A stretch of 64,000 nt of DNA from Marinospirillum alkaliphilum DSM 21637 (lineage in GTDB: Bacteria; Pseudomonadota; Gammaproteobacteria; Pseudomonadales; Halomonadaceae): positions 124,001-188,000 of the forward strand of contig NZ_FPJW01000005.1 of assembly GCF_900119735.1 (NCBI RefSeq), given 5' to 3'. The position numbers were made by a program, and so were the translations under genes. Below are positions 1 to 64,000 of the stretch, in pieces. The stretch's first letter is position 1; every line of letters begins with the position of its first letter. The notes below the pieces were generated by a model. That model was not told where the DNA came from. It did no database searches and worked only from the letters and a program-made list of their open reading frames with translations.

Positions 1-1805
1 GTTGGCCAGTGTTTTGCCAGCAGCTGAATACGGGCCTGTTGCTCCTGTATCAGCGGCTCCAGAAACTGCAGCGCTTCATTGATTGCCGTTTGTGCAGATA
101 ACAGTGCTTTAGGCTGCCCCTTGCGGCCCACCCTGGAGTACTCCAGCAAGGATACCAGCATCTGATCCAGGCGACGGGATCCATCCAGGGCGTAGTGCAG
201 CATTTCACGGGTGTCCGCGGCCAGACCATCAGCCAGTTTACGCTCCAGCAACTGTAAATAACTGCTGATCATCCGCAGCGGCTGCCGCAAATCATGGCTG
301 GTAATGTAGGCAAACTGTTCCAGCTCGGCATTGGACGCCTCCAGTGCCTGATTTTTCTGTTCCAGTGCCTGCTCTGCTTCGCGGCGGCGGGTGACATCAT
401 GGATCACACCCAGCACCAATTTCCTTGAGTGGATTTCGACGGGTATCAGGGTCACTTCCACCAGTAAAACATGACCATCCTGCTTTAGGTGTACCCACTC
501 AAAACTGGCTGACTCCTGATCCTGGAGTTTTCTGAAAATGGCCGCCGCCAGAACAGCACTGCGGCTACCATCCGGTTGAAAAACTGGTGACACCTCTTCC
601 GGGCGTTTTCCTATCAGCTGCTGGGCATTGCTTAACCCCAGCAAGCGGGGCATCGCCGGATTGCAGTCAACAAACACACCCTTGAGGGGATCAAGCATGA
701 TCACCGGCAAGGGCAAGTGCTGATACAAGGAGTTAAAACGATGATTGGCCAGCCGCAAACGCCGGTTAAACATCAACAAGGCCAGGGCAAAAGCCAGCGC
801 AAAGGCCAGAAAACTGCTGATGGATAACATCCACAGCGGGTATTGACGCCACAGCTGCTGCATACTCAGCTGTTCAGCCTGATCATAGGGCGGTAATTTG
901 AGTGCATAAGCCAGGCGGTCCATCACCGAATAATCAGCCGGTGGGGAAAAGCCATCAATGCCGAGGGATAACACCGCCGGGTGATCCGGTGACAGATTCA
1001 ACAAGGCTCGCACCAGCTCACGGGTACAACTGCATTCACCGACAGCAGCCAGTGGCCACTCGGGGTAAAGGCGAGTCGATACCTGGAAGGGAAAGTCTGG
1101 CTGAGGCATGGGGTTGAGCACCTGTAGCTGGTCAGATGCCAACACCCCTTGGTGCAGCATCGACTCCAGAATGCCTGTACGCACAAAACCAACAGCATAA
1201 TGCCCCGCCAACAGTGCCTTGATCACTGCATCATGGCTGCCCAGTTCAACAGGGGTGTAATCCTGATGGGGTAACAGGCCATGCTGCATCAATTCATAAA
1301 CCTGGGTCTGATACCCTCCCAGAAACCAGGTGCCTGGTATGGCAATCTGCTGCTGACGCAGGTGTTTAATATCAGAGATGCCGTTGTTGGCCCTGGCCAG
1401 AATCACGCCACCCAGAGAACGGGTTGGAATACCCTGTTCCAGATTGACCAAGGTGACCAGGGGCCCTTGCAGCGCATAATGGTGGCGCAGCAGGTTGTAG
1501 TGACTGGGATTGGTCATCACCAGATCAATCTTGCGTTGATGCACAGCTTCCGTTAAAGCGGCCTGATCCAGCACCTGCAGCCGGATTTCTGCCTGCTGCA
1601 GGTGTTCATTCAGGTAGTCGACCAAAGGTTGAAAGCGCTCCTGCATCTGCTCAGCAGGCCGGTAGGCAAAAACACCCAGGTGTAATTGCCGCTTTTCTGC
1701 TGCCAGGCTGCCCAAGGGCAACAGCAGCAGCAAGATTAACCAGCCGACTTGCAACCTTTGACGATGATTAGTGCTTGTACACCTTGAACTGTTGACGCAA
1801 CTCAT
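1..1805 (-). CDS. Sensor histidine kinase with PhnD-like periplasmic binding domain, PAS and HisKA (partial, C-terminus beyond left edge)
   Basis: Reading the minus strand from an ATG at 1805 gives an open frame to the window edge (about 601 residues). It starts with a signal sequence (hydrophobic run roughly residues 21-36). A periplasmic domain of the phosphate/phosphonate-binding (PhnD, SBP_bac) type follows to about residue 290, with the motif [11 protein letters not shown] membrane helix lies near 315-340 and a PAS domain near 355-470. The dimerisation/phospho-acceptor helix carries SHDLRQPL with His504. The ATPase domain is off the window. The start overlaps the upstream chemoreceptor gene by 38 bases, so translation is probably coupled. 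A TTG further in (LQVGW) is a possible alternative start. The ligand cannot be told from sequence; the fold resembles oxyanion or phosphonate binders. I am confident of the architecture, less so of the exact start. Confidence 0.85.
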
Positions 1806-3417
1806 CCAGCACCTGCGTGGTTTCCTGTACATGACGACTGGCAATCAGTGCCTGCTCGGCCTGAGCCGCATTGCTATCGGCCAGACGGGCGATGCCTTCC
1901 ACCGTTTCAGCCACTTCCCGGGCAGCCATGGCCTGTTCCTGTAATACATGCTGAATATCTTGTGTTGCACGAATCACCTGCAGGGTGCCCTGCTCAATGT
2001 CTGCCACCGACTGGCCTGCACGCTGGGCCTTTTCCACCCCCTGCTCAACCTTGGCAACACTGGTCTGCATTTCTTCCACCGCAGCATCCGTCTGTTTCTG
2101 GATCTGGCTGACCATATCAGAAATTTCCACCGTTGAATGGGCCGTTCTTTCAGCCAGATTACGCACTTCATCGGCCACCACCGCAAAACCCCGACCATGT
2201 TCACCGGCGCGGGCAGCCTCAATGGCAGCATTCAGTGCCAACAGGTTGGTCTGATCGGCAATCTCCCTGATGGTAGATACAATCTTGCCAATGTTGTCAG
2301 ACAGTTTTTCCAGCTCTTTCAAGCGGCCAGCCGACTGCCTGACGGTATCCGCAATCAAACCGATTTCACGACTACTGGCATAAACTGCTTCAGCACCGGT
2401 ACGTGCGATGTCACCAGCCGATGTTGAGGCACCATGCGCTGACTGGGCATTATGACCAATCTGGTCCACTGAGGCACTCAGTTCCTCCAGTGCTGCCGCC
2501 ATACTGGCCGAAGCATTGGACTGCTCAACAGCACCCCGCGAAGTTTCTTCACTGGCTTCCAGCATTTCTTTGGCCGCCAGATTGAGTGCCCGGGTGGATT
2601 GAGTCATCTGGAAGGCAATTTCAAATAACCGGTTACGCATGATCATGACAGCATTAAACAGGCTGCCAATTTCGTCTTTTTTGCCAATCGGTGCTTCACC
2701 CACCAGATTGCCTGAGCCTATTTCCAGCGCCACTTGCCTCAGTGCTTCCAGACGTGCAGCATTGCTTTTCAGCACCAGATACAACCAGGTCAGTGCCACA
2801 CCACCCACTGCACCCAACTTGATCAGCAACAGGGTGATCACCGCCTCAATGGCAGGATCGGTCACCTGCAGGTATTGCCAGCCAGCCAACAGCCCCAGAG
2901 TCATCACCATTAAAAACATCGGCAGCATGGCCGTGGTGGTCAGGCTGAGGTTGATATAAGCATCCTTCACGCGCGAGCCAAAACCGGATAACACATAACC
3001 ACCGGAAAGGCGAATGCGCTTGCCTTCCCGCATTTCACGGTACAAGGCTTCGGCACTTGCCACCTCATCACGCGTGGGTTGCAGGCGCACACTCATGTAT
3101 CCCCCATCAGGGCGTGGGGTGGCAGTGGCCTTGACCCAGTAGTGGTCACCATTTTTACGGCGGTTCTTGACCATGCCCTGCCAGGCACGACCCGCTTTTA
3201 ACGTGGCCCACATGTCGCGGAAGGCTTCTGATGGCATATCCGGGTGGCGGACGATGTTATGAGCCTGACCGATCAGCTCTTCCCGGGTGAAACCGGCATA
3301 TTCAACAAACTCATCGTTGACGTAGGTAATACGTCCCTTGGCATCCGTATGGGAAATAATGGCGCAGTCAGGACGGACAGCAAATTCTTTTTGTGTGACG
3401 GGTTGATTGTTACGCAT
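1768..3417 (-). CDS. Aer-like methyl-accepting chemotaxis protein with N-terminal PAS
   Basis: This is a 549-residue chemoreceptor. A cytoplasmic PAS domain covers roughly residues 12-120 and has the Aer-type motif NIVRHPDMP. Two close membrane segments follow (about 158-180 and 192-216) with almost no periplasmic loop, then a HAMP-like region with DEIGSLFNA. The long coiled-coil signalling domain contains the conserved tip [20 protein letters not shown]. This matches the aerotaxis receptor layout, in which a PAS-bound cofactor senses redox or oxygen and the tip contacts CheA/CheW. E. coli Aer is slightly shorter (506 residues). There is no C-terminal CheR/CheB-docking pentapeptide (it ends KVYKH). 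FAD binding is inferred from family resemblance only. A clear GAGAGGG ribosome site lies just before the ATG. It is probably co-transcribed with the overlapping periplasmic-binding kinase. Confidence 0.92.
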
Positions 3418-3425
3418 AAAACCCT

Positions 3426-3478
3426 CTCAAAATAATTATACAAAAGCTGTATAACAGGCGTACAAAGAGAGTAACAAC
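3426..3478 (-). promoter_or_regulatory. Candidate promoter of the Aer-like receptor gene
   Basis: On the minus strand, TTGTTA and TATACA are separated by 18 bases with an upstream TG, and a consensus TATAAT lies a little nearer the gene (3440-3435). Either could serve as a -10 element for the receptor gene starting at 3417. Judged by eye only. Confidence 0.35.
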
Positions 3479-3654
3479 TCACCAGACAAAAGAAAACGAA
3501 ATTCCGGGTCAAGACCGGGGTTTTACGCACAAGCTGAAACAATCAAGATACATTCTGGCCAGGATGTTCCGGAAACAGTCGGATCAGGCTGGAAACAGCC
3601 GCAGGAACCACAAACCGGAAAGGCCGTGACAGCAGAAAATGGAGCAGGAAATTA

Positions 3655-3666
3655 TCTTGTACAAGA
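3655..3666. repeat. 12-base perfect palindrome downstream of the receiver gene
   Basis: TCTTGTACAAGA is its own reverse complement. It lies just beyond the stop of the single-domain receiver gene (3678), in the 260-base gap before the Aer-like receptor. It has no GC-rich stem or T-tract, so it does not look like a terminator. It could be a protein-binding site or chance. Confidence 0.3.
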
Positions 3667-3677
3667 ATAAATGAAGA

Positions 3678-4067
3678 TCAGGTTTCACGACCCTGATAAA
3701 GCGAACGCAACTGCCCCGCCAGGCTCAGCGGATCAAAGGGTTTGGCGATCACCCCCAGCAAACCACTTTGCAACCATTCTGCCGGTGTCGAGTTGCTGAC
3801 TTTGGCCGTCAACAGGATGCCTGGCAAGGCTGCCCAGTGAGGTTGACTGCGCAGTTGGCGAAAAAACTCCAGCCCCGTCATACCCGGCAGCATATAGTCC
3901 AGCAGCAGCAGATCAGGGTTAAAGCTGACCACATCTCTTAATGCCTGCTCGGCATCTTCCGCAAGGCAAAGCTCAAAACCCTGGCTGGGCGTTAACACCA
4001 TTTCCAACAACAAACGTATGTCTGGATCATCCTCAACACAGAGTACCCGCAGAATCTCAGTGGTCAT
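3678..4067 (-). CDS. Single-domain (CheY-type) response regulator
   Basis: This 129-residue protein is a stand-alone receiver domain. The acidic pocket is near residues 12-14 (VEDD), the phospho-acceptor Asp57 is in LLLLDYMLPGMTG, and the conserved Lys109 is in AKPFDP. There is no output domain, so it acts as a phosphate shuttle or protein-binding switch. I chose the ATG at 4067 because GGAGGAGAACAAAG precedes it at ideal spacing. A longer frame to 4175 would only add residues translated from the kinase gene. It overlaps the end of the upstream Cache kinase by 11 bases, so that kinase is the likely phosphodonor. It is the last gene of the Hpt-kinase-kinase-receiver operon. Confidence 0.9.
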   Translation of the reverse strand: MTTEILRVLCVEDDPDIRLLLEMVLTPSQGFELCLAEDAEQALRDVVSFNPDLLLLDYMLPGMTGLEFFRQLRSQPHWAALPGILLTAKVSNSTPAEWLQSGLLGVIAKPFDPLSLAGQLRSLYQGRET

Positions 4068-5886
4068 CTTTGTTCTCCTCCGGATGATCCGATCCGTTTT
4101 TGTTGTCCAGCCGGGGCAAGTCGAGGAAAAAACAACTGCCACTTCCCGGCAGTGAACTGAACCCAATGCGGCCATTCATGGCAGTGGTCAGTTCACGGGT
4201 AATCGCCAGGCCCAGACCCGTGCCGGTATTACGGCGGCGATCCGATTTGTCAGCCTGCGCAAAACGCTCAAAAACACGCGATTGAAATGCCAGCGGAATG
4301 CCTTCACCCTGATCGGTCACCATGATGCGAACCGTATCCTGACGGCGGGTCACCACCACTTCCACTTCGGTGTTTTTGGGTGAAAACTTGACAGCATTGG
4401 ATAACAGATTGGTCAGCACCTGATTGAGACGCCCCGGATCAACCATCACCAACAAAGGGCCTGTAGGCTGCTTTAAGGACACACGAACCCCCTGCTCTTG
4501 AGCATAAGGAGTAAAGTCTTCCACGGTCTGATACAAAATGGGCTGCAGCGCTACACACTGCAGATCCAGCTTCAGGCTTCCCTTGGTCAGACTGGCAAGA
4601 TCCAGCAGGTCATTGACCAACACAATCAAGCGGTTCACATTGCGGTCGGCCATATCCATCAGTCTTGCCTGCTGCTCCGGTTGCTGGGCCAGGTCTTTAC
4701 TGCGCAGCAGCGCCAGAGCACCCCGGGCAGAGGTCAGTGGCGTACGCAATTCGTGACTGACAACAGAAACCAGCTCATCTTTTAACTGCTCCTGACGGTC
4801 TCGCTGCTCTTGCAGCTCATTAAAAGCCTGCAACAGCTGACCTATCTCATCCTGTCGGTCCACCTGCAAATGCTGATAACCCTTTTTAAGCTGCAACACT
4901 TCACGCATTTGCTGCAAGGAGCGATGCACTGGGCCCAGTAACCGATGCAATAACCAACCGGCAAACAGGCCACCCAACAGCAGCGCCAGCCCTAATACCA
5001 GCAGGTTATGCCTGACCCAACTGTTAAGCAGCTCAGTGATGGGTTGCATCTGGCGCAGCTTGACCAGTGTCCAGCCGGTGGAGTCCTGGGTGGTCGCAAC
5101 ATACAACCAATCCTGACCTGCAGCATCCACAAACCGGCCTGAGGGAATACCCTGTTGCAACTGCCTGAACAGTGGATCCTTTGAAGCAATGGGTTGCAGG
5201 GTCAAGGCAGGGTTGGATGCAGAGACATAACGCTGGGCCGTCAGATCCATGATCAGCAAATCACTGCTGACCCGGTCATATTCACTGCGAATCTGCTCAA
5301 ACAAGGGCTCTGAATCCAGCGGCTGGTAACCCACCAGAAAACCTTTGGGGGTCGCAAGGTTATCAACAAAAATCGGCACACTGAAAATCGAGATGGGGAT
5401 GGACGAAAAACGCCCCATGGTTGGTGGATAACGAACCGTTTGCCCAGTGCGTATATTCTCTTGAATGTAGGCTCTGTCCCAGACACTTGATCCACGACGC
5501 CCAGGCACTACCGGACTATCAGCCAGAATCTGGCCCTCCGCATCCATCACGACATAACCAAAAAATACCTGTGACAGGCCAGGAGCCGTAATGCGTTGTT
5601 CAAGGGTTTCAGCTGCCGCAAGTTCATTCTGCTCCAGCAATGATGCAGCCAGGGACTCCAGAACCTGCTGGCGGCGATCAAAAACCCGATCAATACGCTG
5701 CACCAGCATTTCCACTTCTTCCTGTCCGGTCTGCAGCAGCAAGACCATCGAATCCCGCTCAATAAAATACTTCAGCAACAAGGCGTTGCCGCCACCCGCC
5801 AGAACAAAAAGCGCCAGCAGCAACAGCAGTAACTTGTTTCTGAGACTCCAGCCGACTGGCTCAGTCCGTTTATGCACATCTGGCAT
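4057..5886 (-). CDS. Membrane sensor histidine kinase (double-Cache-like sensor, HAMP, HisKA, HATPase)
   Basis: This 609-residue kinase has membrane helices near 19-40 and 293-316. The roughly 250-residue periplasmic domain between them resembles dCache sensors (VMDAEGQILADSP, GRRGSSVWDRAYI). HAMP (DEIGQLLQAFNEL) is followed by the phospho-acceptor box VSHELRTPLT with His378. The ATPase boxes are complete: LTNLLSNAVKFSP, DQGEGIP and GTGLGLAI. There is no receiver domain in cis. It is a clear paralogue of the next gene upstream: same layout, similar length, shared GRRG and SHELRTPLTS motifs. The two overlap by 17 bases. A tandem duplication with diverged sensor domains is the simplest reading. 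Ligands of such Cache domains are usually small metabolites; none can be assigned here. Confidence 0.9.
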   Translation of the reverse strand: MPDVHKRTEPVGWSLRNKLLLLLLALFVLAGGGNALLLKYFIERDSMVLLLQTGQEEVEMLVQRIDRVFDRRQQVLESLAASLLEQNELAAAETLEQRITAPGLSQVFFGYVVMDAEGQILADSPVVPGRRGSSVWDRAYIQENIRTGQTVRYPPTMGRFSSIPISIFSVPIFVDNLATPKGFLVGYQPLDSEPLFEQIRSEYDRVSSDLLIMDLTAQRYVSASNPALTLQPIASKDPLFRQLQQGIPSGRFVDAAGQDWLYVATTQDSTGWTLVKLRQMQPITELLNSWVRHNLLVLGLALLLGGLFAGWLLHRLLGPVHRSLQQMREVLQLKKGYQHLQVDRQDEIGQLLQAFNELQEQRDRQEQLKDELVSVVSHELRTPLTSARGALALLRSKDLAQQPEQQARLMDMADRNVNRLIVLVNDLLDLASLTKGSLKLDLQCVALQPILYQTVEDFTPYAQEQGVRVSLKQPTGPLLVMVDPGRLNQVLTNLLSNAVKFSPKNTEVEVVVTRRQDTVRIMVTDQGEGIPLAFQSRVFERFAQADKSDRRRNTGTGLGLAITRELTTAMNGRIGFSSLPGSGSCFFLDLPRLDNKNGSDHPEENKDDH

Positions 5887-7696
5887 CAGCCTTGTGACTC
5901 CCTTTCTGGCTGTTGTTGTCCTGCATCACCGGTAACTCCACATAAAAGCAACTGCCTCCGTGCTCATTGGGATAAAAGCCCAGATCCCCATGCATCGCCA
6001 GAGCCAACTGCCGACTGATTGCCAGGCCTAACCCTGTACCGGCATGCATGCGGCGATCAGAAGGGTCCAACTGGCTGAAACGCTTGAACAGCTGATTCCT
6101 GAAATGCTCAGGAATACCTGGCCCCTGATCACATACTCGCACTTGCACACATTCTGACTGACTTGCCACTGATATGACAACCCTGGTCTGCTCGGGTGAA
6201 AACTTGATGGCATTGGATAAAAGATTAGTCAACACTTGCAGAAAACGCTCAGCATCCACTGACACCAGCACCGGAGGCTCCAACTCAACGTCTTGCACCA
6301 GGTTGATCTGACGCATGGCCGCAGTACACTGCACCTCACTGCAGGCACGTTGAATCAAGGGTTGCAGTGGCTGATGCTTGATCGCCATGCTGAGTTGCCC
6401 GGAGTCCAGGGCAGCCATATCCAGCAAATCATTCACCCGATGGGTCAATCGGCCGGTATTGCGCTGCGCAATTTCCAGCAACTCGGCAACCTGGCTGTAG
6501 TGCTGCTGAGCAAGCGCAGGGCGCATCAGGGCCAGTGCACCATGAATGGACGTCAGGGGGGTACGCAACTCATGACTGACCACTGAAATCAGTTCATCCT
6601 TGGTTTTCACCTGCTGCCTGCGCAGGGCTTCCACCTCATCAAAAGCATGGAGCAACTGCCCGATTTCATCCTGCAACCCTGCATCCAGAGGTTCATAATC
6701 CTGCTTGTCCATCACCAGCACGGCATGCAGCTGATTGATGGCACGACGCACCGGACGCAACATCTGCTGCATGATCCAACCCGTCAACAAGGCAATCACC
6801 ACAAACATCAACAGCAGCATTTGCAAAAAATGCTGCTGCAGGACCCTGAACGGCCCCAGCACAGCCGCCTCGGGAGCCATCTTGATCAGGCTCCACTGCA
6901 ATGCTGACATGTCACCGTGTGCATAAAGCCAGTTACGCCCATCCTGCGCCCGCACCTGACCACTGGTTTCTCCCCGCAATACAGCTTCCAGCAGCAGGGA
7001 ACCCTGACGCCGCGACAAGGGCTGCAGGATCAGGTCCGGTTCTGTGGCGGTAATGAACAACTGATGCTGGCGATCCAGAATCACCAGGCGACCTCCATAC
7101 ACATCAAACTCGCGGCGAATCGATTCAAACAACGGCTCCTGCTCCAGCCCGTTACGGCCAACCAGCATAGCCACCAGTTCACCCTGAGGATTTTTAACGG
7201 GTTGAATAAAAAAGATGGATGGCAAGCCGGAAACAGTTCCAAAAACGGGACCACTGCTGACCGCTTGCCGGGTCTGCATCACTTCACGGATAAACTCACG
7301 ATAACTGTAGTCTGTTCCCCTGCGCCCTGAAACCTGCGGCACATCCAGCAGAGCAACCCCCTCGGCATCCAGCAGCAGGTAATCGGTAAAGTGTTGGCCA
7401 CTCAAAAAAGCCTGCAGCAACACCTCGACCCGGGACAGATCATCAAGTGAGGACGCCAGCAGGATCGCCTGGTTTTCAAGTAAGACCATGCGCTGCTCAT
7501 AATGTTTGCTGATACGACCCACCAACTGTTCCACCTGGGCTTGCTGCTGATCAAGATAAATCGCCCGCTGTTCCCGCTGCAGGTAGAAGCTACTCATCAG
7601 GGCTGCCACCAGCAACACCAGTGTGAAGCTGATAATCAAAAGCAACAACAAGCGCTGGGTCATGCCAGTTTTACGCCAGTAGGCCACACTCATCAT
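5870..7696 (-). CDS. Membrane sensor histidine kinase, paralogue of its neighbour
   Basis: This 608-residue kinase has helices near 15-37 and 290-312, a periplasmic Cache-like domain (LLLDAEGVALLDVPQVSGRRG), HAMP, and SVVSHELRTPLTS with His375. The ATPase boxes LTNLLSNAIKFSP, DQGPGIP and GTGLGLAI are intact, so it should be catalytically competent. The start is either of two adjacent ATGs (7696 or 7693) that overlap the stop of the Hpt gene. Neither has a strong ribosome site, which suggests translational coupling; a start at residue 12 (MTQRLL) is possible. It sits second in the operon Hpt-kinase-kinase-receiver and probably shares partners with the following paralogue. Confidence 0.9.
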   Translation of the reverse strand: MMSVAYWRKTGMTQRLLLLLIISFTLVLLVAALMSSFYLQREQRAIYLDQQQAQVEQLVGRISKHYEQRMVLLENQAILLASSLDDLSRVEVLLQAFLSGQHFTDYLLLDAEGVALLDVPQVSGRRGTDYSYREFIREVMQTRQAVSSGPVFGTVSGLPSIFFIQPVKNPQGELVAMLVGRNGLEQEPLFESIRREFDVYGGRLVILDRQHQLFITATEPDLILQPLSRRQGSLLLEAVLRGETSGQVRAQDGRNWLYAHGDMSALQWSLIKMAPEAAVLGPFRVLQQHFLQMLLLMFVVIALLTGWIMQQMLRPVRRAINQLHAVLVMDKQDYEPLDAGLQDEIGQLLHAFDEVEALRRQQVKTKDELISVVSHELRTPLTSIHGALALMRPALAQQHYSQVAELLEIAQRNTGRLTHRVNDLLDMAALDSGQLSMAIKHQPLQPLIQRACSEVQCTAAMRQINLVQDVELEPPVLVSVDAERFLQVLTNLLSNAIKFSPEQTRVVISVASQSECVQVRVCDQGPGIPEHFRNQLFKRFSQLDPSDRRMHAGTGLGLAISRQLALAMHGDLGFYPNEHGGSCFYVELPVMQDNNSQKGSHKADARCA

Positions 7697-8022
7697 CTGG
7701 CATTCAATCGCGCTATTTCTTCAGCAACAGCCTGCAACTGCAGATGCACCTGAGCAACATTCAGTGCTTCACCGGCACAGGCAGCCCGTAACCCCTGCTC
7801 CAGTTGACGCGCCACCAGGCTGAGCGCTTCCAGCTGATAACTGCCCGCAGCACCGGTAAGATTGTGGGCTTCACGGTGCAGCTGGTTTAAAGTGCTTTCC
7901 TCGCTCAGCTCCAGCCATTGCTTCAACAGATCCTGCAGACAGGCCAGACGCGCAGGAAGGCGCCCGATAAATCCCTGCTGCAATAACTCAAATTCATCTA
8001 CTACTCTTACCTGATCGTGCAT
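7693..8022 (-). CDS. Histidine phosphotransfer (Hpt) protein
   Basis: This is a 109-residue, all-helical protein with the Hpt signature HREAHNLTGAAGSYQ; His53 is the expected phosphorylation site. Stand-alone Hpt proteins carry phosphate between a hybrid kinase receiver and a final response regulator. AGGGAGGT precedes the ATG at good spacing. It is the first gene of the operon and overlaps the next kinase by 4 bases. Neither neighbouring Cache kinase has its own receiver. The likely upstream donor is therefore the hybrid kinase at 10305-12230, or a receiver protein such as the one at 3678-4067; this is inference. The DNA-binding regulator is encoded divergently. Confidence 0.88.
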   Translation of the reverse strand: MHDQVRVVDEFELLQQGFIGRLPARLACLQDLLKQWLELSEESTLNQLHREAHNLTGAAGSYQLEALSLVARQLEQGLRAACAGEALNVAQVHLQLQAVAEEIARLNAR

Positions 8023-8181
8023 ATCAACCTCCCTGCCAGGTTAGACTTCCAGAATGCAAATCGGGTCCAAGCCTTTGCCGTGACCTGCTCTGCTGCTTTG
8101 AAAACACCACCAAAACCCTTTTTTCTATACCAAAAACCTTTTAACCTATGAGGAGAACCCCTTGATCCATAAGGGAAGATA

Positions 8182-8199
8182 TATAAAATATATTTTATA
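8182..8199. promoter_or_regulatory. 18-base perfect AT palindrome, possible operator/promoter of the OmpR-type gene
   Basis: TATAAAATA followed directly by TATTTTATA forms a perfect palindrome ending 15 bases before the ATG of the OmpR-type regulator. It lies in the 192-base divergent gap with the Hpt gene. It could be an autoregulatory site, an AT-rich promoter element or a translation enhancer. No clear Shine-Dalgarno is seen in front of that ATG. Confidence 0.4.
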
Positions 8200-8214
8200 A
8201 GAATTATTAAAAAA

Positions 8215-8907
8215 ATGACACAACAAGTTGCCATCATCGAAGACGATCCTGACCAGGCAAAACTTCTGGCCAGCTGGCTTTCCAGCTATGGTTACAGCTC
8301 ATCCCTCTACCTATCCGCTGAACTCTTTCTGGAAGCGGCCACCAGCCGAACCTTTGATCTGTTGCTGGTCGATTGGTTGCTGCCCGGCATGAGTGGATTA
8401 CAACTGGTGAAACAACTGACCAGCGAAAACCAACCACCACCCATCATTTTCATCACCGGCAAGAGCCAGGATGACGATCTGGCTGAAGCCCTGCACTCCG
8501 GAGCTGATGACTTTATCACCAAACCTCTCAAACGAACGGTACTGATTGCCCGCATCCACGCCGTCATGCGCAGGCGAGGCAAGGAAACCCACAACATCAA
8601 CCCCAGCACCCGCCTGATCATGGATGCACTTCGCTCAGAACTCACTTATCAGGGGCAACGAGTACAGCTAACCAGTACTGAATTCCAGTTACTGCAGTTA
8701 TTGCTACAGTCTGAAGATCAGTTATTAACCCGCCCTGAACTTGCCGACAGCCTCTGGGGTGATGAGTCCAAAGCCACTGGAGGACGAGCGCTGGACGTGG
8801 TCATCAGTCGATTGCGCAAAAAACTCGATCAACTGGATCCCAGTCCCGGCCAGATCAGCAGCCATTATGGCAAGGGTTATCTGTTCTCACGCTCACCAGC
8901 CTCCTGA
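8215..8907 (+). CDS. OmpR/PhoB-family response regulator
   Basis: This 230-residue regulator has a receiver domain (EDD pocket near 9-11, phospho-acceptor Asp53 in LLLVDWLLPGMSG, Lys103 in TKPLKR). A winged-helix DNA-binding domain follows from about 130 to 228 (SELTYQGQRVQLTSTEFQLL, RALDVVISRLRKKLD, GKGYLF). It is transcribed away from the Hpt-kinase operon and is the only DNA-binding output in this signalling cluster. It is therefore the likely transcriptional end point of the relay. The start is preceded by an extremely AT-rich stretch with a perfect palindrome rather than a normal ribosome site. Its 3' end overlaps the convergent DUF3135 gene by 31 bases. Confidence 0.92.
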   Translation: MTQQVAIIEDDPDQAKLLASWLSSYGYSSSLYLSAELFLEAATSRTFDLLLVDWLLPGMSGLQLVKQLTSENQPPPIIFITGKSQDDDLAEALHSGADDFITKPLKRTVLIARIHAVMRRRGKETHNINPSTRLIMDALRSELTYQGQRVQLTSTEFQLLQLLLQSEDQLLTRPELADSLWGDESKATGGRALDVVISRLRKKLDQLDPSPGQISSHYGKGYLFSRSPAS

Positions 8908-9245
8908 GCCGTGCAAGACACATCACCCCGAACCAATTGCAGGTGCGGTACAGCCTCTGGCTGTTTCACTAAACGGCTGGGAAAATGCAAGGAATCATTC
9001 AGTTGCTCAAAACTGGCGTGCATCAGGCGGGACAGCGCCATCACGCGCCCCAGCCCCTGATGCCGCGCTCGCAGGCCGCGTATCTGAAATTGTAGACGCT
9101 CCAGCTCCTGCCTGCGTTTTGATCCTTCAGGCACAGCCGCCATGAACTCACGATTTTTTTCATCCAGCAGCGCATCCAACTGCCCCTGCTGATATAACCT
9201 GACCATCTCCTGAAAATCAGGAAGCTGAATATCACGTGAAGGCAT
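8877..9245 (-). CDS. DUF3135-like small protein
   Basis: This 122-residue soluble protein is helical and charged. The segment LPDFQEMVRLYQQGQLDALL near the N-terminus and LERLQFQIRGLRAR and SRLMHASFEQLNDSL in the middle match my memory of DUF3135 proteins, small cytoplasmic proteins of gammaproteobacteria with no established function. Its ATG shares one base with the stop of the HD-GYP gene, so it is translated with it. This suggests, by inference, a role linked to c-di-GMP or to the hybrid kinase. The last 30 residues overlap the convergent regulator gene and look poorly conserved. Confidence 0.65.
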   Translation of the reverse strand: MPSRDIQLPDFQEMVRLYQQGQLDALLDEKNREFMAAVPEGSKRRQELERLQFQIRGLRARHQGLGRVMALSRLMHASFEQLNDSLHFPSRLVKQPEAVPHLQLVRGDVSCTAQEAGERENR

Positions 9246-10312
9246 TATTGCTCTCCTTCTTCATAACGTTGACGAACTGCCAGAAATTCCGGCAAACATT
9301 GCTCAAAATGCGCCACCAGTTGCGGATCAAAATGCCGCCCGGACTGCTCACGAACAAAATTCAGCGTTGCTTGCAGACTCCAGGCTTTTTTATAGGGTCT
9401 TGGGGATGTCAGGGCATCAAACACATCCGCCAGCGCAGTGATACGACCAGAAAGCGGAATGGCCGCCCCTTTCAAGCCAGCGGGATAACCACTGCCATCC
9501 CATTTTTCATGGTGGGTCAGGGCAATTTCCCGCGCCAATTGCAACAAGGATGAATCGTCACCCTCCAGCAATTCAGCACCGATGCGTGCATGTTCCTGCA
9601 TGATCCGGTATTCATCTTCGGTCAGCTTGCCGGGTTTAAGCAGGATGTGGTCAGGAATACCGATTTTTCCGATATCATGCATGGGGCTGGCATGCAGCAA
9701 CAGCTCACACTCGGCAGCATTCCAACCCAGGCTGCGAGCCAGGATCACCGCATACTGGCTCATGCGTACCACATGAAGTCCGGTTTCGTTGTCACGAAAT
9801 TCTGCCGCGCGCCCCAGGCGTCGTATGACTTGTAAACGGGTAGCATTCAACTCCGCTGTACGCTCAGCAACCTTTTCTTCAAGCAGGGCTTTCTGGTCGT
9901 GCAATAACCTGTGCGCCAGATGGACTTCCAGCAGGTTTTTCACACGCATCAACAGCTCAGTGCGATCAAAGGGTTTACCGAGAAAATCCCGCGCACCACT
10001 GCCAAGCCCTTTTAACAGGTAGTCGCGCTGATGCTGGGCAGTCAGGATCAGAATCGGTGGCAACAAGGGATCCTGCAGTGCTTTCAGTTGCTCCATCACG
10101 GCAAAACCATCCAGATGGGGCATATTGATGTCCAGCAGGATCAAATCAGGCCGTTGCTGTTGATAACGGGGCAGAACCTGGCGCGGGTCCTGAATTTCCA
10201 CCAGATCACCATAGCCCTGACTGGATAACATCTTTCGCAGCAGTTTCAGATTGGCCGGCTCATCGTCAACCAGCAGGATACGACTGACCGAGAGATCAAC
10301 ATTGTCAGGCAT
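9245..10312 (-). CDS. Response regulator with HD-GYP c-di-GMP phosphodiesterase domain
   Basis: This 355-residue protein (from the ATG at 10312) has an N-terminal receiver with Asp61 in LILLDINMPHLDG and a Lys in GKPFDR. A short helical linker leads to an HD-GYP domain. The key motifs are complete: MHDIGKIGIPDHIL (HD at 212-213), HHEKWDGSGYP (267-277) and RITALADVFDALTS. An active enzyme that hydrolyses cyclic di-GMP is expected, switched by phosphorylation. The chosen start overlaps the hybrid kinase stop by 8 bases; a frame open to 10399 would run inside that gene. The overlapping kinase is the obvious phosphodonor. The output probably affects motility or biofilm, fitting the nearby chemoreceptor. 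Confidence 0.93.
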   Translation of the reverse strand: MPDNVDLSVSRILLVDDEPANLKLLRKMLSSQGYGDLVEIQDPRQVLPRYQQQRPDLILLDINMPHLDGFAVMEQLKALQDPLLPPILILTAQHQRDYLLKGLGSGARDFLGKPFDRTELLMRVKNLLEVHLAHRLLHDQKALLEEKVAERTAELNATRLQVIRRLGRAAEFRDNETGLHVVRMSQYAVILARSLGWNAAECELLLHASPMHDIGKIGIPDHILLKPGKLTEDEYRIMQEHARIGAELLEGDDSSLLQLAREIALTHHEKWDGSGYPAGLKGAAIPLSGRITALADVFDALTSPRPYKKAWSLQATLNFVREQSGRHFDPQLVAHFEQCLPEFLAVRQRYEEGEQ

Positions 10313-12230
10313 CTTCTGCGCCCTCAGCCATGTCATGTGGTAATTCCAGCCAGAAGGTTGAACCCTTGCCAACTTCACTCTCAACACCAATCCGCCCACC
10401 CATCTGCTGAATCAGCTGCCGACAGATCACCAGCCCGATGCCTGTACCTTCTACACCCGAGTGTTCTGCACCCAGACGATTGAATGGCTGCCAGAGCTCT
10501 GCCAGCTTGTCGACTGGAATACCCTGTCCCGTATCCTGCACCAGAATTCTGGCCCAGCCCGGCTGCCCGGCACTTTCGACCCAGACCCGTACAAGCCCCT
10601 GATGCCGGTTATATTTGATGGCATTGGTGACCAGGTTCATCAGCACCTGCTTCAGACGCAGGCGATCAGCCCAGACATAAATCCCCGGTGGAAAATCAAC
10701 CGCCAGTCGTAACTGATGGGTTGCCACCATGGGATTGATCAATGGGCAACACTCCTGGGCCAGATCAGCCAGTTGTACGGACTCCATACTCAGCCTGAGC
10801 TGGCCGGATTCAACGCGTGCCAGATCCAGCACATCATTGATCAGTTCCAACAGGTGTTTGCCAGCACGACTGATTTCGAGCACGTTGTCACGATTGTCTT
10901 CACTGAGGCTGTCATCACACTCCATCAGTTGCGCAAAACCGATCACCGCATTCAGGGGAGTGCGCAACTCATGACTCATATTGGAAAGGAAACGTGACTT
11001 GGCCTGATTGGCCTGCTCTGCCTCATCACGTGCTTTGGATAATGCCAGTTCAGTCTGTTTCAGACGGGTGATATCGGTGCGAATGGAGATGTACTCGCGG
11101 ATATTTCCAGCCTCATCAAAAAATGGCGTGATAGTGGAATGCACCCAGTAATAACTGCCATCCCTGGCACGATTACAAACCTCACCCTGCCAGATCAAAC
11201 CGGCACTGATGGTTTTCCAGAGCTGCTGATAAAATGCCGGTGGGTGTTGATCCGACTTGAGAATGCGATGGTTCTGACCCAGCAGTTGCTCTCGGGTATA
11301 ACCTGAAACCCGGCAGAACTGGTCATTGGCATAGGTGATACGCCCTGCAGGGTCGGCAACACTGACGATGGCGTGGTAATTCAATGCCTGGCGATGGCGC
11401 ACCAGAGCATCCATGGATTGCCGTGTTCTTGACTGCATCAATTGGTCCAGACGGGAACGACGCGCCTTGGCAATCAGGGTGCTGACCAGTTGATCGGATT
11501 CGATGGCAAAAACCAGAAAGTCATCAGTATCCCTTGTCAATCCCTGCAATCGACTCACATCGTCCAGGTCATCAACCATCAGGAACACGGGACGCTGCTC
11601 CAGTCCCTGGTATTCCCGCAATAAGCGGGGCAATTCCAGCCGCTTTACCAGTGGCAGACTGGCATCCATGAGTAATACATCTGGTTGAAACGCCTGATAA
11701 GCCTGGAGTAACAACATCGGGTCATCGAGCAGCTGCAGCACCATGCCTTCCGACTCCAGTTGCCCGGCCAGCAAGCGTAATGCGGTGTTGTTATCTGCCA
11801 GCAGCAATACCCGCCAGGGATCATGGCAATGCAGCAGGCTATTCAGCCGGAAAATCAGCTGGCCGGGATCAAGGGGTTTATTCAGATAGGCGACAGCACC
11901 CGCACGTTGAGCAGCAAGTCGGGCATGAATGTCATTACGGGAAGAAATAAATACAACAGGAAAATCCAACCCTGCATCCAGCTGTAATTCCTGGATCAGG
12001 TGGGCACCGGCCAATGCCCCTTCCGGAAACATCAGATCCATGATCACGGCGGCAGGCTGCAAGGCGCGGCTTTCCACCTGCGCCCGGAAAGCCTCAAGAC
12101 CAGCAAAGACGGCCACATCAAAACCGGCTTGGTGCAGGTTAAAGTCAAGCAGTGCCGCTTGCTCCGGATCGTCCTCAACCAGACAAATCAATCCGGGTGA
12201 TTTACGCCCTGCCGCTGTCATCAATTGCAT
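10305..12230 (-). CDS. Hybrid histidine kinase: two N-terminal receivers, PAS, HisKA, HATPase
   Basis: This 641-residue cytoplasmic protein has no membrane helix. Receiver 1 (about 12-130) has Asp65 in AVIMDLMFPEG and Lys118 in LNKPLDP. Receiver 2 (about 140-255) keeps Asp189 (LLMDASLPL) but shows ADNN where an acidic pair is expected and lacks the conserved Lys (LVFAIESD), so it is probably a pseudo-receiver. A PAS domain (about 280-390, NHRILKSDQHP) is followed by NMSHELRTPLN with His420 and complete ATPase boxes (LVTNAIKYN, DTGQGIP, GTGIGLVI). Receivers placed before the kinase suggest that another kinase controls this enzyme. It overlaps the downstream HD-GYP gene by 8 bases and is probably its donor. 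Confidence 0.92.
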   Translation of the reverse strand: MQLMTAAGRKSPGLICLVEDDPEQAALLDFNLHQAGFDVAVFAGLEAFRAQVESRALQPAAVIMDLMFPEGALAGAHLIQELQLDAGLDFPVVFISSRNDIHARLAAQRAGAVAYLNKPLDPGQLIFRLNSLLHCHDPWRVLLLADNNTALRLLAGQLESEGMVLQLLDDPMLLLQAYQAFQPDVLLMDASLPLVKRLELPRLLREYQGLEQRPVFLMVDDLDDVSRLQGLTRDTDDFLVFAIESDQLVSTLIAKARRSRLDQLMQSRTRQSMDALVRHRQALNYHAIVSVADPAGRITYANDQFCRVSGYTREQLLGQNHRILKSDQHPPAFYQQLWKTISAGLIWQGEVCNRARDGSYYWVHSTITPFFDEAGNIREYISIRTDITRLKQTELALSKARDEAEQANQAKSRFLSNMSHELRTPLNAVIGFAQLMECDDSLSEDNRDNVLEISRAGKHLLELINDVLDLARVESGQLRLSMESVQLADLAQECCPLINPMVATHQLRLAVDFPPGIYVWADRLRLKQVLMNLVTNAIKYNRHQGLVRVWVESAGQPGWARILVQDTGQGIPVDKLAELWQPFNRLGAEHSGVEGTGIGLVICRQLIQQMGGRIGVESEVGKGSTFWLELPHDMAEGAEDA

Positions 12231-12316
12231 CGCCTGCCCTCTGCCTGGCGTTCAAGTCAGATGCAATGATGATTGAAAGTGAAATTAAAAACCCTCAGGA
12301 GTTATACAAACCACGC

Positions 12317-12337
12317 TTCAATTTGGACGAAATTGAA
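12317..12337. promoter_or_regulatory. Inverted repeat upstream of the hybrid kinase gene
   Basis: TTCAATTT and AAATTGAA are perfect inverted arms around a 5-base centre. On the minus strand a TATAAC -10-like hexamer lies a few bases downstream (12306-12301), so the palindrome would cover the -35 region of the hybrid kinase promoter. An operator is plausible. The stem is AT-only, which argues against a terminator for metZ. Confidence 0.4.
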
Positions 12338-12358
12338 ACAATCCTGATACATTTTTAC

Positions 12359-13537
12359 TCACAGGGCTAAACCACGCGCCAGATCGGCCTGAATGTCCTG
12401 AATGTCTTCCAGACCAACCGCCACCCGCACCAGGCCATCTGTGATACCGGCAGCCAATCTGGCTTCAGGCGCCACACGGGCATGGGTGGTGGTTGCAGGA
12501 TGCGTAATGGTGGTTTTGGCATCACCCAGGTTGGCAGTGATGGACAGCATGCGTGTGGCATCAATCACCTTCCATGCTGCATCACGGCCACCGGCCATTT
12601 CAAACGACAAGACGCCACCAAAGGCACGCATCTGACGTTTGGCCAGTTCATACTGCGGATGATCCGGCAGTCCGGCATAATGCACCCGCGCCACACCCGG
12701 TTGCTGTTGCAGCCAGGTGGCCAGTTGCAGGGCATTGGCGGAATGGGCATCCATACGCAGGCGCAGGGTTTCCAGACCTTTCAGAAATACCCAGGCATTA
12801 AACGGACTCATGCAGGGGCCGGCAGTACGCACCACACCAAAAACTTCCGCCATGTCCTTGTGATTGCCCACCACCGCACCACCCACCATACGGCCCTGAC
12901 CGTCCAGGTATTTGGTTGCTGAATGCACCACAATATCCGCACCCAGTGCCAGCGGCTTTTGTAATGCCGGTGTACAGAAGCAGTTATCCACCACCAGTCG
13001 TACACCCTTGCTGCGCGCCAGTGTCGACAGGGCAGCCAGATCAGCCAGTTCACACAGGGGATTGGACGGGGTTTCCACAAAGAACAATCGGGTGCGCTCA
13101 TTACAAGCGGCTTCCCAGGCATTCAGGTCGGCCAGTTCCACAAAACGGGTGGTGATGCCAAACTTGCCGATCAGGCGGTTGAACAGCCCTACAGTGGAAC
13201 CAAACACACTGCGTGAGCAGACCACTTCATCACCCTGCTGCAGGAAGGCCAGACACACCGACAGGATAGCCGCCATGCCGGAGCTGGTTGCCACAGCGCG
13301 ATCACCACCTTCCAGTGCCGCCAGTCGCTCTTCAAAACAGCGCACCGTGGGATTGGTGAAACGTGAATAGATGTTGTGTTCACCGGTTTCGTTGGCAAAA
13401 CACTCGGCAGCATGAGCTGCCGATTCAAACACATAGCTGGACGTGGTGAAGATGGGCTCGGCATGCTCACGTTCGGCAGTCCGACGCTGGCCGGTACGCA
13501 GGGCCAGTGTATCCAGCCCCCAGGAGGCATCAGTCAT
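12359..13537 (-). CDS. metZ: O-succinylhomoserine sulfhydrylase
   Basis: This 392-residue PLP enzyme of the Cys/Met metabolism family converts O-succinylhomoserine and sulfide to homocysteine in methionine synthesis. Visible landmarks are SRFTNPT near the N-terminus, ATSSGMAA, VVDNCFCTPALQKPL, the PLP-lysine motif HSATKYLDGQGR, and a C-terminal SLGD-like region (SITANLGDAKTTI). The start at 13537 is preceded by GGAG at good spacing; a GTG at 13546 is less likely. Linkage right behind purF is the arrangement known in Pseudomonas, where metZ rather than metB/metC provides direct sulfhydrylation. The start lies 5 bases beyond the purF stop, so it is in the same operon. Confidence 0.93.
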   Translation of the reverse strand: MTDASWGLDTLALRTGQRRTAEREHAEPIFTTSSYVFESAAHAAECFANETGEHNIYSRFTNPTVRCFEERLAALEGGDRAVATSSGMAAILSVCLAFLQQGDEVVCSRSVFGSTVGLFNRLIGKFGITTRFVELADLNAWEAACNERTRLFFVETPSNPLCELADLAALSTLARSKGVRLVVDNCFCTPALQKPLALGADIVVHSATKYLDGQGRMVGGAVVGNHKDMAEVFGVVRTAGPCMSPFNAWVFLKGLETLRLRMDAHSANALQLATWLQQQPGVARVHYAGLPDHPQYELAKRQMRAFGGVLSFEMAGGRDAAWKVIDATRMLSITANLGDAKTTITHPATTTHARVAPEARLAAGITDGLVRVAVGLEDIQDIQADLARGLAL

Positions 13538-13542
13538 CAGGA

Positions 13543-15060
13543 TCACTCCGCTTCGGCACTGTCATTGTGCAGTTCAATGGCACCATTTTCAGCATCAGCG
13601 CCGTTTTTGGCTGCATCATTGCGCTGGTCTTCCAGGCGCTGCAGGTAAGCCGCATCGATGCCACCGGTGATGTAACGACCATCAAACACCGAACAGTCAA
13701 AACCTTCCACCGTGGGATTCAATTCTTTACAGGCATCAATCAGATCATCCAGATCCTGATAGATCAGCCAGTCAGCACCAATCAGCTCACCCACTTCGTC
13801 TTCAGTCCGGCCATGCGCAATCAGCTCATGTGCAGCGGGCATGTCGATGCCATAAACGTTGGGATAACGCACGGCAGGAGCAGCAGACGCAAAATAAACC
13901 TTGCGGGCACCGGCATCACGCGCCATCTGAATGATTTCATTACAGGTGGTGCCACGCACAATGGAGTCATCCACCAGCAGCACGTTCTTGTCCTTGAACT
14001 CCATGCCAATGGCATTCAGCTTCTGGCGCACGGATTTTTTACGCAGGGTCTGACCCGGCATGATGAAGGTGCGACCGATGTAACGGTTCTTGATGAAACC
14101 TTCGCGGTAGGTCACACCCAGATGCTGAGCCAGTTCCAGAGCCGAGGTACGGCTGGTATCAGGAATCGGGATCACTACATCGATGTCATGATTCGGGCGT
14201 ACTCGGGTGATCTTCTCAGCCAGTTTTTCACCCATGCGCATGCGGGCATGATAGATGTTGATGCCATCCATGATGGAGTCTGGACGCGCCAGGTAAACGT
14301 GCTCAAAAATGCAGGGAGAGAACTGACGCTTTTCAGCACACACGCGCGTGTGTAACTGCCCATTCATGTCCACATAAGCCGCCTCGCCCGGCTCCAGATC
14401 ACGAATCAACTGAAAACCAACCACATCCAGCGCCACACTTTCCGAGGCAATCATGTACTCGGTGCCTTGCGAGGTTTCACGCTTGCCAATCACGATCGGA
14501 CGAATGGCAAAGGGGTCACGGAAACCAACCATGCCATAACCGCTGATCATGGCCACTGCAGCGTAACCACCCTCACAGCGTTCATACACCCGGCTGATGG
14601 CAGAAAAAATATCCTCTGCGGTGAGGGTCATGCCCTGCTTGCCCAGCTCATGGGCAAAGATATTCAACAGCACCTCGGAATCCGAGTTGGTGTTGATATG
14701 ACGCAGGTCGGTACGAAACAGCGCTTCACTCAGGGCTTCAGCATTGGTCAGGTTGCCGTTGTGGGCCAGTGCAATGCCGTAGGGTGAGTTGACATAAAAC
14801 GGCTGGGACTCGGCTTCACTGGATGATCCGGCAGTGGGATAACGCACATGGCCGATCCCCATGCTGCCGATCAGCCGCTTCATATGGCGGGTGCGGAACA
14901 CGTCCCGCACCAGTCCGTTGCTCTTGCGCAGGAAGAAGCGCCCCCGGTCACAGGTCATGATACCGGCAGCATCCTGACCGCGATGCTGTAAAACGGTCAG
15001 ACTGTCAAACAGCAACTGATTAACCGGCTCGTGAGCCATAATACCCGCTATTCCACACAT
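13543..15060 (-). CDS. purF: Amidophosphoribosyltransferase
   Basis: This 505-residue enzyme carries out the first committed step of purine synthesis: PRPP plus glutamine to phosphoribosylamine. MCGIAGI exposes the catalytic Cys after Met removal. The glutaminase domain has [10 protein letters not shown] and HNGNLTN. The phosphoribosyltransferase domain has the PRPP loop [17 protein letters not shown]. The length equals that of E. coli PurF. It lies directly downstream of cvpA, as in many gammaproteobacteria. Confidence 0.98.
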
Positions 15061-15071
15061 GCAACTTTCAC

Positions 15072-15548
15072 CTATTTACTGATGTAATCGTCCAGATGGC
15101 CAGCACTCCAGTCACGGATGCTTTCCATATAAGGCAGCAGCAGGGATTCCTGCCAGAGTTTGTGATGCCGCAGATCGGTCAGGCTGGCAATGGCCACCAT
15201 CACCACCACAATCAGTACACCGCGTAACACACCAAATACGACACCTAAAATTCGGTCCAGAGAACCCAGGCCAATTTTCTGCACCAGCGTACCAAAAGCA
15301 CTGGAGACCACCTTGCTGGCCAATAACACCACGATCACAATCGCGATGTAAGCAGCCGCCAGCTGCAAACCCGGATCAGACAAAAAGCTGCCAAACACCG
15401 GTGCCACTTCCTGGCCCAGCAGACGCGCAGCCAGCAGCGCGAGCACCCAGCCCATCAAGGAAAGCACCTGATGAACAAATCCCTTCCAGAAGGCCAGCAG
15501 CACTGAAGCCGCCAGAATCACCAGAATGACGATATCAACAGCGTTCAT
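15072..15548 (-). CDS. cvpA: CvpA family inner-membrane protein
   Basis: This 158-residue protein has four predicted membrane segments (about 5-22, 28-45, 64-85 and 100-122) and opens with [15 protein letters not shown], typical of CvpA. The family is needed for colicin V production in E. coli and linked to envelope homeostasis; the molecular role is not settled. The ATG at 15548 follows AAGGGGTG. A GTG two codons earlier would collide with that ribosome site. The position before purF is conserved. Confidence 0.93.
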
Positions 15549-15568
15549 AAACACCCCTTCGATGAATC

Positions 15569-16108
15569 TTACTCATTACCCGCAGGCAAACTGCCCTGCG
15601 CCCTGGCTTCATGTTCAGGTACATAACGAGTCAGTAAGGTTTTTAATCCCTGTTCCTGCAAAAGGCGATCCTGATGTTCGCGCCCCTGCTGCTGACTCAC
15701 ATAGGGACCCACAAACACCACCGCCATATTATTGATTCTGCGCCAATAGGGGTGATACCCCTGTTGCTGTAAACGCTCCACCAGACGCCGGGCATTGGCG
15801 GGTTCACCAAAGCTGGCCACCTGTATCGCCCAGGCTTCCACACCACCTTCAGGGTTCAGGCGCACCGCATGATCCCGCTGATCGGTCTGGATCTGCTGCT
15901 GCTCTGCAGGACGCCAGGGTGGCGGCAAGACTGGTGGTGTGGCTTCTTGCACGGCAACCTCAACGGGAGGTGGCGGTGCCGGGGTGATGATCTTATCAGA
16001 TACCGGTGCCGGCGGACGCTCCTCCTCCAGCAAAAAAGGCAAAAAAATCACTGCCAGGGCAATCAGGGCAATGGCACCAACCAGGCGCTCCTTTACACCG
16101 TAACGCAT
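15569..16108 (-). CDS. SPOR domain protein (DedD-like)
   Basis: This 179-residue bitopic membrane protein has a short cytoplasmic N-terminus (MRYGVKERLVGA), one membrane helix (about 10-28), a proline-rich periplasmic linker (PAPPPPVEVAV) and a C-terminal SPOR domain (about 93-165; WAIQVASFGEPANARRLVERL). SPOR domains bind denuded glycan strands at the division septum. In E. coli the equivalent gene between folC and cvpA is dedD. The start at 16108 is backed by GAGG seven bases upstream and overlaps folC by 16 bases. Confidence 0.88.
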   Translation of the reverse strand: MRYGVKERLVGAIALIALAVIFLPFLLEEERPPAPVSDKIITPAPPPPVEVAVQEATPPVLPPPWRPAEQQQIQTDQRDHAVRLNPEGGVEAWAIQVASFGEPANARRLVERLQQQGYHPYWRRINNMAVVFVGPYVSQQQGREHQDRLLQEQGLKTLLTRYVPEHEARAQGSLPAGNE

Positions 16109-17445
16109 GACCAAGCCTCATCATTTTGCAAATGCTGCAGTACCTGAGACAGAGTGAAAAATGAACCCATCACCAACAGCTCATCACAATCACCTGCCAA
16201 CTGCTGACAGGCTACAGCATAAGCCTGATGACCGGCAGCGTCATCATCCACGGCCAGGATTCTGCCACCCAACTGCCGCACCCGTTCTGCCAGTTTTTGT
16301 GGATGCTCTGCCCGAGGCAAGGGCAAGGCAGTGACAATCCAGCCATCCACCAGGGGGATCAGCGGTTTTAATGTGGCCGTGATGTCCTTGTCAGCCATCA
16401 TGCCCACCAGCGCCACACGTTTTTTGCTGTTGTTTTCAGCCAAACGACGCGCCAGGTATTCCGCTGCTTCCGGATTATGGGCCACATCCAGCAGCCATTG
16501 GCCAATACGCTGCATACGACCGGTCATCTGCACCTGTGCCAACCCCTGATGTATGGCTGCCTTCGACAGATCAGGATAAGCCAGCAACAAGGCCTGAATG
16601 GCTGTGGCAGCATTATCCGGTGGCAGGTTGTTCAAAGGCAGGGCATCCAGTTGCAAGGACTCCAGTCCCGAGGTTCGGGTATCCAGCTGCTTCCCTTGCC
16701 AATGCCAGATCCTGGCCGATGCATCATCTTGGCGATCAAAATCAACACCCAGCTGCAAGGGCTTCACACCCAGCAAAGAGGCCGCTGCAAAAACACTGTT
16801 CGGCAACTGTCGACTGCCCAGTACCACCGGTTTACCGGCACGAAAAATACCGGCCTTTTCATGGCCGATGGCATCCAGGGTATCACCCAGCCAGGCCTGA
16901 TGGTCCAGGGCGACAGTCACCAGCACCGCCACATCGGTATCGACAATATTCACCGCGTCCAGTCGACCACCCAACCCCACCTCAAGCAACCACAGATCCA
17001 GTCCGGCATCCTGAAACAGCAACAAACCCGCCAGGGTGGCAAACTCAAAATAACTCAGTGAAATGCTTGCTTCATCTGGTGTTGTGCGTGCAGCCTCAAT
17101 GCGCTCAAAGGCATGCATGATGGACGCATCACTGACCGGTTGGCCCTGAATACGAATGCGCTCATTAAAATGCAGGAAGTGAGGTGAAGTGTAACTGCCG
17201 ACTTTTAATCCGGCAGCCAGCGCCATGGCTTCGGTCATGGCCAGGGTAGAGCCCTTGCCATTGGTGCCGGCAAAGGTCATCACCCGTGGTCGATTCGCTG
17301 CTGACTGCAAGGGCAGTTGTAAACGCTGGGCAACCTGACGAACCCTATCCAGCCCCAGATCAATTTCGCGGGAATGCAGGGTTTCAAGGTGGTGAAGCCA
17401 GGCGTCCAGTGTGGCTGGCAAACCTGGCTGCTGTTCTGGGGTCAC
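16093..17445 (-). CDS. folC: Bifunctional folylpolyglutamate/dihydrofolate synthase
   Basis: This 450-residue Mur-ligase-family enzyme adds glutamate to dihydropteroate and to folates. The ATP-binding loop FAGTNGKGST is near residue 60; GLGGRLDAVN and LDHQAWLGDTLDAIGHEKAGI are family landmarks. The C-terminal domain has DVAHNPEAA. The start is a GTG without a strong ribosome site, 8 bases beyond the accD stop, suggesting coupling to accD. The gene pair accD-folC is conserved. Confidence 0.95.
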   Translation of the reverse strand: MTPEQQPGLPATLDAWLHHLETLHSREIDLGLDRVRQVAQRLQLPLQSAANRPRVMTFAGTNGKGSTLAMTEAMALAAGLKVGSYTSPHFLHFNERIRIQGQPVSDASIMHAFERIEAARTTPDEASISLSYFEFATLAGLLLFQDAGLDLWLLEVGLGGRLDAVNIVDTDVAVLVTVALDHQAWLGDTLDAIGHEKAGIFRAGKPVVLGSRQLPNSVFAAASLLGVKPLQLGVDFDRQDDASARIWHWQGKQLDTRTSGLESLQLDALPLNNLPPDNAATAIQALLLAYPDLSKAAIHQGLAQVQMTGRMQRIGQWLLDVAHNPEAAEYLARRLAENNSKKRVALVGMMADKDITATLKPLIPLVDGWIVTALPLPRAEHPQKLAERVRQLGGRILAVDDDAAGHQAYAVACQQLAGDCDELLVMGSFFTLSQVLQHLQNDEAWSCVTV

Positions 17446-17453
17446 GGACGTTT

Positions 17454-18317
17454 TCAGGCCGCAGGTTGATGCGTCATCTTGCGCAACAGGCCACCCAGTT
17501 TTTCCGCCATTTCATGGCGATGGATGATCATGTCAACGGTGCCATGAGCAAGCAGGAACTCAGCACGCTGGAAACCTTCCGGTAACTTCTCACGCACCGT
17601 CTGCTCAATCACACGTGGACCGGCAAAACCACACAGGGCAAAGGGCTCGGAGACATTCAGGTCACCCAGCATGGCCAATGACGCAGACACACCACCATAA
17701 ACCGGATCAGTCAATACCGAAATATAAGGGATGCCAGCCTGCTTCAGGCGCTCCAGCGCTGCCGAGGTTTTCGCCATCTGCATCAGCGAGAAGAGTGCTT
17801 CCTGCATGCGGGCACCACCGGATGCAGAAAAGCAGATCAGAGGCATGCGCTCACGCAGTGCCAGTTCCGCAGCACGGGCAAACTTTTCACCGACCACCGA
17901 ACCCATTGAGCCACCCATGAAGTTGAACTCAAAAGCCACGGCAACCACCGCAACACCGGTCAGATTGCCACGCATGGCAATCAGGGCATCCTTCTCTCCG
18001 GTATCACGCTGAGCAGCTGCCAGACGCTCCTTGTATTTCTTGGAGTCTTTAAACTTCAGGCGATCCACTGGCTCCAGCTCTGCAAACAGCTCACTGGCAG
18101 TACCACGATCCAGAAAGGCTTCCAGACGCTTACGGGCAGTAATGCGCATGTGGTGATCACACTTGGGACAAACATGCTGGTTTTTTTCCAGCTCTGGGCG
18201 ATACAGGGCAGCATCACACTTGGGGCATTTACGCCACAGGCCTTCCGGCACATTGGCTTTACGCTCAGCCCCTTCAGGGCGGATAATCGAGGGAACAATT
18301 CGGTTTAACCAGCTCAT
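17454..18317 (-). CDS. accD: Acetyl-CoA carboxylase carboxyltransferase subunit beta
   Basis: This 287-residue protein has an N-terminal four-cysteine zinc ribbon ([10 protein letters not shown] and [10 protein letters not shown]). The crotonase-like carboxyltransferase fold follows, with [17 protein letters not shown] and [10 protein letters not shown]. Together with AccA it transfers carboxyl from biotin to acetyl-CoA for fatty acid synthesis. Length and motifs are canonical. A 93-base gap separates it from trpA. Confidence 0.98.
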
Positions 18318-18410
18318 AATTCACTCAGTGATCTTTTCAGGAACGGAATAATCTAAAGGTACATTTTAACCCAGTCAGCCGTCGGGGTTGTAACTTTTTG
18401 AGGCCAGGCT

Positions 18411-19223
18411 TCAGGCGACTGAAGCATCCAGTGCCTGGCGCATCTCACCCAGGATCGCTTTTAACACCGGAGCAATCTTTTCAGGACTTGCTTCCAGCTC
18501 AGCAATGCGACTGACCAGTGCACTGCCCACAATCACACCATCCGACACACTGCCCAGGGCTGCCGCAGTCGCGCCATCGCGGATACCAAAACCAACAGCA
18601 ATGGGCAGATCCGTCAGACCGGCAAACGCTTCAAGCTTGGCAGCCACACCCGGCACATCCAGCGTGGCAGAACCCGTCACCCCTTTCAGGGAAACATAAT
18701 AGAGGTAACCACTGCCAGCAGCGCAAATCCTGGCTGCCCGCTCACGGGTGGTGGTGGGTGCCAACAGGAAAATTGCATCCATTTCGTGGGCTTTCAGCAG
18801 CGCAGAAAACTCTTCAGCTTCTTCCGGTGGCAGGTCCACCACCAGTACACCATCCACACCGGCCAGCGCGGCAGCTTTAACAAAGGTCTCGTAACCCAGG
18901 GCTTCAATCGGGTTCAGATACCCCATCAATACCACCGGGGTTTCACTGTTGGTTTTACGGAATTCAGCCACCATTGCCAACACATCCACAGTGCGGGTGT
19001 TGTGTTTCAGTGCCCGCTCACAGGCCTTCTGAATCACCGGGCCATCAGCCATGGGATCGGAAAAGGGTACGCCCAGCTCAAGAATGTCAGCACCGGCTTC
19101 CACCAGTGCATGCATCAGGCTGACAGTGTAGTCGGGATGCGGATCACCAGCAGTGATATAAGGAATCAGCGCCTTGCGTCCCTGTTGTTTAAGGGTGGCA
19201 AAGGTTGTTTGAATACGGCTCAT
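18411..19223 (-). CDS. trpA: Tryptophan synthase alpha chain
   Basis: This 270-residue TIM-barrel enzyme cleaves indole-glycerol phosphate to indole, which passes to TrpB. The N-terminus has [12 protein letters not shown], the catalytic Glu lies in [15 protein letters not shown] and the Asp in [11 protein letters not shown]. Phosphate-binding loops are GVTGS and GFGIRDG. It lies 22 bases downstream of trpB in a trpF-trpB-trpA run. Confidence 0.97.
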
Positions 19224-19245
19224 GGAATTCTCCGGTCAACGGGTG

Positions 19246-20457
19246 TCAAAGGGTGATGCCCTGCAGGCGGGCCACCGTCATGATGTCCTTGTCACCACGA
19301 CCGGACAGATTAACCACCAGATGCTGATCAGGCTTCAGAGTGGGAGCAAGACGCTTGGCAAAAGCCAAAGCATGGCTGGACTCCAGCGCTGGAATGATGC
19401 CTTCATAAGCACACAGGTCATTAAAGGCATCCATCACCTGAACATCAGTGGCCACTTCATATTTCACCCGACCGATGTCTTTCAGGTAAGCGTGCTCCGG
19501 TCCCACACCTGGATAATCCAGACCAGCGGAAATCGAGTGGGTTTCGATGATCTGGCCGGCATCATCTTCCATCAGATAGGTGCGGTTACCATGCAGCACG
19601 CCGGGGCGACCAGCATTCAGCGGTGCGGCATGGCGCCCGGTTTCCAGGCCATCACCACCGGCTTCAACACCATACATGGCGACATCATCATCGGTCAGGA
19701 AGGGATAAAACAGCCCCATCGCATTGGAACCACCACCCACGCAGGCAATCAGCGCATCCGGCAAGCGACCGATTTGTTTGAGTGACTGCTCACGTGCTTC
19801 ACGTCCGGCCACCGAGTTGAAATCACGCACCAGCTTCGGATAAGGATGTGGACCCGCCACGGTACCAATGATGTAGAAGGTATCATCAACATTGGTCACC
19901 CAGTCCCGCAGGGCTTCGTTCATGGCGTCCTTGAGGGTTTTTGAACCGGAAGTGACCGGAATCACCTCGGCACCGAGCAGCTTCATGCGATACACATTGG
20001 GAGCCTGACGCTGTACGTCTTCAGCCCCCATGTAAACCTGGCATTTCAGGCCCAGGCGAGCCGCCACAGTGGCGGTGGCTACACCATGCTGACCGGCACC
20101 GGTTTCAGCAATCACACGGGGCTTGCCAGAATATTTAGCCAGCAGCGCCTGACCGATGGTGTTGTTGACCTTGTGCGCACCGGTGTGATTCAGGTCTTCA
20201 CGCTTTAACCAGATTTGTGCACCGCCCAGATGTTTTGACCAGCGCTCGGCATGATAAAGTGGAGAAGGGCGGCCGACATAATGGGCCAGGTCACGATCGA
20301 ACTCCGCCTGGAAAGCAGGATCAGCACTCAGGCGGGTGTACTGCTCATCCAGTTGCTCAAGTGCAAAGCTCAGGGTTTCAGAAACAAAACGACCGCCGTA
20401 AGGCCCAAAATGACCCCGGGTATCCGGCAGGTTCAACAAATCAGCATATTTGGTCAC
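19246..20457 (-). CDS. trpB: Tryptophan synthase beta chain
   Basis: This 403-residue PLP enzyme condenses indole and serine to tryptophan. The PLP lysine is in [11 protein letters not shown], the catalytic loop ETGAGQHG is present, and GGGSNAMG binds the cofactor phosphate. The start overlaps the end of trpF by 4 bases. This trpFBA block sits between truA and accD, an arrangement common in Oceanospirillales-like genomes; Pseudomonas keeps trpBA elsewhere. Confidence 0.98.
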
Positions 20458-21089
20458 GCATTAACCCCTTGGCTTCTGACAGCCTTCATGAAGGCATGAA
20501 TTTCTGTTGGGCATTTTATACCCCGACTGCTTTCAACTCCACCGGAAACATCCACCGCATAAGGTCGCGCAATACGTATGGCTTCCGCCACATTGCCGGC
20601 ATCCAGACCACCGGCCAGAATCCAGTGACGCTGCTGATCCTGCGGAAAGCGCTGCCAGTCAAAAGACTCACCCGTGCCTCCCGGCACACCGGGCGTATAG
20701 GCATCCAGCAGAAAACCGCGAGCCGCTGGCCACTGATCGACAACGGCTGTTGGATCAAAACCCGGTTTCATGCGCAGCGCCTTGATGTAGGGGCGTGCAA
20801 ATGAGCGGCAGAAAGCATCAGGTTCGTTGCCATGAAACTGCAACAGATCCAGCGGCACGGCAGCCAGCACGGCCTCCACCCATTCAGGCTCAGGATCGAC
20901 AAACAGTCCCACACAGGTGATGAATGGCGGCAGCTGACTGGCCAGTAAAGTAGCCAGTTCCAGCGATACATTACGAGGACTCGGTGGATAAAACACCAGA
21001 CCGATGGCATCCGCTCCCGCTTCCGCAACGGCCTGAACATCCTCCAGGCGTGTTAACCCACATATTTTGGCTCGGGTTCTCAAGGGCAC
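20454..21089 (-). CDS. trpF: Phosphoribosylanthranilate isomerase
   Basis: This 211-residue TIM-barrel enzyme isomerises phosphoribosylanthranilate in tryptophan synthesis. Catalytic Cys is in AKICGLTR and catalytic Asp in [23 protein letters not shown] and [14 protein letters not shown] bind phosphate. It starts with GTG behind a GAGG motif and follows truA closely. Confidence 0.96.
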
Positions 21090-21095
21090 ACAACC

Positions 21096-22034
21096 TCACT
21101 CATTATTTGCTGCTCCCGGCATGCGTGTCAGATGGGTGCGGTGCCATTCTGGCAGAAATTCAGGATAAGGATCATCCGGGTGCTCATCAGCCAGTAACTG
21201 CATGAAATGAGGCCCCAGGGATTCACAAGGCAGCCCAAAACGTTCCGGATAAAGTGCCGCCACCAGATACAAGCCCTGAGCCGGCGCAGTAATCCCTGCT
21301 ATCTGGCGCTTTTTCAGGTCCAGCAGTTCTTTTACCCAGCTCACCGGACGATCACCCTGCCCTACGGCCAACAGGGTTCCGACGATGTTACGCACCATGT
21401 GGTGCAAAAAGGCATTGGCCTGGATATCCACCACCAGCAACTGACCTCGACGATACACCCGGATAAAGTGCATGTGGCGCCAGGGCGTGGAGGATTCACA
21501 CTTGGCAGAGCGAAAAGCGGAAAAGTCCTTCTCACCAATCAGATACTGTGCCGCCTCATGCATTTTTTCAACATCCAGTGGTTTGTTCCACCAGGTGAGC
21601 TGGTCGTGCATCTGTGCCGGGCGCATGCGGTGATTGATAATGACATAACGGTAGCGGCGTGCAATCGCCGAATAACGGGCATGGAAATCATGTGGCATGG
21701 GTTTGGCCCAGCGGATGCGGATATCCGGCGGCAACTCACCATTGCAACCAAACACCCAGGCACGACTGGGGCGTGCTGCGCTGGTATCAAAGTGCACCAC
21801 CTGTCCCGTGGCGTGTACCCCGGCATCAGTACGACCCGCACACATGACACTGATCGTCTCCCCAGCTACCTTGCTGAGGGCAGACTCCAGCCAAGGCTGA
21901 ATACTGGGCACACCCGTTTGCTGGGTTTGCCAACCGCGAAAGCCACTGCCCAAATACTCAACGCCCAGCGCGATGCGACCGGGCGTTGCGTCATCAGACG
22001 GGAATAAATCAAAAGGATCAGTCAACAGCGGCAT
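21096..22034 (-). CDS. truA: tRNA pseudouridine(38-40) synthase
   Basis: This 312-residue enzyme modifies uridines 38-40 in the anticodon arm. The catalytic Asp is in CAGRTDAGVHATGQ; FHARYSAIARRYRY and HHMVRNIVG are family signatures. It is slightly longer than E. coli TruA because of extensions at both ends. It begins one base after the fimV stop, as in Pseudomonas. Confidence 0.97.
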   Translation of the reverse strand: MPLLTDPFDLFPSDDATPGRIALGVEYLGSGFRGWQTQQTGVPSIQPWLESALSKVAGETISVMCAGRTDAGVHATGQVVHFDTSAARPSRAWVFGCNGELPPDIRIRWAKPMPHDFHARYSAIARRYRYVIINHRMRPAQMHDQLTWWNKPLDVEKMHEAAQYLIGEKDFSAFRSAKCESSTPWRHMHFIRVYRRGQLLVVDIQANAFLHHMVRNIVGTLLAVGQGDRPVSWVKELLDLKKRQIAGITAPAQGLYLVAALYPERFGLPCESLGPHFMQLLADEHPDDPYPEFLPEWHRTHLTRMPGAANNE

Positions 22035-22035
22035 C

Positions 22036-24411
22036 TCAGCCCTTTAATGCCTCCAGCATCTGTTGCGCAGTAGCACTCAGGTCAGCGTCTGCTTCCCGCA
22101 CCACCTTTTCGAGGATCTCACGCGCCCCTTCCTTGTCACCCATTTCAATGTAAGCAGTGGCCAGATCCAACTGGGTGGTCATGTCATCATTCACACCCAG
22201 ATCCAGATCATCAAACCCACCAAGATCATCCAAACCCGACAAGTCCACCTCATCCACTGCAGGCTCCTCGTCTGATGCCAGTGATTCCAGCTCGGAAAGA
22301 TCAGAACTCAGCGCGGCCAGATCTTCCTCAACACCGGGTGCCGGACGTGTGCGGGCTCCCGGAATCTCCATGTTCTCATCCAGTGCATCGTCCAGGCTGA
22401 GGCTATCCAGCGCAGACATAAACTCTTCCGCATCGGATTTGTAATCCACCGGCTCAAAGTCATTTTCAGGATGCAGCTCATCGGCAAGTTCATCATCAGC
22501 CAGCGGCTTTTCCAGATCCAGCTCCAGATCCAGATCCAGCTCTTCTGCTGCTGCTTCATCCAGCACGTCAAGCTCCGGCAGATCCTCACCCACATCATCA
22601 ACTGGCTCCAGTGGGTCACGCGCAGAAATCACTTCGTCCAGATCGGCTTCCAGGCTATCCAGATCACTCAAGTCATCAATATCATCCTGACCAACCAGGT
22701 CATTCAGGTCTGGCAGATCTTCCAGATCACTCTGGTCCTGATCAACTTGAAGATCCATTTCCACGCCGCCAAAGGCATCCTGATCGTTCAAGGTGTCTTC
22801 TTCGGCAAAAATATCATCCAGCTCCTGCTCACTCAGGTCCAGATCTTCATCAAAACTCACATCACCCAGATCCAGGTCACCCAGGTCTTCATCCTGCAGC
22901 TGTTCCGTTTCCTGAACAGAAGCAGCCGCCAATGATGTGGCTGCGGCGGCTGTTGCAAAAAATCCGGCCAGTTCTGCGGCACGATCCCGACTGGCTGAAG
23001 ATGGCTGACGCACTTCCAGCTCAGCCTGCTGCTGACGGAAGGTTTCTTCATCATTGAGCTCAACCAGCACTTCCAGCAACTTGACCCGCAGATCTTCACG
23101 CTCGGGCTGTTCAGCAATGGCTTTCTGCAGGAAACCGGCAGCCTGCTCCAAACGGCCATAGGCAATGAACATTTCTGCTTCCTGCAAAGGATCACGCTGT
23201 TTTTCTTCACGCGCAGCAGGGCGGACAGCAGCAGGTGCGGTCGTTTCAACTGCCTCATCCAGTGCAAGATCAGATTCTTCAAGGTCAGTGGAAAGATCAT
23301 TACCCAGACCCAGTGACTCCAGATCTTCCAGAGGGCGGGCATTGAGATCCAGATCAAAATCCGAGGAGGTGGCATTGTGTGCAGCCAGAATATCAGCCTC
23401 GAGATTACCGGAAGCCCGAACAGCTTCAGCCGCTTCGGCACGCGCCTTGCTCAGCTTGCCACGGGTTGACAGGAGCGCAGCAAGCATCAGTAACACCAGT
23501 ACTGCCAAGCCACCCAGAGCGCCATACAGGCCGGGCTGCTGTTGAATCTGCGCCATCAAATCCTGAGGTTCGGCAGTTGCAGGAGCAACCGCACCGGAAG
23601 GTGTCACAACGTGCTGAGCAGGACGCTGAGTCAGTTGGCGCTCCATATCAGCCAGCTGCTCATCCTTCAGGCGAATCAACTGCTGCAGGGTATTGATCTG
23701 CTGCTGCATTTCCGTAATACGCTCAGCCAGCTCATCCTTTTCACGCTCAACGGCTTGCAGACCTTCTTCACTGGAAGCCAGGCGGCTTTCCAATTCACGA
23801 ATGCGCTGCTGCTGGGTATCAGTAGCAGGAGGTGTCACCAGTTGCAGATCACGTGGACGCGTATCAGCGCGCTCGGGCGCTGGTTGTGGTGCCGATGCTG
23901 CGGCAGGTGCTGGCTGACGAGTGACCGGAGCAGGCGCCACTTGCGGAGCAGGCTGCTGTCGTTCCTGTGCTGTTGGAAGCGGCGGGGCCTTGCTGGCAAC
24001 CCAGGCCTGATTCTGTCGGCGTACTTCTTCTTCAGCCTGAGAGGCAGTACGACGCATCATGGCTGCTGCGGTTGGAATGACCAACGTTGCCCCAGCTTCC
24101 ATTTCATTGATATTGCCGCCTGGGAAAGCCTGGGGGTTGGCATCACGAATGGCCAGCATGGCCTGCTTGATGGTGATATTGTTATCTGGTCGATTGGTGC
24201 GGGCAATGCTCCACAGGGTATCCCGTGGACCCACACGAACACGACGCTGTGCCTGGGGTGTAGCTGTAGAAGAGGCCAGAGCCGTACGCAACTCCTCTGC
24301 AGTCAGAGCCGACATTTCAGGGAAGTCAGCAGCCTGTGAGCTATAAACGACAAGACTGAGTGGTACTGCCAGAACACCTGCAGCCAAACCAGCCACCATC
24401 CAAGAACGCAT
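22036..24411 (-). CDS. fimV: FimV, polar hub protein with LysM domain
   Basis: This protein is about 791 residues from the ATG at 24411, which has AGGAAGG upstream; an ATG 11 codons earlier is weaker. It has a signal sequence ending near SSQAA and a periplasmic LysM-type domain (VGPRDTLWSIARTNRPDNN). A Pro/Ala/Gln-rich linker and a coiled coil (about 205-265) precede a single membrane helix (GLYGALGGLAVLVLLMLAA). The long cytoplasmic tail is very acidic with repeated DL/DDL motifs. It ends in the conserved FimV TPR motif (LDLATAYIEMGDKEGAREIL). FimV anchors at cell poles and supports type IV pilus function and polar signalling, including c-di-GMP pathways. Confidence 0.95.
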   Translation of the reverse strand: MRSWMVAGLAAGVLAVPLSLVVYSSQAADFPEMSALTAEELRTALASSTATPQAQRRVRVGPRDTLWSIARTNRPDNNITIKQAMLAIRDANPQAFPGGNINEMEAGATLVIPTAAAMMRRTASQAEEEVRRQNQAWVASKAPPLPTAQERQQPAPQVAPAPVTRQPAPAAASAPQPAPERADTRPRDLQLVTPPATDTQQQRIRELESRLASSEEGLQAVEREKDELAERITEMQQQINTLQQLIRLKDEQLADMERQLTQRPAQHVVTPSGAVAPATAEPQDLMAQIQQQPGLYGALGGLAVLVLLMLAALLSTRGKLSKARAEAAEAVRASGNLEADILAAHNATSSDFDLDLNARPLEDLESLGLGNDLSTDLEESDLALDEAVETTAPAAVRPAAREEKQRDPLQEAEMFIAYGRLEQAAGFLQKAIAEQPEREDLRVKLLEVLVELNDEETFRQQQAELEVRQPSSASRDRAAELAGFFATAAAATSLAAASVQETEQLQDEDLGDLDLGDVSFDEDLDLSEQELDDIFAEEDTLNDQDAFGGVEMDLQVDQDQSDLEDLPDLNDLVGQDDIDDLSDLDSLEADLDEVISARDPLEPVDDVGEDLPELDVLDEAAAEELDLDLELDLEKPLADDELADELHPENDFEPVDYKSDAEEFMSALDSLSLDDALDENMEIPGARTRPAPGVEEDLAALSSDLSELESLASDEEPAVDEVDLSGLDDLGGFDDLDLGVNDDMTTQLDLATAYIEMGDKEGAREILEKVVREADADLSATAQQMLEALKG

Positions 24412-24542
24412 TCCGGTTACCTTCCTCTGCATACCCTGCCCCATGATTTATCATTCTGCCTGCGGAAAAAACCATTTTTCCCACGATTTCATAGCTATGG
24501 AGTTTTTAACAGTTTTTCTGTGATTTGTCATCGTTCATTTAC

Positions 24543-24565
24543 AAAAACGGCAGCCGAGGCTGCCG
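24543..24565 (-). terminator. Rho-independent terminator after asd
   Basis: On the minus strand an 8-base GC-rich arm CGGCAGCC pairs with GGCTGCCG across a tight loop and is followed by TTTTT. It begins about 22 bases after the asd stop and would separate the leu-asd transcript from fimV. Confidence 0.85.
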
Positions 24566-24587
24566 CTTTCATGATCTGCATCCAGGC

Positions 24588-25694
24588 TTAACGCTCAAGC
24601 AGGATACGCAGCATACGACGCAGGGGTTCTGCAGCCCCCCACAACAGCTGATCACCTACAGTGAATGCAGACAGGTACTGCGGACCCATGTTCATCTTGC
24701 GCAGACGACCCACGGGCACGGTCAGGGTACCCGTCACCGCAGTTGGACCCAGCTCACGGATGGAGGCATCACGCTCATTGGGCACCACTTTCACCCAGTC
24801 GTTGTGCGCTGCCAGCAGGCCGTGAATTTCATCCAGCGGTACATCCTGTTTCAGCTTGATGGTCAACGCCTGACTGTGACAGCGCATGGCGCCGATCCGT
24901 ACACACAGGCCATCAATCGGCACCGGATTGGCAGACAGGCCAAGGATCTTGTTGGTCTCCACGTGCCCCTTCCATTCTTCCTTGCTCTGACGACTGTCGA
25001 GTTGCTTGTCGATGTAAGGAATCAGACTGCCTGCCAGCGGCACACCGAAGTTGTCGGTCGGGAAGTCAGCCGAGCGCATCGCTGCTGCCACCTTGCGATC
25101 AATGTCCAGAATGGCGGAGGCCGGATCAGCCAGCTCAGGAGCCACGGCATCCCGCAGCGCACCCATCTGGTTCAGCAGCTCACGCATGTTCTGGGCACCG
25201 GCACCAGAAGCAGCCTGGTAAGTCATGGAAGTCATCCACTCCACCAGACCTTTTTCATACAGGCCACCCAGTGCCATCAACATCAGGCTGACGGTGCAGT
25301 TGCCACCCACAAAGGTTTTCACACCGGAAGTCAGACCGGCATCAATCACCTTGCGGTTGACCGGATCCAGCACAATGATGCTTTCATCCGCCATGCGCAG
25401 GCTGGATGCAGCATCAATCCAATAACCCTGCCAACCGGCCGCACGCAGTGGACCGTAAACTTCGTTGGTGTAGTCACCACCCTGACAGGTGATCACCACA
25501 TCCAGTTTTTTCAACGCATCCAGATCGCTGGCACTTTGCAGCGGCTGACCGTCAGGACCGGGTTTGCCAGCCTGAGAAGTGGTGAAATACACCGCTTCGA
25601 TCAGATCAAAGTCTTTTTCTTCCTGCATCCGCTGCATCAGTACCGAGCCGACCATTCCGCGCCAGCCCACCAGACCTACGGTTAATTTTTTCAT
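24588..25694 (-). CDS. asd: Aspartate-semialdehyde dehydrogenase
   Basis: This 368-residue enzyme reduces aspartyl phosphate to the semialdehyde, feeding lysine, threonine, methionine and peptidoglycan diaminopimelate. The NADP loop is [12 protein letters not shown]; the active-site Cys is in [12 protein letters not shown]; the catalytic His is in [12 protein letters not shown]. Its length is close to the E. coli-type enzyme (367). It lies 27 bases downstream of leuB and ends at a terminator. Confidence 0.97.
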
Positions 25695-25721
25695 GGAAAT
25701 CTTCTGTTCCTCCTGTTGCTG

Positions 25722-26807
25722 TCAGAGTGCTTTCAACGCTTTGACCACTGCATCACCCATCTGGGCGGTGCCGACCTTGGTCATGCCTGCGGACAGTATA
25801 TCAGCGGTACGCAACCCCTGATCCAGCACATCACTGACAGCCTGTTCAATTTTTCCTGCCACCTCACCTTCACCGAAGGAATAACGCAGCATCATCGACA
25901 CCGACAGAATGGTGGCCAGCGGATTGGCGACACCCAGTCCGGCGATATCCGGTGCTGAACCGTGGCAGGGCTCGTACATGCCCTTGGCGTTGGCATCCAG
26001 TGAAGCAGAGGGCAGCATACCGATGGAACCGGTCAGCATGGCCGCTTCGTCCGACAGGATGTCACCGAACATGTTGCCGGTCACAAGCACGTCAAACTGC
26101 TTGGGTGCACGCACCAGCTGCATGGCCGCATTGTCCACATACATGTGGGACAACTCCACATCGGGATAATCCCGACCCACTTCTTCCATCACATCACGCC
26201 ACAGCATGGTGACTTCCAGCACGTTGGCCTTGTCCACCGAACACACTCGCTTGTTGCGCTTGCGTGCCAGCTCAAAAGCCACCTTACCGATGCGACGGAT
26301 TTCACTCTCGGAATAAACGTAGGTGTTGAAACCTTCCTTTTCGCCATTCTCCAGCTCACGAATGCCGCGCGGCTGGCCAAAATAAATGCCACCGGTCAGT
26401 TCACGCACAATCATGATATCCAGACCGGACACCACTTCCGGCTTCAGGCTGGACGCATCGGCCAGCTGCGGATAAAGAATCGCCGGGCGCAGGTTGCCAA
26501 AAAGACCCAACTGCTTGCGAATGCCCAGCAGACCCCGCTCCGGACGCTTGGAGATATCCGGCAGCTTATCCCACTTGGGACCACCCACCGCACCCAGCAG
26601 AATCGCATCAGCGGCTTTGGCTTTTTCCAGCGTTTCCGGTGGCAGCGGCTCACCGGTGGCATCATAACCGGCACCACCCACCAGACCTTCTTCCCAGCTG
26701 ACACCCAGACCGAACTGGTCACGGCAGACTTCCAGTACCTTCACTGCTTCGGCAGTAATCTCAGGACCGATACCATCACCGGGTAAAACCAGAATTTTTT
26801 TGCTCAT
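25722..26807 (-). CDS. leuB: 3-isopropylmalate dehydrogenase
   Basis: This 361-residue NAD-dependent enzyme oxidatively decarboxylates 3-isopropylmalate in leucine synthesis. The start [13 protein letters not shown], the [14 protein letters not shown] loop, and the [11 protein letters not shown] and HGSAPDIAG motifs are diagnostic. It is third in the leuC-leuD-leuB-asd order, 18 bases after leuD. Confidence 0.98.
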
Positions 26808-26825
26808 GTGCTTATCTCTTGAATA

Positions 26826-27464
26826 TCAGTTAAAAATCCAGGGCGTGTGTGCAGCCTGTTTGGCTTCATAAGCCTTGATGGCATCCGCATCCTGCAAGGT
26901 AATACCGATGTCATCCAGCCCCTCGATCAGGCAATGCTTGCGGAACGGATCCATCTCAAAGCGCAGCACCTCACCGGAAGGTGTTGTCACCGTTTGTGCA
27001 GGCAGGTCTATCAGCAGGCGATAACCCTCGCTGGCATTCACCTCATTAAACAGGCGATCCACGGTGTTTTCATCCAGCTGAATCAACAACAGGCCATTCT
27101 TGGGCGCATTGTTGAAGAAAATATCCGCAAAGCTGGGTGCAATCACGGCACGAAAACCATAGTCCACCAGCGCCCAGGGCGCATGTTCCCGTGAAGAGCC
27201 ACAACCGAAGTTCTGGCGCGACAGGAGCACTTCACTCTGCTGAAAACGCGGCTGGTTCAGCACAAAGTCAGGGTTCAACGGACGCTGACTGCAATCCTGT
27301 CCGGGGAAACCTTCGTCCAGGTAACGCAACTCATCAAACAGGTTGGGGCCAAAGCCGGTACGCTTGATGGACTTCAGAAACTGCTTGGGAATGATCAGGT
27401 CGGTATCAACATTGGCGCGATCCAGCGGCGCAACCAAACCATTTAACTGGGTAAATTTTTGCAT
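26826..27464 (-). CDS. leuD: 3-isopropylmalate dehydratase small subunit
   Basis: This 212-residue subunit is the swivel-domain partner of LeuC in isomerising 2- to 3-isopropylmalate. Motifs are [14 protein letters not shown] and [15 protein letters not shown]. The ATG follows CAGGAGAAAGCA. Unlike the tight spacing elsewhere in this operon, it is separated from leuC by 215 bases that contain a structured repeat. Confidence 0.98.
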
Positions 27465-27491
27465 TGCTTTCTCCTGAGAGAATGAAGTAGC

Positions 27492-27600
27492 GGCTGACTT
27501 TCAACCGAATATGCTTTTCGGCGCGTTCGACTTTCCTGCCTCAAGCGCCGCGCTGCGCAGTCCCTGCTGCGCTTGCCGCACTATTCGGTCTACATCAGCC
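27492..27600 (-). repeat. Structured intercistronic element, copy 1 (leuC-leuD gap)
   Basis: A 61-base core (27515-27575) matches, by hand alignment, 57 of 61 bases of a core in the liuC-liuD gap (36440-36500). Both copies are oriented the same way relative to transcription. In this copy the core is enclosed by perfect inverted arms ACCGAATA/TATTCGGT (27504-27511 with 27582-27589) and, further out, GGCTGA/TCAGCC (27492-27497 with 27595-27600). In the transcript sense, CAAGCGC can pair with GCGCTTG, or CGGCGC with GCGCCG. These two inner pairings share bases and exclude each other. The element ends about 28 bases before the leuD ATG. It could be a regulatory or processing RNA structure, or a dispersed palindromic repeat. 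Confidence 0.7.
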
Positions 27601-27679
27601 TAATCAAGACCTGTGGAACCAGCTCAAGTCGCTGCTGAGAAACAGATTCCTTGCAAAGCGACCTGCACCGGGATCAGTC

Positions 27680-29095
27680 TCAGAATTCCCGCACATCCAC
27701 AAAATGACCGGCAATGGCAGCCGCAGCGGCCATGGCGGGGCTGACCAGGTGGGTACGTCCGCCATAACCCTGCCGCCCTTCAAAGTTGCGGTTGGAGGTG
27801 GACGCACAGTGTTCACCCTGCCCCAGCTTGTCAGCATTCATCGCCAGGCACATGGAGCAACCGGGTTCGCGCCATTCAAAACCGGCTTCAATGAAGATCT
27901 TGTCCAGTCCTTCTTCTTCTGCCTGCTGCTTCACCAGACCGGAACCCGGTACGACTAATGCCTGTTTCAGGGTGGCGGCCACTTTACGGCCTTTGGCCAC
28001 TTCAGCAGCGGCACGCAGGTCTTCAATGCGTGAGTTGGTGCAGGAGCCGATGAACACCCGATCCAGTTGAATGTCGGTAATCGCCTGATTGGGTTTTAAT
28101 CCCATGTATTTCAGTGCAGCTTCCCAGCTCTTGCGCAGGTTTTCATCCGCTGCTTTGGCAGGATCAGGCACCCGGCCATTCACCGCCACCACCATTTCCG
28201 GCGAAGTGCCCCAACTGACCTGAGGTTCAATACTGGCGGCATCCAGTTTCACCACCTTGTCGAATACTGCGTCGGCATCAGAGTGCAGGGTATTCCAGTA
28301 GGCCACCGCCTGATCCCACTGCTCACCTTTCGGCGCAAAAGGACGGCCTTTGACATAATCCAGGGTGATCTGGTCACAACCGACCAGCCCCACACGGGCA
28401 CCGGCTTCAATCGCCATGTTGCAGATGGTCATGCGGCCTTCCATCGACAGGCTGCTGATGGCAGAACCGGCAAATTCCATCGCATAACCCGTGCCACCGG
28501 CGGTGCCGATTTCACCAATCACGGCCAGGATGATGTCCTTGGCGGTGACACCGGGTTGCAGCTCACCATCCACCTGGATCAGCAGGTTTTTCATTTTGCG
28601 CTGAATCAGGCACTGGGTCGCCAGTACGTGTTCCACTTCAGAAGTGCCGACACCATGCGCCAGCGCTGCAAAAGCACCATGAGTGGCGGTGTGGGAGTCA
28701 CCGCACACCAGCGTCATGCCCGGCAGGGTTGCGCCCTGCTCCGGGCCGACCACATGCACGATGCCCTGACGCAGGTCGTTGATCTTGAATTCGGTGATGC
28801 CAAATTCGTCGCAGTTGTCATCCAGGGTCTGCACCTGAATGCGCGAGGTTTCGTCTTCGATACCACTGACACCCTGCGCACGTTCTTTCAGGGTGGTGGG
28901 TACGTTATGATCCGGGGTCGCCAGGTTGGCATTCAGCCGCCAGGGTTTGCGATTGGCCAGACGCAGGCCTTCAAAAGCCTGAGGGGAAGTCACTTCGTGC
29001 AGCAGGTGGCGATCAATGTAAATCAACGCGGTGCCATCATCACGCTGCTTGACCAGGTGAGCATCCCAGAGTTTGTCATACAGGGTTTGAGCCAT
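27680..29095 (-). CDS. leuC: 3-isopropylmalate dehydratase large subunit
   Basis: This 471-residue aconitase-family subunit holds the [4Fe-4S] cluster. Cluster cysteines are visible in [13 protein letters not shown] and [26 protein letters not shown] is another signature. The ATG is preceded by AGGAGAACAAAAC. As the first gene of the leu operon it faces a divergent LysR gene across a 141-base gap. Confidence 0.98.
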
Positions 29096-29173
29096 GTTTT
29101 GTTCTCCTCAAGACTGAGCCTTTGGCGACTCTTGCAAGCATCTTAACGCCTGTGATTCAATAAAACCAATTCA

Positions 29174-29193
29174 TCATTATCATAATCAGCATA
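29174..29193. promoter_or_regulatory. Candidate LysR-type operator between leuC and the LysR gene
   Basis: The divergent gap contains the AT palindrome ATTAT-C-ATAAT (29176-29186). AT-rich interrupted palindromes of this kind are usual LysR sites. It lies about 80 bases upstream of leuC. Candidate only. Confidence 0.35.
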
Positions 29194-29236
29194 ACAGCAT
29201 GGAATAGAGCAATTAGAGGGGCAAATAGAGAAACGA

Positions 29237-30115
29237 ATGGACATTCAATCCCTGCAAGCCTTTATCCAGGTGGCCGAAAAAGGTTCCTTTTCTCGCGCCG
29301 CCGATGAGTTGCACATCACCCAGCCCGCTGTCAGCAAACGCATTGCCAGCCTGGAAGATCAGCTGAATCAGCGGCTGTTTGATCGCATAGGTCGCAGCAT
29401 CACCCTGACTCAGGCCGGTGCCGCTCTGCTGCCTCGCGCTCGTCGACTGCTGGTGGATCTGGAAGACACCCGCCGAATGCTGGCCAACCTCAGCGGCGAA
29501 ATTCAGGGTTCGCTGATTCTGGCCACCAGCCATCACATCGGCCTGCATCGCCTGCCACCCCTGCTGAAAAGTTTCACTCAAACCTTTCCACAAGTGAAGC
29601 TGGACATGCGCTTTCAGGATTCCGAGCAGGCTTACGCCGGGGTGGTGGCCGGTGACCTTGAGCTGGGTATTGTGACCCTGGCACCGGTGCCCGATCCATC
29701 ACTGGTGGTGGTGCCGGTTTGGGTGGATCAATTGCGTTTTGTGGTGGCCAAAGGTCATCCCTTAAGCCGCTTGCACAGCCTGCAACTGGATGATCTGACC
29801 CACCATGATGCGGTGCTGCCGGGTCAGCAGACCTTCACCCGCGGCATCGTTGAACGGGTGTTCCGGGAACAGGATCTGGAGTTGAATGTCACCCTGTCCA
29901 CCAACTACATGGAAACACTGAAAATGATGGTGTCCATCGGACTGGGCTGGAGTCTGCTGCCGGAAACGCTGATTGATGAAAGCCTGCAGGTGCTGGATCT
30001 GGATCACCCACCGATCACCCGACCGCTGGGTTTTCTGTACCACCGTGAACGCACCCTGTCGAATGCAGCGCGTCAGATGATTCAGCTGCTGGAAGCAGAA
30101 CGCAATCGCAGCTGA
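29237..30115 (+). CDS. LysR-family transcriptional regulator next to leuC
   Basis: This 292-residue regulator has an N-terminal winged helix (MDIQSLQAFIQVAEKGSFSR then ELHITQPAVSKRIASLE) and a C-terminal type-2 periplasmic-binding-like effector domain from about residue 90. Divergent placement from leuC is also seen in Pseudomonas. This suggests control of the leu operon, with an intermediate such as isopropylmalate as possible co-inducer; that is inference. It ends 5 bases before the convergent GGDEF-EAL gene, with no visible terminator between them. Confidence 0.92.
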   Translation: MDIQSLQAFIQVAEKGSFSRAADELHITQPAVSKRIASLEDQLNQRLFDRIGRSITLTQAGAALLPRARRLLVDLEDTRRMLANLSGEIQGSLILATSHHIGLHRLPPLLKSFTQTFPQVKLDMRFQDSEQAYAGVVAGDLELGIVTLAPVPDPSLVVVPVWVDQLRFVVAKGHPLSRLHSLQLDDLTHHDAVLPGQQTFTRGIVERVFREQDLELNVTLSTNYMETLKMMVSIGLGWSLLPETLIDESLQVLDLDHPPITRPLGFLYHRERTLSNAARQMIQLLEAERNRS

Positions 30116-30120
30116 TGAAT

Positions 30121-32169
30121 TCAGCCCGTCAACAAGGCGACAAAATCTGCCTCCGGCATGGGGCGGTGATAATGAAAGCCCTGCGCCTGCTCACAACCCA
30201 TATCCAGCAGCAATTGAGCCTGGATTTCGTCCTCCACACCTTCTGCCACCAGATCCAGGTCCAGATTGTGCGCCAGTTGAATAATGGTGCGCACAATACT
30301 CAGACTGACCTTGTCAGCACTCATGTCCATCACAAAGGAGCGATCAATTTTTAAAGTTGAAAGCGGCAGCTTGCGCAGGTAGGACAGGCTTGAATAACCG
30401 GTACCAAAGTCATCCAGCGCGATACGAAAGCCTTTTTGCTGCAGCCGCACCAGAGAACGCAGTGCTCGCTGCTCATTTTGCATCAGACCTGTTTCGGTGA
30501 TTTCCAGCTCCAGCAGATCACGCTCCAGCTGATGACTGATCAACAACCGCTCCAACCAACCAGGGAAGTCCTCCCGCTCCAGTTGCTGCACAGAAATATT
30601 GACCGCAATACGGGGTAACTGCTGACCTGAAGCACGCCAGCGCACCAGTGCATTACAAGCTTCCTGCAACACCCAGGCACCAATTTCAACGATCAACCCG
30701 GACTCTTCAGCCAGAGGAATGAAAACTGCTGGGGACAAGGGGCCCAGCTCCGGGTGTGTCCAGCGTAACAAGGCTTCTGCGCCATAAACACCAGCCGTTT
30801 CCAAACGTACCTTGGGCTGATAATGAAGGCTTAAACCGCCCCCCTTGATGGCACTGCGCAGCGCTTGCTCCAACTTCAGCCGGTCACGCGCTTCGCGACT
30901 CATGTCCTGATCAAAAAAACGGAAGGTATCTCGACCGGAATGCTTGGCTTCAGCCAAGGCAGCCTGGGCATTGGTCAGCAACTGGTCAGCGGAGTCCGCA
31001 TCCTCGGGGAAAAAGGCCACACCAATGGAAGGGCTCAGGATGACACGATGCTCACCCAGCGATACCTCTTCCTGCAGTACCAGCTTGAGCTGGTGTGCCA
31101 ACTGACTGATGTCATGCAGAGATTCGTAATCCTCTACCAACAACGCAAATTCATCCGCTCCAATACGAACCAGAGTATCTGCTTCACTAACGACTTCCCG
31201 CAGCCGGGCGCTCTGATGACGAATCAACCGATCACACCAGGTATGCCCAAGGCTTTCATTGATCAGTTGAATATTGCCCAGATCCATCACCAGCAGCGCC
31301 AGATTTCCTTTCTGGCTACGCGCCTGGCGCACGGCATGACGCAAACGCTCACCCAACTGATGGCGATTACCCAAACCGGTTAAAGGGTCATGGTGAGCAA
31401 GATGCTGAATCTCGGCTTCCTTGGCACGCATTTCAGTCAGATCATGGAAAATGGAAATGTAGTGTTCAATGAATCCGCGTGCATTCCGCACACAGTTGAT
31501 CGACAACCACTGCAGATAAACGCCACCATCCTTGCGACGATTCCAGATCTCTCCCTGCCAGCGGTCCGTGTCAGCAATGCTTTGCCACATGGCATCATAA
31601 AACGCCTGATCATGGTGCTCTGAACGCAACACTCGCGGCGTTTTACCGATCATTTCTTCAGCGGTATAACCAGTGATTTCAGTAAAAGCAGCATTAATCT
31701 GCTGAATACGAGCATGACCATCGGTGACCATAATGCCTTCGATGGTGTTATCAAACACCCGCATGGCCAGCCGTTGCTGGGCTTCAAATTCCTTGCGACG
31801 CCGCAGATCACGCATAATGCCGGTGATCCACTGCAGCTCGCCTTCCTGACCACGATGAGCAATCACTATCAGGTGTCCGGGAAAAACCTCACCCTCCAGA
31901 CTGGTGAACTCCACTTCACCTTCCCAGCGAGCCTCACCCGCCGCAAGACGGGGAAACACCTCTTCATTCAAATAGCGATAAGCTTCATCAGCGTGAAAAT
32001 CACGAATACGGAAAACCTGCTGCTCCAGATTTGCTGTAGCAGGAATCCCCAGCATGCGCCGACCTGCCAGATTGAGATAAAGCAACTGCTGGTCCAGCGA
32101 AACCGTTGCGATCATCTCCGTCGATGCTTCGAGAATGGCTTCCTGGCGACTGAGGGTCTGCAGATTCAA
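30121..32169 (-). CDS. PAS-PAS-GGDEF-EAL cyclic-di-GMP protein with degenerate GGDEF motif
   Basis: This 682-residue cytoplasmic protein has two PAS domains (about 8-130 and 135-255), a GGDEF-type domain (about 260-420) and an EAL domain (about 430-680). The cyclase signature reads RIGADEF, so the second Gly is Ala. Cyclase activity is doubtful and a GTP-sensing role is possible. The EAL part keeps GAEALLRW, NIS, EITETG, DDFGTGYSSLSYL, KIDRSFV and AEGVE, so hydrolysis of c-di-GMP is likely. The second PAS resembles those of the Aer-like receptor and hybrid kinase in this window. The start is a TTG (32169); an in-frame stop upstream leaves no ATG option. Confidence 0.9.
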   Translation of the reverse strand: MNLQTLSRQEAILEASTEMIATVSLDQQLLYLNLAGRRMLGIPATANLEQQVFRIRDFHADEAYRYLNEEVFPRLAAGEARWEGEVEFTSLEGEVFPGHLIVIAHRGQEGELQWITGIMRDLRRRKEFEAQQRLAMRVFDNTIEGIMVTDGHARIQQINAAFTEITGYTAEEMIGKTPRVLRSEHHDQAFYDAMWQSIADTDRWQGEIWNRRKDGGVYLQWLSINCVRNARGFIEHYISIFHDLTEMRAKEAEIQHLAHHDPLTGLGNRHQLGERLRHAVRQARSQKGNLALLVMDLGNIQLINESLGHTWCDRLIRHQSARLREVVSEADTLVRIGADEFALLVEDYESLHDISQLAHQLKLVLQEEVSLGEHRVILSPSIGVAFFPEDADSADQLLTNAQAALAEAKHSGRDTFRFFDQDMSREARDRLKLEQALRSAIKGGGLSLHYQPKVRLETAGVYGAEALLRWTHPELGPLSPAVFIPLAEESGLIVEIGAWVLQEACNALVRWRASGQQLPRIAVNISVQQLEREDFPGWLERLLISHQLERDLLELEITETGLMQNEQRALRSLVRLQQKGFRIALDDFGTGYSSLSYLRKLPLSTLKIDRSFVMDMSADKVSLSIVRTIIQLAHNLDLDLVAEGVEDEIQAQLLLDMGCEQAQGFHYHRPMPEADFVALLTG

Positions 32170-32402
32170 ATCAGGGATCTCTTTTCTCAGGGTAGCGAGT
32201 TTTCAGAATATCCGAGGCAGGCTTTCAGCTCTGTACAATGCTGAAAGAACCTTAACGGGAAATTCTCTCAAGGTTATTGCGACCGCAGCAAAATAACAAT
32301 ACGTAACAGATGGATTTTTTGTCATAAAAACACCTGCCGGCCACTAGAAAACGCTATCAACCCCCATGCCGCCGAGATGACGGACCGGTCAGAAAATTTC
32401 CC
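32170..32402. other. Divergent intergenic region between the GGDEF-EAL gene and the liu operon
   Basis: With the operator part listed separately, this gap of about 340 bases holds the promoters of both flanking genes. I see no small ORF with a good ribosome site, no RNA gene and no terminator in it. A liuR gene, often found just before liuA, is absent. Confidence 0.6.
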
Positions 32403-32431
32403 TTTACGTTAACGTCAACTTGCCCTAGAGT
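32403..32431 (+). promoter_or_regulatory. Candidate LiuR-type operator and promoter of the liu operon
   Basis: TTTACGTTAACGTCAA contains the perfect 10-base palindrome ACGTTAACGT. It resembles, from memory, the MerR-family LiuR site of proteobacterial leucine-degradation operons. A -35-like TTTACG (32403) and a weak -10-like TAGAGT (32426) would place the palindrome inside the spacer, as MerR regulators require. It lies about 95 bases before the liuA ATG. Confidence 0.6.
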
Positions 32432-32511
32432 TCAACCTAACCAAAACAGGTGTTACACCCCATAAGAAAAACACCATTTTTTTGATTCAATCAGCAGAGG
32501 GAACAACAACC

Positions 32512-33681
32512 ATGCAATCCATCTTCAAAGACATGAACTTCGGCCTGGATGATGAACTGAACATGCTGCGCGAACAGGTGAACGCCTTTGCCGCCGCAGA
32601 AATTGCACCCCGCGCTGCCGAAATCGACAAAAACAATGAATTCCCCATGGACCTGTGGAAAAAGTTCGGTGACATGGGCCTGCTGGGCATCACCGTACCG
32701 GAAGCGTTTGGCGGTTCCGGCATGGGTTACCTGGCCCACTCCATTGCCATGGAAGAAATTTCCCGTGCCTCTGCCTCTGTTGGTCTGTCCTACGGTGCCC
32801 ACTCCAACCTGTGTGTGAACCAGATCAAACTGAACGGCAACCAGGCTCAGAAAGAAAAATACCTGCCAAAACTCTGCTCCGGTGAGCACATCGGCGCACT
32901 GGCCATGTCCGAGCCCAATGCCGGTTCTGACGTGGTCAGCATGAAACTGCGTGCAGAAAAGAAGGGTGACCAGTACATCCTCAACGGCAACAAGATGTGG
33001 ATCACCAACGGTCCTGATGCCCACACCTATGTCATCTACGCCAAGACCGATGTCAACGCCGGTTCCAAAGGCATCACTGCCTTTATTGTAGAGCGTGACT
33101 TCCCCGGTTTCTCCCGCCACCAGAAACTCGACAAACTGGGCATGCGTGGCTCCAACACCTGTGAACTGGTGTTTGAAGATTGTGCCGTGCCGGAGGAAAA
33201 CGTGCTGGGTGAAGTGGGCAAGGGTGTTCGAGTGCTGATGAGCGGCCTGGATTACGAGCGCACCGTACTGGCTGCCGGTCCCATCGGCATCATGCAGGCA
33301 GCCATGGACGTGGTGGTGCCTTACATCCACGAGCGCAAACAGTTTGACCAGTCCATCGGTGAATTTCAGTTGGTGCAGGGCAAGATTGCCGACATGTACA
33401 CCACCATGACAGCCTGCCGTGCCTACCTCTATGCGGTGGCCCGCTGCTGCGACCGTGGTGAAACCAGCCGTAAAGACGCTGCTGGTGTCATCCTCTATTG
33501 CGCGGAAAAAGCCACCCAGGTGGCACTGGATGCCATTCAGTTACTGGGCGGCAACGGCTACACCAACGAATACCCGACGGGCCGACTGTTGCGTGATGCC
33601 AAGCTGTATGAAATCGGTGCCGGCACCAGCGAAATCCGCCGCATGCTGATTGGCCGCGAGATTTTCACTGAATCCCGTTAA
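32512..33681 (+). CDS. liuA: Isovaleryl-CoA dehydrogenase
   Basis: This 389-residue acyl-CoA dehydrogenase starts at the ATG with AGAGGGAA upstream. Flavoprotein motifs are [10 protein letters not shown] and MWITNGPDA. The sequence [19 protein letters not shown] places Glu249 where isovaleryl-CoA dehydrogenase has its catalytic base, and [17 protein letters not shown] closes the protein. It performs the first specific step of leucine breakdown after transamination and decarboxylation, passing electrons to ETF. The following liuB, liuC, liuD and HMG-CoA lyase genes confirm the substrate. Confidence 0.96.
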
Positions 33682-33724
33682 TCAGTGAGGATCGGTCGGC
33701 TGACAGGGTCAATCGGGACACGCC

Positions 33725-33903
33725 CGTGAATACATCCCTGTAGGGCTCGGCTGCTGCCATCCATGGCAGCAGACGGTCCCGATTAACCCAACCAGGCCTT
33801 CCTTCAATGCAGCGGCCAGCTTGAATGGCAAGGAGCAAGGATCGGCTATGTCAGGCTGTCTGCAACAGGATGTTGCAGCAGCGCTTACAGGGATGTATTC
33901 ACG
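33725..33903. repeat. Head-to-head pair of hairpin repeats (BIME-like) in the liuA-liuB gap
   Basis: CGTGAATACATCCCTGTA (33725-33742) recurs as its exact reverse complement at 33886-33903. Inside each end is a hairpin: CTGCTGCCAT/ATGGCAGCAG (33751-33772) and CTGCAACA/TGTTGCAG (33860-33878). The stems differ in sequence but keep pairing, while the head sequence is constant. This layout is that of short dispersed palindromic repeats arranged as inverted pairs. Together with liuB's ribosome site it accounts for the 298-base gap; no gene is seen there. Confidence 0.75.
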
Positions 33904-33979
33904 CGTCCTGACCAGCCGTACCTTGCTCCGGCCCTGAACACACAGGCGAATCTAACAACAGATTGCAAGGATCACCAGC

Positions 33980-35587
33980 ATGAGTGTGATTAAATCGCAG
34001 ATCAACACCCGCACACCGCAGTTCGCTGAGAACGATGCGGCCATGCGTCACCTGATTGATGACCTGCACCAGAAGCTCGAACAGGTCAAACAGGGCGGCG
34101 GTGCCAAGGCACAGGAACGTCACCTTTCGCGTGGCAAACTGCTGCCCCGTGAGCGCATCGAACGCCTGCTGGATCAGGGTGCCCCCTTTCTGGAGTTCTC
34201 CCAGCTTGCCGCCTGGGAGGTGTATGACGACTTTGTACCCAGCGCTGGCATCATCACCGGTATTGGCCGGGTATCCGGTGTTGAATGCATCATTGTTGCC
34301 AACGATGCCACCACCAAAGGCGGCACCTACTACCCGCTGACAGTGAAAAAACACCTGCGTGCCCAGGAAATAGCCCGCAAGAATCGCCTGCCCTGTATCT
34401 ATCTGGTGGATTCCGGCGGTGCCAACCTGCCCAACCAGGATGAGGTTTTCCCGGACCGGGATCACTTTGGTCGCATCTTTTACAACCAGGCCAACATGTC
34501 CGGTGAAGGCATCCCACAGATCGCTTCCGTGATGGGCTCCTGCACGGCGGGTGGCGCTTATGTACCGGCGATGGCGGATGAATCCATCATCGTCAAGGAA
34601 CAGGGCACCATCTTTCTGGCCGGACCGCCACTGGTGAAAGCAGCCACCGGTGAAGTGGTGACCGCTGAAGACCTGGGTGGTGCCGATGTGCACGCCAAGG
34701 TTTCCGGTGTGGCTGATCACTATGCCCTGAACGACGAACACGCCCTGCAGCTGGTACGCCGTGCCGTGGCCCGTCTGAACTGGCGCAAGCTGGGTGAACT
34801 GGACATCCAACCGTCCCGCCCACCGATTTATGATCCCGAGGAAATCTACGGCATTGTGGGTACTGACCTGCGCAAACCCTTTGATGTGCGTGAAGTGATT
34901 GCCCGCATTGTGGATGCCTCCGAGTTTGATGAATTCAAACGCTGGTACGGTGAAACCCTGGTCACCGGCTTTGCCCGCATCCATGGCTATCCGGTCGGCA
35001 TTGTCGCCAACAACGGCGTGCTCTTCTCCGAGTCCGCCCAGAAGGGTGCCCACTTTGTTGAGCTCTGCGCCCAGCGTGGCATTCCACTGGTATTCCTGCA
35101 AAACATCACCGGTTTTATGGTGGGTTCACGTTACGAGCATGAAGGCATTGCCAAGCACGGTGCCAAGATGGTGACTGCGGTGGCCTGCGCCCAGGTGCCC
35201 AAGTTCACCGTATTGATCGGCGGCAGCTTTGGTGCCGGTAACTACGGCATGTGCGGTCGGGCTTACGACCCCAACTTCATGTGGATGTGGCCCAACGCTC
35301 GCATCTCGGTGATGGGTGGTGAACAGGCGGCCAACGTACTGGCACAGGTCAAGCGGGAACAACATGAACGCAACGGCACCGAATGGCCAAAAGCCGATGA
35401 GGACGCTTTCAAGAAACCCGTACGTGAAATGTATGAGCATCAGGGCCATCCTTATTATGCCAGTGCGCGTTTGTGGGATGACGGCATCCTCGATCCGGTT
35501 CAGACCCGTGACACCCTGGGGCTGGCCATTTCCGCCTCCCTGAACGCGGCCATCAAACCGACACGTTTCGGCGTGTTCCGCATGTAA
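33980..35587 (+). CDS. liuB: Methylcrotonyl-CoA carboxylase carboxyltransferase subunit
   Basis: This 535-residue subunit transfers carboxyl from biotin on LiuD to 3-methylcrotonyl-CoA. Carboxyltransferase motifs include [35 protein letters not shown] and [13 protein letters not shown], plus [18 protein letters not shown]. The length matches bacterial MccB. AAGGATCACCAGC precedes the ATG. It is second in the liu operon and forms a complex with LiuD. Confidence 0.97.
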
Positions 35588-35597
35588 GGGGATTGCC

Positions 35598-36395
35598 ATG
35601 ACTCAAACCACTGACCTGCAACACGCCCAGTTGGACATCGACCCGCGCGGCGTGGCCTACCTGACCCTGAACCGTCCGGAAGTCCACAATGCCTTTGACG
35701 ACCACCTGATTGCCGAACTGCTCGACAAACTCCGTCAGGTGCGTGAAGCCAGTGCCCGGGTGCTGGTGTTCCGTTCACTGGGCAAAAGCTTTTCTGCCGG
35801 TGCTGATCTGGGCTGGATGAAACGCATGGCCAGCTACAGCAAGGCCGAAAACAAAAAAGATGCCCAGGAACTGGCACGCCTGATGCACGAACTCGACACC
35901 CTGCCCTGCCCGACCATCTGCCGGGTGCAGGGAGCCGCCTACGGTGGTGCTGTTGGGCTGGCCGCCTGCTGTGACATCGTGGTTGCCACCGAAAAAGCCC
36001 GTTTCTGCCTGTCCGAAGTCAAAATCGGCCTCTCCCCTGCCGTGATCAGCCCTTACGTGGTGCGAGCCATCGGTGTGCGTGCCATGCGCCGTTATGCCCT
36101 GACGACGGAAGTCATCACCGTGCACCTTGCCCACCAACTGGGACTGGTGCACGAAGTGGTCAGCGAAGATGCTCTTGACGGACAGATCGAAATCCTGGTC
36201 GAAACCCTGCTCGCCAACAGCCCGCAGGCCGTGGCCCGCACCAAACAACTGGTGCACTACGTCGCCGACCGACCGGCAGACGCCACCACCCAGGACTACA
36301 CCACTGACCTGATCGCCGAAATCCGCGTGTCTGAAGAAGGCCAGGAAGGACTCAGCGCCTTCTTTGAAAAACGCGCACCCGGCTGGCAAGGGTAA
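35598..36395 (+). CDS. liuC: Methylglutaconyl-CoA hydratase
   Basis: This 265-residue crotonase-family enzyme hydrates 3-methylglutaconyl-CoA to HMG-CoA. The oxyanion-hole segments are KSFSAGADLGWM and GAAYGGAVGLAACCDIVVA; the catalytic Glu lies in FCLSEVKIGLSPAVISPYV. It is 10 bases from liuB. A 259-base gap with repeats separates it from liuD. Confidence 0.95.
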   Translation: MTQTTDLQHAQLDIDPRGVAYLTLNRPEVHNAFDDHLIAELLDKLRQVREASARVLVFRSLGKSFSAGADLGWMKRMASYSKAENKKDAQELARLMHELDTLPCPTICRVQGAAYGGAVGLAACCDIVVATEKARFCLSEVKIGLSPAVISPYVVRAIGVRAMRRYALTTEVITVHLAHQLGLVHEVVSEDALDGQIEILVETLLANSPQAVARTKQLVHYVADRPADATTQDYTTDLIAEIRVSEEGQEGLSAFFEKRAPGWQG

Positions 36396-36422
36396 GAGTG
36401 GATGTCAGATGCAAAGGTCACG

Positions 36423-36513
36423 GCAGGATACTTCTGTGACAAGCGAAGCAGGGATTGCGCAGCGCGGCGCTTGAGGCAGGAAAGCCGAATGCGCCGAAAA
36501 CAGAAGTGCCTGC
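36423..36513 (+). repeat. Structured intercistronic element, copy 2 (liuC-liuD gap)
   Basis: The core 36440-36500 matches 57 of 61 bases of the copy in the leuC-leuD gap, in the same sense relative to transcription. Here the enclosing arms are different: ACTTCTGT with ACAGAAGT (36430-36437 with 36500-36507), extended by GCAGG/CCTGC (36423-36427 with 36509-36513). The outer stem therefore exists in both copies with unrelated sequence. Inner alternatives CAAGCG/CGCTTG (36440-36445 with 36468-36473) and CGGCGC/GCGCCG (36465-36470 with 36491-36496) share bases 36468-36470. Function unknown. Confidence 0.7.
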
Positions 36514-36620
36514 AACAGTGACCAGTAACTTTGAACAGCCAACTGACTGCTGAAGCAAGGTGGCTCAGAAGAAACAAAAGTGCCTGCAACAGTGGCCAGT
36601 AACTTTGAACAGCCAACTGA
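36504..36620 (+). repeat. Direct repeat, two 43-base copies with 74-base period
   Basis: Positions 36504-36546 and 36578-36620 are identical except for one base (A at 36521, G at 36595). The first copy overlaps the right arm of the structured element. The second ends 34 bases before the liuD ATG. No third copy is seen, so this is a local duplication rather than an array. Confidence 0.8.
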
Positions 36621-36654
36621 ATCATTCTGATGATAACGAGAAGAGGAACGCCCC

Positions 36655-38679
36655 ATGTTCCGTAAGATACTGATCGCCAACCGCGGTGAAATTGCCTGCC
36701 GCGTGATAAGAACCGCCCACCGCCTCGGCATCCGCTGCGTGGCCGTTTACTCCGATGCCGACCGCCATGCCCTGCACGTCAAAATGGCCGATGAAGCCGT
36801 TTACCTGGGCGCAGCCCCGGCCCGTGACAGCTACCTGGTGATTGAAAAAGTCATCGAAGCAGCAAAACAAACCGGTGCCGAAGCCATCCACCCCGGTTAT
36901 GGCTTCCTGTCTGAAAACAGTCGTTTTGTACAAGCCTGTGATGCCGCTGGCATTGTCTTCATCGGCCCACCGGTGGGTGCCATCGAAGCCATGGGTTCCA
37001 AGTCCGCCGCCAAATCCATCATGGAAAAAGCCGGTGTTCCCCTGGTGCCCGGATACCACGGCAAAGACCAGAACCCCGAACTGCTGAAAGCCGAAGCCGA
37101 AAAAATCGGCTACCCGGTGCTGCTGAAAGCCACAGCAGGCGGCGGCGGCAAGGGCATGCGCATTGTCGAAAAGGCTGCCGACTTCGACCAGGCACTGGCC
37201 TCTGCCAAACGCGAAGCCATCAACGGTTTCGGCGACGACACCATGCTGGTGGAAAAATACCTGGTCAAACCCCGCCACGTCGAGCTGCAGGTGTTCTGTG
37301 ACTCCAAAGGTCAGGGCGTTTACCTGTTCGAGCGCGACTGCTCGGTGCAGCGGCGTCACCAGAAGGTCATTGAAGAAGCCCCGGCCCCAGGCATGACGGA
37401 TTCTTTGCGCGCCCAGATGGGTGATGCTGCCCTGAAAGCCGCTCAGGCTATTGGTTATGTTGGTGCCGGTACCGTTGAGTTCCTGCTCGACGCGGATGAC
37501 AGCTTCTTCTTCATGGAAATGAACACCCGCCTGCAGGTGGAACACCCGGTCACTGAAATGATCACCGGTGAAGACCTGGTGGAATGGCAGCTCAAAGTGG
37601 CTGCCGGTCAACCGCTGCCGAAACAGCAGAGTGAACTGCAGATCCGTGGTCATGCCTTTGAAGCCCGCATTTATGCCGAAGACCCGGATCATGACTTCCT
37701 GCCCGCCACCGGCACCCTCAGCTACCTGCGCACACCGGAAGAAAACCGCCACGTGCGGGTGGATACCGGGGTACTGGAAGGTGATGAAGTCAGCATTTAT
37801 TACGACCCGATGATTGCCAAGCTGATTGTCTGGGACACCAGCCGCGAAGCGGCTCTCAGTCGCATGGCACAGGCACTGGCGCAATACCGCATTGCCGGTG
37901 TCACCACCAACACCCGCTTCCTCAAGCGACTGGCAGAAGCAGCCCCTTTCCAGCAGGCTGATCTGGACACCGGCTTCATCGAGCGCCATCAAGCCCTGCT
38001 GTTTGATGAAAAAGGCGGCAGTTACAGCCCCAACCTGCTGGCACTGGCCGCCCTGTATGCACTGCTGAAGCTGAACCATGAGCGCCAGCAGGAAGCCACT
38101 CGCTCCCGTGATCCATGGTCACCCTGGCATGGTTTTGGTGGCTGGCGATTGAACACCAACCCGACCCTGAACCTGCGCTTTGCGCTGCCAGAGCAGGAAA
38201 ATCCGGTTGAGGTTGCGGTGGAAGCCAGCAATGCCACCGGTAACAAGAACCTCTGGACGGTGCGGGTGGGTGAACACAAACTGCTGGTGGAAGGCCAGTT
38301 GAATGATGATCGGCTGGATGCAGTGGTGAATGGCCATCATCGCAGCATTCATGTGGCTGATCTGCATAACCAGCTGACGCTGTTCACGGCGGATGAGCAG
38401 TTCAGTTGCCAGTGGCTGCGCCCGGATCTGGACAGTCATGAATTTGAGGAAGCCACAGCTAGCCTGACCGCACCGATGAATGGCTCGGTGGTGACACTAC
38501 TGGCCGAGGCCGGCGCCCGTGTCAGCAAGGGTGATCCACTGATTGTGATCGAGGCCATGAAGATGGAGCACACCCTGAGTGCCCCCTCGGATGGCCTGGT
38601 GGCCGAGTTCTTTTATGCCGCCGGGGATCTGGTCAGCCAGGGGGCTGAGCTGCTGAAATTCGAAGCAGCTGAGGAATAA
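36655..38679 (+). CDS. liuD: Methylcrotonyl-CoA carboxylase biotin-containing subunit
   Basis: This 674-residue protein has a biotin carboxylase domain (about 1-450; [46 protein letters not shown]). A linking BT-type region follows, then a C-terminal biotinyl domain with [11 protein letters not shown], whose central Lys carries biotin. It carboxylates biotin with ATP and bicarbonate for LiuB. AAGAGGAACG precedes the ATG. Confidence 0.97.
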
Positions 38680-38698
38680 CGATTTCAGGAGAGAGAAA

Positions 38699-39610
38699 AT
38701 GGCTTTTCCAGAATACGTCCGATTGGTGGAAGTGGGTGCCCGTGATGGTTTGCAGAATGAACCCAATCCGGTCAGCACGGAAACCAAGCTGGAGTTGATT
38801 GATCGACTGGGTGCCGCCGGTATCAGTTACATCGAAGCAGCCAGTTTTGTATCACCCAAATGGGTGCCGCAGATGGGGGATGCCCGTGAGGTGATGACCG
38901 GTATTCAGCGTCGCCCCGGCATCACCTATGCCGCACTGACGCCCAACATCAAGGGGCTGGAAGGTGCACTGGAAACCGGTGTACAGGAAGTGGCGGTGTT
39001 TGGTGCTGCGTCTGAAAGTTTCACCCAAAAGAACATCAATTGCAGCATTGCCGAATCGCTGGAGCGTTTTGCACCAGTGATCGAAATGGCGCAAAAAGCC
39101 GGTGTACCGGTACGCGGTTATGTTTCCACCGTGCTGGGTTGCCCTTACGAAGGTGAGATAGCACCACAAAAGGTCGCTGAGGTTAGTAAAACCCTGTTCG
39201 AGATGGGTTGTTATGAAATCTCGCTGGGAGACACCATTGGTGTTGGTACACCCCTGAAAGCCAAGCGTATGCTGGAAGCGGTGAACCGTCATATCCCGAT
39301 GGAAAAACTGGCGGCGCACTTTCATGACACCTACGGTCAGGCGCTGGCCAATCTTTATGCGGTGTTGGAAGAAGGCATCAGTGTGGTGGACAGTTCAGTG
39401 GCAGGGCTGGGTGGCTGCCCCTACGCCAAGGGAGCTTCCGGCAATGTTGCCAGTGAAGATGTGGTTTACCTGCTGCACGGACTGGGCATCAAAACCAACA
39501 TTAACCTGCAATTGCTGGCTGAAACCGGTGACTGGATCACCCGCAGCATCAACCGACCCAACCGCTCCAAAGTCGGTGTTGCCTTCATGGCCGGGAAAGC
39601 ATCATCCTGA
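38699..39610 (+). CDS. mvaB: Hydroxymethylglutaryl-CoA lyase
   Basis: This 303-residue TIM-barrel lyase splits HMG-CoA to acetoacetate and acetyl-CoA, ending leucine breakdown (also called liuE). The catalytic motif [12 protein letters not shown] is at the N-terminus, metal-binding [10 protein letters not shown] is in the second half, and the active-site Cys loop is [19 protein letters not shown]. It lies 19 bases behind liuD. Confidence 0.97.
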
Positions 39611-39677
39611 GTGTTACATCAGCACCGGTCTACCCAGTAGTCCGGCTGCTGATGCTGATGGGTAATCCTTGTCATCT

Positions 39678-39881
39678 TCACTCCCTGAATGGAGTCTCCA
39701 TATCAACACCAGTGATTCGTCCCTGACGATAGGCCTGGAGTCGCTTTTCAGCTTCCTCCGCCCAGATTTCATCAAGTGCTGCATCTGGTTTATCGAGACT
39801 TTCCAGCAATCCTTCCACCAGTGCAAAGCGCTCCGGGAGTTTCAGTTTTAACGCTTCTGCCAGCAATTCTTTACTACCCAT
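39678..39881 (-). CDS. Orphan addiction-module antitoxin-like protein
   Basis: This 67-residue protein, LPERFALVEGLLESLDKPDA followed by LDEIWAEEAEKRLQAYRQG, fits the putative addiction-module component family (TIGR02574-type) that normally precedes a ParE/RelE toxin. AAAGG lies before the ATG. Only about 70 bases follow its stop before the mvaB end, with a 17-codon open frame and no toxin, so it stands alone. The partner may have been lost, or the antitoxin may act on a toxin elsewhere. Confidence 0.75.
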   Translation of the reverse strand: MGSKELLAEALKLKLPERFALVEGLLESLDKPDAALDEIWAEEAEKRLQAYRQGRITGVDMETPFRE

Positions 39882-39983
39882 ATTGATACCTTTATCAATC
39901 AGCTTGCAGCAATCTACTGTATCACCAACAGCATAGCGTTAAACTCTCATGCACTCCACACCCACAAAACTTCGTTTATAGTC

Positions 39984-40727
39984 ATGCTCAATCTTTTGAA
40001 ATACCTGCTGTTACCTCCGCTTTTGAATATTCTGCTATTGCTGGCAGGTTTGCTGTTGTTGTGGCTGCAGAAACGCAGGCTGGCCATCGGGTTGATTGGC
40101 TGCAGTAGTCTGCTGTTGCTGGTGTTGTCCTTGCCACTGGTCAGTCATGCCTTGATGAAGCCGCTGGAAATCCACCCGCCGCTACAGTTTGCGCAGCTGC
40201 AGCCCAATCAGGCACTGGTGATTCTGGGCGGTGGCCGTGAATACACGGGTGCGGAATATGGCTGGGATGACGCACCCAGTGAGTCGAGCATCAGTCGCCT
40301 GAATTATGCTGCTTACCTGCATCGCATTTCAGGGTTGCCGCTACTGGTCACCGGTGGACGTGTGCATGATGAAGCGGAAAGCGAAGCAGAACTCATGGCA
40401 CGGCTGTTACAAAGCAGTTTTGGCATTCACGCCACCTGGCTGGAAGAGCAAAGCCGCACAACGTACGAAAATGCCCTGTTCAGTGCCGAGATTTTGAAAC
40501 AACAAGGCATCAATGAAGTTGTGCTGATCAGCCATGCCTGGCATCTGGCCCGGGCCGCCGCCATTTTTGAAGCCCAGGGGCTGAAGGTTATTCCGGCACC
40601 GCTGCAGTTTTCCAGTCCGCCCAGCCACGGGCTGATCCGTTGGATTCCCAGAAGTTACCATCTGAACAAAAGCACCCAGGCACTGCATGAGTGGTTGGGG
40701 CGCGTGGTTTACAGCTTTTACAAATAA
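39984..40727 (+). CDS. DUF218 (YdcF/ElyC-like) membrane protein
   Basis: This 247-residue protein has two N-terminal membrane helices (about 5-28 and 35-58) and a DUF218 domain. Its motifs are ALVILGGGREYTGAEY, LPLLVTGGRVHDEAESEAEL, EEQSRTTYENALFS and VLISHAWHLARAAAIF. E. coli ElyC has this layout and affects peptidoglycan and lipid-carrier metabolism at the envelope. Its exact role here is unproven. It ends 5 bases before the convergent rluF. Confidence 0.88.
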   Translation: MLNLLKYLLLPPLLNILLLLAGLLLLWLQKRRLAIGLIGCSSLLLLVLSLPLVSHALMKPLEIHPPLQFAQLQPNQALVILGGGREYTGAEYGWDDAPSESSISRLNYAAYLHRISGLPLLVTGGRVHDEAESEAELMARLLQSSFGIHATWLEEQSRTTYENALFSAEILKQQGINEVVLISHAWHLARAAAIFEAQGLKVIPAPLQFSSPPSHGLIRWIPRSYHLNKSTQALHEWLGRVVYSFYK

Positions 40728-40732
40728 CAAGT

Positions 40733-41707
40733 TCAAGGCCGCTTGATGCTTTTACCGCCCGCGCCTTTTTTCTTGCCCGATTTTTTGCCAACTGGTTTTT
40801 TACCAACAGGGCTTTTACCAGCAGGTTTGCGGCTGTCATTGTGGGCAGTGTCTGCGCGTCGTCCGTCAGACTGGCCTGCTCGACTGCTGCCACGTCGATT
40901 GGCCGGTGTTGCTGTTGCGCCGGCTTCCGGGCGCGGGCGAAGTTTGCGGGCGGGTCGGGCCAGCACCTGGCTGGCTTCTTCGGTGCCGCTGGAATCAGCA
41001 ATCATGGCCTGAATCTGTGCCATTTCCTTCTGATTCAACAAACGCCACTGACCGGGTTTCAGGTCGCCCAGGCTGATGTTCATGATGCGGGTGCGTTTCA
41101 GACGGGTGACTTCATAACCCAGGTATTCGGTCATGCGGCGAATCTGGCGATTCAGTCCCTGGGTCAGGATGATGTTAAAGCTGTTGGCAGAAAGCTGACG
41201 CACCTTGCAAGGCAGGGTCACGGTGCCGAGGATCGGGATACCCGAACTCATGCGCTGGACAAAATCGGGACCAAAAGGACGATCCACCGCAACCACATAC
41301 TCCTTTTCATGGGCATTGCCCGCACGCAGGATGCGATTAACGATATCACCATCATTGGTCAGCAGGATCAGGCCTTCGGAGGGTTTATCCAGCCGCCCGA
41401 TGGGGAAAATCCGGCCCTTTTTGTAGTTCACCGCACGAACAATGTTTTCCGGCACTTCCGGATCAGTGGTGCAGGTAATGCCAACCGGTTTGTTATAAGC
41501 CAGATAAACCGGTGCCGGTCTGGCTTTTAAAGGTTTACCGCGCACCTGCACATGATCTTCGCTGGTGACTCGCACACCCATGTCAGCAACTCGGCCATTC
41601 ACCTTCACCAGCCCATCTTCAATCAACTGGTCGGCTTCACGGCGGGAGCACAGCCCGGTTTCACTGATGAACTTGTTAAGCCGGATGCCCTGGGTTTCTG
41701 TGGTCAT
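40733..41707 (-). CDS. rluF: 23S rRNA pseudouridine synthase RluF
   Basis: This 324-residue protein has an N-terminal S4 RNA-binding domain (RLNKFISETGLCSRREADQL). The RsuA-type catalytic domain carries the Asp in PIGRLDKPSEGLILLTNDGD. AGNAHEKEYVV, QGLNRQIRRM and LKRTRIMNISLG closely follow E. coli RluF (U2604). The C-terminal tail of about 80 residues is rich in Lys, Arg and Gly, a probable RNA-binding extension. Confidence 0.93.
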   Translation of the reverse strand: MTTETQGIRLNKFISETGLCSRREADQLIEDGLVKVNGRVADMGVRVTSEDHVQVRGKPLKARPAPVYLAYNKPVGITCTTDPEVPENIVRAVNYKKGRIFPIGRLDKPSEGLILLTNDGDIVNRILRAGNAHEKEYVVAVDRPFGPDFVQRMSSGIPILGTVTLPCKVRQLSANSFNIILTQGLNRQIRRMTEYLGYEVTRLKRTRIMNISLGDLKPGQWRLLNQKEMAQIQAMIADSSGTEEASQVLARPARKLRPRPEAGATATPANRRGSSRAGQSDGRRADTAHNDSRKPAGKSPVGKKPVGKKSGKKKGAGGKSIKRP

Positions 41708-41776
41708 GAAAGTGCCTGATGCGGTTGGAGAAACAGGCCGCTATTGTGCCTGCTTCCCCGACTGGAAAAAACCGCT

Positions 41777-43132
41777 TCAGACTTTATGCGTGGCAAAATA
41801 TTCTCTGGACAACTTGAACACCACCGGACTCAACAAGGCCAGTGCAATCAGGTTGGGCAGCGCCATCATGGCATTCAGGGTATCCGCCAGCAGCCAGATG
41901 AACTCCAGATTCACCATGGCACCCAGCGGAATCGCCAGAATCCACAGCACCCGGTACGGCTTGATCACCTTCACACCAAACAGGTACTCGGCACAGCGTT
42001 CGCCATAAAACGACCAGCCAATGATGGTGGTGAAGGCAAAAATAGCCAGTGAAATGGCCACAATGTAATTACCCACTGTGGGCAAGGCATGGCCAAAGGC
42101 TGCGCTGGTCAATGCTGCACCGGACACACCGCTGGTCCACACACCACTGGTGATGATCACCAGACCGGTTACCGAACAGATGATCAGGGTGTCAATGAAG
42201 GTACCCAGCATGGCAATCAAACCCTGACGCACCGGGTTTTTGGTTTGTGCTGCAGCATGCGCTATCGGTGCAGAACCCAGACCGGCCTCGTTGGAAAAAA
42301 TACCCCGCGCCACACCAAAACGAATCGCAGCCCACACCGCCGCACCGGCAAAACCACCCTGGGCAGCCACCGGTGAAAAGGCATACTCAACAATCATGGC
42401 GATTGCTGAAGGAATTGCCGCGGCATTGATGGCCAGCACCACCAGACCCGCCAACAGGTATGAAAGCGCCATGAAAGGCACCAGCGCAGCCGCCACCCGA
42501 CCGATACGACGAATACCACCAATCAGCACCAACCCCACCAGTGCCATGATGATCAGACCCGTCACATACACCGGTAAACTGAAATTGGCCTGCAGCACAT
42601 CCGCCACCGAGTTGGCCTGCACGGTATTACCAATGCCAAACGCTGCCACTGCACCGAAGATGGCAAATGCCGTACCCAGCCACGCCCACTTCGGACCCAG
42701 GCCGTTTTTGATGTAATACATCGGGCCACCCACATGATTGCCCTTTTCATCCACCTCACGGTATTTCACCGCCAGCACGGCTTCAGAAAACTTGGTGGCC
42801 ATACCCACCAGTGCGGTGATCCACATCCAGAACAGTGCACCGGGGCCGCCCAGAAAAATCGCTGTTGCCACACCGGCAATGTTACCGGTGCCAACCGTCG
42901 CAGACAGCGCGGTCATCAGTGCCTGAAAAGGGGGAATCTCTCCCTTGTCCTCTTCACCTTCACGCGCTTTGGTGCCACTGACCATCAGCCGGAAACCCAT
43001 GCCAATTTTCATAATGGGCATGAGTTTGAGGCCGATCGAAAGGAACAGGCCCACCCCTAAAATCAGCACCAGCATCAACGGCCCCCAGACAATGCCGTTG
43101 ATGCTGCTGACCAGTGATTCAATCGTTTCCAT
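41777..43132 (-). CDS. Alanine or glycine:cation symporter (AGCS family)
   Basis: This 451-residue inner-membrane protein has about ten hydrophobic segments. Its features match the sodium:alanine symporter family: FQALMTALSATVGTGNIAG (the substrate-site region), GGPGALFWMWITALVGMATKF, NEAGLGSAPIAHAAAQT, and a conserved GWSFYGERCAEYLFG near the end. It imports alanine or glycine with sodium. It is a single gene with about 180 bases upstream before the SDR terminator. Confidence 0.95.
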   Translation of the reverse strand: METIESLVSSINGIVWGPLMLVLILGVGLFLSIGLKLMPIMKIGMGFRLMVSGTKAREGEEDKGEIPPFQALMTALSATVGTGNIAGVATAIFLGGPGALFWMWITALVGMATKFSEAVLAVKYREVDEKGNHVGGPMYYIKNGLGPKWAWLGTAFAIFGAVAAFGIGNTVQANSVADVLQANFSLPVYVTGLIIMALVGLVLIGGIRRIGRVAAALVPFMALSYLLAGLVVLAINAAAIPSAIAMIVEYAFSPVAAQGGFAGAAVWAAIRFGVARGIFSNEAGLGSAPIAHAAAQTKNPVRQGLIAMLGTFIDTLIICSVTGLVIITSGVWTSGVSGAALTSAAFGHALPTVGNYIVAISLAIFAFTTIIGWSFYGERCAEYLFGVKVIKPYRVLWILAIPLGAMVNLEFIWLLADTLNAMMALPNLIALALLSPVVFKLSREYFATHKV

Positions 43133-43230
43133 TTCAGTCTCCCTGTTTGTTTATTTGCTGAATTTCAGAAAATAAACCTTTAACGGAAGTTTTTCACGGA
43201 AAAATTGCACATCAGAAGAAGTTTTTTGAC

Positions 43231-43241
43231 CAGACGGTCTG
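43231..43241. promoter_or_regulatory. Short palindrome CAGAC-G-GTCTG upstream of the AGCS gene
   Basis: The palindrome lies about 100 bases before the symporter ATG. It resembles small TetR-type operators. Length and spacing make it a weak candidate only. Confidence 0.25.
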
Positions 43242-43268
43242 ATTTAATGGCAACTTGATCCTGACAAC

Positions 43269-43308
43269 AAAAAAGCCGCTGTCGGCAATCACCGGCAGCG
43301 GCTTTTTT
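43269..43308 (-). terminator. Strong bidirectional-type terminator after the SDR gene
   Basis: Arms 43269-43285 and 43292-43308 pair over 17 positions with a single mismatch (wobble on one strand) around a 6-base loop. They are GC-rich inside and have A6/T6 at the base. It follows the SDR stop (minus strand) by 12 bases and would insulate the symporter gene. Confidence 0.92.
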
Positions 43309-43320
43309 AAAACAGAAGGC

Positions 43321-44073
43321 TCAGGACTTGCCAGCAGTGAACCCGCCATCCACCAGCAGATTGGCACCGGTGATGAAACTGGCTTCATCACTGACCAGGA
43401 ACAAAAAGGCATTGGCCACTTCTTCCGGGCGACCCAGACGACCAATCGGATGCAGACTGATCAATCCCTGCATCAGCTGTTCATCCAGCCCGGCCAGCAA
43501 GGGTGTATCAATGTACCCTGGTCCGATGGAGTTGACCCTGACACCTTTGCTGGCACCTTCCAGCGCCAGGGTGCGAGTCATGTTCACCACCCCACCCTTG
43601 GCGGCAGTATAAGCAGCCGTGCCGGACTGACCGAACACCCCGAGAATCGAGGCACAATTCACAATGCAGCCACTGCCCTGAGCATACATGGGCTTTAATG
43701 CGGCACGAGCCACACGAAACACCCCGGTCAGGTTCACATCCAGAATGTGGGTGAAATCTTCATCCGGATAGTCTTCGGCCGGACAAATACCACCGATCCC
43801 GGCATTGTTGAACACACCATCCACCCGACCCAGCTCAGCCACCATGCCATCAATCAAGGCATTCACCTCGACGGTGGATGCCACGTTGCAAGGCATAAAC
43901 AAGCAGCGTCCCTGGTATTTGGCATCCAGCGCCTTAGCTCGACTGACACCTTCACTGCTAGCAAGATCAGACATCACCACATCAGCACCTTCCTGCAGGC
44001 AACGCTCCACGGCCGCCAGACCGATACCACTGGCACCACCGGTCACCAGAATCTTTTTACCTTTTACACGCAT
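43321..44073 (-). CDS. Short-chain dehydrogenase/reductase
   Basis: This 250-residue classical SDR has the cofactor loop TGGASGIG, the NNAGIGG motif, the catalytic Ser in NCASILGVFG and YTAAKGG with Tyr and Lys. An acidic residue follows strand 2 (VVMSDLASS), which favours NAD over NADP. The ATG at 44073 has GGAGG six bases upstream. The substrate cannot be named; similar proteins reduce or oxidise hydroxyacyl or steroid-like compounds. It is an isolated gene with its own terminator. Confidence 0.9.
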   Translation of the reverse strand: MRVKGKKILVTGGASGIGLAAVERCLQEGADVVMSDLASSEGVSRAKALDAKYQGRCLFMPCNVASTVEVNALIDGMVAELGRVDGVFNNAGIGGICPAEDYPDEDFTHILDVNLTGVFRVARAALKPMYAQGSGCIVNCASILGVFGQSGTAAYTAAKGGVVNMTRTLALEGASKGVRVNSIGPGYIDTPLLAGLDEQLMQGLISLHPIGRLGRPEEVANAFLFLVSDEASFITGANLLVDGGFTAGKS

Positions 44074-44279
44074 CACACACCTCCGAGGGCTTCATGAGTG
44101 ATTACAGCTTACAACAAGCACCGTCAGGATGCGCAAACTCATCCGCGAAGGCTGCCACCGGTCAAAAAGATTGATGGTTTTTTGAACCAAACCTTACCGG
44201 AGCTATTGCCCGAAATGTGCTTCTGATCTAGTGTAGGACAAGACTGCAAGCCCTCTCCCACGCATTCAGGAAACCAGCC

Positions 44280-44831
44280 ATGCGTTTTCTCTCTGCCCTG
44301 CTGTTCAGCCTCCTGGCTTTTAATCTTTATGCCTCTGATCTGACCCGTGCTGATGTTGAGCGCTGGATCAAAACCCATGGTGAACTGCAATCCTGGCTGG
44401 ATCAGCATCAGGAGCAACTGCCGGATGAAGACTTCGCCAACACCAACCTCAGCATGGAAGAGCTGATGGCCAAAGGCATCCAGCAACTCAGAACTGCCGG
44501 TTTGTATAACGAGTTCAACCGACGGGTGCAGCGTGCAGGCTTCAGCAACGTGGAGCACTGGGCAAAACTGGGTCAGCAGATTTCACTGACCTACATGGCC
44601 ATCGGTCTGGAAGAGAACCCCCAGGCACTGGGTATGTTTGAAGCCCAGTTACGAGAATTACGATCTGCCAGAGACATCCCGGCAGAAGAAAAAGCCATGT
44701 ATGAAGCCATGCTGAATGAATCCATCAACATGATGCGCCAGGCACAACGCATGAGCTCAGCCAGCAAGGCCGCTGTTCGCCCCTACCAGCGCCAGCTGGA
44801 AGAACTCTTTGATCAGGAAGACAGCTACTGA
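44280..44831 (+). CDS. Secreted helical protein of unknown function
   Basis: This 183-residue protein has a clear signal peptide (MRFLSALLFSLLAFNLYAS). The mature part is acidic and helix-rich, with motifs such as TRADVERWIKTHGELQSWLD and QRAGFSNVEHWAKLGQQ. There is no cysteine or membrane segment after the signal, so it is probably a soluble periplasmic protein. I do not recognise the family. The stop overlaps the start of the DUF1330 gene by one base, so the two are translated together. Confidence 0.75.
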   Translation: MRFLSALLFSLLAFNLYASDLTRADVERWIKTHGELQSWLDQHQEQLPDEDFANTNLSMEELMAKGIQQLRTAGLYNEFNRRVQRAGFSNVEHWAKLGQQISLTYMAIGLEENPQALGMFEAQLRELRSARDIPAEEKAMYEAMLNESINMMRQAQRMSSASKAAVRPYQRQLEELFDQEDSY

Positions 44832-45235
44832 TGCCGCATGCCTACATCGTTGGACAAATCCGCATCAAAGACGCAGACCGCTGGGCAGATTATTGCAGCC
44901 AGGTGCCCGCCACACTGGAACCCTGGCATGCTGAACTGATGTTTCGCGGTACAAAGGACACCACCTTTGCCGGTGAAACACCCTACACCAATATCGTGGT
45001 GATCCGTTTTCCAGACATCACCACAGCCAAAGCCTGGCATGACTCCGAAGCCTATCAGGCACTGGTACCCTTGAGGGAAAGTGCAGCTGATGTGTTGTTG
45101 AGTGGGTTTGAAGACACAACCATACCATCAGCAGCAATCCTTGAAGGTATTGCAAGGGGTGAGCAGAATGTTCTTGAAGGCCAAACATACTGCCAAAGTG
45201 AAGCCAGAGAGAAAATGAGCAAATGGCTGAAATAA
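44831..45235 (+). CDS. DUF1330 domain protein fused to an antitoxin-like C-terminal tail
   Basis: This protein has 134 residues. The first 94 or so match a DUF1330 ferredoxin-like domain (AYIVGQIRIKDADRWADYCS, VVIRFPDITTAKAWHDSEAY, LVPLRESAADVLLSGFE), which normally ends there. The remaining 40 (IPSAAILEGIARGEQNVLEG to SEAREKMSKWLK) look like the end of a ParE/RelE antitoxin. A ParE-like frame starts inside the last codons, as in real antitoxin-toxin pairs. A deletion joining an upstream DUF1330 gene to a downstream antitoxin gene explains this best. Whether the fused protein still binds toxin is unknown. Confidence 0.7.
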   Translation: MPHAYIVGQIRIKDADRWADYCSQVPATLEPWHAELMFRGTKDTTFAGETPYTNIVVIRFPDITTAKAWHDSEAYQALVPLRESAADVLLSGFEDTTIPSAAILEGIARGEQNVLEGQTYCQSEAREKMSKWLK

Positions 45236-45393
45236 TCTGGACGGAACCAGCCTTGCAGGAACTTAATGCTCTTGCCGAGTACATCGCACTGGACAACAGC
45301 GACGCAGCACGCAATCTGGTTCAGAAGGTTTTTAAAAAAACAGAGCGACTGGAAAACTTTCCTGAATCCGGACGCACTCCACCTGGCAGATAA
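45223..45393 (+). pseudogene. Truncated ParE-family toxin
   Basis: The frame starts at an ATG overlapping the preceding gene by 13 bases and encodes 56 residues: MAEIIWTEPALQELNALAEY, then a helical stretch, then FPESGRTPP. This is the N-terminal half of a ParE/RelE-type toxin, usually about 95 residues. The C-terminal strands with catalytic or gyrase-contact residues are missing, and I find no continuation in the other frames. The homology stops at the left edge of the defence island, consistent with the island's arrival or a deletion having cut the gene. Confidence 0.7.
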
Positions 45394-45520
45394 AGGTTTG
45401 AGCTTGATATTTCACTGGTTCACCACCATAATGCATCCAAGCTCTTCGGAGCTGGTTGAACCTTTACCTAGTTGTTTTGGTTCCTGGCTGCGCCTCAGTC
45501 GCCGATAAGACTGGGGCATA

Positions 45521-46036
45521 TCACCCTCCCTTCTTCACCTCTGCCAGAAATGCTTTTTGCTTGATTTCAGTCTGCACATAGCTAGGATTAGCGGCTATAG
45601 CCGTTACAAAAGTGAAAGGCTTATCGGGCTTTCTTGGATCATCCAGAACCACAACATAACTTTCATCAACAACAACGTATGTCCGTCGTTTTCTATCACG
45701 GCCACGACTGTCCTTTTTTGACTGGGTATAACGATGAATCGTACCGGCTGAAGCTGCAAGCACCTCGGCGATCCATAAAATCCGACGCGCTCTTTCATGA
45801 TCAAAACCACCATCGTGAACACAGGTGCCCAAGCAATAGTTTTTGGCTTTACTGAAGGCATGATCAAAAGCACCGGCTGCAAAGATAATCGAAGCACCTG
45901 TCCAGTCAGTAAAAACTCGTCGATTACCCTGCTCATCGTAGACGTAGGTATCCAGATATACCTGACGATATGCCTCGATCAGATTTTCTTCCGTATCGGC
46001 TTTCAGTCGCAGTTTCGGCCACAAGCTATCAGTCAA
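45521..46036 (-). CDS. Unknown 171-residue protein at the end of the defence operon, possible BECR-fold nuclease
   Basis: It starts with TTG, supported by AAGGA six bases upstream, immediately after the DUF3800 stop. The protein is soluble. Segments FDHAFSKAKNYCLG, FDHERARRILWIAEVL, GTIHRYTQSKKDSRGRDRKR and VVVLDDPRKPDKPFTFVTA recall, weakly, the BECR-like toxin-nuclease proteins of phages and mobile elements: a charged Arg/Lys patch before a beta-rich end with conserved His, Arg and Thr. The family is not certain. Its position after DUF3800, SIR2-HerA and the type I genes marks it as a candidate effector or accessory protein. Confidence 0.55.
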   Translation of the reverse strand: MTDSLWPKLRLKADTEENLIEAYRQVYLDTYVYDEQGNRRVFTDWTGASIIFAAGAFDHAFSKAKNYCLGTCVHDGGFDHERARRILWIAEVLAASAGTIHRYTQSKKDSRGRDRKRRTYVVVDESYVVVLDDPRKPDKPFTFVTAIAANPSYVQTEIKQKAFLAEVKKGG

Positions 46037-46037
46037 A

Positions 46038-46736
46038 CTATCGTCCTTGCCAGTTGAAGATATTGAATTTTCGTTCAGTCCTGGGAGTAGTAAACCGCAA
46101 GCCGCTTTTACCTACGGCTTTAGCCAGATGACCAGCATACTGCACTTTAAAAACGCTGGCGTTAGAGCGACTCTGCATGTCATTCCAATCATACCCCACC
46201 GCTCCCATCAACAAGTCTGCAAGCTGTATCAGCGGCTGGTTATGCGACTCTACCGGCTCAAGACAAGCTATTTTGGCTCTACCCATTAGCTTGTGTGCCA
46301 GAATCTGCCGCAGCTCTTCAAAACGACCACTGGCAGCATTCTGTTGCCAATCCAGATAAATATGGTAGGTATCACCTGGCTGAAGCCAATGTACCAGTAA
46401 TTGGTAATAAAGCTTGTAAAAGCCAAGCTCTTTATCACCATTATTCCACTGCTCATGATCCAGTTGCCTTCGGTCAACCACAACACAACGAAAAGAAAGA
46501 CATTGCTCTTCAGCAAACAACTGGATCAGGCTAAGATAAAATTCTGCCTTATTGGGTGATGCTTTTTTCCAGCCAAATTCTGTTTTAATGCCATGCTTGG
46601 TCATCAGACCATGCAGACGGCTAACAATGCGGCGCTTTTCTTCCCGAGGACATTGAAGCGCACCGATAACGATGTAGGGCTGTGATGGATCTGATGTATG
46701 GCGGCTTTCATCGCAATAGATGTTGTAAATTGTCAT
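46038..46736 (-). CDS. DUF3800 domain protein
   Basis: This 232-residue protein opens with YNIYCDESRHT and contains YHIYLDWQQN and QPLIQLADLLMGAVGYDW, the acidic landmarks of DUF3800, a family predicted to have an RNase H-like fold and frequent in defence islands and prophages. The acidic residues suggest metal-dependent nuclease activity; this is inference. It is 18 bases downstream of herA and one base from the next gene, so it belongs to the same operon. Confidence 0.85.
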   Translation of the reverse strand: MTIYNIYCDESRHTSDPSQPYIVIGALQCPREEKRRIVSRLHGLMTKHGIKTEFGWKKASPNKAEFYLSLIQLFAEEQCLSFRCVVVDRRQLDHEQWNNGDKELGFYKLYYQLLVHWLQPGDTYHIYLDWQQNAASGRFEELRQILAHKLMGRAKIACLEPVESHNQPLIQLADLLMGAVGYDWNDMQSRSNASVFKVQYAGHLAKAVGKSGLRFTTPRTERKFNIFNWQGR

Positions 46737-46754
46737 TATGCATACTCAATAAAA

Positions 46755-48497
46755 TCATTTGCTCTGATAGCGCCATTTCGTAACCACAATACCAATCTGC
46801 TCTATGGTCATCGCCTGTTGCTGCCAACCTTTATCAAAATCGACATCACTTGAACGTGGCAGTTGGTCATCAGATAAACTTCGAATCATCACTCTAGTAG
46901 GTAGCGTTGCAGCTTGACCAACAAAGATTGCTTCCTGACGCCTTAAACCAGAAAGCATCTTGGTTAAGCCAGACATAGAATCAGGTAACACACTACGAAC
47001 ATGTTCGCGGTCTGCATCATTGGTTATTCGAAGCACAATCCATGAGTTACATTGGGACAACACCGTTGCCTCAACTTCACTAGGTCTCTGCGAAACTAAT
47101 AACAGACCAACACCATATTTGCGACCTTCCTTTGCTATTCTGCGAATTGCAGATTGTGCCGCTTCATACTGCGCCTCACCTCGATTAGGTACATATCGGT
47201 GAGCCTCTTCACATACCAAAAGTACAGGGCTGTTTTGCCGCTCGGCCTCGGTTTGCCAGACTTTAAGTTGAAACACGATTCTCGCGATTGCAGCGCTAGC
47301 TACCCCAGCCACTTCATTCGGCACACCAGACAAGTCAACAATCTGCACTGTGGTTTGCTGCGTTAAGAATTGATTGACGATTGTTGGTAATGGATCTTCA
47401 ACACCATCCCAACTTTCCATCATAAATTTGAGGCGGCCATCCTTTAGCAACGAGTCAATCTTGCGAATGACTTTGCTGTAATCCTCATGGGCTTTTTTAT
47501 CTTTGTTATCCGGTCGTTGTGCGTTAATTGCACCAATCAATCCTTCCTCATAGCGTGCTCCATCTTTGAATCCAAAATGATCTAAGCCTGCTGCACTGCC
47601 AATAATGTAAGGAATCGGCGAGTCAACAGTTAATTGATTCTTATCAAGCTGAAGCTGTTTAGCTGCCCGCTCACGAACAGCAATTAGTGCATTTTTAACA
47701 ATGTTTGATTGCGAGGTTGCTGCAAACTCGGTCTTACCGATAAACAAACTCAGGGACTCTTCTAAATCGAGTAACCAATACGGTAGTTTCAGTGAACCTT
47801 CATCGGTCGATAAACGTTGGTGCACGGGGAACGCTTTGCCGTACTCATTATGTGGGTCAAGGATAATAACTTGTGGGTGCCAGTGCATATGACCGGCTAT
47901 CTGGCCACGTTCGAGTATACTGTGAATAACTGCTGCAACAGTGCCTGATTTACCGGCACCGGTGGAGCCAAGGATGGCAGTGTGCTTACCTAGCAATTCA
48001 TTCAACTCAGCGTAACAAGGGGCGCCGCCAGAGCCAACATGCTCGCCAAGTTGAATAACAGCACCTTTGGCGTCACCGTAAATAAACCTAAGCTCGGATT
48101 TGGGTGTCAGATAAATGGTTTGCTGTGGTAGTGGATAAGTAGCAACTCCGCGTTCGAACTCAAGGGTAAACTCATCTTCACCTTTCCTGCGCCACTCCCC
48201 CTCACCAAACAAATCAGCTTCAATAATGCGCTCATCTGAAGATGCGACAGGCAAGCCCTTTTCTAGCTGGTAGTCAGCCTTCATACGTAATCGACTGACT
48301 AACCCATAAATAGAGCGGCGGCCAAAATGAACTTTGATGATTGAGCCAAACTGCCCAATCGGATAGTTTTCACCAGCAAATACTCGGGACAAGTCTGAAA
48401 TAGAAGGGTCGAGCTCAGCGATAATACGCGAACCATCTACCTCAATAATTTTACCGATAGAGAGATTCTCAATGGGTTTTATGTATTTGTTATCCAT
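46755..48497 (-). CDS. HerA-family ATPase of a SIR2-HerA defence pair
   Basis: This 580-residue protein has an N-terminal HAS barrel (SIGKIIEVDGSRIIAELD) and a RecA-like translocase core. Walker A is LGSTGAGKSGTV (177-184) and the Walker B-like motif is VIILDPHNEYG. VCEEAHRYVPNRGEAQ and LLLVSQRPSEVEATVLSQCN are further HerA hallmarks. The start at 48497 has a perfect AGGAGGT upstream, one base after the SIR2 stop. HerA hexamers assemble with SIR2 subunits, and such pairs block phage by depleting NAD in known SIR2-HerA (Nezha-type) systems. Confidence 0.92.
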   Translation of the reverse strand: MDNKYIKPIENLSIGKIIEVDGSRIIAELDPSISDLSRVFAGENYPIGQFGSIIKVHFGRRSIYGLVSRLRMKADYQLEKGLPVASSDERIIEADLFGEGEWRRKGEDEFTLEFERGVATYPLPQQTIYLTPKSELRFIYGDAKGAVIQLGEHVGSGGAPCYAELNELLGKHTAILGSTGAGKSGTVAAVIHSILERGQIAGHMHWHPQVIILDPHNEYGKAFPVHQRLSTDEGSLKLPYWLLDLEESLSLFIGKTEFAATSQSNIVKNALIAVRERAAKQLQLDKNQLTVDSPIPYIIGSAAGLDHFGFKDGARYEEGLIGAINAQRPDNKDKKAHEDYSKVIRKIDSLLKDGRLKFMMESWDGVEDPLPTIVNQFLTQQTTVQIVDLSGVPNEVAGVASAAIARIVFQLKVWQTEAERQNSPVLLVCEEAHRYVPNRGEAQYEAAQSAIRRIAKEGRKYGVGLLLVSQRPSEVEATVLSQCNSWIVLRITNDADREHVRSVLPDSMSGLTKMLSGLRRQEAIFVGQAATLPTRVMIRSLSDDQLPRSSDVDFDKGWQQQAMTIEQIGIVVTKWRYQSK

Positions 48498-48498
48498 A

Positions 48499-49641
48499 TC
48501 AAATACCTCCTTCAAGGATCTGCGTTAGGTTTTCAAACTTCCACCATTCAATGCTATTTTCTGAGGTTGCCTTGTGATCGGCGTGATAAAAACCTTTGTC
48601 GGCGAAAATAAGTACTTGTTCGTTAATTGCGCTGTCTTCATACCAAGTTTTTAGCGTGCCGCTAGGCTCGGAGTCACTGGTAAACGCAATCACGGTTAAA
48701 TTACCATTTGAAGACCTTAAACCGCGTTCGATTTCTAGGTTGATATGTGCATCACCAAAACTATAACCGGCAATCAACAAAACCCGTTGACTACCACCTC
48801 GCGGGTTTAATACCGTCCTTGCTCTGTGCATTAAGTTTGCATAGGGATCGAGTTGTGTTTCACGGTATTTAGTTGATGCAGGCCAAATCATAATCTTTGC
48901 AGCTTGCTCTTTACTGCACTTCAAATGCGGAGCAATACGTAATGGTGTTGATGAAGAAGCATGTTCAGCCCAATTGATGGAACCATGTAGCTTAAATACT
49001 CGGGCATCTAGATTGTTCTGTTCAAACGTCGAAGGGTTCCACCATCCTGATACACCACCTTCTAAACCATCGGCATATCTCAATTGAGATAGTGCGAGTG
49101 AGTCTTCAATTAACGTGTCGTAGTTCATCACTAGATAATCGATAGTGCTCGGAATGTTGTCTTTGCCTGGTCGCATTGGTCGATGAATAGCCTGAACAAA
49201 ACGCTCATGCACAGCAGAATCTACTTCAACATTAATTACGTCAAAAATAGCGAGTTTTATCTCGTTTATCGCTTGCAATAGTTGATCGTTGCTGTATTCA
49301 GTATCGCCAATCAATACACTGCTAGCGGTTACACTGCGATTTTCTCGACGAGCTGTAATAGCAAGCCAATCGACTAGCTCGCTTAGGTAGTCTTCAATGT
49401 GTGAAGCTGGTTTTGCGCCAGTAAAAGAAGTTTGTATGGCTGTCAATATCTGCTTGGAATCAACGGAAAGCTTGTCACTTTTTAGTGCTCTTTCTGTTAG
49501 CTGGTTTGTTAATGGAAGGCCAGCACAAAAACTCGCCCCTGCACCTAACAGAACCGCTTTTGAGTGTGAGAGCAATTCTTCGAGTTTATTTATTGATTCT
49601 CTGAACTCCTTTTGTTCAAAAACCGTAGTATCGAATGCCAT
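48499..49641 (-). CDS. SIR2-domain defence protein
   Basis: This 380-residue protein carries a SIR2-like NAD-binding domain: AVLLGAGASFCAGLP (GAGAS at 33-37), TIDYLVMNYDTLIED (Asn173-Asp175) and FKLHGSINW with His219. These correspond to NAD-contact and catalytic positions of defence SIR2 enzymes, so NAD hydrolysis is plausible. The ATG at 49641 follows AAGGAG, which overlaps the hsdS stop codon. It is thus translated directly behind hsdS and directly ahead of herA. Confidence 0.9.
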   Translation of the reverse strand: MAFDTTVFEQKEFRESINKLEELLSHSKAVLLGAGASFCAGLPLTNQLTERALKSDKLSVDSKQILTAIQTSFTGAKPASHIEDYLSELVDWLAITARRENRSVTASSVLIGDTEYSNDQLLQAINEIKLAIFDVINVEVDSAVHERFVQAIHRPMRPGKDNIPSTIDYLVMNYDTLIEDSLALSQLRYADGLEGGVSGWWNPSTFEQNNLDARVFKLHGSINWAEHASSSTPLRIAPHLKCSKEQAAKIMIWPASTKYRETQLDPYANLMHRARTVLNPRGGSQRVLLIAGYSFGDAHINLEIERGLRSSNGNLTVIAFTSDSEPSGTLKTWYEDSAINEQVLIFADKGFYHADHKATSENSIEWWKFENLTQILEGGI

Positions 49642-49650
49642 ACTCACTCC

Positions 49651-50802
49651 TTATAGCTCGCCTTTAAAGGCAGAATCAAGAATTGATGCTTTTAATCTTT
49701 TCAAGTCTTCTATTTTCTCTAGAAGGACTTCTTCTGCATCGTGAATTTTACTTTTCAGCGCTTCAATCGTTGATACCAATGACTTCTGCTCTTCCAATGA
49801 ACACATTGGGATTTCAATTTTGCTTAAACGAGTAAGCGCCAACTTAGGCTGTGCAACTGTCTTGGTCGCTAACCCTGCCTGTGCAGAGAAATCAGAGGTT
49901 AATGTAAACAGATACAGGTAGCTTAAATCTAGTTGTTGTTTATCTTTGATAACCAATTTAGCTGCGTTTTCTGTCAAGTTTGCACCATCCAATTCAGGGG
50001 GAACAAAACCTGTTTTGCCGATAGTTCCGGCAATACTGATATAAAGGTCGTCCTTGGAAATCACATAGCGTTTGATTTGCTCATGGATTTCTTTCGATAT
50101 GTACTTGATGCCAGATAAATATATCGTTCCTCTATCGGTAAAATCTGCCACTCGGATATATGGGTGCTCAGTCTCTTCATCACTTAGCTTTTCACCTTTT
50201 GGTAAGCGCTTGCCGCCTTTTACCTCAGCTAGCGATTCGATAGTCACTCGGTCAGTGACAGCTGTAAACAGGCCATCAAGCGCTGATTGAAGAAGGCTAC
50301 TCTTCAATATGACGCTTCCTTGCAAATGCTCGATGGCGGTGTCGATGCGGGTGAGCAATGCATCGAGTTTTTCGACGATGCGCTTTTGTTCTTCTATGCT
50401 GTCTGGCGTACAGACCAACTCCGCGCTAAGAGAGTTTCTGTTTAGAGTTGGTACAGCAGCACCAGATGCAAATCGAGTTAAATCAAAGCTCTCAAGAAAA
50501 TACTTTATAAAACGGGGGTAATTTCCATTGAATTTCTGCACATAAAGTGCCGTATTGAGCGGCCAGTAAACACCCTCAACGAAATGAACTTTCCCTATTG
50601 TGCCACTTCGGCCGGTTACAACGCCCGGTCCATCAACTTTATATTGATCAATGTAATCGGTTATACCATTGGCACTATATAAAGGGATATTACCTGCTGA
50701 CCTCGCATGTGTTGGAAGGTCATACCCCCTCTTGAGTACACAAACATCTTTAAATTTTTTCCAGCTCCACCCCTTTGGAGCACTAAATTCAATCTGCCCC
50801 AT
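49651..50802 (-). CDS. hsdS: Type I restriction-modification specificity subunit
   Basis: This 383-residue protein has two target-recognition halves (about 5-145 and 190-335). Each is followed by a helical spacer: EEQKRIVEKLDALLTRIDTA and EEQKSLVSTIEALKSKI. The N-terminal GWSWKKFKDVC and the ending LKASILDSAFKGEL are typical of HsdS. It directs methylation and cleavage to a bipartite site that cannot be read from sequence. It is 2 bases behind hsdM. Base composition appears lower in GC here than in the housekeeping genes. Confidence 0.94.
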   Translation of the reverse strand: MGQIEFSAPKGWSWKKFKDVCVLKRGYDLPTHARSAGNIPLYSANGITDYIDQYKVDGPGVVTGRSGTIGKVHFVEGVYWPLNTALYVQKFNGNYPRFIKYFLESFDLTRFASGAAVPTLNRNSLSAELVCTPDSIEEQKRIVEKLDALLTRIDTAIEHLQGSVILKSSLLQSALDGLFTAVTDRVTIESLAEVKGGKRLPKGEKLSDEETEHPYIRVADFTDRGTIYLSGIKYISKEIHEQIKRYVISKDDLYISIAGTIGKTGFVPPELDGANLTENAAKLVIKDKQQLDLSYLYLFTLTSDFSAQAGLATKTVAQPKLALTRLSKIEIPMCSLEEQKSLVSTIEALKSKIHDAEEVLLEKIEDLKRLKASILDSAFKGEL

Positions 50803-50804
50803 GC

Positions 50805-52283
50805 TTATTTCTCCGCCAGCAGGTCTTCAATTTCATCTAATAGACCTGATACCAGTTTTTCTTTAGTGCGGATCTGCTTAAGGATATCGCTGGGCGCTAA
50901 ATGCTCTGCATCTTTCTGCTTGGCTGGGTTTTTGGCGGAAAGATCATAGTCTTCTGTCAGCTTGCTGGCTGCTACTGTCCAGGAGCGGTCTGTGGTTGCC
51001 CGGCTGCTGTACAACTCCACAAACTCTTTCAGGTGGTCATCGGTAATGGGTTTGTTTTTGGTGAGTTTTTGTTCTGGTTCACACTCGTAGTACCACACAT
51101 CACTGGTGCCGCCGCTGCGTTCAAAAAACAGTACGTTGGTTTTAACGCCGGAATAGGGCAAGAACACCCCGGCTGGCAGGCTTAAGATGGTGTGCAGGTT
51201 CAAGTTTTCCAGCAGCTCCTGTTTCACCTGTTTAAAGGCGCTGTTGGTTTGGAACAGCACACCTTCTGGCACAACGATGGCTGCTTTGCCACCCGTTTTC
51301 AGGGTTTTCATAAAATGCTGTAAAAACAGCAACTCGGTAGCGTTGGCTTTAATCGGAAAATTCTGCTGAATCTGATCCTTCTCTTTCCCGCCAAAGGGTG
51401 GATTCGCCAGAATAATGTCGTAACGGTCTTTTTCCTGAATATCACGGATATTCTGGGTCAGAGTATTACCACGGAACAAGTTGGGCGATTCGATGCCATG
51501 CAGGATCAGGTTCATCATTCCCATCACATAGGCCAGCGAGGTTTTCTCAAAGCCAAAAAAGGTATCACGCTGAATAAAATTCCACTGTTCGGTGGTCAGT
51601 TCGCTTTTTTTCGATTTCAGGTGTTCAAAGGCTTCCACCAGAAAACCACAGGAACCCGCTGCGGCATCATAAATGGTCTGTCCTGCCTGCGGGTCGATGG
51701 CTTTGATCATGGCACGCACTACTGGGCGCGGAGTGTAAAATTCACCGGCATAACCACCGGCATCGCCCATGCTCTGCAATAAGCCTTCATAAACCAGCGA
51801 GAGTTCAAACATTTCATCACTGGATTGGAAGTTCAGGGTGTCGATAATATCCAGCACTTCGCGCAGGGTATGACCAGAAGCAACCTTGTTATCCAGATAC
51901 TGGAAAATTGCCCCAATCTTGTAGGTGAAAGATTTAGGATCTGCACCCGTGGCAGCCGCATTGGCAAAGCTTTTCAGATAAGGGAAAAGCTGGTTGTTCA
52001 CATAGTCGGTTAAATCATCGCCTGTTCTGGCACGGGCAAGATCCAGCTTGCCATCAGCCGTTTTCGGGCAAGCCCAATTTACCCAGCGGTGTTCATCATC
52101 CAGTACCGGCTGATAACTTTTACCGGACAACTCCGCTTCATCTTCTTTTTCAGATTCGTAGTCATCCAGAAACTTCAGAAACAACATCCAGGAGGTTTGC
52201 TCGGTGTAGTGCATGGCACCACTGATGCCATCGTCGCGGCGCAGAATATCGGTAATGCGGTCAATTTTTTGCTGTAATGACAT
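50805..52283 (-). CDS. hsdM: Type I restriction-modification methyltransferase subunit
   Basis: This 492-residue N6-adenine methyltransferase has an N-terminal HsdM helical domain (LQQKIDRITDILRRDDGISG), the SAM motif YDAAAGSCGFLVEAFEH and the catalytic motif DIILANPPFGG. The gene order is hsdR-hsdM-hsdS. No clear ribosome site precedes the ATG. Confidence 0.97.
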   Translation of the reverse strand: MSLQQKIDRITDILRRDDGISGAMHYTEQTSWMLFLKFLDDYESEKEDEAELSGKSYQPVLDDEHRWVNWACPKTADGKLDLARARTGDDLTDYVNNQLFPYLKSFANAAATGADPKSFTYKIGAIFQYLDNKVASGHTLREVLDIIDTLNFQSSDEMFELSLVYEGLLQSMGDAGGYAGEFYTPRPVVRAMIKAIDPQAGQTIYDAAAGSCGFLVEAFEHLKSKKSELTTEQWNFIQRDTFFGFEKTSLAYVMGMMNLILHGIESPNLFRGNTLTQNIRDIQEKDRYDIILANPPFGGKEKDQIQQNFPIKANATELLFLQHFMKTLKTGGKAAIVVPEGVLFQTNSAFKQVKQELLENLNLHTILSLPAGVFLPYSGVKTNVLFFERSGGTSDVWYYECEPEQKLTKNKPITDDHLKEFVELYSSRATTDRSWTVAASKLTEDYDLSAKNPAKQKDAEHLAPSDILKQIRTKEKLVSGLLDEIEDLLAEK

Positions 52284-52410
52284 AATTAGTTTTCGTTTTT
52301 TAACTGGTTGATCAACGGTACTTTCAACTTAAGGCCAGCTTAATTCGGAACGCAACGCGTTACGAATCATATAGATTTGCAGTTTGATCATAAGCACGGC
52401 TTCCTTGGAT

Positions 52411-54777
52411 TCAGCAATACAGCTGCTGCTGAAGTTGTTTGAAGGCAGTCAGCAGGTGAACTGGCTTACCACCGAAGGCCATGGAGGCATCTTTGGTAGT
52501 GCCAAGACCGGATAGCTCAATCAACGCTGGCAGGCGCTCACGCGCCAGCTCAGTCACACCGGTTTGCTCATATCGCTTGAGTACAAAGTGCAGGAATTGC
52601 TGGGCTTTTTCCTGCTGGTACTGATCGAAAAAGGCAGCATTTGCGCGTACCTGATCCGCACGGCTTTTGCGGGTTGCCATGGGCTGTTCAAACGCCAGAA
52701 ACGCCAGCAGGTCAAACAGATCACAGTCTTCCGCCTCAAACATGTGGCGCAATGCGGCAAGCTGCTCTTTGTCAAAACCTGCTTGCATCAATTTGTTCAG
52801 CAAGGCTTCGCGCTCGTCAGGGTCTGACCAGATCTGGCGCAGCTCATCAACTGACTTAAACAAGCCGGGTAACTGCGTGATCAAGCGTTCAATAAACTCT
52901 TGTACGGTCAGGGGTCTGCCCTTCTCATCAATGTAACGGGTTTCTACATCAATGACTTTTAGCTCACGGTTTTTACCCAGCCTGACTCTTAACCGAGGTT
53001 TTGGTGGTTCTACAGATGGATCTGTGAGTGGTGATGATTCTTCCGATTCAAAAGCTGGAGGTTCAGGTTCACCTGTGTTGCCCGGTTCACCCAGTTCGCC
53101 GAGGTTATCTGTGACAGGTTCAGGCGCTTCCGGCTCGCCATCCCAGTCTTTGTCATAAAATTTGTTAGTGGCACCACGAAAATCAATGATTGTGAAGTAG
53201 TCCTTACCATCAAAAACCCGTGTACCGCGCCCCACAATTTGTTTGAACTCCACCATGGAGCCAACGGTTCGATCCAGTACCACGTTACGCACGTTGCGAG
53301 CATCAACACCTGTCGTCAGCATCTGGGAAGAAGTGATGATGGTCGGAATGTCCTTATCGTTATCCTGAAATTTTTCAAGCAGTTCACGCCCCACCTTGCC
53401 TTCATCACTGGTAACACGCACACAATAGTGAGGATCTTGCACTTTTTTGTGCTTGTTAATCATGTCGCGCATGGTCAGGGCGTGATTCTGGTTTTCACAG
53501 AAGACGATGGTTTTATCCAGCGGGTTGATATGATCAAGCAGGGTTCTGGCAACCAGCTCCGTGCGCTGATCCACAATGATTTTTTTGTCGTAATCTTCAA
53601 CCTTGTAGATGTCCTGTGCTGACTCCCCTTCGATCACCAGATCATCACTGGTCAGCACCAGTTCATCCAGATTGGTACGTACTCGCTTCACCCTGTAAGG
53701 GGTTAAGAAACCATCGTTAATGCCGTCCTTCAGTGAATACTCATAGGCAGGCTGACCAAAATACTCATAGGTATCCACGTTATCCGTGCGCTTGGGTGTG
53801 GCGGTTAAACCCAGATGCACTGCATTGCTGAAGTGATCGAGAATGGCACGCCAGGAGCCTGCTTCATTGGCTGCGCCCCGATGACATTCATCAATCAAAA
53901 CCAGATCAAAAAAATCGCTGGGGTAGGCTTTGTAATAACCATCGATATTTTCCCGCTCGGCAATGGCCTGGTAGATGGCGAAGAAAATATGGGCATTAGT
54001 GGGCACTAGGCCGTTGCGCTTACGGACTTCTTTACCATTGATTTTGATCAGATCTTTTTCATAGGGATTGAAGGTATTGATGGCCTGATCCGCCAGAATG
54101 TTACGGTCGGCCAGAAATAGAATACGCGGCCTGCGTGATCCGGGTTTATCGAGGTTCCAGCGAGCCTGAAAGACTTTGTGGACGATCTGAAATGCGATAA
54201 AGGTTTTACCGGTGCCGGTCGCCAGTGTCAGCAGAATTCTGGATTTGCCTTGACCAATGGCATCGGTGGCAGCATGGACTGCCAATTCCTGGTAATAACG
54301 CGGTTGCATCGCCCCTTCCAGATGGAAGGGGATGTTTCTTAGCTCCTGACTAAGATCTGTGATCTCACCGGCATAGCGTTTTTCCAGCTCAGCAGGTGTT
54401 GGGTAGAACTCAATGTAATCGCCCTTGCCTGTTTCCAGATCAAACTCATAGGTTTGTTTGCCGTTGCTGGAATAAACAAATCGCACGCGAAGTTTCTTCG
54501 CATAGTCGATGGCTTGTTGCAGACCTTTGGTGGGGTGCTCTGATTCTTTTTTGGCTTCAACAACCGCCAGATAGCGGTTGTCTTTATGGAGCAGGTAATC
54601 AACAAAACAGCGGCGACCGCGAACACCTGCCGCCATTTTTCGACCATCAGTAAAGTAATGCTCGCGAATGATGTTGCATGATTGCCAATAAGCTGCTTTA
54701 AGAGCTGGATCTATGTAATTAGCGCGGGTATCAGCTTCTGAGGTCACTGGCCTGATTCCTTGTTCTGTTCCTTGCAT
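52411..54777 (-). CDS. hsdR: Type I restriction enzyme endonuclease/translocase subunit (EcoEI-like)
   Basis: This 788-residue protein has an N-terminal nuclease domain with D60 in RRCFVDYLL and VVEAKKE (E74, K76). The helicase core carries LLTLATGTGKTF (186-192), DECHRGA (296-299) and VGRGTR, and an EcoEI-type C-terminal region follows (LTVQEFIERLITQLPGLFKS). It is shorter than EcoKI HsdR (1170) and fits the type IB class. A Pro/Glu-rich linker joins core and tail. The start is ATG 54777 or a GTG about 10 codons later. The 127 bases between it and hsdM hold a 20-codon open frame and no recognised gene. Confidence 0.95.
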   Translation of the reverse strand: MQGTEQGIRPVTSEADTRANYIDPALKAAYWQSCNIIREHYFTDGRKMAAGVRGRRCFVDYLLHKDNRYLAVVEAKKESEHPTKGLQQAIDYAKKLRVRFVYSSNGKQTYEFDLETGKGDYIEFYPTPAELEKRYAGEITDLSQELRNIPFHLEGAMQPRYYQELAVHAATDAIGQGKSRILLTLATGTGKTFIAFQIVHKVFQARWNLDKPGSRRPRILFLADRNILADQAINTFNPYEKDLIKINGKEVRKRNGLVPTNAHIFFAIYQAIAERENIDGYYKAYPSDFFDLVLIDECHRGAANEAGSWRAILDHFSNAVHLGLTATPKRTDNVDTYEYFGQPAYEYSLKDGINDGFLTPYRVKRVRTNLDELVLTSDDLVIEGESAQDIYKVEDYDKKIIVDQRTELVARTLLDHINPLDKTIVFCENQNHALTMRDMINKHKKVQDPHYCVRVTSDEGKVGRELLEKFQDNDKDIPTIITSSQMLTTGVDARNVRNVVLDRTVGSMVEFKQIVGRGTRVFDGKDYFTIIDFRGATNKFYDKDWDGEPEAPEPVTDNLGELGEPGNTGEPEPPAFESEESSPLTDPSVEPPKPRLRVRLGKNRELKVIDVETRYIDEKGRPLTVQEFIERLITQLPGLFKSVDELRQIWSDPDEREALLNKLMQAGFDKEQLAALRHMFEAEDCDLFDLLAFLAFEQPMATRKSRADQVRANAAFFDQYQQEKAQQFLHFVLKRYEQTGVTELARERLPALIELSGLGTTKDASMAFGGKPVHLLTAFKQLQQQLYC

Positions 54778-54854
54778 CCTGAATATGCATCTTTACTGCA
54801 AGGAAGCTTACCATACCTGGCCAGCCTGTGAACCTCAGTGCTTTTCTCTGTCAC

Positions 54855-55553
54855 TCACACCGTCAGATGCTGTTTGATCAAGCCATCACTCAGCTCTGCA
54901 ATTTCCCCTTCTGCCAGGTTCTGGCCGCGGTCCATGATGACAAAGCGGTCTGCAAATTTCCGGGCGAAGGGGAGTTTCTGTTCCACCAGCAGGACGGTGA
55001 GTTGTTCTTCGCTGATGAGTTTGCGGATAACTTCTCCGATCTGTTGCACGATGTTGGGCTGGATGCCTTCACCGGGTTCATCAAGGATCAGCAAACGCGG
55101 TTCCAGCACCAGCGCACGGCCAATGGCCAGCTGTTGTTGCTGACCACCGGAGAGGTCACCACCGCGGCGGTGACGCATGTCCTTGAGCACCGGAAAGAGT
55201 TCGTAGATTTTTTCAGGGATCTTTTTCAGGCCATCACCACGGGCAGCCAGGCCGGTGCGCAGGTTTTCTTCCACGGTCAAAAGCGGAAAGATCTGGCGGC
55301 CCTGGGGCACAAATCCAATCCCCAGACGGGAGCGATCTTCCAGGCGTTTGCGGGTCAGGTCGATGCCATCATCATAACTCAGGCTGCCATCACGGATCGG
55401 CACTTCACCCATGATGGTTTTCATCAGGGTGGTTTTTCCGACACCATTGCGCCCCATCACGCAGGTGCACTGGCCTTTGGGTGCAGTCAGTGACAGGTTG
55501 CGCAGGGTGTGGCTCTGGCCGTAATACTGGTTGAGTCCGTTGATGGTCAACAT
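54855..55553 (-). CDS. urtE: Urea ABC transporter ATP-binding subunit UrtE
   Basis: This 232-residue LivF-like ATPase has Walker A GRNGVGKTTLMKT, Q-loop GFVPQGRQIFPLLTVEENL, signature LSGGQQQQLAIGRAL and Walker B LLILDEPGEGIQP; the EGIQP variant is typical of UrtE. The start overlaps the end of urtD by one base. It is the last gene of the urea operon. No terminator is apparent in the 77 bases before hsdR. Confidence 0.95.
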   Translation of the reverse strand: MLTINGLNQYYGQSHTLRNLSLTAPKGQCTCVMGRNGVGKTTLMKTIMGEVPIRDGSLSYDDGIDLTRKRLEDRSRLGIGFVPQGRQIFPLLTVEENLRTGLAARGDGLKKIPEKIYELFPVLKDMRHRRGGDLSGGQQQQLAIGRALVLEPRLLILDEPGEGIQPNIVQQIGEVIRKLISEEQLTVLLVEQKLPFARKFADRFVIMDRGQNLAEGEIAELSDGLIKQHLTV

Positions 55554-56377
55554 CAGGCTTCTTCTCCAAGATAAACTTCAATCACTCGCGGATCAGACGA
55601 CACCTGATCCATGCTGCCTTCGGCCAGTACACTGCCCTGATGCAAGACCGTCACCTTGCGGGCAATCGAGCGTACAAACCCCATGTCGTGTTCCACCACC
55701 ACCACTGATTGCTGACCGGCCAATCCGGTGAGCAGTTCGGCAGTGCGTTCCATTTCCTGTTCTGTCATGCCGGCCACCGGTTCATCCACCAGCAGCAGGC
55801 GTGGTTTCTGCATCAGCAGCATGCCGATTTCCAGCCACTGTTTCTGCCCGTGAGACAGAATGCCAGCCGGTTGCCGGTGCAGGTTTTTCAGACCGATCAG
55901 TAGCAGCACTTCATCAATGCGATCCTGAATCTCACCGGTCATGCGTTCAGTCAGGGTCGGCAGGATGCTTTTGTTGGTGGCACGCGCCAGTTCCAGGTTC
56001 TGAAACACCGTCAGGGCTTCAAACACCGTGGGTTTCTGGAACTTGCGTCCGATGCCCAGACTGGCAATGTCCGGTTCATTCATCTGCAACAGGTTGTGGC
56101 GGCTGCCGAACCAGACCGAGCCTTCATCCGGGCGGGTCTTGCCGGTGATGATGTCCATCATGGTGGTTTTGCCTGCTCCGTTGGGGCCGATGATGCAGCG
56201 CAGTTCACCGTCATCAATGGTCAGGTTCAGCTTGTTGATGGCCCGGAAGCCATCAAAGCTGACACTCACATCTTCCAGATACAGGATCGGGCCGTGGCGC
56301 ACGTCCACCGGGGACTGCTGCGGCACCATGAAATCAAACACCCGCTCCCGGTCTACCAGTTGTTTGAAGAAGTTCAT
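55553..56377 (-). CDS. urtD: Urea ABC transporter ATP-binding subunit UrtD
   Basis: This 274-residue LivG-like ATPase has an N-terminal extension of about 28 residues. Walker A is GPNGAGKTTMMD, the signature LSHGQKQWLEIGMLL and Walker B LLLVDEPVAGMTEQE, all characteristic of UrtD. It overlaps urtC by 4 bases and urtE by one. Confidence 0.95.
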   Translation of the reverse strand: MNFFKQLVDRERVFDFMVPQQSPVDVRHGPILYLEDVSVSFDGFRAINKLNLTIDDGELRCIIGPNGAGKTTMMDIITGKTRPDEGSVWFGSRHNLLQMNEPDIASLGIGRKFQKPTVFEALTVFQNLELARATNKSILPTLTERMTGEIQDRIDEVLLLIGLKNLHRQPAGILSHGQKQWLEIGMLLMQKPRLLLVDEPVAGMTEQEMERTAELLTGLAGQQSVVVVEHDMGFVRSIARKVTVLHQGSVLAEGSMDQVSSDPRVIEVYLGEEA

Positions 56378-57507
56378 ACCGGCAGCTCCTGTTGATCATC
56401 CTGCGGTTTGTCCTTCACCCTGCGGCGGCGCTCATTCAAGTTGTGCATCAGTCCGGCAATGCCTCTGGGCAGCAGCACGGTGACCAGAACAAACATCGCA
56501 CCCAGTGCAAACAGCCAGGCATCGGGCATCACCCCGGTGAACCAGGTCTTGGCATAGTTGACCAGCAGCGCGCCGATCACCGCACCGTAGAGGGTGGCAC
56601 GTCCACCCAGGGCTACCCAGATCACGATTTCGATGGAAAACAGTGGTGAGAACTCGCCGGGATTGATGATGCCCACCTGCGGCACATACAGGGCACCGGC
56701 CACACCGGCCAGCATGGCGGAAACCACAAACACCGATAACTGCACCCGCTCAACCCGATAACCCAGAAAGCGGGTACGGGCTTCGGCGTCACGGCAGGCC
56801 ACACACACCCGCCCCAGCTTGCTGGTGACAATGGCGCGACAGATCAGATAGCCGATGGCCAGCGCCAGCCCGGTGACCAGGAACAACACCAGACGCGTGG
56901 TGTCGGTGCGCAGATCAAAACCCAGCATATCGCGGAAATCGGTCAGGCCGTTGTTGCCACCAAAACCCATTTCATTGCGGAAGAAGGCCAGCATCAGGGC
57001 AAAGGTCAGCGCCTGGGTCATGATCGACAGGTACACCCCGGTGACCCGTGAACGAAAGGCCAGGTAACCGAAGGCAAAAGCCAGCAGGCCAGGCACCAGC
57101 AACACCATCAGTGCCGCAAACCAGAAGGAGTCAAAACCCAGCCAGTACCAGGGCAAGGCATCCCAGTTCAGGAACACCATAAAATCCGGCAATTCCGGGT
57201 GTCCATACACCCCCCGATCACCGATCTGACGCATCAGGTACATACCCATGGCATAACCACCCAGCGCAAAAAAGGCACCGTGCCCGAGGCTGAGGATACC
57301 GAGATACCCCCAGACCAAATCCACTGCCACCGCCAACAGGGCGTAACTGAGGTATTTGCCCAGCAGGTTAACGGTATAGGCCGAAACATGCAGCGGATGA
57401 TCGGCAGGCACCACCAGGTGCAGCAGGGTGACCAGGCTCATGGCCAGCAGCAGCACACCCAGAAAGATGCGTGTTGAACGTTCATACAGAGGTTGGGTCA
57501 GCCACAT
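56374..57507 (-). CDS. urtC: Urea ABC transporter permease UrtC
   Basis: This 377-residue inner-membrane permease of the LivM type has about ten hydrophobic segments. GYLGILSLGHGAFFALGGYA is the conserved permease motif; NNGLTDF, typical of UrtC, follows in the middle. It pairs with UrtB. The last 40 residues are charged and cytoplasmic. The gap to urtB is 3 bases. Confidence 0.95.
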   Translation of the reverse strand: MWLTQPLYERSTRIFLGVLLLAMSLVTLLHLVVPADHPLHVSAYTVNLLGKYLSYALLAVAVDLVWGYLGILSLGHGAFFALGGYAMGMYLMRQIGDRGVYGHPELPDFMVFLNWDALPWYWLGFDSFWFAALMVLLVPGLLAFAFGYLAFRSRVTGVYLSIMTQALTFALMLAFFRNEMGFGGNNGLTDFRDMLGFDLRTDTTRLVLFLVTGLALAIGYLICRAIVTSKLGRVCVACRDAEARTRFLGYRVERVQLSVFVVSAMLAGVAGALYVPQVGIINPGEFSPLFSIEIVIWVALGGRATLYGAVIGALLVNYAKTWFTGVMPDAWLFALGAMFVLVTVLLPRGIAGLMHNLNERRRRVKDKPQDDQQELPV

Positions 57508-57510
57508 AAA

Positions 57511-59112
57511 TCAGTCTCCGGCAGCACGGCCCTTCTGCGGGAAGAGTCCACGCGGGCGTTTCTGGATGAACAGGATGATGAATACCAGCACCAGGATCTT
57601 GGCCAGCACAGCCCCGGCCCAGGGTTCCAGAATCTGGTTGATGACGCCCAGCGACATGCCGGCCACCAGGGTGCCCCAGAGGTTACCGACACCACCAAAC
57701 ACCACCACCATGAAGGAATCAATGATGTAGGCCTGGCCCAGGTTGGGGCCCACGTTGGTCAGTTGTGACAGCGCCACACCGGCCAGTCCGGCCACACCGG
57801 AACCCAGACCGAAGGTGAGCATGTCGACACGAGTGGCACGAATGCCCATGGAGCGCGCCATGTTGCGGTTCTGGGTGACTGCACGCACTTCCAGCCCCAG
57901 CCGGGTGCGGCGCAGAATATAGATCAGTGCAGCAAACACCAGCAGTGCAAAGGCCATGATGTAAAGACGGTTGAGGGTCAATGACAGAGCATCATTGATG
58001 GCAATGGAGCCACTCATCCATTCCGGTGTCACCACGGTGCGGTTGAGGGGAGAAATCACCGTGCGCACCAGTTGTTGCAGAATCAGGCTGATACCAAAGG
58101 TTGCCAGCAGGGTTTCCAGCGGGCGGCCTTTCAGGAACTGGATCACACCACGTTCGATGGCAATGCCGGTGAGTCCGGCCACCATGAATCCAGCCGGAAT
58201 CGACAGCAGCAGCGCCAGCCCCGGTTGTCCCGGCAGCAGTTGTTGCATGGCCCAGGTGGTGTAGGCACCCAGCATGATCAGTTCACCATGTGCCATGTTG
58301 ATCACCCCCATCACCCCGAAGGTGATGGCCAGGCCGATGGCAGCCAGTACCAGCACACTGCCCATCGACAACCCGAAATACAGGGTTTCCGCTGCGCGGT
58401 TGAGTTTGAGTTTCTGTTCAATGCCCAGCAGTGCCTGACGAGCCGCTTCACTCAGTTGGGCATCGTCACTGCTCTGCGCTCGTGTTAATGCCACGCGGGC
58501 ACGACTGTGCAGGCTGCCAGACAGCTGTTCCACTGCTGCCAGTTCACCCTGCTCAACACGATAAATGGCCAGTGCCAATGACAGGCGCTGGTGAACCCGG
58601 CGATCAGTTTCTTCGTCCAGAAAATCCGGCAGCACTGCCGCCAGGGTGGCATCCACCTCACCAATCAGGCGCTCGGCAGAAGCACGGCGCAGGTTGAGAT
58701 CGGATGAATAGAGGTCAATCAATGCCAGTGCGCTGCGCAGTTGATTGCGCAGCGGGTTGTTGATGCTGATGCGGCTCAGATCACGACGATTGATGGCTCC
58801 AAGTGCTTCACCACTCAGGGCATCACTGACCAGCAGATCGCGTCCACTGGTGCCTTCCACCAGTACAAAACGGCCGCTGCGCTCACGCTGCAGGTTACCT
58901 TCCAGCAAGGCCGACAGCCAGTTGCGGGCACGCGGATCGTCACTGGTCACGATCAGGCGAATGGCTTCAGCCTTGTCCTGAAAAGAGGCCACATCCAGTG
59001 TCTGCAACAGGTACAGGCCGGTGTCATCTGATTCAGCAGTGGCTGATGGCAGGTCTTCGGCCTGGGCCAGCGGTAGCCAGAGCAGCAACAGCAGCATGAG
59101 CAGCAGGGGCAT
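57511..59112 (-). CDS. urtB: Urea ABC transporter permease UrtB
   Basis: This 533-residue protein starts at the ATG with AAAGGAATAACC upstream. A signal-like segment (MPLLLMLLLLLWLPLAQA) leads a long N-terminal extracytoplasmic region of about 200 residues, then a LivH-like permease domain (FGVMGVINMAHGELIMLGAY). The long form with an N-terminal extension is usual for UrtB in proteobacteria. Confidence 0.94.
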   Translation of the reverse strand: MPLLLMLLLLLWLPLAQAEDLPSATAESDDTGLYLLQTLDVASFQDKAEAIRLIVTSDDPRARNWLSALLEGNLQRERSGRFVLVEGTSGRDLLVSDALSGEALGAINRRDLSRISINNPLRNQLRSALALIDLYSSDLNLRRASAERLIGEVDATLAAVLPDFLDEETDRRVHQRLSLALAIYRVEQGELAAVEQLSGSLHSRARVALTRAQSSDDAQLSEAARQALLGIEQKLKLNRAAETLYFGLSMGSVLVLAAIGLAITFGVMGVINMAHGELIMLGAYTTWAMQQLLPGQPGLALLLSIPAGFMVAGLTGIAIERGVIQFLKGRPLETLLATFGISLILQQLVRTVISPLNRTVVTPEWMSGSIAINDALSLTLNRLYIMAFALLVFAALIYILRRTRLGLEVRAVTQNRNMARSMGIRATRVDMLTFGLGSGVAGLAGVALSQLTNVGPNLGQAYIIDSFMVVVFGGVGNLWGTLVAGMSLGVINQILEPWAGAVLAKILVLVFIILFIQKRPRGLFPQKGRAAGD

Positions 59113-59201
59113 GGTTATTCCTTTGTCATGGATATGACGGTTCAGGCCGGAGCGGTCAGTCCGCAAGCTGCGCGGACCACCACTCCTGCTGTGTTGATTG
59201 A

Positions 59202-60545
59202 TTACTGACCCAGTGCCGCGCGGGCTTCAGCCGCAGCATTACTGCCACCACAACGCTTGGTTTTGGTGTTGAAGTTGCCGCAGTTGACCGGGGCACGCCA
59301 GTCAGAAATCAGGTCACGGGAACCCGGCAGGTAGTCGGACCAGGCATCACCCGGTACAGTACTGGGCGTCTGCCAGACCACTTCAAACTGACCATCAGCC
59401 TGAATTTCACCGATCAGTACCGGTTTGGTGATGTGGTGATTGGGCAGCATTTCCGCCACACCACCGGTCAAGTTGGGCACCTGCAGGCCATGAATGGCAG
59501 TGCGCACCGCATCAACGTTGGTGGTACCGGCTTTTTCAACGGCTTTCACCCAGAGGTTGAAGCCAATGAAGTGGGCTTCCATCGGGTCGTTGGTAACCGC
59601 ATTGGCATCACCTTTAAACGCCTGCCAGGCATCAATGAAGGCATGGTTGGCATCGTTATCCACGCTCATGAAGTAGTTCCATGCCGCCAGGTGGCCGACC
59701 AGGGGGGCAGTATCCAGACCGGAGAGCTCCTGCTCACCCACGGAGAAGGCGATGACCGGGATGTCACCGGCATCAATGCCCTGGTTACCCAGTTCACGGT
59801 AGAAGGGTACGTTGGCATCACCGTTGATGGTGGAAACCACTGCAGTCTTCTTGCCCTGGCTGCCGAAGCGACGGATTTCAGCCACAATGTTCTGCCAGTC
59901 GGAATGACCAAAGGGGGTGTAGTTGATCATGATGTCGCTGGCGGCCACACCGTGTACGTCCTTCAGGTAGGCTTCCAGAATGCGGTTGGTGGTACGCGGA
60001 TACACATAGTCGGTTCCGGCCAGTACCCAGCGCTCCACACCCAGTTCATTCTTCAGGTAATCCACCGCGGGAATGGCTTGCTGGTTCGGCGCTGCACCGG
60101 TGTAGAAGACGTTTTTAGAGGACTCTTCACCTTCGTACTGCACCGGGTAAAACAGCAGGCCGTTCAGCTCTTCAAACACCGGCAACACCGCCTTGCGGGA
60201 CACTGAAGTCCAGTTGCCGAACACCACATCCACACGGTGTTGCGCCAGCAGCTCACGAGCGCGCTCGGCAAATAACGGCCAGTTGGAAGCAGGGTCAACC
60301 ACCACAGCTTCCAGCGGACGACCCAGCAGGCCACCTTTGGCGTTCTGTTCGGCCACCAGCATTTCAATGGTGTCTTTTAAAACGGATTCACTGATGGCCA
60401 TGGTGCCAGACAGGGAATGCAGTACACCTACCTTGATCGGTTGCTGGGCGGTGGCACTGAGACTGGTCATGCCCAGCAGCACACCGACACCGGCGGCCAG
60501 GGCGAAGCTTTTGCTGCCTGACTTGATTTTTTTAAGAATCTGCAT
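59202..60545 (-). CDS. urtA: Urea ABC transporter substrate-binding protein UrtA
   Basis: This 447-residue periplasmic binding protein has a signal peptide (residues 1 to about 32, ending SATA). The mature start QPIKVGVLHSLSGTMAISES and motifs FGNWTSVSRKAVLPVFEE and FYPVQYEGEESSKNVFYTGA are signatures of UrtA (amide/urea-binding FmdD-like). The start at 60545 follows GGAGTTAAAACG, 16 bases after the GntR stop. Confidence 0.96.
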   Translation of the reverse strand: MQILKKIKSGSKSFALAAGVGVLLGMTSLSATAQQPIKVGVLHSLSGTMAISESVLKDTIEMLVAEQNAKGGLLGRPLEAVVVDPASNWPLFAERARELLAQHRVDVVFGNWTSVSRKAVLPVFEELNGLLFYPVQYEGEESSKNVFYTGAAPNQQAIPAVDYLKNELGVERWVLAGTDYVYPRTTNRILEAYLKDVHGVAASDIMINYTPFGHSDWQNIVAEIRRFGSQGKKTAVVSTINGDANVPFYRELGNQGIDAGDIPVIAFSVGEQELSGLDTAPLVGHLAAWNYFMSVDNDANHAFIDAWQAFKGDANAVTNDPMEAHFIGFNLWVKAVEKAGTTNVDAVRTAIHGLQVPNLTGGVAEMLPNHHITKPVLIGEIQADGQFEVVWQTPSTVPGDAWSDYLPGSRDLISDWRAPVNCGNFNTKTKRCGGSNAAAEARAALGQ

Positions 60546-60561
60546 CGTTTTAACTCCAAAT

Positions 60562-61311
60562 TCAGCTGTTTTTGAGAGGTTCCGGCGATTCACTGTCACT
60601 GGCTTCCTGGTGCCTGGCTCTTGCTTCCTGCAACATGTGTATTGTTATTTTTCTGACTTCATCCCGGCTGACGGCAATGTGAGCTGTCATCAACCTCTGG
60701 GCATGATCGATACGGCGATGCTCGATGGCTTCGAGAATCGCACCGTGTTCTTCGTAGGTGGCGGCAATGCGGTATCCCTTGGTGAAATCCAGCCGCCGGA
60801 TGATGTGGATGCGTTCACTGATGTCACGATGGATACGTGCCATCTCGCGGTTGCCTGCGGCCTCCACAATGCAGGAATGAAACTCCCGGTCCTGCTCGCT
60901 GAGGGTGATGTCACCAACCCGCTGTGCTTCCGGCACCAACCAGAAATCCCGCAGCTCCTGCAACAGCGGCGGTGTTTCCGTCATGTTGCAAAGGCGTTCA
61001 ATGGCAGCGGTTTCCAGCAGGATACGAACATCGTAAAGTTCCTCAAACACTTTGAAATCAAAGGGTTTGATCTGCCAGCCACTGCGAAAATGCACCTCCA
61101 CATAGTGTTCCCGCCGCAAGCGGTATAGGGCTTCACGCACCGGTGTGCGACTGGCCTCAAAGCGCTCGGCAATCTCCGCTTCACTGAAATAATCCCCCGG
61201 CAGCAACTGAAAGTTGAAAATCATTTCCTTGATCTGGCCATAGATGCGATCAGCCAGATTTTCACGTCGCTGGTTTTTCGGGTTCTTGTTCAGGAAGTTG
61301 GCCGGACTCAT
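60562..61311 (-). CDS. GntR-family (FadR/FCD) regulator within the urea operon
   Basis: This 249-residue regulator has an N-terminal winged helix (ADRIYGQIKEMIFNFQLLPG, then EAEIAERFEASRTPVREAL) and a helical FCD effector domain from about residue 95. ATGA overlaps the stop of the urea carboxylase gene, and urtA starts 16 bases after its own stop. It is therefore part of the operon it presumably regulates. The effector might be urea, allophanate or a nitrogen signal; not known. Confidence 0.92.
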   Translation of the reverse strand: MSPANFLNKNPKNQRRENLADRIYGQIKEMIFNFQLLPGDYFSEAEIAERFEASRTPVREALYRLRREHYVEVHFRSGWQIKPFDFKVFEELYDVRILLETAAIERLCNMTETPPLLQELRDFWLVPEAQRVGDITLSEQDREFHSCIVEAAGNREMARIHRDISERIHIIRRLDFTKGYRIAATYEEHGAILEAIEHRRIDHAQRLMTAHIAVSRDEVRKITIHMLQEARARHQEASDSESPEPLKNS

Positions 61312-64000
61312 GCGCTGACCTCTTCGGTGGCATCTTCCTTCGCAATGATCGCCAGCAGCTCACCGGCTCGCACTGCCTTGCCGGGTGTGCAGCTGAAGCC
61401 TTCCAGCAGACCCGCCACCGGTGCCTTGATCGCCACTTCCATTTTCATGGCTTCCAGCACCAGCAGGGTGTCACCGGCTTCCACTTCAGTGCCGGGTTCC
61501 ACCAGCAGCTTCCAGACGTTACCGGCAATTTCCGCCGTCACCGGGGTTTTACTGGCATCCAGCCCTTCACCTGTATCCGGTGTTTCCGCCTGAGTGATGG
61601 CCGGAGGTGCTATGTCCTCGGCACTCCAGCGGCTGATTTCTTCACTGAAAGCCTGCTGCTGTCGGCTCTGGAAGGCACTGATGCTGTCGGCCTGATCTTC
61701 GAGGAATTGCTGGTACTGCTCGACATCAAACACTTCCTGCTCAATGCGGCACTGGAAACGTCCGTGGCGAAAATCTTCCCGCAGGACGTCCAGCTCCTCC
61801 TCGGTGACCGGGTAAAAACACACCTGATCAAAGAAGCGCAACAGCCAGGGAGCATCAGGCGCAAACTGACGGTTTTTCAACCAGGTATTCCAGATCGGCA
61901 GGGTGCGCCCCACCAGCTGATAACCACCGGGGGAGTCCATGCCGTAGATGCACATGTACATGCCACCGATGCCCACGGTACCTTCAGCGGTATGGGTACG
62001 GGCCGGGTTGTACTTGGAGCTGAGCAGGCGATGGCGCGGGTCCACCGGCACTGCACAGGGCGCACCCAGATATACATCCCCCAGCCCCAGCACCAGATAA
62101 CGGGCGCTGTAGAGGGTTTCCTGCACCTGCTCACGGCTGACACCATTGATGCGGCTGATGAAATCCACGTTGTTCGGCAACCAGGGTGCCTGATCCCGCA
62201 CGGTTTCACGGTAGCGCTGCACGGCATCCAGGGTGGCTGAGTCTTCAAAGGCCATCGGCAGGTGCAAAACACGGGTGGGCATTTTCACTTGGGACGGGTC
62301 GACCAGGGTGTCTTCCAGTTGCAGCAAGCGCTGCAGCAGTTCTTGCTGGTGCAGTTGCTGGCCGTCATAACGAATCTGCAGGGAACGCACACCCGGTGCC
62401 AGTTCCAGCACACCGGGAATGGCACGGTCTTTCAGGGCATTCATCAGCAGGTGCACACGAATGCGCGTGGTCAGATCCAGCAGGTTCTCGCCGTATTCCA
62501 TCAGGATGTAACCATCACCGGCCTGACGATAAACCACCTGCGGACGCTCGTCAGTGGCGGGCAGCGTGGCCAGCACACAGGGTGAAGCCGCAGCAGCACT
62601 GGCATTAAAAGTGGCTGCATCCGTTTTTTCGGCAATCAGGCTGGCATCCAGAGGCGGTAATGCACGCAAGGCGGATGGCAGGGGTTGCAGGATGTTGATG
62701 GCCTGATCCCAGGCTTGTTCCAGCGCCACTGCCGCATCAAAGGTCATCGGCACAAAACGGATGGTGTCACCGGGTTTCACCTGCCCCACCTTCCAGAGTT
62801 CGGCACGGGCAATGGTGACCGGACAGACAAAACCACCCAGACTGGGGCCATCCTTCATCAGAATCACCGGGCTGTCGCCGGTGAAGTTCACCGCACCGAT
62901 GGCGTATTCACAATCGTGGACATTGGAAGGGTGCAGACCGGCTTCCCCGCCATCGGTTCTGGCCCATTCCAGCACCGGACCCACCAGACGCACACCCAGT
63001 CGGTTGGCGTTGTAATGCACTTCCCAGTCGGTGGCAAAAAAGGTTTCAAAAGAGGCCTGAGTGAAAAAGTCCGGTGCACCGTGCGGGCCGACCAGCACAC
63101 CAATCTGCCACTGCTGACCGTAAGCAGGAACCAACTCTGCCGGTGCCTGTGCCGGGGCGGCAAGATCGGTGGTTTCCGGCAGCAGTTCCAGCAGGTCACC
63201 GGCACGCAAGGTGCGGCCGCAGAAACCACCGAACTGACCCAGTGCAAAGGTGGAACGACTGCCCAGATACACCGGTACATCCAGACCACCCCGAATCGCC
63301 AGATAGGCCCGGCAGCCGCTTTTAGCCTGCCCCAGATTCAGCACCTGACCGGCTTTCACGGCCACCGCCTGCCAGCCCGGCAAGGGCTGATCATCCAGGG
63401 TGGCGGACTCACAGGCACCGGTGACAGCGATCACCGTATCAATATTGAATTTCAGGGTCGGGCCGATCAGGGTGGCTTCAATGCCAGCTGCATCTGCGAG
63501 GTTACCCACCAGGCGGTTGGCCAGTGCAAATGCCTTGTCATCCATCGGACCGGACGGTGGCACACCGATGTCCCAGTAACCCAGACGACCCGGCAGATCC
63601 TGCACACTGGTGTAGGTGCCGGGCACCAGCACTTCCACACTGCGACTGGTGTAACTGAAATGATCCAGCGCTCGGGTAGACACCTGCCCTGCTGCAAAGC
63701 CCTGATCCGCCAGCACCGCCCGCAGATATTCCAGATTGGTGGGAATACCATAAAAGCGGGTTGCTGCCAGTGCAGCCCGCAGGCGACTGAGGGCTTCCGC
63801 ACGATCCTCACCATAAGCAATGATCTTGGCAATCATCGGGTCAAAACCGGAGGAGACTTCACTGCCGTTTTCAACACAACCATCCACCCGGATGCCCGGC
63901 AAGTCATCAGGTAAAATGACTTCACTCAGGCTACCGGGGCTGGGCTGAAAGTTTTTCAAGGGGTTTTCGGCATACACCCGCACTTCCATGGCAGCACCCT
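61308..64000 (-). CDS. Urea carboxylase (partial, N-terminus beyond right edge)
   Basis: The frame stays open to the window edge (about 897 residues visible; the whole enzyme is usually about 1200). The visible part begins in the end of the biotin carboxylase domain (MEVRVYAENPLKNFQPSPG, GFDPMIAKIIAYGEDRAEAL). Next comes the carboxyltransferase made of KipA-like and KipI-like halves (VPPSGPMDDKAFALANRLVG, KDGPSLGGFVCPVTIA, LVLGLGDVYLGAPCAVP). It ends in a biotinyl domain with VLEAMKMEVAIKA. It carboxylates urea to allophanate using ATP; allophanate hydrolase would be expected nearby, off the window. An in-frame ATG at 63989 is internal, not the start. Confidence 0.95.
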   Translation of the reverse strand, partial: GAAMEVRVYAENPLKNFQPSPGSLSEVILPDDLPGIRVDGCVENGSEVSSGFDPMIAKIIAYGEDRAEALSRLRAALAATRFYGIPTNLEYLRAVLADQGFAAGQVSTRALDHFSYTSRSVEVLVPGTYTSVQDLPGRLGYWDIGVPPSGPMDDKAFALANRLVGNLADAAGIEATLIGPTLKFNIDTVIAVTGACESATLDDQPLPGWQAVAVKAGQVLNLGQAKSGCRAYLAIRGGLDVPVYLGSRSTFALGQFGGFCGRTLRAGDLLELLPETTDLAAPAQAPAELVPAYGQQWQIGVLVGPHGAPDFFTQASFETFFATDWEVHYNANRLGVRLVGPVLEWARTDGGEAGLHPSNVHDCEYAIGAVNFTGDSPVILMKDGPSLGGFVCPVTIARAELWKVGQVKPGDTIRFVPMTFDAAVALEQAWDQAINILQPLPSALRALPPLDASLIAEKTDAATFNASAAAASPCVLATLPATDERPQVVYRQAGDGYILMEYGENLLDLTTRIRVHLLMNALKDRAIPGVLELAPGVRSLQIRYDGQQLHQQELLQRLLQLEDTLVDPSQVKMPTRVLHLPMAFEDSATLDAVQRYRETVRDQAPWLPNNVDFISRINGVSREQVQETLYSARYLVLGLGDVYLGAPCAVPVDPRHRLLSSKYNPARTHTAEGTVGIGGMYMCIYGMDSPGGYQLVGRTLPIWNTWLKNRQFAPDAPWLLRFFDQVCFYPVTEEELDVLREDFRHGRFQCRIEQEVFDVEQYQQFLEDQADSISAFQSRQQQAFSEEISRWSAEDIAPPAITQAETPDTGEGLDASKTPVTAEIAGNVWKLLVEPGTEVEAGDTLLVLEAMKMEVAIKAPVAGLLEGFSCTPGKAVRAGELLAIIAKEDATEEVSA

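Follow-up and report, generated by a model that had tools for sequence, protein, structure and literature searches.

A dispersed structured repeat, probably of REP/YPAL-like kind, in the leuC-leuD gap of Marinospirillum alkaliphilum

Introduction

Why should the gap between two leucine biosynthesis genes and a gap in a putative leucine-breakdown operon hold nearly the same palindrome? The window analyzed here, a stretch of 64,000 nt from Marinospirillum alkaliphilum DSM 21637 (NZ_FPJW01000005.1, positions 124,001 to 188,000), contains such a pair. An earlier reading of this DNA, hereafter the original prediction, proposed either an intercistronic RNA regulator common to opposing leucine pathways, or a mobile palindromic repeat that happened to lie in both operons.

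An element shared by two gaps in the window

The imperfect palindrome at 27492-27600, here termed S1, fills part of the leuC-leuD gap and lies 27 nt from the leuD ATG (27464), close to the approximately 28 bases first given. Sequence comparison within the window recovered the predicted shared core, with 57 of 61 bases (93%) identical between 27515-27575 and the reverse strand of 36440-36500 (E 3.4e-20), and the window's repeat search returned the two copies as an inverted pair. Gene calls, obtained with a script of ours that scores codons and was trained on 12 ORFs of the window, together with matches to a covariance model (R2, below), confirmed that both copies lie the same way round relative to transcription. 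The arms were also as described, in that GGCTGA pairs with TCAGCC and ACCGAATA with TATTCGGT, and arm sequence differs between the copies. The features of the region are as follows.

27492..27600, minus strand: S1 element, leuC-leuD copy (L098); the GGA-loop strand is the transcribed strand; R2 match 27505-27588, 80.6 bits
27492..27497, unstranded: outer arm GGCTGA, 5' side on the plus strand; alone not above chance
27504..27511, unstranded: inner arm ACCGAATA, 5' side on the plus strand
27519..27550, unstranded: P2 hairpin, stem CGGCGC/GCGCCG, loop containing TCC (GGA on the minus strand)
27555..27572, unstranded: P3 hairpin, GCGCAG/CTGCGC, loop TCCCTG
27582..27589, unstranded: inner arm TATTCGGT, 3' side
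27595..27600, unstranded: outer arm TCAGCC, 3' side
36423..36513, plus strand: second window S1 copy (L096), in the gap upstream of a biotin-carboxylase-type gene; R2 86.8 bits
33842..33919, minus strand: S2 repeat, YPAL/RU-2 relative, 90.6 bits
33706..33790, plus strand: second, weaker S2 copy, 41.3 bits
26826..27464, minus strand: leuD (TIGR00171, NCBIfam, over cut-off)
27680..29095, minus strand: leuC (TIGR00170, NCBIfam, over cut-off)
35598..36395, plus strand: enoyl-CoA hydratase family gene, originally called liuC; best NCBIfam match gamma-carboxygeranoyl-CoA hydratase, below cut-off
36655..38679, plus strand: biotin carboxylase and biotin carrier gene, originally called liuD; the liu name is without support from a model over cut-off

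Fold, loops, and covariation

Read on the TCC-loop strand, S1 runs from a variable outer arm through an asymmetric internal loop (often TTTT/CC), an inner arm (often CAAGG or CAGG), a small internal loop, and a TCTGC/GCAGA-like stem to P2 and P3, followed by the arms in reverse, for a total length of approximately 100-140 bp. The P2 stems vary by copy yet pair (CGGCGC, CACTGG, CGAGTG, CGGCTG, CGGATG). TCC, which is GGA on the other strand, was present in the P2 loop region of all 20 distinct copies and in the P3 region of 18, and three copies (L101, L110, L111) had extra hairpins.

Two covariance models were used, R1 from three S1 copies and R2 from a 22-row alignment (A4; 20 distinct rows); both were built from copies found through S1 similarity, so that pair counts lean to that fold. 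Across the 20 distinct copies, 91.9% of cells were paired and 24 of 26 pairs had changes on both sides, bearing out the claim that stems are kept while sequence changes. The covariation score was 0.571, versus 0.166 when shuffled (0/500 as high) and at most 0.096 when slid, a value somewhat inflated by fitting the alignment to the model. Of 508 pair cells, 461 were Watson-Crick, 6 G-T, 19 A-C, and 22 other, and stem changes mostly went from one Watson-Crick pair to another; P3 was the weakest helix, with 77.2% of cells paired. The S1 fold is real, and its covarying, kept stems take it beyond a plain REP. Wobble pairs are rare on both strands, and the lean to the GGA strand (A-C exceeding G-T) is a mild hint of strand-specific folding.

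Two mutually exclusive helices had been proposed for the core. Both can form in the window copy, whereas across the family the alternative, or "switch", helix (at least 4 Watson-Crick pairs) occurred in just 4 of 20 distinct copies and the P2 helix in 18. Beyond the model edges, exchanging flanks between copies weakened their pairing, the mean duplex energy being -14.3 kcal/mol for native partners and -10.2 kcal/mol after swapping (0/2000 permutations as low; 26 copies). The pairing of outer arms expected in other copies was thus seen overall, with the exception of five of the 26 copies (L093, L098, L110, L140, L105), for which more than half of 50 swaps paired equally well. In the window copy (L098) this held for 30 of the 50, so the 6-bp GGCTGA/TCAGCC helix by itself is not above chance.

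Distribution and genomic setting

The covariance-model search that had been suggested for this genome and its relatives returned, with R2, 26 S1 copies in five of eight same-genus genomes, which by our own count represent 19 distinct sites. The genome under study (G000) had 10 and G004 had 12, with 2 in G001 and one each in G005 and G006; none was found in G002 (87% complete), G003 (77% complete), or G007. R1 recovered 9 copies from the own genome and no copy from the 56 other-genus genomes among 61 family genomes. R2, with 15 candidates scored in each of 293 order genomes, returned the own genome as sole match, congeners not being among the matches listed; both of these wider scans used stricter filters, under which absence is not proof. 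At the leuC loci of 80 named genomes outside the genus, R2 with default filters found nothing at E 0.01, and two weak matches (E 0.018 and 0.3) were taken as chance. Neither the window nor the 13 loci scanned gave an Rfam match at gathering score, and we rejected S1 as a known Rfam family on that result; in permissive Rfam scans no match to S1 was credible, the second copy being overlapped by one match at chance level (14.9 bits, E 0.68). Plasmids had no S2 and one chance-level S1 match (E 0.7), and S1 sequence strings did not occur in the open-licence literature searched. S1 has so far been found in one genus.

The S1 copies lay between co-directional genes in 24 cases, between divergent genes in 2, and between convergent genes in none, although the latter may be chance, since of the 17 window gaps that reach 100 bp just one is convergent. 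The model edge fell 18-45 nt past the upstream stop in 22 of the 24 tandem copies. The two exceptions were L093, at 55 nt, and the window copy, for which the distance from the leuC stop was 92 nt. There was no orientation bias of S1 relative to transcription, the GGA strand being sense in 10 and antisense in 14 tandem copies.

Neighbor names, which cover 19 flanking proteins at 15 of the 26 copies, were mostly unrelated to one another. They included gatB beside an amidase (taken as gatA), paaE, modB, nifK, 3-hydroxyisobutyrate dehydrogenase, an acyl-CoA dehydrogenase family gene, an AMP-binding enzyme, cobalamin-independent methionine synthase, a YebC family gene, a Lon-like protease, an aldehyde dehydrogenase, and an ABC transporter ATPase. 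Three of the ten own-genome copies adjoined branched-chain amino acid genes, specifically leuCD, the liu genes as originally named, and, at L093, the 3-hydroxyisobutyrate dehydrogenase, a valine-breakdown enzyme. Additionally, S1 copies were located directly after nifK (L145) and beside modB (L142), in a genome that has a nitrogenase gene.

Shared, empty, and decayed sites

Six S1 sites were common to two or three genomes, with the same orientation at four and opposite orientations at two. One of the flipped sites was leuC-leuD itself, where the G004 copy was weak (26 bits). The G004 leucine operon contained two S1 copies, this one (L147) and another between leuD and leuB (L144). At the three-genome site the core was alike (0.91-0.95) and the arms differed. 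Moreover, core similarity did not follow site, in that the G006 carboxylase-gap copy was closer to a G000 copy from another site (0.93) than to the G000 copy at the same site (0.86).

In six of the eight genomes the leuC-leuD gap had no S1. The hydratase-carboxylase gap had S1 in G000 and G006, and in G002 held a decayed copy, with the G006 outer arms kept and the interior mostly deleted. In G001 and G004 this gap held GTAG-type REPs (by eye), the hairpins of which (L123, L124) resemble S1 P3 (by eye); in G003 and G005 it was without S1, and the G007 contig stops before it.

The eight empty-site sequences, six from leuC-leuD and two from the carboxylase gap, contained no long dyad, their longest inverted repeat being 5-6 bp. 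Against mononucleotide shuffles, the G003 carboxylase gap folded approximately 2 sd better, one other site approximately 1 sd better, and the others no better; the empty sites of present-day relatives may differ from the state at insertion. Target duplication was not obvious by eye at leuC-leuD, where the spacers are too diverged to resolve it. Insertion into ready-made hairpins or palindromes, in the manner of YPAL, was not supported at the two loci where relatives lack S1, and the empty sites there speak against it as the source of the arms.

Taken with the 26 copies, their mixed orientation, and their mostly unrelated neighbors, the empty leuC-leuD gaps of six genomes support the proposal of a mobile palindromic repeat present in both operons by chance, and tell against a regulator common to opposing leucine pathways. 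Many copies in random orientation beside unrelated genes had been named as the mark of an ordinary dispersed repeat, and the distribution recovered points to such a repeat. The original prediction as a whole is partly supported.

The S2 repeat and Y1-like genes

A second repeat, S2, adjoins six S1 copies. We fetched 14 own-genome S2 copies (L148-L161), each of which had paired flanks of its own (by eye and fold). For S2, 8 of 19 pairs were altered on both sides, and 10 of 13 tandem copies were GGA-sense. S2 scored 28.5 bits against Rfam Ysr224, below the gathering score of 70, and 25.7 bits against the printed RU-2/YPAL sequence, where 2000 shuffles reached at most 7.7. In the open-licence literature, some of the S2 sequence strings occur in the RU-2 paper, the only other paper matched being unrelated by title and abstract. 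Judged by sequence, S2 is a YPAL/RU-2 relative with a layout like that of S1. Its model matched at least 60 of 369 class genomes and at least 54 of 272 sampled genera, own included (12 candidates scored per genome), and YPAL/RU-2-like repeats, described from enterobacteria, would thus reach at least that many sampled genera of the class; arms at several of the S2-like loci shown from other genera were roughly 25-40 bp (by eye). In contrast, S1 had no sequence similarity to RU-2 or S2, its profile scoring S2 no better than shuffles and not listing RU-2.

In the own genome, an ORF at approximately 1381-2226 of L115 had a weak Y1 transposase match (21.7 bits, below the Pfam cut-off), and its scanned 275-aa part had no Pfam match at 1e-5. 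A Y1-like gene is common to the two multi-copy genomes, G000 and G004, with open frames of 284/285 aa and proteins 48% identical, a frame length found in none of the Y1 matches listed for the other six genomes; G006 has one S1 and no Y1 match. No S1 was located beside the four Y1-like genes examined (L115, L137, L138, L139), that is, the shared gene in G000 and G004, a further G004 gene, and one in G001.

Comparison with known systems

By De Gregorio's account of 2006, YPAL reportedly inserted close after stop codons. S1 resembles YPAL/RU-2, a relative of which is covered by Rfam Ysr224 (RF02770), in size class, hairpin modules with GGA/TCC loops, intergenic location close after stop codons, and palindromic surroundings, and differs in having no detectable similarity to the 168-bp repeat, no target duplication seen, and a range of one genus. 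In PMC2229807, YPAL targets are described as spanning or adjoining dyad symmetry; S1 copies have paired arms, whereas the eight empty sites show no long dyad. REPs, as described in PMC3733652, are dispersed, intercistronic, imperfect palindromes near the 3' end of the upstream gene, and S1 is like REP/BIME of the GTAG and CGTC super-families in all of these respects. However, S1 is longer, has a conserved center with free outer arms, is low in copy number, lacks a conserved terminal tag, and does not flank a RAYT among the four Y1-like genes above. Other literature consulted comprises PMC2759123, PMC2864571, PMC5193452, PMC2847712, and PMC2267715.

Paired hairpins with GGA loops are shared with TwoAYGGAY RNA (RF01731), from which S1 differs in sequence, in the absence of Rfam matches at gathering score and of a TwoAYGGAY match at E 1-2 where tried, and in that TwoAYGGAY hosts are mostly other. 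Like bacterial MITEs (ERIC/RU-1, NEMIS), S1 is small, non-coding, strongly hairpinned, and present in either orientation; unlike them, it has no fixed terminal (inverted) repeats, its outer arms varying by copy, and no target duplication was resolved. With cis-regulatory RNAs and riboswitches it shares a covarying secondary structure, but not a fixed orientation ahead of regulated genes. Compared with CsrA-binding RNAs, the GGA hairpin loops are present and the strand is mixed.

Origin of S1 and alternative explanations

We consider it probable that S1 belongs to the non-autonomous, dispersed, structured intergenic repeats of REP/YPAL-like kind, that it is kept at the DNA level without being leucine-specific, and that its effect on transcripts, if any, is that of a hairpin in general. 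Its sequence-conserved core has hairpins P2 and P3, with loops that mostly carry TCC (GGA on the opposite strand), and lies within arms that are free in sequence and in which pairing and an internal loop are kept. A mobilizing enzyme would have spread S1 by a putative transposition route, and surviving copies, which can face either way, lie mostly just past stop codons where the flanking genes are co-directional. Selection or mutation would act on the hairpin at the DNA level, as suggested by full base-pair swaps in stems and inverted S1 at two of six shared sites. When co-transcribed, S1 would place a stable hairpin after the upstream gene and, by analogy with REP and YPAL, may affect transcript decay or coupling generally. 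The matched arms may derive from insertion into palindromes, from selection, or from template switching. Counting against this explanation are the low copy number, the lack of S1 beside the examined Y1-like genes, the absence of sequence similarity to RU-2 or S2, the empty sites devoid of a long dyad, the five copies with outer flanks that pair no better than most swaps, the strand lean of the mispairs, and the window copy's departure from the position rule.

Covariation is the standard proof of functional RNA. S1 combines textbook covariation with either orientation and mostly unrelated neighbors, which makes it a natural test case for a DNA-level origin of such a signal. A possible but doubtful origin of this type is mutational, in that template switching at the core hairpin would copy one flank into the other, so that a single event would yield unique, perfect arms and substitutions in pairs. 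The direct passage between Watson-Crick pairs with few wobble steps, the inversion at shared sites, the lack of a long dyad at eight empty sites, and the presence of own arms at S2 copies too, long at S2-like loci of other genera, are all in keeping with this, and the mechanism is shown for RNA stems in PMC8794818. However, internal loops with mismatches reappear from copy to copy (by eye), although repeated correction should erase them, and no event was caught between close strains; the recurring loops speak against pure template switching. A broader version, which we think rather unlikely, would make S1 and the class-wide, YPAL-like S2 one kind of arm-renewing element, in which the hairpin core triggers template switching that copies flank onto flank and can itself flip in place, covariation being largely mutational and GGA loops kept by selection.

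That S1 is a REP family mobilized by a RAYT is decidedly unlikely. The Y1-like gene shared by both multi-copy genomes, the likeness of P3 to the GTAG-type REPs of G001 and G004, and the REP-like position after stop codons would fit such mobilization, but no conserved end tag was found near the model edges (GTAG in 9/26 and CGTC in 2/26, with ends and strands varying), the Y1-like genes at all four loci are without S1, the G006 copy exists in a genome without a Y1 match, and the G000 gene lies below the Pfam cut-off.

The CsrA consensus is GGA in a hairpin loop. The GGA-loop hairpins of transcribed copies might bind or titrate CsrA/RsmA, which would tie the operons to carbon storage control, and the loop motif shared by YPAL/RU-2-like repeats makes such binding worth considering; for S1 we judge it very unlikely. 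The TCC/GGA in nearly all P2 and P3 loop regions, the same motif in S2 and in the extra hairpins of L101, L110, and L111, the mostly GGA-sense S2 copies, the A-C excess favoring the GGA strand, and a csrA gene in the genome are consistent with this prediction. On the other hand, most tandem copies of S1 have their GGA strand antisense to the neighboring genes, this strand flips at two of six shared sites, and binding is predicted here from the loop motif. CsrA binding has been proposed for TwoAYGGAY in PMC4333381.

Finally, a leucine-responsive intercistronic switch common to synthesis and breakdown operons is extremely unlikely and already largely refuted, as the sense orientation of both window copies in operons originally called leucine-related, the two copies in the G004 leucine operon, and the three own-genome copies near branched-chain genes are set against copies mostly beside other genes, six congeners and 80 named leuC loci without S1, an inverted G004 leuC-leuD copy, and a switch helix in few copies. 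The leucine link looks like chance.

Sequences adjoining individual copies

To the left of the S2 copy at L093, upstream of 1361, a short GCTTTCGGCCCGCTTCGGG hairpin is repeated three times. In the window, a 49-nt direct repeat (96%; 36498-36546 and 36572-36620) starts at the edge of the second S1 copy and is apparently a local duplication.
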